DNA of 23,132 nucleotides from IMG/VR virus record IMGVR_UViG_3300045999_004194, positions 1 to 23,132 of that record; one strand, given 5' to 3'. Origin of the DNA: a virus. A program made the position numbers and the translations under genes. Of the stretch, positions 1 to 23,132 are shown one piece after another; within the stretch, counting starts at the first letter, position 1; the number at the start of each line of letters is the position of its first letter. The notes below the pieces were generated by a model. It was not told the origin of the DNA. It worked only from the letters and a program-made list of their open reading frames with translations, and did no database searches.

Positions 1-2
1 AC

Positions 3-92
3 TACGATTACTTCACTTGGTACATAGGTGAGGTAGATGCACGTGACGCCCGAGAGCAAGGTCAAATCGAAGGTGAAGAAAGTATTAGGTGA
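3..92 (+). CDS. Possible 3' end of an upstream gene (partial)
   Basis: The third forward frame is open from the window edge to a TGA at 90-92 and gives 29 residues that look protein-like, beginning YDYFTWYIGEVDARD and rich in acidic residues. The other two frames close within the first 30 bases. If real, it would overlap the start of the nuclease gene at 37 by 56 nt, which is longer than the other overlaps in this operon apart from the one at 4022-4233. An upstream gene that instead ends at the TAG at 25-27 is equally possible. No function can be given. Confidence 0.25.
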   Translation, partial: YDYFTWYIGEVDARDAREQGQIEGEESIR

Positions 93-351
93 TATGGGAG
101 CCTACTTCACCATGCCGATGGGAACTGGTTTCTCTTCTTCTGGCACCCCTGATTTTTTAGTTTGCGTGGAGGGAAGATTCTGTGGTATAGAGTGTAAGGC
201 AAATGGTAATAAGCCAACTGCGCTTCAGTTGAAACATCTCGATGACATTCGCAAGGCCGGTGGCATCGCATTGGTAATTGATGAAACAAACGTAGGCAAC
301 CTACGCAAGGAGATTGAATCATGTCTATTTATAAGCAAATCGTCAGCCTGA
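37..351 (+). CDS. VRR-NUC domain nuclease
   Basis: This 104-residue protein matches the compact stand-alone phage VRR-NUC family, a branch of the PD-(D/E)XK nuclease fold. Family members are thought to cut branched DNA such as Holliday junctions. Visible motifs are GTPDF with Asp39, then GIECK with Glu52 and Lys54, followed by a conserved Gln near residue 64 (LQLKHL) and a C-terminal GGIALVID strand. The length is normal for the family. The ATG at 37 follows AGGTGA at 26-31. A GTG at 43, giving MTPES, is a plausible alternative start with better spacing from GAGG at 30-33. The gene overlaps the next one by 31 nt. It probably processes recombination or replication intermediates. The family call is firm; the exact substrate is inference. 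Confidence 0.9.
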   Translation: MHVTPESKVKSKVKKVLGDMGAYFTMPMGTGFSSSGTPDFLVCVEGRFCGIECKANGNKPTALQLKHLDDIRKAGGIALVIDETNVGNLRKEIESCLFISKSSA

Positions 352-815
352 CCGAGCAAGGTCTTACGCCCAAAGAAATCGCCAAGAAGACTAAGGCGAA
401 GATCAACTATGTTTATTTTGTCCGTAACGAAGTTAAGAAAGGCGGTAAAAAGAAATCGCCTAAGATTATTAATGCAGTACAGCAGTTAAGAAACGAACTT
501 GATGCGGTAGAAAACAAGTCTCTTACAGCAGCCGCAGAGCGTTGGAAGGAAGTTAATAAACATCTTGGAAGACCCAAGTACCGGCTTGCTTCTGCATTTA
601 CTGATCCCGTCAACAACCCACCACATTACACAGCAGGTGGCGTCGATTTCATTGACTTTGCTGAAGCCAAAGGTCTGACCGAGAACGCTTACCTGTTCAA
701 CGTCGTGAAGTACGTGGTTCGCGCAGGGAAGAAGGCCGACGTCGATCCGGTGCAGGATCTTGAGAAGGCAGAGTATTACCTGAAGCGCGAGATTGCGCGG
801 AGAAAACGGGCGTGA
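321..815 (+). CDS. HTH plus DUF3310 domain protein
   Basis: The C-terminal third, from about residue 94, carries the DUF3310 signature: DPVNNPPHYTAGG, then a helical part with NVVKYVVRAGKK and DLEKAEYYLKREI. DUF3310 proteins are common in phages, sit with nucleotide-metabolism or replication genes and have no settled activity; some are annotated as nucleotide kinases on thin evidence. The first 45 residues (SLTEQGLTPKEIAKKTKAK, then NYVYFVRNEV) look like a helix-turn-helix, so the protein may also bind DNA. The middle, about residues 45-90, is charged and probably a linker or coiled coil. The ATG has a strong AAGGAG at 307-312. The stop overlaps the next gene by 4 nt (GTGA). Confidence 0.85.
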   Translation: MSIYKQIVSLTEQGLTPKEIAKKTKAKINYVYFVRNEVKKGGKKKSPKIINAVQQLRNELDAVENKSLTAAAERWKEVNKHLGRPKYRLASAFTDPVNNPPHYTAGGVDFIDFAEAKGLTENAYLFNVVKYVVRAGKKADVDPVQDLEKAEYYLKREIARRKRA

Positions 816-928
816 TCAAGTGGTTACTTGGTTTTTTCAGAAGGGCAGATGAGTTTCGTAAGCGGGAGTGGTCGCACGTGCCGCCCCCTGCATGGGGAGC
901 GAAGCGTAGCGGGAGGGATTACTGGTGA
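812..928 (+). CDS. 38-residue basic microprotein
   Basis: This short gene starts with GTG at 812, sharing GTGA with the stop of the DUF3310 gene. It ends with TGA at 926-928, sharing GTGA with the start of the next gene. A GGAGA lies at 799-803, about nine bases before the start. The product starts with a hydrophobic amphipathic stretch (MIKWLLGFFRRADEF) and continues basic, with a PPPAW turn and an aromatic end (RDYW). It could touch membranes or nucleic acid, but no family is recognised. Being joined to both neighbours by exact 4-nt overlaps, in an operon where this is the rule, is the main evidence that it is real. Confidence 0.7.
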   Translation: MIKWLLGFFRRADEFRKREWSHVPPPAWGAKRSGRDYW

Positions 929-2097
929 GATCATTACAAGATATGTTCAAGGACGCACTCGCTAACATCGAGGGCGACAAGTTTGACGATGCCATACCAG
1001 ATTTAAATACGATCATCGAACTGCATCCGCTTGTTGTAGCGTCCTACGTACAACGTGGCCGAGCGCATTGGGAGATGCGGCGTTGGGACAAGGCTAGAGA
1101 AGATTTTAGTCGAGCCTTGGAACTTGACCCAAACAGCGCAGATGCCAAATGGACGATGGGTTTGATGGAGTTACAGACGGGTAACTTCAAGCGCGGTTGG
1201 GAGTTGTACGACGAGCGTTGGCAGAGCAGCGTTTTCAATTCGCCGAAACTCAAGACCAGACTCCCCGAGTGGCGACCGTATCGTGCTTATGAATCTGTAC
1301 TTGTATGGTGTGAGCAAGGCATTGGCGATCAGTTGCTATACGCTAGTCTGTTGAATAAGGTTAAGAGTTGTACGAAGAAAGTCACCGTGATGATCGACGT
1401 TCGTCTGGTCAATCTATTGAAACGGGCGAATCCAGATATCAATTTTATTCCGCATGACACCAAGGTGAAGAACTCTGATTACGACTCGCAGATAGCGATT
1501 GCTAGTATCGGTAGGCACTTCATTGAGACACAGGCTGACATCGAGGAGTACACACAGTACAAGTACATCAGGCATGACACTAACCGTGGCATACAGGTTC
1601 AGCAAGAACTGAATCTGACTGGAGAAGAATTCGTCATTGGTCTGTCGTGGGCTAGTACTGCACCTCGTATCGACAAGCACAAAAGCGTGGCTTTGGAAGA
1701 GTTGGTCGGGCTTTGGGACATACCTAATGCCAAGGTCATTAATCTCCAATACGGCAAGCCTGAGTACGACATCGAGCCGTTTGAGCAGAAGACGGGCAAG
1801 CAAGTGTGGCAGACCACCGTCAGTAACTTCTTTGACCTAGAGGGCGTAGCCGCGACGATGTCTCTGTGTGATGTAATTGTCTCTGTCAGTAACGCTAACG
1901 TGCATATCGCAGGTGCGATGGGTAAGCCTACGTACGTCCTTGATGCCAACAAACTCTGGTATTGGAACCACAAGAACGGACGCAACAGCCTGTTCTACCC
2001 GTCAGTCAAACTATTTCCCCGCGAGGGCATGACAGCCCCGTGGACTAATCAGATTCAAGAACTCATTCAGGAGATCAAGAATGATTGTGCAAAATAA
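925..2097 (+). CDS. TPR-glycosyltransferase fusion protein
   Basis: The N-terminal 110 residues form about three tetratricopeptide-like repeats, for example DDAIPDLNTIIELHP, AREDFSRALELDPNSADA and MGLMELQTGNFKRGWELYDE. The rest resembles the GT-B fold of glycosyltransferase family 9 and its relatives. The C-terminal half, about residues 235-385, has a strand with GLSW, then KVINLQYG, then the donor-site region CDVIVSVSNANVHIAGAMGK. In this family that segment helps bind the nucleotide sugar. TPR-GT fusions of this type are known in bacteria and phages and usually act on surface or protein-linked glycans. The GTG start at 925 has GGGAGGG at 911-917. It is the first of three likely glycosyltransferase genes in a row. 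Substrate and acceptor cannot be told. Confidence 0.75.
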   Translation: MRSLQDMFKDALANIEGDKFDDAIPDLNTIIELHPLVVASYVQRGRAHWEMRRWDKAREDFSRALELDPNSADAKWTMGLMELQTGNFKRGWELYDERWQSSVFNSPKLKTRLPEWRPYRAYESVLVWCEQGIGDQLLYASLLNKVKSCTKKVTVMIDVRLVNLLKRANPDINFIPHDTKVKNSDYDSQIAIASIGRHFIETQADIEEYTQYKYIRHDTNRGIQVQQELNLTGEEFVIGLSWASTAPRIDKHKSVALEELVGLWDIPNAKVINLQYGKPEYDIEPFEQKTGKQVWQTTVSNFFDLEGVAATMSLCDVIVSVSNANVHIAGAMGKPTYVLDANKLWYWNHKNGRNSLFYPSVKLFPREGMTAPWTNQIQELIQEIKNDCAK

Positions 2098-2371
2098 AGA
2101 CGGCGTTAAAACATCCGTAGCCGAAGACGACGATGTGTCTTATCTGGAATTCAAGCCTGAACACGTGGTGCAGATGCCACCACAGGAGAAAGTCTGGGCG
2201 CAGATCGGTGATGATTTGAAACTTGCTCACATCGACTGGGACATCATTACAGCGATGGCGAATCAGTTTGACGAGAACCACCGGCAGGGTAAGCCCAAGA
2301 GTCAGAGCGAAGTGATGAGCAAGTTATTGGTCTTGGTGCGCGAAGAGACGAGAAAGGAGTGCGGTGCGTGA
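2081..2371 (+). CDS. Hypothetical protein in the glycosyltransferase cassette
   Basis: This 96-residue protein is not recognised. It is acidic at the N-terminus (VAEDDDVSYLEFKPEHV) and helical towards the C-terminus (SEVMSKLLVLVREETRKE), with no transmembrane segment or metal motif. The ATG at 2081 has AGGAG at 2069-2073 and overlaps the TPR-glycosyltransferase gene by 17 nt. Its stop shares GTGA with the next gene. Lying between two glycosyltransferases, it could be an accessory factor for them, but nothing in the sequence shows that. Confidence 0.75.
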   Translation: MIVQNKDGVKTSVAEDDDVSYLEFKPEHVVQMPPQEKVWAQIGDDLKLAHIDWDIITAMANQFDENHRQGKPKSQSEVMSKLLVLVREETRKECGA

Positions 2372-3036
2372 AGGTTTTTATCGGTTGGGATAGTCGTGAA
2401 GACATTGCATATCAGGTGTGCAAAGAGTCGCTGGCTAGAAACTCTTCCGAGTGGCTCGACATCAAACCAATCAAGCAACAAGAAATGCGTGAGCGTGGCT
2501 TGTACTGGCGGGAGCATGACCCGTTAAGCAGCACCGAGTTCTCCTTCACCCGTTTCCTCGTACCGTATCTTGCAGGATACAGCGGGTGGGCGCTGTTCAT
2601 GGACTGTGACTTTCTCTGGCGAGGAGATGTGGCAGGGATCATGGACTACGCTGACCCGAGTGTTCCTGTCATGGTGGTGCAGCACAGGTACAAGCCGAAA
2701 GAAACGACCAAGATGGACGGCGCGGTACAACACCAATACCCACGCAAGAATTGGTCGAGCCTGATGCTGTTCAACTGCGGCCACGAGAGCGTCAAGCAGG
2801 GTCTGACATTGGAGCAGGTCAACATCGGGACTGGGATGTATCTGCATCAACTCAAATGGGCAGGGACACACATCGGTGCGCTGCCGATTGCATATAACTA
2901 TTTAGAAGGATGGCACACGAAGAAGGACTGCCCCAATCCGGTCGCTGTCCACATGACGCGAGGCGGCCCTTGGTTTAAGGACTGGCAGAATGTTGAGTAC
3001 GCTGACGAGTGGTTGGCAGTAGCCAAAGAGATGTGA
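2368..3036 (+). CDS. GT-A type glycosyltransferase (GT8-like)
   Basis: This 222-residue protein starts with a Rossmann-like strand (MKVFIGWDSREDIAYQVC). It carries the metal- and nucleotide-sugar-binding DxD motif as FMDCDFLW, with Asp79 and Asp81. Later segments NCGHESVKQGLTLEQ and YNYLEGWHTKKDCPNP, and the end VAVHMTRGGPWFKDW, match the layout of small GT8-like or LPS-type glycosyltransferases in phages and bacteria, where a late histidine helps bind the metal. The GTG at 2368 was chosen because it shares GTGA with the upstream stop and has AGGAG at 2355-2359; a GTG three codons earlier at 2359 would lie on that site. It needs a nucleotide sugar. The acceptor (host glycan, phage protein or modified DNA base) is unknown. 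Confidence 0.8.
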   Translation: MKVFIGWDSREDIAYQVCKESLARNSSEWLDIKPIKQQEMRERGLYWREHDPLSSTEFSFTRFLVPYLAGYSGWALFMDCDFLWRGDVAGIMDYADPSVPVMVVQHRYKPKETTKMDGAVQHQYPRKNWSSLMLFNCGHESVKQGLTLEQVNIGTGMYLHQLKWAGTHIGALPIAYNYLEGWHTKKDCPNPVAVHMTRGGPWFKDWQNVEYADEWLAVAKEM

Positions 3037-3037
3037 C

Positions 3038-3829
3038 ATGAAACTAATCATGTGCTGCCAAGTGATTGAAGGCCGAGACTTTGAGAAGGACTTACGGTTC
3101 TCAATAGTTGCCGCTGCTTTTTGGAAGCGGGTTTATCCAGAAGGTAAAGTGTATGTGGCGACGAATGGCATAGATAGATTCCCTGACAAGTACAAGGGAC
3201 ACGTCAAGTTAATCCATTTTAATTTTGAGAAGTATTTACCGGCGTTTGGTCGAACTGTGTTCATGAACAGTTACGTTGCATCTCCTATGTTCGACAGCGA
3301 TACGGTGTTCGCAGGGCATGACGTTCTGTTTTTGAAACGGCTACCCAACATATCCACTCACTACAAGGTAGTAACTAACTACCGTTATCACCCCACGCAG
3401 CCGTATTGCAGCGACTTTCTGTGGGTACGAGATAAGAAGTACAGCATAGATATCATGCAAGAAGTGTATGACGCACATCGTTGGATGCCTGCTCCGATTG
3501 TGAATGGTGCAGGAGATCAGTTGGCCTACACGGTAGTGTTCGGTATGCCAGAGAAGGAACAGTTCAAAGCGGGTTGCGGTATTCAAGTGCCTAGGAAAGA
3601 CAACGTATACGCTTTACCTGCTGACGAATACTTGTTCACGCCATGTGATTACTTCACACCAACCTATGATCAGTTTGAAAAAGAAATGACGCCTAGTCCG
3701 TCATACGAACAAATGATGGCTACCAAGACGGCGCTGCACTTCAAAGGCAATCGCAAGGAAGATTTCTTTAGGTTTGGGCAGTGGGCACACGAGAACGACT
3801 ACGTAGACTTGAGCGTGTTGGAGAAGTAA
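3038..3829 (+). CDS. Probable glycosyltransferase-like protein
   Basis: This 263-residue protein begins one base after the preceding glycosyltransferase. It has a nucleotide-binding-like start (MKLIMCCQVIEGRDFEKDLRF), a strand with VYVATNGIDRFP and a possible DxD motif at MFDSDTVFAGHDVLF (Asp86, Asp88), followed by a second acidic site. A late TALHFKGNRKEDFFRFG segment places a histidine where GT-A enzymes often bind the donor phosphate or metal. These features suggest a diverged GT-A fold. The assignment rests on motif layout and on its neighbours, not on a clear family match. Its stop overlaps the next start by one base (TAATG). Confidence 0.55.
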   Translation: MKLIMCCQVIEGRDFEKDLRFSIVAAAFWKRVYPEGKVYVATNGIDRFPDKYKGHVKLIHFNFEKYLPAFGRTVFMNSYVASPMFDSDTVFAGHDVLFLKRLPNISTHYKVVTNYRYHPTQPYCSDFLWVRDKKYSIDIMQEVYDAHRWMPAPIVNGAGDQLAYTVVFGMPEKEQFKAGCGIQVPRKDNVYALPADEYLFTPCDYFTPTYDQFEKEMTPSPSYEQMMATKTALHFKGNRKEDFFRFGQWAHENDYVDLSVLEK

Positions 3830-4233
3830 TGACGGAGAAGAAGTACACAAAGCGATCAAGATTTAACTTGGTTATTTCGTATGAACAGTATTTGTTTTTA
3901 CTGGAACACAGACAAAAAGCTAGGGACAGAAGTGAGTGTGTTAAATACAAAGAATTAGCGAAGTCATGGGGCGTCCCGTCGCAGTACTTAGCAAAGGCGA
4001 TAAACCGAGGAATTAAACAGTATGACGAACGAATCAAAGCCGAGCGCAAAGACGATAGTAATAGACGACCAGTCCCCACCCGGCGCGTGGAAAGACGAAA
4101 TGAACGCTGCCCCTTGGGGCTATGGTCAAAGTCAACAGAAGCGCGTCGAGCGATCCTTAGAGAATATACGGAGAGCGGGGATGTTCGACGAGGCTACAGT
4201 CCTTTCGTTAGAGTTGAATACTTTGAAGACTGA
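3829..4233 (+). CDS. HTH-like hypothetical protein with a dual-coding 3' part
   Basis: The ATG at 3829 overlaps the previous stop as TAATG. The first 65 residues look like a real folded unit: basic start, NLVISYEQYLFLLEHRQKA, then YKELAKSWGVPSQYLAKAIN, which fits a helix-turn-helix. After about residue 65 the product becomes very arginine-rich and irregular, where the same DNA also encodes the gene at 4022 in another frame. Either the protein truly ends in overprinted sequence, or it was shortened or extended by a frameshift. A longer version starting at a GTG at 3781 is unlikely because it runs deep into the upstream gene. It may be a small DNA-binding protein; this is inference. Confidence 0.55.
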   Translation: MTEKKYTKRSRFNLVISYEQYLFLLEHRQKARDRSECVKYKELAKSWGVPSQYLAKAINRGIKQYDERIKAERKDDSNRRPVPTRRVERRNERCPLGLWSKSTEARRAILREYTESGDVRRGYSPFVRVEYFED

Positions 4234-4264
4234 ATTAGAGGTACTACGTGGAAATCGAAGATGA
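4022..4264 (+). CDS. Small hypothetical protein (80 residues)
   Basis: The ATG at 4022 has GAGGA at 4007-4011 and opens an 80-residue frame with balanced composition: a polar start (MTNESKPSAKTIVIDD), a PPGAWKDEMNAAPWGYG stretch, then a long helix ending in LNTLKTELEVLRGNRR that may be a coiled coil. It lies within the 3' half of the upstream gene for 212 nt, in the +1 frame, and overlaps the next gene by 17 nt. Composition and the ribosome site suggest this is the main coding frame of the shared stretch. Function is unknown. Confidence 0.65.
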   Translation: MTNESKPSAKTIVIDDQSPPGAWKDEMNAAPWGYGQSQQKRVERSLENIRRAGMFDEATVLSLELNTLKTELEVLRGNRR

Positions 4265-4460
4265 TATCCTTGATTTGATTCAGGCACTCCCCAACGATAT
4301 CAACGATGCCTCGACGACAACGGAAATGAAGTTTCTTACCGTGGGCAGTGTGTTGTGGGCGTGTAGGGATGAAATTATTTACTTACGTAGGGAAGTGGAG
4401 CGATTAAAGAATGACGGTCGTCGTAAAAAAGGAAAGAAGGTGTACGGAGTGCAAGCGTAA
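4248..4460 (+). CDS. Small hypothetical protein (70 residues)
   Basis: This protein starts at a GTG with AGAGG at 4237-4241. It is acidic at the start (MEIEDDILDLIQALP), has a central hydrophobic segment (KFLTVGSVLWACRDEII) that is too short and charged at its edges to be a sure membrane span, and then a heptad-like basic helix (YLRREVERLKNDGRRKK). It could form a coiled coil. It overlaps the previous gene by 17 nt and the next by 50 nt. No family is recognised. Confidence 0.6.
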   Translation: MEIEDDILDLIQALPNDINDASTTTEMKFLTVGSVLWACRDEIIYLRREVERLKNDGRRKKGKKVYGVQA

Positions 4461-4581
4461 GTTTGCTACACCGGAATCTTTCAGGGCACACAAGTACAAG
4501 TTTGGGCAGTGCCGATCAATAGAGGCGCTGCGGTTAGCAGGGTTCGTGGAGACGGGTAAGGGGTGGAGATATAAAATATGA
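4411..4581 (+). CDS. 56-residue C2HC zinc-finger protein
   Basis: This gene starts at the ATG at 4411, with GGAG at 4397-4400, and ends in TGA at 4579-4581 that shares ATGA with the next gene. The product has one zinc-finger-like motif: Cys11, Cys14, Phe18, Phe24, His27 and Cys34. The spacing C-x2-C-x3-F-x5-F-x2-H-x6-C fits the classical C2H2 pattern with Cys in place of the last His. The rest is basic at the start and ends with GWRYKI. Such a small finger could bind DNA or RNA or be a protein contact module. The motif is seen directly; its role is inferred. The first 50 nt overlap the upstream gene. Confidence 0.75.
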   Translation: MTVVVKKERRCTECKRKFATPESFRAHKYKFGQCRSIEALRLAGFVETGKGWRYKI

Positions 4582-5126
4582 TTTACTCAGGCGCGGGGCC
4601 GTTGCCCCGACATACATATTGCTACGTTCAGCCACACGCTTTTGGCAATGAAGATTGGCTGCGCGTGTCATGGTTCGGTTTAGTTAGTCATCCCGGTCGC
4701 ACATGGGGCTGTCATGTAATGCTTGAATGTGGGGCGGTATATCGCAACGTGCCGTTACATCAATTAACTCACAAAACCACCACAGAATCTGTGGATTGGA
4801 AGCCGAGCGACAGCCAGACATGGGATTGTTACGGACATCATTTCAGCGTGGTGGAATACCCGTTTCTCGAAGCCGCGGATGTAATCGTTCGATTACGATC
4901 GAAGCAGGAATTAACGGGTAAGTATATGTTTACCGCCATACCTATGCTCGATGGGTTTAGTTTAGAACCGGAGCAGTCGAAGGAGTTTTACTTTATTAAG
5001 TTGGACAACGGTAGGTTCACAGCGCAGCCGACCAATCACATCCTTGTGCAGGACAAGTCTTTTATCACGACATCCGAATGGCCGAGATTGGAGCGGCAGA
5101 CTGATACGTGGAGCGTAGATCCGTGA
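4578..5126 (+). CDS. Hypothetical protein (182 residues)
   Basis: This gene starts in an ATGA overlap with the zinc-finger gene and ends in a GTGA overlap with the DNA polymerase gene. The protein is aromatic and seems mostly beta-stranded: YCYVQPHAFGNEDWLRVSWFG, then TWGCHVMLECGAVYRNVPLH and TWDCYGHHFSVVEYPF. It has four cysteines but no clear CxxC pair, and no membrane segment. Direct coupling to the polymerase suggests a replication-related job, but no family is recognised. It could equally be an unrelated passenger gene. Confidence 0.75.
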   Translation: MIYSGAGPLPRHTYCYVQPHAFGNEDWLRVSWFGLVSHPGRTWGCHVMLECGAVYRNVPLHQLTHKTTTESVDWKPSDSQTWDCYGHHFSVVEYPFLEAADVIVRLRSKQELTGKYMFTAIPMLDGFSLEPEQSKEFYFIKLDNGRFTAQPTNHILVQDKSFITTSEWPRLERQTDTWSVDP

Positions 5127-6997
5127 GTTTTATTACGCTCGATTTTGAAACGTACTACGCGAAGGACTACAGCCTGACTCGTATGACCACGGAGGAATAC
5201 ATCCGTGACGAGCGGTTTGAAGTCATCGGCGTGGGCGTAAAGGTTATGGATGGTAAGACCGAGTGGTTCAGCGGGACGCACTCGCAGATCAAGGCTTACC
5301 TAAACAAGTTTGATTGGAGTGATTCGGCGTTGCTCTGTCATAACACGCAGTTTGACGGGGCGATACTTTCTTTCATATTCGACATCATCCCTGCTTACTA
5401 CTTTGACACCCTGTGTATGGCACGAGCGATCCACGGCGTTGATGCCGGTGGAAGCCTCAAGGCTTTGGCAGAGCGATACAGACTAGGCGAGAAGGGAACG
5501 GAGGTGGTTAATGCGTTGGGCAAGCGACGTGAAGAATTTAGCATTGAGGATATTGATAGGTACGCTAGTTATTGTATTAATGACGTTGACCTTACCTTTG
5601 CTCTTTTTAATAAACTGGTTGAACACATACCTGCATCCGAACTCGACCTGATCGACATGACGCTGCGTATGTACACGCAGCCGGTACTACGAGTTGACAG
5701 GGACTTGCTGCGTCAAAGACTGAACGACATCCGAGCCGAGAAGAACGAACTTCTGTCGGGTCTAAAAGGCGTACTTGACGTTGGCGATGAAGAAGCAGTC
5801 AGGGCGAAGTTGGCAAGCAACCCACAGTTTGCAACGGTGCTGAAAGACCTTGGCGTATCTGTGCCAATGAAGACAAGTCTGACTACGGGCAAGGAGACCT
5901 TTGCTCTTGCCAAGAACGATGAAGGGTTCATTGCTCTGACCGAGCATGAAGATCCTATCGTGCAGCAACTATGCGCGGTTCGTTTGGGTACTAAGTCCAC
6001 CATCGAAGAGTCACGCATCGAGCGGTTTATCGGCATTGGGAATCGCAATGGCGGTCGGCTACCCATCCCTCTTAAGTATTACGGCGCTCACACAGGTCGC
6101 TGGGCCGGGTCTGACGCAGTTAATTTCCAGAACCTGCCGAGCCGTGACAAGCAGAAAGCGTCATTGAAGAAGTCTGTACTAGCTCCCGATGGTCACGTGG
6201 TTATTAACTGTGACAGTTCACAGATCGAAGCGCGTGTGCTGGCTTGGCTTGCAGGGCAGCAAGAGTTGGTTGATCAGTTCCGTGATAAGCGGGATGTGTA
6301 CTCCGAGTTCGCATCGAAGATCTACGAGCGACCGATTAGTAAGAAGGATCCAGTCGAGCGGTTCGTCGGTAAGACCTGCATCCTTGGCTTGGGCTATGGG
6401 ACTGGCGCTGCCAAGTTACGACACACGCTGAAGACTCAGCCGCCCGGCGCAGATTTAAAAGAGGCCGAGTGCGAGAACATCGTCAACCTGTACCGCACAA
6501 CCAACGACAAGATACCGGCGTTGTGGAAGGCTTGCGACAAAGCGTTGAAAGACCTGATGCGATGGCCGAAGGATCACTACGACGAGGAGGGTCAGCCGTA
6601 CTATTTAGATGACTACTCGTGTGTGCGGGTCCAGCCAGAGGGTATCAAGCTCCCTAATGGTTTGTTTATACGATACCCCGGCCTACGTGTGACAGATAAC
6701 AACAAGGTTGTGTACAAGTCCCGCAAAGGTGAGGTCAACATTTGGGGCGGGGCTGTCGTTGAGAACATCGTGCAGGCACTAGCGAGAATTATCGTAGGTG
6801 AGCAGATGTTAATGATCAAAGAGAAGTACAGACCAGTCCTGACTGTGCATGACGCAGCGGTGATTGTTGTACCTGAGCATGAACTAGAAGACGCGCTTGC
6901 CTTTATTGTACAAGTAATGTCTACTCCTCCGAGGTGGGCGGCGGGTTTACCAGTAGCGTGTGAGGCGAAGTATGGAAAATCTTATGGAGATTGCTAA
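5123..6997 (+). CDS. polA: Family A DNA polymerase with 3'-5' exonuclease
   Basis: This 624-residue replicative polymerase extends primers on phage DNA and proofreads. The DnaQ-like exonuclease comes first: LDFET (Asp7, Glu9), CHNTQFDGAIL, and YCINDVDLTF as motif III. The polymerase part has motif A CDSSQIEAR (Asp364), motif B with Arg413, Lys417 and LGLGYG, and motif C VHDAAV (His576, Asp577). The residue matching E. coli Phe762 is Leu421. Motif C reads HDA instead of the common HDE. There is no 5' nuclease domain, as is usual in phages. The GTG at 5123 was chosen because it shares GTGA with the upstream stop and has GGAG at 5110-5113; a GTG at 5108 is less likely. Its partners are probably the SNF2 helicase and the primase-helicase downstream. 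Confidence 0.95.
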   Translation: MSFITLDFETYYAKDYSLTRMTTEEYIRDERFEVIGVGVKVMDGKTEWFSGTHSQIKAYLNKFDWSDSALLCHNTQFDGAILSFIFDIIPAYYFDTLCMARAIHGVDAGGSLKALAERYRLGEKGTEVVNALGKRREEFSIEDIDRYASYCINDVDLTFALFNKLVEHIPASELDLIDMTLRMYTQPVLRVDRDLLRQRLNDIRAEKNELLSGLKGVLDVGDEEAVRAKLASNPQFATVLKDLGVSVPMKTSLTTGKETFALAKNDEGFIALTEHEDPIVQQLCAVRLGTKSTIEESRIERFIGIGNRNGGRLPIPLKYYGAHTGRWAGSDAVNFQNLPSRDKQKASLKKSVLAPDGHVVINCDSSQIEARVLAWLAGQQELVDQFRDKRDVYSEFASKIYERPISKKDPVERFVGKTCILGLGYGTGAAKLRHTLKTQPPGADLKEAECENIVNLYRTTNDKIPALWKACDKALKDLMRWPKDHYDEEGQPYYLDDYSCVRVQPEGIKLPNGLFIRYPGLRVTDNNKVVYKSRKGEVNIWGGAVVENIVQALARIIVGEQMLMIKEKYRPVLTVHDAAVIVVPEHELEDALAFIVQVMSTPPRWAAGLPVACEAKYGKSYGDC

Positions 6998-7476
6998 TGG
7001 ATGACGAAACTAATGTTCCAAAAACATGGAACGAAGTTATTCACGGTGACGGTGGTCATTGCCCAGTTTGTCAGCGTTGGGGCAAAGTGTACGGACGTAG
7101 CATCAATAGAACGATGGCTAGGTCTCTGATTTGGTTGTGCAGATCATGGGTGGCGAACGCCCCTAAAGAATGGGTGGATGTGCCGAACACAGCACCCCGT
7201 TCAGTGATCCGCACCAATCAGTTGCCGACTTTGGCGTGGTGGGGTTTGGTGGAACGCTGCCCGAAGAACGATGTCAACAAGACGAAATACAGTGGTCTTT
7301 GGAGGCCGACTCAGAAAGGTTGGGATTTCTTTAGCGGAAAGATTAAAGTCCCTAGCAAGGTCTTCACCTACAATAACAGGGTGCAGAAATACGACGGGAA
7401 TGAAGTGTTTATCCATGAATGTTTTGACGACGGTTTTGACTATCAAGAAGTGATGCAGAGTAATTTTGATGATTAA
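6997..7476 (+). CDS. Conserved phage protein with CxxC and probable winged helix
   Basis: This 159-residue protein starts at an ATG overlapping the polymerase stop (TAATG), with GGAG at 6986-6989. It carries HCPVCQRWGK near residue 21 (Cys22, Cys25, with nearby histidines), which may bind zinc. The part from TMARSLIWLCRSW through LPTLAWWGLVERC to LWRPTQKGWDFFSG has the helix and wing order of a winged-helix DNA-binding fold, with the wing at the TQKGWDFF turn. Proteins of this kind recur in phage replication regions under hypothetical names. It may bind DNA near the polymerase or the nuclease that follows. The fold is inferred from pattern, not from a named family. Confidence 0.8.
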   Translation: MDDETNVPKTWNEVIHGDGGHCPVCQRWGKVYGRSINRTMARSLIWLCRSWVANAPKEWVDVPNTAPRSVIRTNQLPTLAWWGLVERCPKNDVNKTKYSGLWRPTQKGWDFFSGKIKVPSKVFTYNNRVQKYDGNEVFIHECFDDGFDYQEVMQSNFDD

Positions 7477-8122
7477 CTGGTCGTTCAGTAGTCTCAAGGA
7501 ATACTTGAACTGCCCAAAGCAGTACTACCACCTGAAGATTGCCAAGGACTACACGAAGAAAGTCACCCTAGAGATGTCCTACGGGACGGAAGTCCACAAG
7601 GCGTTGGAAGATTACGTCAGGGACGGTACGCCCCTCGTTAAGAACTATCAGCAGTATCAACCAGCGTTGGATGCACTGCTTGAGATACCGGGTCAGAAGT
7701 ACCCCGAACACAAGATGGCTTTGAACGGAGAACGTGAGCCGTGCGATTTTGATGACGAGAACCGATGGGTTCGCGGCATCGTGGACTTGTTGATTGTCGA
7801 TGAAGACAAGGCGTTTATTGTGGACTACAAGACTGGTAACAATAAGTACGCTGATTCAAAACAGTTAAAGTTGATGGCACTGATGACCTACGCGCACTTC
7901 CCGTCCGTCATGAATATCAAGGCGGGATTGCTCTTCATAACACGTAACTCGTTTGTGACTGAAGAATATGCGAGATCTGACATAAGTAAGTTGTGGGCAG
8001 AATTCTTGCCTAGCCTAGAGCGGTTGCGGTTGGCATACGAGAACAGTATGTGGCCCGCCACACCGAGCGGCTTGTGCGGATGGTGTCCCATTGATTCATG
8101 CAAGTTTTATCGGGAGCGTTGA
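7469..8122 (+). CDS. Cas4/RecB-like PD-(D/E)XK nuclease
   Basis: This 217-residue protein has the PDDEXK_1 (Cas4/RecB) layout: N-terminal SSLKEYLNCPKQY with Cys15, GTEVHKALEDY with His43, GIVDLLIVD with Asp106, FIVDYKTG with Asp119 and Lys121, and QLKLMALM. The C-terminal cluster CGWCPIDSC gives Cys203, Cys206 and Cys211, which with Cys15 would hold a 4Fe-4S cluster as in Cas4 and AddB. All the expected catalytic residues are visible. Family members degrade or trim single-stranded DNA ends. No CRISPR array or other cas genes are present, so a replication or recombination role is likely, not spacer capture. The ATG at 7469 overlaps the previous gene by 8 nt. Confidence 0.9.
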   Translation: MINWSFSSLKEYLNCPKQYYHLKIAKDYTKKVTLEMSYGTEVHKALEDYVRDGTPLVKNYQQYQPALDALLEIPGQKYPEHKMALNGEREPCDFDDENRWVRGIVDLLIVDEDKAFIVDYKTGNNKYADSKQLKLMALMTYAHFPSVMNIKAGLLFITRNSFVTEEYARSDISKLWAEFLPSLERLRLAYENSMWPATPSGLCGWCPIDSCKFYRER

Positions 8123-8123
8123 T

Positions 8124-8378
8124 ATGCCGTACGTGAACAAACCTCGTCCGTATAAGCACGAGTATAAAAAGCAGGTCGAGCGTGGCGAACATGATGACCG
8201 CATGGAGCGGCAGCGTGCGCGTCGTGGCTATGATAAAAAAGGTATTAGCCGAAAGGGTAAGGATGTTGCCCACGTCAAAGCACTGTCGAAAGGCGGTAGC
8301 AACGGTGACGGCACTCGGCTAGAGTCGCCAAGCAAGAATCGGTCGTTCCGTCGCAAGTCGAGCGGTGCGATGAAATAG
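8124..8378 (+). CDS. Small basic HNH-like protein
   Basis: This protein of 84 residues starts at an ATG with GGGAG at 8112-8116, one base after the nuclease stop. It is strongly basic, with a core reading DVAHVKALSKGGSNGDGTRL followed by KNRS, which resembles the HNH endonuclease core (first His at 50, a GGSN turn, and Asn72). The usual second catalytic His and the zinc-knuckle cysteines of larger HNH enzymes are missing. It may be a minimal or inactive HNH, or just a DNA-binding protein. Similar short proteins are common in aquatic phages. It is the last gene before a 178-nt non-coding leader. Confidence 0.65.
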   Translation: MPYVNKPRPYKHEYKKQVERGEHDDRMERQRARRGYDKKGISRKGKDVAHVKALSKGGSNGDGTRLESPSKNRSFRRKSSGAMK

Positions 8379-8556
8379 TCCCCATAAGGCGTGAGTGTGA
8401 GGGAGAAGAGTATTCCACTCAACTCTGCGGTACATGACAACCGCAAACCGCGTCAGTTGATGGCAAGCCCACGCGTGTTATATCCATGACACAGCCTCCA
8501 CCTTGAGCATCAACCGTCTAGCCCACGAGACGGGCTTTTAACTACAAAGGTAAGTT
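8379..8556 (+). other. Structured non-coding leader before the helicase gene
   Basis: No gene was found on either strand of this 178-nt gap, the longest in the + block. It contains several inverted repeats: TGCGGT at 8426-8431 with ACCGCA at 8440-8445 (8-nt loop), GTTGATG at 8456-8462 with CATCAAC at 8508-8514, and CCGTCT at 8514-8519 with AGACGG at 8528-8533. The last pair shares bases with the terminator-like stem at 8520-8536, so the two cannot form together. This layout resembles an attenuator or riboswitch-type leader. No known RNA family is recognised, and no tRNA cloverleaf was seen on either strand. Confidence 0.45.
8520..8539 (+). terminator. Terminator-like hairpin
   Basis: The stem AGCCC at 8520-8524 pairs with GGGCT at 8532-8536 across a 7-nt loop, followed by a T run to 8539. 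The stem is short, so termination may be partial. It lies 17 nt before the helicase start codon, leaving no room for a separate promoter after it. Confidence 0.55.
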
Positions 8557-10152
8557 ATGCAAATAGTAGAAGACACAGCAGTAAAGTTCAGTATCCCTAC
8601 AAAATTAGCAGATACGATCTATCAGAACGTCGAGAAGTGCGAGGTAGTTAGCGCCGCGCACAACGTCAAAGAATTGTTGCTCTACTGGGGGCATCAAGAG
8701 ATGCGCGTGGCTGCGGAGGTTATCGACGAGGCACAACCCAACGTCACGCTGCCTAAACTGCCATCGCCCATACTGAAAGAATACGACTGGCCGGGAATAC
8801 ATAAACCGTTTGATCACCAACGTGATACGGCTTCGTTCCTGACGCTGCGCCAACGTGCGTTCTGTTTCAACGAGGCGGGTACAGGTAAAACATCAGCGGC
8901 TATCTGGGCGGCTGACTACTTGATGAATAAAGGCATCATTAAGAAGGTACTTGTGATCTGCCCTCTGTCGATTATGTATTCAGCGTGGCAGGCAGACATA
9001 TTCAAGACCGCTATGCACCGCTCTTGCGGCGTGGCGTACGGCACGAGCAACAAACGCAAGAAGATTCTGGAAGAGAACTACGACTTCACGATCATTAACT
9101 ACGACGGTACGCACGTAGTCTTCAACGAACTGCTTGCTGCCAAGTTTGATCTGATCATCATTGATGAGGCCAATGCTTATAAGACGGTCAGCACTAAACG
9201 GTGGAAGACGTTAGCCAAGTTGATGACACCTGACACGTGGTTGTGGATGATGACGGGTACTCCTGCATCACAGTCACCGCTTGATGCGTTCGGCTTGGCG
9301 CGATTGGTCTCGCCCCAACGTGTGCCGAAGTTCTCTACAGCGTGGCGAGATAAAGTTATGTATCAGGTCAGCAGGTTCAAGTGGCTGCCCAAACATGACT
9401 ACAAACTGCAAGTCTTTTCGGCACTACAACCGGCTGTTAGATTCACCAAGCAAGAATGCCTTGATTTACCGACACTTACGTACCAAACGAGAATCGCTCC
9501 GCTTAGTGCTCAGGTAAGTAAGTATTACAAGACGCTCAAGAGTCAGATGCTGATTGAGGCAGCGGGGCAACAGATTTCTGCTGTCAATGCAGCGGCGTCG
9601 ATACAAAAACTTTTACAGATATCAGGCGGTGCGGTGTACACCGATAAGCATCAAGTAATTGAATTTGATGTCTCACCCCGTCTCAATATCTTGAAAGAAG
9701 TTCTAGACGAAACTACAAATAAGGTTGTAATATTCGTTCCGTACCTCCATACTATTGATGTGATCACGAAATTTTTGACTAACGAAGGACTGACGAGCGC
9801 GGTGATTCAAGGCTCGGTCGGTGCGAAAGAACGGTCAGTAATCATTGATCAGTTTCAAAAGATGGAAGATCCGCGAGTACTAGTGATTCAGCCTCAATCG
9901 GCAGCGCATGGCATCACGCTAACGGCTGCTGACACGATTGTGTTCTGGTCGCCAGTCATGAGTGTAGAGACATATTTGCAGTGCATTGGACGTATCGAGC
10001 GCGTTGGACAGAAGAACAAGATGACCGTGGTTCATCTGCAAGGTTCGGATGTTGAGCGCAAGATGTATTCGATGCTGCAAGGTAAGGTAGACAGTCATCA
10101 AAAGATAGTCGATCTGTACAAACAAGAGTTGGATGAAGTGGAGGAAGTGTGA
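8557..10152 (+). CDS. SNF2-type DEAD/DEAH helicase
   Basis: This 531-residue superfamily 2 ATPase of the SNF2/RapA kind uses ATP to translocate on or unwind DNA. Visible motifs are a Q-like DHQRDTASF region, Walker A NEAGTGKT (Lys111, Thr112), motif Ia (VLVICPLSI), the DEAH-box variant IIIDEAN (Asp203, Glu204), motif III MTGTP, motif IV-V QSAAHGITLTAADTIVFW and motif VI CIGRIERVGQ (Arg479, Arg482). Both RecA-like lobes are complete. Phages with family A polymerases often carry such a helicase. AAAGG at 8546-8550 serves as ribosome site. Its stop overlaps the next start by 4 nt (GTGA). It probably acts at the fork with the polymerase and primase. Confidence 0.93.
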   Translation: MQIVEDTAVKFSIPTKLADTIYQNVEKCEVVSAAHNVKELLLYWGHQEMRVAAEVIDEAQPNVTLPKLPSPILKEYDWPGIHKPFDHQRDTASFLTLRQRAFCFNEAGTGKTSAAIWAADYLMNKGIIKKVLVICPLSIMYSAWQADIFKTAMHRSCGVAYGTSNKRKKILEENYDFTIINYDGTHVVFNELLAAKFDLIIIDEANAYKTVSTKRWKTLAKLMTPDTWLWMMTGTPASQSPLDAFGLARLVSPQRVPKFSTAWRDKVMYQVSRFKWLPKHDYKLQVFSALQPAVRFTKQECLDLPTLTYQTRIAPLSAQVSKYYKTLKSQMLIEAAGQQISAVNAAASIQKLLQISGGAVYTDKHQVIEFDVSPRLNILKEVLDETTNKVVIFVPYLHTIDVITKFLTNEGLTSAVIQGSVGAKERSVIIDQFQKMEDPRVLVIQPQSAAHGITLTAADTIVFWSPVMSVETYLQCIGRIERVGQKNKMTVVHLQGSDVERKMYSMLQGKVDSHQKIVDLYKQELDEVEEV

Positions 10153-10544
10153 ATACAGAAGAATTAGTTGAAGCGTATCTGAACCTGCGTACACAGCGAG
10201 AACGGCTGGAACAAAAGTACGAAGCGGAAGATGCTCTGTTAAAAGAAGACATGATGAAGTTAGAAACGGCGATGCTTGAGGTTTGTAATTCAATCAATGC
10301 CGACAGCATCAAGACTAGTCACGGTACGGTGATGCGTAAGATTAACGAACGCTTCTTCTGCCAAGACTGGGATGGGTTTTATAAGTACGTGTTAGATAAT
10401 GAAGCAGTTCAGTTGCTTGAGCGCCGCATCCATCAAGGCAACTTCAAACAGCACCTTAAAGACATCGAGGGTGATGGACTCCCACCGGGAGTGAATGTGA
10501 TGCGGGAGTTCGGTGTCACAGTACGTAGAGCAAACAAGGAGTAA
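10149..10544 (+). CDS. Conserved phage coiled-coil protein
   Basis: This 131-residue protein begins with a GTG that shares GTGA with the helicase stop. The first 45 residues form a long charged helix (AYLNLRTQRERLEQKYEAED, then LKEDMMKLETAML), probably a coiled coil. The C-terminal half (GTVMRKINERFFCQDWDGF, then LLERRIHQGNFKQHL and LPPGVNVMREFGVTVRR) is well ordered and resembles conserved phage proteins of unknown function. The N-terminal helix with a small C-terminal domain loosely recalls Gam-like or nuclease-inhibitor proteins, but the match is too weak to name. Tight coupling suggests work with the helicase. Confidence 0.8.
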   Translation: MNTEELVEAYLNLRTQRERLEQKYEAEDALLKEDMMKLETAMLEVCNSINADSIKTSHGTVMRKINERFFCQDWDGFYKYVLDNEAVQLLERRIHQGNFKQHLKDIEGDGLPPGVNVMREFGVTVRRANKE

Positions 10545-10549
10545 ATAAA

Positions 10550-11413
10550 GTGAGTAACGATATTATTGCTAGTATGAAGAATGAACTTGCCAACCTGCCC
10601 CGTGGTGTCGATGACGATACCCGTGCAGTAGCCGGTGGCGGTGGCAATTTCGCAAAGCGCATCAGCATCAAGGGCGGCGTGTTCCGTAAGATGTCTGGTG
10701 GTAAAGAGATTGGTGCTATTGAAGATCGCCACATGAATGTGGTCTTTGTTCGTATGGCACACACGGCAAGCCGCCAGTACTACTCTGGTGCGTACAAGGA
10801 AGGCGAGAAGATCGCTCCTGTTTGTTGGTCGTCCAACTCCAAGACTCCTGATTCAGAAGTGAAGACCCCGCAAGCATCGGCTTGTGATCAGTGTCAGTTC
10901 TCTGTGAAGGGTTCTGGTCAAGGCGGTAGCGGCACGGCGTGTCGTCTGTCATGGCGTACGGCGGTTGTTCTGCCGAATGACCCCTCGGGCGATGTTATGC
11001 AGTTGGTTCTGCCTGCCACCTCGTGCTTTGGTAAGGAAGAGGGCGGCAAGTGGCCGTTCCGTCCGTACATCCAGAAACTCGCTGACAACGAGATCAGTGC
11101 CGGTCGCGTCATCACTCGTATGCAGTTTGACACCAAGTCGCCTGTACCGAAGCTGCTGTTCTCACCTGTTGGTGTTGTACCTGAGAGCGACGTTGATGCA
11201 ATCATGCGTCAGCGTGAATCGGCAGCGGCTGAGAACGCAATCAAACTCACCGTGTTCCAGACTGACGAGGCTGTTGCTGTGCCGACAGGTTCCGTCGTTA
11301 CTGGTCAGGCAGCGATGGACGATGAGCCGAAGTTGCGTGGTGCTAACAAGAAGACTGAAGCCGCCCCCTCTGGTGACGTTTCCGACGTTGTCAAGAAGTG
11401 GGCGAAGAAGTAA
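10550..11413 (+). CDS. Four-cysteine protein, possible ssDNA-binding protein
   Basis: This 287-residue protein starts at a GTG with AAGGAG at 10536-10541. The core, about residues 30-220, seems beta-rich (FAKRISIKGGVFRKM, then HMNVVFVRMAH, AVVLPNDPSGDVMQLVLP and RVITRMQFDTK) and carries Cys92, Cys112, Cys115 and Cys131, a good set for one zinc ion. The end is a flexible Ala/Lys/Asp tail (SGDVSDVVKKWAKK). A zinc-bearing beta core with a disordered tail, among replication genes, fits a single-stranded DNA-binding protein of the phage type, but the tail is not the acidic DDDIPF kind and no OB-fold signature is certain. The name is therefore only a suggestion. Confidence 0.75.
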   Translation: MSNDIIASMKNELANLPRGVDDDTRAVAGGGGNFAKRISIKGGVFRKMSGGKEIGAIEDRHMNVVFVRMAHTASRQYYSGAYKEGEKIAPVCWSSNSKTPDSEVKTPQASACDQCQFSVKGSGQGGSGTACRLSWRTAVVLPNDPSGDVMQLVLPATSCFGKEEGGKWPFRPYIQKLADNEISAGRVITRMQFDTKSPVPKLLFSPVGVVPESDVDAIMRQRESAAAENAIKLTVFQTDEAVAVPTGSVVTGQAAMDDEPKLRGANKKTEAAPSGDVSDVVKKWAKK

Positions 11414-11422
11414 GGAGTTCCC

Positions 11423-11731
11423 ATGCGGTCATACGGTGATAAGTTCCTGCTTGAACTACGGGACGCTGACCCGAACCGCTTGGGAGTTCAACTTGGCAGA
11501 ATCTGCGTAGATGCCAATCTTCCTGCGGTACACGTGTCCAGAGTACTAGAAGTATCCAAGACCACGGTTTATGCGTGGTTCCGTGGACAGTACATACGTG
11601 AGGAGAAGCGCAGAACGGTTGAAGCCTTCATCGACCTCGTCAAGAAAGATATGGAACAGGGAGTACTCCCTGCCAAAACTAACATTGACGCGAAGATGTA
11701 TCTGGCTGATATGGTAGGAGGACCACTCTGA
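11423..11731 (+). CDS. Small HTH DNA-binding protein
   Basis: This 102-residue protein has AAGGAG at 11411-11416 before its ATG. Residues 33-57 (LPAVHVSRVLEVSKTTVYAW) match a Cro/C1-type helix-turn-helix, with SKTTVYAWFRG as recognition helix. The rest is helical, ending in MYLADMVGG. It could regulate phage transcription or bind DNA in replication. Its position, last before the strong terminator, would suit a regulator made with the replication genes. There is no divergent partner gene, so a classical lysogeny switch is not indicated. Confidence 0.75.
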   Translation: MRSYGDKFLLELRDADPNRLGVQLGRICVDANLPAVHVSRVLEVSKTTVYAWFRGQYIREEKRRTVEAFIDLVKKDMEQGVLPAKTNIDAKMYLADMVGGPL

Positions 11732-11754
11732 TTTAATCTAGTGGTTCTCGGTTT

Positions 11755-11783
11755 GGCGGGGTGACTTTTGCCCCGCCTTTTTT
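11755..11783 (+). terminator. Strong intrinsic terminator
   Basis: GGCGGGG at 11755-11761 pairs with CCCCGCC at 11771-11777 over a 9-nt loop and is followed by six T at 11778-11783. A second inverted repeat, ACCACT at 11722-11727 with AGTGGT at 11740-11745, spans the upstream stop codon. The terminator lies 14 nt before the primase start codon. Confidence 0.88.
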
Positions 11784-11797
11784 ATCTGTAGGCGCGT

Positions 11798-14638
11798 ATG
11801 CAAAAAGAATTTTACGAGAAAGCATTACCGTCGCAGGGTCTGTACTGTGCAGCCGGTATCGACCGAGATGGTCGAACCTACCATCGGTTTGCAGAGTCGC
11901 TCAGCGAATTGGATCAATGTATTAAAGGACTACAAGAGAGCGAGTTAAATGTATTCGTAGCACTTCATAGTTTTAGCCAACGTAGTAGGAAGGCCGATTG
12001 CGCCTCGTACTGCAAGACCTTCTTTATTGATCTGGACGTTGGTGCAGACAATCCGAAGAAGTATGCAAGCAAGGAAGAAGCCCTTGCTGCGTTAGATGAT
12101 TTCGTTCGTATCGCGGAACTGCCCCCACCTGTCAGGGTGGATTCGGGCGGTGGTATCCATGCGTATTGGATTCTAGATCAGGACATACCGAGCGCCGAGT
12201 GGAAGGGTTATGCCACACGGTTTAAGAAGTTGTGTCTGGATCACATCAAGATTGACCCGGCAGTTACGGCTGACATGGCTCGTATCTTGCGCTGCCCAGA
12301 CTCACTAAATTACAAGACTGATCCGCCGTTACAAACACGCCTGCTTGATACGGACTTTACCGAGTGGTCTTACGAAGAGTTCAAGACTTACTTGGGGCAG
12401 GCAGAGGAAGAGCCGAGTTCTATATTTGACATCCTGCCGCGAGGTCTGGACGAGGACACGAAGAAGATCGTCAAGTACGACAACTACGAGACGGTGTTCC
12501 AAGATATTGCTGAGAAGAGTCTGAGCGATCAGGGGTGCGCTCAGATCAAGAACATCCTGACTAATGCTGCCACGTTGGAAGAACCACTGTGGTACGCAGG
12601 GCTATCTATCGCTCGTCACTGCACAGACTGGGAGACAGCGATTCATTTGATGTCGGAGGATCACCCGGAGTACAGCCATGACCACACCCTTAAGAAGGCT
12701 AATCAAGCGCATGGAAAACCTTTTTCGTGCGAGAAGTTTAATGACCTCAACCCCGGTGGCTGCGACGGCTGCCCCTTCAGAGGACGTATCACAAACCCTC
12801 TGGCAGTCGGACGAAGACTTGCCGAAGCACCAACCGTCGAAGAGATTTCCGAGGAGGACTCAATTCGGGTCGCGGAGAATCCCCAAGAGGTTCCAATCTT
12901 CCCAACGTACCTGAAGCCGTTTGTACGTGGTAAGAACGGGGGCATCTATTACCTACCTCCCGCTGAAGTTGACGAGGATGGATCACGACACCAGCCAGAT
13001 CCGATACTGCTGTCGAATAATGATTTCTTTCCCATCAAGCGCAAGTACAGCACGAACGGCGGTGAGATTTACGTAGTTCGGATTGTTATGCCGCACGAAG
13101 TGCGTGAGTTTGATATGCCGTTTGAAGCCATCAACTCGCTTGATACGTTTAAGAAAGCGTTGGGTAAGGAGGGCATTGCACCTCCGTCACAAAAGTTATG
13201 GCCGATGTTGGTGGATTACATGACTAAATGGGCACACTACTTACAAGCGCAGGGCGCAGCCGACATTGTTCGTGGTCAGATGGGATGGGCTGAAGACAAC
13301 AGCGCGTTCGTACTTGGCGCGATTGAGATTGATAAAAGGGGTGTAGAGAAGAAGGCCGCTACGTCACCACTCGTAAAGGGTGTGGCGAAGATGATGGCTC
13401 CGAAAGGTTCCTACGAGAAGTGGAAAGAGTGTGTAGGAGAACTCAATCGTGTTGGGTTTGAGATGCACGCTTTCGTGGTGGGGATGTCGTTCGGTTCTCC
13501 GCTAATGAAGTACTGCTCTACGAAGGGTATGACGTTCTGCTATACCGGCAACACAGGTGCTGCCAAGACCGGTGCTTTGCTTGCAGGCGTGAGTGTTTGG
13601 GCGTCACCGTCTGAGGCTAGCATCTTCAAGTCAACCGATAACGCATTTGTGCAACGTGCCTTGAACCTGAAGAACATCCTGCTTGGCATCGACGAGGTGA
13701 AGGATAAAGATCCGAAGGAACTGTCCAACCTGATTCACTCTATCTCCCAAGGCAAGGGCAAGATACGTATGCAGGCAAGCGTTAACGCCGAGCGTGAGAT
13801 GGAGTTGAGCGCAGCGTTGATATCTATCTGGACTTCAAACGAGTCGATGATGGATAAGTTATTTGCCACAAAGCGCAACCCGACTGGTGAGTTGGCTCGG
13901 TACATGGAGTACCGAATCGTTAGGCCGAAGTACCTTGAGGATAACCCTGACGCAGGTGATCTGATATTTGACCCGTTTAACACCAACTACGGTTGGGCAG
14001 GGCGTGAGTACATCAAGTATCTAGTGACTCTGACAGATGAGGAGATTGAAGCGTGTATTGCCAAGTGGAAAGACCGCATTAAGAAGTCTGGGTTTGGTAA
14101 TGACATCACGCACCGCTTCTTCTTGAACTCCACCTCTGCATCATTCGCAGGGCTTGAGTTTGCTAACGAGGCAGGGATTGTTAACTACGACATTGAACGC
14201 ATCTTTAACGCCGTGATGTTGCAGTCGATTATGGTGCGAGATAAGACCGTCAAGGAGCAGACGATTGATTATGAATCGCTGATCACTGAGTACTTTAATA
14301 ACAACCACCGTGGCTTCTTGATCTTCAACGACGGCGTTAGCACATCCGAGATATACGGCCCGTTGATGGGACGCATAGAGTTAGATACTTCCATGATGTA
14401 CGTGCCGACCAAGGCATTTAACGACTTCATAGCCTTAGAGTGCAAAGTCAGCACCGAGGAGATGCGGTACACCTTGGACAAGAAAGGCGTATTGCTCAAG
14501 GTTGAGGAGAAGAAACGACTAGGCACTGGCTGGAAAGGCGGCACACTTAACGGCATTAGATGCTACGCATTTAAGCTAAGCAATCCTAAAGAGTTGGTAG
14601 AGAAACTGATTGCCGATGGAAAAGTTGATCGAACCTGA
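11798..14638 (+). CDS. Primase-helicase fusion (AEP-like primase plus DUF927)
   Basis: This 946-residue protein joins two activities. The N-terminal part resembles an archaeo-eukaryotic-type primase/PrimPol: FFIDLDVG (Asp78, Asp80), RVDSGGGIHAYW (His121) and ARILRCPDSLNYK. A small Cys cluster follows (Cys311, Cys322, Cys325 in GGCDGCPFRG), a likely zinc site. The C-terminal part is a DUF927-type superfamily 3-like ATPase: Walker A GNTGAAKTG (Gly584, Lys590), Walker B ILLGIDEV (Asp632, Glu633) and a sensor segment ISIWTSNESMM. It would prime and unwind phage DNA for the polymerase. The ATG at 11798 has only a weak AGG at 11790-11792. The gene overlaps the next by 23 nt. Confidence 0.88.
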   Translation: MQKEFYEKALPSQGLYCAAGIDRDGRTYHRFAESLSELDQCIKGLQESELNVFVALHSFSQRSRKADCASYCKTFFIDLDVGADNPKKYASKEEALAALDDFVRIAELPPPVRVDSGGGIHAYWILDQDIPSAEWKGYATRFKKLCLDHIKIDPAVTADMARILRCPDSLNYKTDPPLQTRLLDTDFTEWSYEEFKTYLGQAEEEPSSIFDILPRGLDEDTKKIVKYDNYETVFQDIAEKSLSDQGCAQIKNILTNAATLEEPLWYAGLSIARHCTDWETAIHLMSEDHPEYSHDHTLKKANQAHGKPFSCEKFNDLNPGGCDGCPFRGRITNPLAVGRRLAEAPTVEEISEEDSIRVAENPQEVPIFPTYLKPFVRGKNGGIYYLPPAEVDEDGSRHQPDPILLSNNDFFPIKRKYSTNGGEIYVVRIVMPHEVREFDMPFEAINSLDTFKKALGKEGIAPPSQKLWPMLVDYMTKWAHYLQAQGAADIVRGQMGWAEDNSAFVLGAIEIDKRGVEKKAATSPLVKGVAKMMAPKGSYEKWKECVGELNRVGFEMHAFVVGMSFGSPLMKYCSTKGMTFCYTGNTGAAKTGALLAGVSVWASPSEASIFKSTDNAFVQRALNLKNILLGIDEVKDKDPKELSNLIHSISQGKGKIRMQASVNAEREMELSAALISIWTSNESMMDKLFATKRNPTGELARYMEYRIVRPKYLEDNPDAGDLIFDPFNTNYGWAGREYIKYLVTLTDEEIEACIAKWKDRIKKSGFGNDITHRFFLNSTSASFAGLEFANEAGIVNYDIERIFNAVMLQSIMVRDKTVKEQTIDYESLITEYFNNNHRGFLIFNDGVSTSEIYGPLMGRIELDTSMMYVPTKAFNDFIALECKVSTEEMRYTLDKKGVLLKVEEKKRLGTGWKGGTLNGIRCYAFKLSNPKELVEKLIADGKVDRT

Positions 14639-14816
14639 GTGGATCTTTCCCTTTCAAGGTATGGACGTTGGGGACTCGTTCTTCATCCCCACCGTCCGTC
14701 CAGCCGGTTTGATTTATATAGTAGACACTCGCGCCAAGGCACACGGCATCAAGGTGAAAGCCTATGCCGCGTCCAAGGATGGACACCTTGGCGTTAGAGT
14801 GTGGCGGGTGGCTTAG
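14616..14816 (+). CDS. Small conserved phage protein (VGDSFFIP type)
   Basis: This 66-residue protein starts at the ATG at 14616, inside the end of the primase gene. It has the pattern WIFPFQGMDVGDSFFIP, then a helix, then KVKAYAASKDGHLGVRVWRV. This matches a widespread small phage and prophage family of unknown function with a beta-helix-beta plan ending in a GVRVWR strand. It is the last + strand gene here. Its TAG stop at 14814-14816 overlaps the stop of the giant gene on the other strand. A TTG at 14610 is a less likely start. Confidence 0.8.
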   Translation: MEKLIEPEWIFPFQGMDVGDSFFIPTVRPAGLIYIVDTRAKAHGIKVKAYAASKDGHLGVRVWRVA

Positions 14817-17800
14817 AGCAGCCCCTCTTCCTCGTCCAAATCAGCCATGTATTCAGACGTAGCGATACGCAAGCTCCTTGGCTGGAACACTCCACCAACT
14901 GCTTGTTGAGCACGGCGCTCACGTTCTTCGTAAGATTTGCGGAGAGTGCTGCCCTTAATACGATAGGCAGGATTGGCATCGTTGAATGAACGGATGTCAT
15001 CCATCGCCTTCTCCACCGCTTCTGCGTTCCCCGCCTTCCGTGCCGCGTACAAATTAGTCAAAAGAGCAACACGGCGATTCTTTAATTTTTCGCCAATTTG
15101 GTAAGTCGCACCACGTTGAGACTGCGCCACGGCCAGATCTGCCGGGGCAAAGCCTAGTATCTGCATCATGGAGTTGTAGGCGCTAACGTCCTCAACGATA
15201 GGCAAACCATCTCTAGTTAAAGCACCTTCTATACCGTATCGCATAGCCTTTAGCGGGTTACGCAGGGGTGCAGGAAGAATTGCTTCAAATCCTCGTTGTA
15301 TATCTCCTTCAGCGAAGTCGTTGAACCCACGTCGCGCTGCCTCAACAAGGCCGTACGTCGGACCTGCAACACGCTCAAGCACGTAGATTGGTAAACCAAC
15401 CTCGGCTAACCGTTTCGGATCATCGCGCCACAGAAGACCGTAAAAGCCCGTTCTGGAACCGATGTCTACATTAAGCAACTCGTTGATTGGGCCATTCAAG
15501 CCCAACGTGCCTACCGCATCAAGTACTTCTTGCTCAAGATCGTACGGCTCGTCATCGTCACCCATGAGCATCGACGCAAGCACCTCGGCTGCACCGAAGA
15601 GCGGCAAGCCTTTGATACCCGCCAACATATACGTCGAACCAAAAACATACAGCAGTTTCTTTCTGGCGATTGAGCGCAGCAATTTACGGTTGGCCGCGTT
15701 TGGTTCGTTAGCATTGATCTTCTCAACCGCCTGATTAAACGTCATGGCAAGGTTGATGATCATGTTCAGAGCGTGGGTTCTGAACGTTAACACAATACGA
15801 CCGATATCAGTTTGATATAGACCGCTGTTAGTTTCAGGCAGCGTAGCGCCGTTCACGTCATAGTTTAGACGGATGGCGTCTTCGGTTGCTCTGCCGACAC
15901 TTGCCTGCCCTCGGTTCGGATCAAACTTCTGCCCGTTAGCGTCGATGTTACGAGCCAACATATAGGCAGCGAGCGCCGTGACCTCACGGTTCATACGCTC
16001 CGAACTACGGAAAGCGTAACTCATCACAAGGTTTGCTTTGGCGCTTAAACCCTCGTAGCCGGGCACGTTAATGTTCTGCGCCTGCTGTAATTCTTGTTCA
16101 GCCGACGTACCCGTGACCGAGCGCATCTCAAGCATACGATGCAGTTGAGCAAACTCCTGCATATGCGGAGCGGTCTGATTCTGCATTCCGTTACCAAAAG
16201 ACGGGTTCTGATTAAACGTCAACTTACCCGTAGCCGGGTCGCGGAACGCATTACGGAAGAACATCCCCATTGCCTGCGACACAGCCCGACTCGCATTGAT
16301 AACGCCATACTTGGCGGCAAGAGTAGGCCAAGCCATCATGGGGATGATGGTCGTATTAATAAGCGCAGACGAAATGTTCAACGCAATACTGTAAATGTAG
16401 TTTGCCTTGGACAACGTATAGACGTAGCCCGAATAGAACGGGTTTTTGGCAAACCTGATTCGGTCTTCGACTTCGCTTTGCAGGTCACTTACGTAATCCG
16501 TACTAAGTTCAGGCAAACCCGCATACTGAGGATTTGGTAAGTTGTTTGCACCGCGTTTATTGCCAATGTAAGTTTTTAGTTGTACGTTAATTTTCTCTTT
16601 AACTTTCTCAAGCGGCATCGTGTACTTCATCGCGTTTATGCGATAGAGCATCCTCGGCACGGAGGACTCGTACACACCAACCACATCTTCGTTATAGCCA
16701 AGACGACCGTAATAAGTAACTCCGTTGAATACCCACGTTTGACGAGAACTCATGTCTTGTCGCAGGTCGTTTCCTGCCGAACCCGGCATGTAATCTACAA
16801 AGGTTTCAAAAATTATTCGTTGGGTATCGTTAATAGTTTGCGTAGAGGCATTAACAGCACTCAGTGCCTCTGCCACATTGTCACTGAGTTCTTTCAGCAA
16901 GCCGGTCGGCGGTCGTCCATTTTCGTACGTATTCTCTCTGATGATAATTGGTTCATCAGACATACCCACTCCGCCTGCACGGGCGGCTTTTTCTTTACCT
17001 ACTTCCCACGCCGCTTTACTTTCGTAAAACTCGCTTACATCTTTGGCGTCTGGAGTTTTATAAGTTAGTTTGTACGTGCCTTCACGACGCAGCGGCAAGT
17101 AATACTTCAGGCGTTTGCCTTGATACTTGGTGCGGATCGCAGCCACTACGTTAGGCGGCAGTACATTCAGGAACTGTTCCAACTTGGCTTGGAACGCAGT
17201 ATCGCCGTACCTACGATAGTCGCCAAATACATCCGCCACCATTGCCTGCATATCGGCAGGGAGCGCTGAGAAGTCTTGCACCGCCTTGTGCAGTACCTTG
17301 TCCTCTGGAGACAGCGCGTTGTACGCGGCGCTATTCGCAGGGATACCACGCATCCTCTGGATCACTGCCTGATCAGGAACAAAGCGCAGGAAGTTACCTC
17401 TGTTATCTAACTGCTCGGCAAGCAACGGGGTCTGCGAAATATTGATGTCGTTAGCTAGTTGGTTGAACGCATCAATAAATCTAGGATTGTTACGCAAGAC
17501 CTCACGGTACTTAAACGCTTTCTTCTCATGTTCAACCATGAGATCCGAGGCGTCTTTAGCCATGCGCTCGACGAGGATGTTAAGACGACGGAAGGCAGGC
17601 GCATATTTCTCATACAACTGCATTAGGTGATGCAGAGAGAACGTGCTGAGCTTGAAAGAACGCATCCGACTAGGAAGGTTATCCAAGGCGTTGATGTTGC
17701 CTTCCAGAATCTCCTTCGTCGCGCTTGGCGCACCGCTCTGAACCCGACGCATGGCATCGGTTAATATCTTTCTGTGTTTCGCTTTCATATAGCGGATGTT

Positions 17801-20800
17801 GTCCTGACGCGGGACAAGCTGAGTCCTTCCGCTAATGACCATGTTGTGCGCTTGCGTGATGATGTCAGTCACTTCGGTGTTGCTGTAGGCAAGGTTCTTG
17901 CCCACCAACTGACTAAGCGCACGAGCAAACTTACGGATCAAGGCCGCCACGCGATTGAACGCGGCACGCCACTTCATGTTCTGGATCGGGCCAGCCTCGG
18001 ACATTTCCGACAGGATTTCTTCTACTGCCAGCGCACGACGCTCATCCCGTGTGAACTGCGACTCAGGATACGTGTTCGGGTTCTCTTCAAGCCACGCATC
18101 GGCATCGGCTTGGATAGCACGGTTGCTGTTGTAGATATCGAGCATGACTTTGAAAAGCTGCTCACCAAACAACCGTGCAAGACCGTAGTGACCAAGGGAT
18201 TCGTGGAATACCGTGGCTTTCAGATCCCGTGGCGAACGCACGTTATCAGCGATGATGTAGACATCATTGCCAATCGAGATACCGATAGAGTCTGCATACG
18301 TTTCAGGATCAGCCCCTTCTATCGACGGCAGGTCAAGATAACTTTGTACAACAACAAAGTTAGGTGGGTTGCGCCAACCGGAGATGATGTTACTAACTAG
18401 AGTCCTGACATTGTCAGCACTCATCCCGATTGTTTCGCTACGGAGCTTCTGGAATCGGGCACGGCTGCGGCGATCCTTGAAGTCAAGTGGGCGGTACTTT
18501 TCGTAGTCAAACGTATCGAGGAAGTCAGCCTCTTCATCGAGGACTTTCTGCGTGTCGTCGAAGTACGGCTCGGTAGTTTCTACCTCACCTTCTTCATCAC
18601 GAGAAGCGATCTTGTCCAACTGCTTACGCAGTTTCTTGAAGTTAGGCTCGCGCTTCTTTAGTTCTGCATTGATTCTGCCAACTTCATCAGCAGACATTTT
18701 CCCTGAGCGAAGTAAGAATCGACCGGTCTCCAATATGGAGTCGATCATTTTTTGTTGCACAGAACTACGAACGACGGGAGCCTTACCACCCACAAGATCA
18801 AGAGCGCCCTGACCCTCAACAGTGCCTGCTTGTTCAGCCTCTAACGCAGCAAATGCGCGACGAACTTCATCACTCAGGACGCCCTTGGGAACACGGGCGA
18901 CGGTAACTTTAGGTTTGGCAGGGGCGAGTTCTGCGGCTCTGTCTGCCTCACGCTGAATACGTTCGGTCTCAGATACAGCGCCCTCTCCAAGCAATCTACC
19001 TGTGGCACGCTGCCGCGCCTCTTCAAGACGTTGCTCAGCAAAGTAGCTATCAAGCATCTGAGGCGGCAAACCACTCTCGGTAGGCGCACCTAGTCCTTCA
19101 AGGACACCTTCAGTAGACGGCTGAACAGCTTGATCTAATTCTTTACGAGTAAAAGTTACAGATCCATCACTGTTAACTATTTTATTAAAATTGTTCTTTA
19201 AGTTTTTACGTGAAAGCGCACGTAAATTGTTAACTGCTTTTGGATTTTTAAATGTTACTTGTTCAATCGCTCTTGGAGCAATCAAATCAGTCATGTACTC
19301 ACGGCCACCGGCAACACCGGTACCGGGCTTAGCTTTCTCTAAACCACTAAGCGAGTTTGGACGGAACTTGACCGTTACTCCACGGTTGCCACCCTGACCA
19401 ATAGCCAGTGCAGGATCATCAGTTACATAAGTATTTAACGGGAAAAACTGACCAAGAGAGTCATCGCGCAAAAGACTGTCAACTCCCATATCGTTAGTTT
19501 CTCGATACAGTGGTTGGTTTTCCGCAAGTACTTTTCTATTTTTATCAAACTTTATTTGGCCGAGTCCAAATGCACTACGCCCTTCAATCGCATCTACTCT
19601 TGGAAATTTTCCAGTTTCTAATGCAGCGGGTACATCTCCTTCTCGGTCATCAACCCGTTCAGTAACGTCGCCAGTAGTATCCAGTCCTGCGCCTCTAGCT
19701 GGAGGAGTACCGAGTTCTCCGGTTGGCGGTCCCAATGTAAACAGGTCAGTGCCTCTTCCACCTGCTCCACTGTCAGTCTCTGTAGTAGTAACTGTTGGGC
19801 CTGATACATCGGTAGCCTCCGGCTCAGCGGCAGCCTCGGTAGTAACGACTCTAAACTTATTACCTTTCTGCTCAACGATCCCCTCGTCCACAAACTGCCG
19901 CATCAACGCAGCAGCTTTAGGTTGATTGAGTCCGGTCGCTTGGGCAACTGCTTTAATAGTCGGGCTTATCTTAATGACTTCAAGAGCCAACTCTCGCGGG
20001 GTCGGCTCAAACATCTCACCGGGGATACCACTCTCGGTAGGCGCACCAAGCCCACCAAGTATGTCCTCATCACCCATCAACCGCTCACCCTGCTGGAACT
20101 CTAGACCAGCACGAGCTTCATCACTGGGCGGGAATAAGTCTTCTTCTACTCGCTCTTCAGGTGGGAAATAAGGGGCACCTTCTCCCTCTTCACGAGGCGC
20201 AAGAGCTTCTGCCTCGGCAGCTTCACGCAACGTCTGTGCACTGTATTGACGACGCTCTGCCTGAACAGCCTCACTTTCTAAACGAGCTTCACGTTGTTCT
20301 GGTTCTTCAAGAAGTTCGTAAGGAATACCGCTTTCAGTAGGACGCGTAAGCAAACTACGAGCAATATCATCGCTCTCACGGCGTCGTGCCTGTTCAATAA
20401 GTTCACCGGGTATGCCGCCCGTACCGATATCTGACGGACCAAACAGACTCTCTTCAATCTCAGCACGTTCTCTTTCGGCAGCGAGAGCTTCCGCCTCTGC
20501 CTTCAACCGCGCATCTTCAATTTCTTTAGCTTGGCGTGCCTGCTCACCACGATAGGCACCATACCCACCGACAGCGCCAAATCCACCGCCAAGCACCGCC
20601 GCGCCAATCGCAGCCTGCTTAAATTCTTCTTTGGCTTCCTCGTCCGACAGAGACAGACCAGCCTGCCATCGCTCCAAAGCCTGTTGAGCAATTTCTTGTG
20701 GGACTTCAAACGCAACGCCAAGACCAACGCCCTTAACGACGTTACCTTTCAGGGACAGATTCTTACTAGCAAAAGCATCGGCAAGCACATCGGCAGCACG

Positions 20801-21424
20801 CTTTGACGCGGTGCCTTCAGCCATGAGTCCTTGCGCCAGCGGGAACTTGCTTAACCCACGTAGGATTAACGCGCCGGGAACAACATCTAATGCAGCCTGT
20901 CCAGTGGCTGCGGCAGCAGCCTTACCAAGCGATAATTCAGGAATGGCTTCGCCTGCTTCAGCAGCAGCCTGTTGTTCTTCAGCCTGACGGCGTAGGTTTT
21001 GGATGCCGTACTGAGCGCCACTAGTTGCAGCAAAACCCGGTATACCGCCAACAACACCAGCACCAAGAGGTGCAACCAACGCACCAAGCGAACCACCAAG
21101 TAGTTCTTTGAAGGCTTCCCAGTTCTCACCCTTACCGAACCCGCCAACTGACTTGTACTTGGACTCAGCAGCCTTAAGGAAAGCCTTGCGGTTTTCCTCT
21201 GTGGGATTGGCAGCGAATGCCGCAGCCTCGTCCGTTAAACCAAGCGTAGTAACAGCGTCTTTAAATGCGCCAGTAAAACCCGCCTGTTCTTTGGGGGGTT
21301 GTAGAGCGCCAAGATACCGGTCTTCTAATTCACGATAAGCGGCGGCTAACTTTGTAGCCGCTTCAACATCCCCAGCCGCATCTGCTCTGCGTAACGCAGT
21401 AGCAATTTGAGCAAGCGTATACAT
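14813..21424 (-). CDS. Giant polyvalent virion protein (2203 residues)
   Basis: The start (MYTLAQIATALRRADAAGDVE) is typical of phage ejected proteins. Then come glycine/alanine-rich, possibly membrane-active stretches (about residues 105-300), an acidic linker region with PTESG repeats, a probable winged helix (476-524, TIKAVAQATGLNQPKAAALM), an ADP-ribosyltransferase-like domain (about 635-725, LYRETND with Arg641, YVTDDPALA, GGREYMTD with Glu709), a metallopeptidase-like HESLGH (His1074, Glu1075, His1079) with a possible third ligand at EEILSE (1135-1140), long helical regions, and a C-terminal part (about 1678-2190, ALINTTIIPMMAW and LRNPLKAMRYGIEGALTRDG) resembling LPD38. This fits the polyvalent proteins packaged in the virion and delivered to the host. 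AAGG lies just upstream of the ATG, two bases after the previous gene. Confidence 0.87.
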   Translation of the reverse strand: MYTLAQIATALRRADAAGDVEAATKLAAAYRELEDRYLGALQPPKEQAGFTGAFKDAVTTLGLTDEAAAFAANPTEENRKAFLKAAESKYKSVGGFGKGENWEAFKELLGGSLGALVAPLGAGVVGGIPGFAATSGAQYGIQNLRRQAEEQQAAAEAGEAIPELSLGKAAAAATGQAALDVVPGALILRGLSKFPLAQGLMAEGTASKRAADVLADAFASKNLSLKGNVVKGVGLGVAFEVPQEIAQQALERWQAGLSLSDEEAKEEFKQAAIGAAVLGGGFGAVGGYGAYRGEQARQAKEIEDARLKAEAEALAAERERAEIEESLFGPSDIGTGGIPGELIEQARRRESDDIARSLLTRPTESGIPYELLEEPEQREARLESEAVQAERRQYSAQTLREAAEAEALAPREEGEGAPYFPPEERVEEDLFPPSDEARAGLEFQQGERLMGDEDILGGLGAPTESGIPGEMFEPTPRELALEVIKISPTIKAVAQATGLNQPKAAALMRQFVDEGIVEQKGNKFRVVTTEAAAEPEATDVSGPTVTTTETDSGAGGRGTDLFTLGPPTGELGTPPARGAGLDTTGDVTERVDDREGDVPAALETGKFPRVDAIEGRSAFGLGQIKFDKNRKVLAENQPLYRETNDMGVDSLLRDDSLGQFFPLNTYVTDDPALAIGQGGNRGVTVKFRPNSLSGLEKAKPGTGVAGGREYMTDLIAPRAIEQVTFKNPKAVNNLRALSRKNLKNNFNKIVNSDGSVTFTRKELDQAVQPSTEGVLEGLGAPTESGLPPQMLDSYFAEQRLEEARQRATGRLLGEGAVSETERIQREADRAAELAPAKPKVTVARVPKGVLSDEVRRAFAALEAEQAGTVEGQGALDLVGGKAPVVRSSVQQKMIDSILETGRFLLRSGKMSADEVGRINAELKKREPNFKKLRKQLDKIASRDEEGEVETTEPYFDDTQKVLDEEADFLDTFDYEKYRPLDFKDRRSRARFQKLRSETIGMSADNVRTLVSNIISGWRNPPNFVVVQSYLDLPSIEGADPETYADSIGISIGNDVYIIADNVRSPRDLKATVFHESLGHYGLARLFGEQLFKVMLDIYNSNRAIQADADAWLEENPNTYPESQFTRDERRALAVEEILSEMSEAGPIQNMKWRAAFNRVAALIRKFARALSQLVGKNLAYSNTEVTDIITQAHNMVISGRTQLVPRQDNIRYMKAKHRKILTDAMRRVQSGAPSATKEILEGNINALDNLPSRMRSFKLSTFSLHHLMQLYEKYAPAFRRLNILVERMAKDASDLMVEHEKKAFKYREVLRNNPRFIDAFNQLANDINISQTPLLAEQLDNRGNFLRFVPDQAVIQRMRGIPANSAAYNALSPEDKVLHKAVQDFSALPADMQAMVADVFGDYRRYGDTAFQAKLEQFLNVLPPNVVAAIRTKYQGKRLKYYLPLRREGTYKLTYKTPDAKDVSEFYESKAAWEVGKEKAARAGGVGMSDEPIIIRENTYENGRPPTGLLKELSDNVAEALSAVNASTQTINDTQRIIFETFVDYMPGSAGNDLRQDMSSRQTWVFNGVTYYGRLGYNEDVVGVYESSVPRMLYRINAMKYTMPLEKVKEKINVQLKTYIGNKRGANNLPNPQYAGLPELSTDYVSDLQSEVEDRIRFAKNPFYSGYVYTLSKANYIYSIALNISSALINTTIIPMMAWPTLAAKYGVINASRAVSQAMGMFFRNAFRDPATGKLTFNQNPSFGNGMQNQTAPHMQEFAQLHRMLEMRSVTGTSAEQELQQAQNINVPGYEGLSAKANLVMSYAFRSSERMNREVTALAAYMLARNIDANGQKFDPNRGQASVGRATEDAIRLNYDVNGATLPETNSGLYQTDIGRIVLTFRTHALNMIINLAMTFNQAVEKINANEPNAANRKLLRSIARKKLLYVFGSTYMLAGIKGLPLFGAAEVLASMLMGDDDEPYDLEQEVLDAVGTLGLNGPINELLNVDIGSRTGFYGLLWRDDPKRLAEVGLPIYVLERVAGPTYGLVEAARRGFNDFAEGDIQRGFEAILPAPLRNPLKAMRYGIEGALTRDGLPIVEDVSAYNSMMQILGFAPADLAVAQSQRGATYQIGEKLKNRRVALLTNLYAARKAGNAEAVEKAMDDIRSFNDANPAYRIKGSTLRKSYEERERRAQQAVGGVFQPRSLRIATSEYMADLDEEEGLL
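19070..19090. repeat. In-frame 21-nt direct repeat, copy 1
   Basis: This is a perfect copy of the 21 nt at 20027-20047, read on the - strand as GAPTESG at residues 779-785 of the giant protein. The copies are 957 nt apart, which is 319 codons. Confidence 0.85.
20027..20047. repeat. In-frame 21-nt direct repeat, copy 2
   Basis: This is the second perfect copy, encoding GAPTESG at residues 460-466. Weaker protein-level relatives are at 362-366 (PTESG) and 337-342 (GIPGEL). The two exact copies bracket the winged-helix and ADP-ribosyltransferase-like segment. Confidence 0.85.
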
Positions 21425-21426
21425 GT

Positions 21427-23031
21427 TTACCTTGGGGGCTGACCGTATTTAGTCATAACGTCCTGAAGTCCGGTCATTTCTTCTCCACCACCAGCCAAAC
21501 TTGATAGCAATGCACGGAGGGCTTCTCCCTGCTGGGCTGGCTCCATCTTATCGTAACCCTTAATCAGCAGCGGGGCTTCTTGCATAAGGCCGAGCATCAA
21601 CCTGTCACGTGCTGTTTGTGCCGTTGTTGCATACCGCCTCTCGTCCGAAGCAAGTTGAGCCGCCGCAGCTTCTCTCTGGGCACCAATCTGCGCTCCAGTA
21701 CGACGGTCTTGAGCCGTCTGTTGACCAATAAACTGCGAGATACCCAGTTCGTTAGTAGCAAGAGCCTGATTGAGGGAGGCCAGATTTTGCTTGGCCTCAC
21801 GAGCCTGTGCCGCGCCATCGCGGTAGTTACCCATCTTGATCATCTCTTGGGCTTGAGCAAGGGCAAAGCGGTTCTCAGCAATGCTGTCCTTCAATGCACG
21901 GTTCTCACGCACAGCCTTGTCAATAAGTTGTGCACCCTTCGTACCGCCAGCAGCCACAGCACCGAGGAATCCAGTCCGTTCACGGCCACGGCGGGAAGCG
22001 GCTTCGGCCATAGCAAAGCCAGCCTGAGCCAACGCCATGCGACGATCTTCTGACAACTGCTTGCCAGCCTCGGTTTCACGACGGTCAAGATACTTGCCGC
22101 GCTCTTCAGAAGCCTTGCCAATACCCAATGCAGCAAGATCTTTCTCAGCCTGTTGAGCACGTTGCATAGCCGTGAGGTTTGCTTCTTGTTCTGCCCCAGT
22201 ACGCAGTTTGCCCGCTTCGGTACGGTACTTACCGAAGTTATCGTAGTTCACACCGAGGCCAAGACCTGCCGGTGTAGCGGCAGGGGGCGGAGGAGCTTGC
22301 GTCCCTGCACCAGCAGTCGGTGCGGTAGGAGCAGCGGGGGGAGCAGGAGGACGAGGCGTATCGTATTGCAACCCACGAGCCTTTGCTTCAGCAGCCAAAC
22401 CGCTTTGGCGCTCGGCTTCTTTCGCTGCCTTCAATGACTCTTGTTTCTTTGCACGAAGTTGAGCCAGTCGCTCTTTCTTGTTTTGATACAGGCTGACCGC
22501 AAGCGGGTTAACAGAGGGAACGCTAAACTCCCTAGTGCCACCCACGGCGAGAGGTGCCAGCGCATCTCGTTCAAGTTTCTCAAGCGAAATAAGTTCAGCG
22601 TTTTCTTCGTCGCTAAAACCACCGCTAGACACTGCATTTTTTGATCCAGAAGCCAACGCAACTACGCCACCGCCAGCAAACTGCGGATACTGCATACGAC
22701 CAGCGTCAATCGCGCCAAGGCCACGATCCATCGGTTCAGGAGCCGGGGCAGGTGCCTGCATACCCGCGATCCCGCCCTGCATACGCTGTTGTTGATCCAG
22801 CATATTTAATTGATCTTTGATCGTCGGCGGAGTTTGCGGCACTTTAACTTGCTGCTGCTTCAACCGCTGGAACTGATTCATCATGGAATACAAATCAGTC
22901 AGGGGAGCCACGCCCTGCGTAGCCATGCTCTTGACGTACTGCACGGCCTGATCAGGGGGCATACCTTTTTCGACAGCCTGCTGAAGCGAGGCCATCATCG
23001 CGCGACCCGTGCCGCTAACTGGACCGATCAT
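21427..23031 (-). CDS. Probable internal virion protein (534 residues)
   Basis: The protein is rich in Ala, Gln, Glu and Arg. In order it has a helical start (MMASLQQAVEKGMPPDQAVQ), a Gln-rich stretch with FQRLKQQQ, a glycine-rich FAGGGVVALASGS near residues 112-130, a proline/alanine linker (about 224-256), and long charged helices to the end that are probably coiled coils. The FAGGGVVA type of segment recurs in structural or internal virion proteins of aquatic podovirus-like phages. No enzyme motif is seen. Its ATG overlaps the previous - strand stop as TAATG, and it is followed two bases later by the giant gene, so the two are probably made and packaged together. A lytic or tape-measure-like role is possible but not shown. 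Confidence 0.78.
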   Translation of the reverse strand: MIGPVSGTGRAMMASLQQAVEKGMPPDQAVQYVKSMATQGVAPLTDLYSMMNQFQRLKQQQVKVPQTPPTIKDQLNMLDQQQRMQGGIAGMQAPAPAPEPMDRGLGAIDAGRMQYPQFAGGGVVALASGSKNAVSSGGFSDEENAELISLEKLERDALAPLAVGGTREFSVPSVNPLAVSLYQNKKERLAQLRAKKQESLKAAKEAERQSGLAAEAKARGLQYDTPRPPAPPAAPTAPTAGAGTQAPPPPAATPAGLGLGVNYDNFGKYRTEAGKLRTGAEQEANLTAMQRAQQAEKDLAALGIGKASEERGKYLDRRETEAGKQLSEDRRMALAQAGFAMAEAASRRGRERTGFLGAVAAGGTKGAQLIDKAVRENRALKDSIAENRFALAQAQEMIKMGNYRDGAAQAREAKQNLASLNQALATNELGISQFIGQQTAQDRRTGAQIGAQREAAAAQLASDERRYATTAQTARDRLMLGLMQEAPLLIKGYDKMEPAQQGEALRALLSSLAGGGEEMTGLQDVMTKYGQPPR

Positions 23032-23132
23032 TATTTGCTCCCCGTGGTCGAACCCAGACCACCGAACAGGCTACCTAGGCCCAATCCTACGCCAGCAATC
23101 TGTCCAAACAAACTGCCCGGCTGTTGATAAAA
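23031..23132 (-). CDS. 3' end of a glycine-rich protein (partial)
   Basis: The - strand frame enters from the right edge of the window and ends in TAA at 23031-23033, overlapping the next start by one base. The 33 visible residues (FYQQPGSLFGQIAGVGLGLG, then SLFGGLGSTTGSK) are glycine-rich, with a periodic SLFG motif, and could insert in membranes. It belongs to the same - strand operon as the two virion genes, so it is probably also structural. The full gene lies outside the window. Confidence 0.6.
   Translation of the reverse strand, partial: FYQQPGSLFGQIAGVGLGLGSLFGGLGSTTGSK

Follow-up and report, generated by a model that had tools for sequence, protein, structure and literature searches.

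The DNA immediately upstream of a phage helicase gene is, as far as sequence comparison can tell, a copy of a structured RNA class that is common to many uncultured phages. The window examined here is a 23,132-nucleotide stretch of viral DNA (IMG/VR record IMGVR_UViG_3300045999_004194, positions 1–23,132), and the RNA occupies positions 8379–8536 within it. We are nearly certain that the class is a real one. Its role is harder to assign; the leading explanation, to which we give a probability of roughly 0.45, is that this is a self-contained phage noncoding RNA that may act mainly independently, in trans.

The RNA lies in an intergenic gap that runs from a stop codon at 8376–8378 to the helicase start at 8557. 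No open reading frame of at least 50 codons was found on the plus strand within this gap (8379–8556), and a minus-strand frame of 72 codons overlapping its first part (8228–8446) is probably spurious. The protein encoded directly upstream is very basic, belongs to PHROG 4590 (function unknown), and presumably contains an HNH-like pattern; its cluster also supplies the upstream gene in 46 of the 85 members of the RNA class. Gene neighbors of the RNA in the window include those for a DNA polymerase A, a PD-(D/E)XK nuclease, the SNF2 helicase, and a DUF927 protein. Three open reading frames precede the polymerase (925–2097, 2359–3036, and 3038–3829), the first of which reads like a TPR protein by eye, and all three of which, also by eye, might be glycosyltransferase related. 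A minus-strand open reading frame of 2203 codons (14813–21424), running against the replication genes, perhaps encodes a large virion protein.

Table 1. Features of the RNA and of its flanking genes in the window
Feature	Position	Strand	Remarks
Small basic protein gene	8124–8378	+	ATG at 8124 (gene-calling tool: TTG at 8091); stop directly before P1
P1 hairpin	8379–8404	+	TCCCCA (8379–8384) with TGAGGGA (8398–8404), one bulged A; loop holds the 5′ pseudoknot strand
Pseudoknot 5′ strand, GGCGTG	8388–8393	+	Flanked by conserved loop letters TAA and AGTG
P2 hairpin, TGCGGT/ACCGCA	8426–8445	+	Size and sequence vary across members
Pseudoknot 3′ strand, CGCGTC	8449–8454	+	Conserved AAC before, conserved A (8455) after
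P3 stem, GTTGATG/CATCAAC	8456–8514	+	Distal part pyrimidine rich, CCTCC at 8495–8499
Rival stem, CCGTCT/AGACGG	8514–8533	+	In window, not conserved: 42.1% of cells paired, shuffles 44.1%
3′ (T) hairpin, AGCCC/GGGCT	8520–8536	+	Seven-base loop, ACGAGAC
Helicase ribosome-binding site, AAAGG, and ATG	8546–8559	+	Read from sequence
Helicase gene, SNF2/DEAD-like	8557–10152	+	Pfam SNF2-rel_dom E 1.2e-16, Helicase_C E 2.2e-16; PHROG 62, DNA helicase

In the fold (Table 1), the loop of P1 forms six base pairs with positions 8449–8454, downstream of P2; the result is an H-type pseudoknot whose third loop contains a hairpin. A lone A links this pseudoknot to P3, a long stem presenting a pyrimidine loop (CUCC/CUUUC), and a short linker then leads to the 3′ hairpin. 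The latter reads CCCC-CGTAA-GGGG in many homologues, and its loop is commonly CGUAA or GGAAAGAC.

The fold was scored in an alignment of 30 diverse members (A1), in which 23 pairs in four helices gave 657 cells. Of these cells, 93.6% were paired, compared with 72.9% in shuffled alignments and 32.7–44.7% when slid. Both-sided changes were seen in 19 of the 23 pairs, and each of the four counted helices contained compensatory change. P1 was paired in 83.3% of its cells, with all six counted pairs changed on both sides; the corresponding values were 97.1% and all seven pairs for P3, and 93.1% and all four counted pairs for the 3′ hairpin. P2 aligned too poorly for its pairs to be counted across members. 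Neither P1 nor P3 was part of any search pattern used, and an all-against-all scan of the columns of 85 members recovered P1, the pseudoknot, P3, and the 3′ hairpin unaided, with two pseudoknot pairs among the top covarying columns. The sequence-only reading of this locus had staked itself on covariation and a conserved leader in related phages, and both were found.

Support for the pseudoknot was drawn from two sets free of search bias because two of the search patterns included its strands and the member-collecting scripts required complementarity. The first set consisted of the window and 37 loci fetched through the helicase. All six pairs formed in 38 of 38 sequences, with 11 strand combinations (among them GGCGTG/CGCGTC, GACATG/CATGTC, GGCGCA/TGCGTC, and AGCGTA/TGCGCT), the partner strand in this count having been picked by best pairing with a bonus for its flanks. 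When the partner was instead chosen by its flanks alone (AAC...A/T), a single candidate was present in 25 of the 38 sequences, pairing at 6 of 6 positions, and two or three candidates were present in the other 13, one of which always paired at 6 of 6. The second set was found by the 3′ hairpin alone, 173 occurrences of which were reduced to 81 nonredundant sequences with enough upstream sequence. The full architecture was present in 19 of the 49 sequences with the usual loop motif (0.05 expected from mononucleotide shuffles) and in 10 of the 32 without it (0.0 expected, likewise from mononucleotide shuffles); three of these ten (L255, L259, and L375) are near the standard form. Others of the ten have strongly divergent yet complementary pseudoknot strands, among them GCTAGGG/CCCTAGC (L273), GCCGG/CCGGC (L300), and GCTAG/CTAGC (L390). 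The 52 of 81 hairpin-fetched sequences that failed this strict architecture test include evident relatives that carry a single mismatch (CTTGTC for CATGTC in L309 and L318) and others in which the 3′ hairpin has a different context.

The 3′ hairpin (CGACTRRCCCCCGTAAGGGGYY-like or GACACCCCGGAAAGACGGGGA) was also seen without a convincing P1–P3 RNA (L428–L431, L325, and L266). In Xanthomonas phage f20-Xaj, such a solitary hairpin separates two genes; in phage FoX2 it is close to tRNA genes, and in the assembled phage ct7L0027 it immediately precedes a gene for tRNA-Met. The 3′ hairpin may be a separate phage RNA module.

A protein search of IMG/VR with the helicase supplied 80 loci, the best 80 of 570, many of which carry, ahead of the helicase, a loop like TAAGGCRYGAGTG, AACCRYGTC further on, and then a long stem and a short 3′ hairpin. 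A covariance model built from A1 (R1) gave strong matches (E no higher than 7.3e-8) in the window, in 37 of these best 80 of 570 helicase loci, and in the bacterial contig L133; ten of the 30 model sequences came from the helicase loci or from window relatives therein, and their own matches to R1 thus follow by construction. Three further helicase loci matched weakly (E 0.045–0.099); L077, a weak match, looks like P3 and the 3′ hairpin without P1. Strong matches were absent from 43 of the 80 loci, some of which, such as L021 and L043, end early upstream. Pattern scans of viral contigs returned 49 and 96 contigs, which may recur among scans, and two 3′ hairpin patterns returned at least 120 and 69 contigs, not all of which contain the RNA. 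The 180 collected hits were reduced to 84 distinct ones after removal of a few short ones and of three chance matches (L122 at 834, L132, and L221), the latter before members were chosen. Together with L028 and L029, these made up 86 sources, in which R1 gave 85 matches and L091 fell below the cut-off. Exactly one copy was present in 29 of the 31 records searched; two helicase relatives had none.

A scan with Rfam models, a check suggested by the sequence-only reading, supplied no identity: in Rfam 15 the window matched no family at or above its curated score, and when E-values were relaxed, it matched only a snoRNA, well under the cut-off of that family. Nothing was matched in nine further loci, and in seven more only tRNAs and a subthreshold sar match were. 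Among isolate phages, blastn with four of the RNAs returned short weak matches or matches of 21–23 bases to the 3′ hairpin only, and a 35-base hairpin query returned matches of 21–25 bases only. Six phages with a related helicase gave no R1 match, a search whose empty result shows little, and relaxed folding before the 3′ hairpin of four isolate or assembled phage records yielded no convincing full member.

The RNA is rare in bacterial genomes, where we found contig L133 and the variant L252. The first pattern hit four contigs of bacterial genomes, of which only L133 matched the model; the L131 genome gave a single match at E 0.5, and among 80 genomes around the bin of L133 one matched, L133's own. 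Weak matches were obtained in 3 of 369 Gammaproteobacteria (L251, L252, and L253). Those of L251 and L253, confined to the 5′ part, look like chance. That of L252, in a gammaproteobacterium, lies in the 3′ part and follows a Mu Gam gene (Pfam E 3.4e-43); by our own reading, this locus plausibly carries a 5-bp pseudoknot variant. On L133 (1–4373, minus strand), the RNA is flanked by a small secreted-looking gene and an epimerase-like gene, and repeated elements resembling CTTGCAT...GCAAG surround it. This contig was binned as Actinomycetota, yet it carries a UmuD-like gene and other content unexpected there, and by its content it looks like a contig from another bacterium.

The loop of P3 and the sequence upstream of P1 offer clues to function. 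CTCC occurs in 64 of 80 P3 loops (15.7 in shuffles, maximum 27) and CTTTC in 38 of 80 (4.7 in shuffles); enrichment of CUCC could stem from protein binding or from shared ancestry. With the consensus ribosome-binding site UAAGGAGG, the loops pair at −7.5 kcal/mol, compared with −5.3 kcal/mol for shuffled loops. They showed no preference for the ribosome-binding site of their own locus: in 29 nonredundant members, own pairs averaged −7.17 and swapped pairs −7.86 kcal/mol, with 4878 of 5000 swaps at least as strong as the own pairing (kinship being ignored), and tests on 48 and 57 members went in the same direction. Loops shuffled in place even paired more strongly with the own site than the real ones did (−7.73 versus −7.18). 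Sequestration in cis by an anti-Shine-Dalgarno loop thus finds no support in any of the three sets (57, 48, and 29 members), since own pairs are not stronger than swapped ones. In 21 of the 85 members, the sequence upstream of P1 contains a promoter that matches the consensus at 10 or more of 12 positions, against 0.45 expected from mononucleotide shuffles; the −10 box ends between −7 and +2 of P1 in 13 of these 21. The window reaches no more than 7 of 12, and its RNA is therefore probably read from upstream.

The genes around the RNA vary. Among 22 RNA-bearing records, chosen mostly because the next called gene was not the helicase, 13 have the helicase and nine, including a 45-kb record (L116), have no detectable relative of it; in L026, one of the 37 strongly matching helicase loci, some 4.7 kb separate the RNA from the helicase downstream, and its neighbor is another gene. 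These observations, together with the 37 strong matches among 80 helicase loci, mean that helicase control cannot be the general role of the RNA. The proposal of a leader ahead of the helicase was right as to a conserved, covarying RNA structure in that position and too narrow as to what it controls. In the L116 record, the RNA follows a gene of the phosphoadenosine phosphosulfate reductase family (PHROG E 1.1e-49), and the next called gene begins about 260 bases past it. In the L125 record, it follows a hypothetical gene, and after it come a long hairpin with a T-rich tail and, from about +270, a chain of minus-strand frames. Members at a distance from the helicase differ in strength: L026, L104, and L133 score 72–102 bits (L104/L116 count as high), and the weak members L110, L124, L125, L162, and L201 score 26–30 bits, with P3 unrecognised in L110, L124, and L162. 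Two divergent members, L273 and L275, sit immediately ahead of DNA polymerase A genes (Pfam E 4.8e-49 and 8.9e-50), single-strand-binding families occur 0.2–0.6 kb upstream of L390 and L369, and L421 follows a Pam3 gp34-like gene of unknown function; these neighbor readings of divergent members leave out L375, L389, L274, and L260, whose placement depended on an overly short string. In L138, L145, L148, L161, L167, and L217, the space between the RNA and the next gene holds a further hairpin and then GGTCTGT- or TGCAT-like letters and GGAG.

The sequence-only reading had proposed a transcription attenuator with two mutually exclusive stems. Its repeats are all present in the window, namely, GTTGATG (8456–8462) with CATCAAC (8508–8514), CCGTCT (8514–8519) with AGACGG (8528–8533), and AGCCC (8520–8524) with GGGCT (8532–8536); the first two stems have base 8514 in common, the last two are mutually exclusive, and TTTT follows the 3′ hairpin. 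Across members, however, the stem CCGTCT/AGACGG pairs no better than in shuffles (Table 1), and L020 and L106, which share the 3′ hairpin type of the window, retain only four of its six pairs. A simple rule recognised the 3′ hairpin in 59 of the 85 members, and 16 of those 59, the window and some close relatives included, carry a U-rich tail (five or more U among the eight bases that follow). An intrinsic-terminator attenuator was rejected on both counts, although the U tract is there in the window; the attenuator reading fails because its rival stem is not conserved and U-rich tails are infrequent, which leaves it a very slim chance, and the RNA does not look like a terminator/antiterminator switch for the helicase. 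Weak termination at the 3′ hairpin of the window and at those of some close U-tailed relatives could still occur. Folding of 8379–8556, a check suggested along with the attenuator, gave a z of −1.90, with 8 of 200 shuffles folding at least as well, which by itself is weak support; the other strand of these 178 bases folded no better than shuffles (z of −0.68), and a scan for terminator-like sites in 7400–9400 (2 found, 1.6 expected) was uninformative.

As a noncoding RNA lodged between phage genes, often those of the replication region, the molecule would be transcribed either from a promoter of its own close to P1 or within an operon transcript, and would act in trans, probably by contacting mRNAs through the exposed, anti-Shine-Dalgarno-like CUCC loop or, alternatively, through a protein bound to the pseudoknot; no terminator/antiterminator switch for the helicase would be involved. 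We favor action in trans because of the copy number, the change of neighbors, and the loop test. A bolder form of this idea, in which the P3 loop imitates the 3′ tail of 16S rRNA (CUCC, in some members CUCCUUUC) and a large superfamily binds Shine-Dalgarno sequences in trans and redirects translation, seems doubtful to us. Possible, if tentative, is a cis-acting regulatory leader, in which the pseudoknot/P3 RNA would bind a phage protein or small molecule and set the translation or stability of the downstream message. It gains support from how often the RNA directly precedes one particular gene: in 63 of 85 members, the helicase is the next gene called, and in more it comes after one inserted gene or was miscalled by the crude gene finder. 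The start codon lies a median of 25 bases past the 3′ hairpin (57 members), and away from the helicase, too, a gene often starts shortly after this hairpin; L273 and L275 hold the same position before DNA polymerase A genes. Such placement is expected of a leader and speaks against action in trans, as do the low scores (26–30 bits) of several members away from the helicase and the position of L091 below the cut-off. A cis leader, in turn, fits poorly with the distance to the next called gene in L116, with the T-tailed hairpin and minus-strand frames that follow the RNA in L125 (a weak member), with the 43 of 80 helicase loci that have no strong match (some of them ending early), and with the indifference of the P3 loop to its own ribosome-binding site.

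Two other roles seem improbable. An antitermination or mRNA-processing element on the nascent transcript, like the HK022 put RNA or an RNase site, would suit the usual position of the RNA between codirectional genes, as well as the occurrence of the 3′ hairpin between genes without convincing P1–P3, as in Xanthomonas phage f20-Xaj; however, in weak members of the L091/L125 type, a long T-tailed hairpin and minus-strand frames follow, where read-through would be unhelpful. Slightly less probable still is an RNA of the replication origin that serves as a primer or forms an R-loop, as ColE1 RNA II does. Such a role would explain both the single copy per genome, seen in each of the 29 positive records, and the location among replication genes (helicase, DNA polymerase A in L273 and L275, and the single-strand-binding families near L390 and L369). 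On the other hand, the RNA lies off the extremum of cumulative GC skew in two long records (a weak test; in G007 the maximum is about 6.5 kb away), and the L125 record has no obvious replication genes nearby.

Far fewer noncoding RNAs than proteins have been described from phages, and a few known elements invite comparison. The leader of T4 gene 32 contains a pseudoknot that regulates its own gene in cis. Like it, the RNA described here places a pseudoknot upstream of a phage DNA replication gene; unlike it, it adds P2, P3, and the 3′ hairpin and is not tied to one gene. In the T4 gene 32 type, moreover, the gene product binds its leader, whereas the present RNA is known from its sequence alone. 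The preQ1-III riboswitch is an H-type pseudoknot with an inserted hairpin, and the likeness to it and its kin extends to a hairpin loop that pairs downstream and an extra hairpin inside the last pseudoknot loop, but no Rfam 15 covariance model matched the window or the further loci tested. HK022 put is an antitermination RNA made of stem-loops; both it and the RNA class described here are structured phage RNAs, put belonging to early operons, but put is not known to contain such a pseudoknot. ColE1 RNA II is a replication primer and R-loop RNA. Our RNA is new as a family within structured phage RNA, set apart by Rfam 15 and, in the literature, by titles and abstract openings, among which no description of such an RNA was recognised. 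Comparative genomics of metagenomes has yielded candidate classes of structured RNA from uncultured sequence (PMC2864571), and our class was likewise discovered by comparison of uncultured sequence; it may overlap with candidates of that study outside Rfam.

In sum, the class is a defined object for experiments, with four covarying helices and, as a rule, a single copy per genome across many uncultured phages; a candidate variant (L252) stands beside a Mu Gam-like gene in a bacterial genome. Action in cis would make the RNA a new pseudoknot regulator of replication genes. If, as we favor, it acts in trans, it would give phages a common way to control host or phage genes, one that gene-centered annotation has missed.
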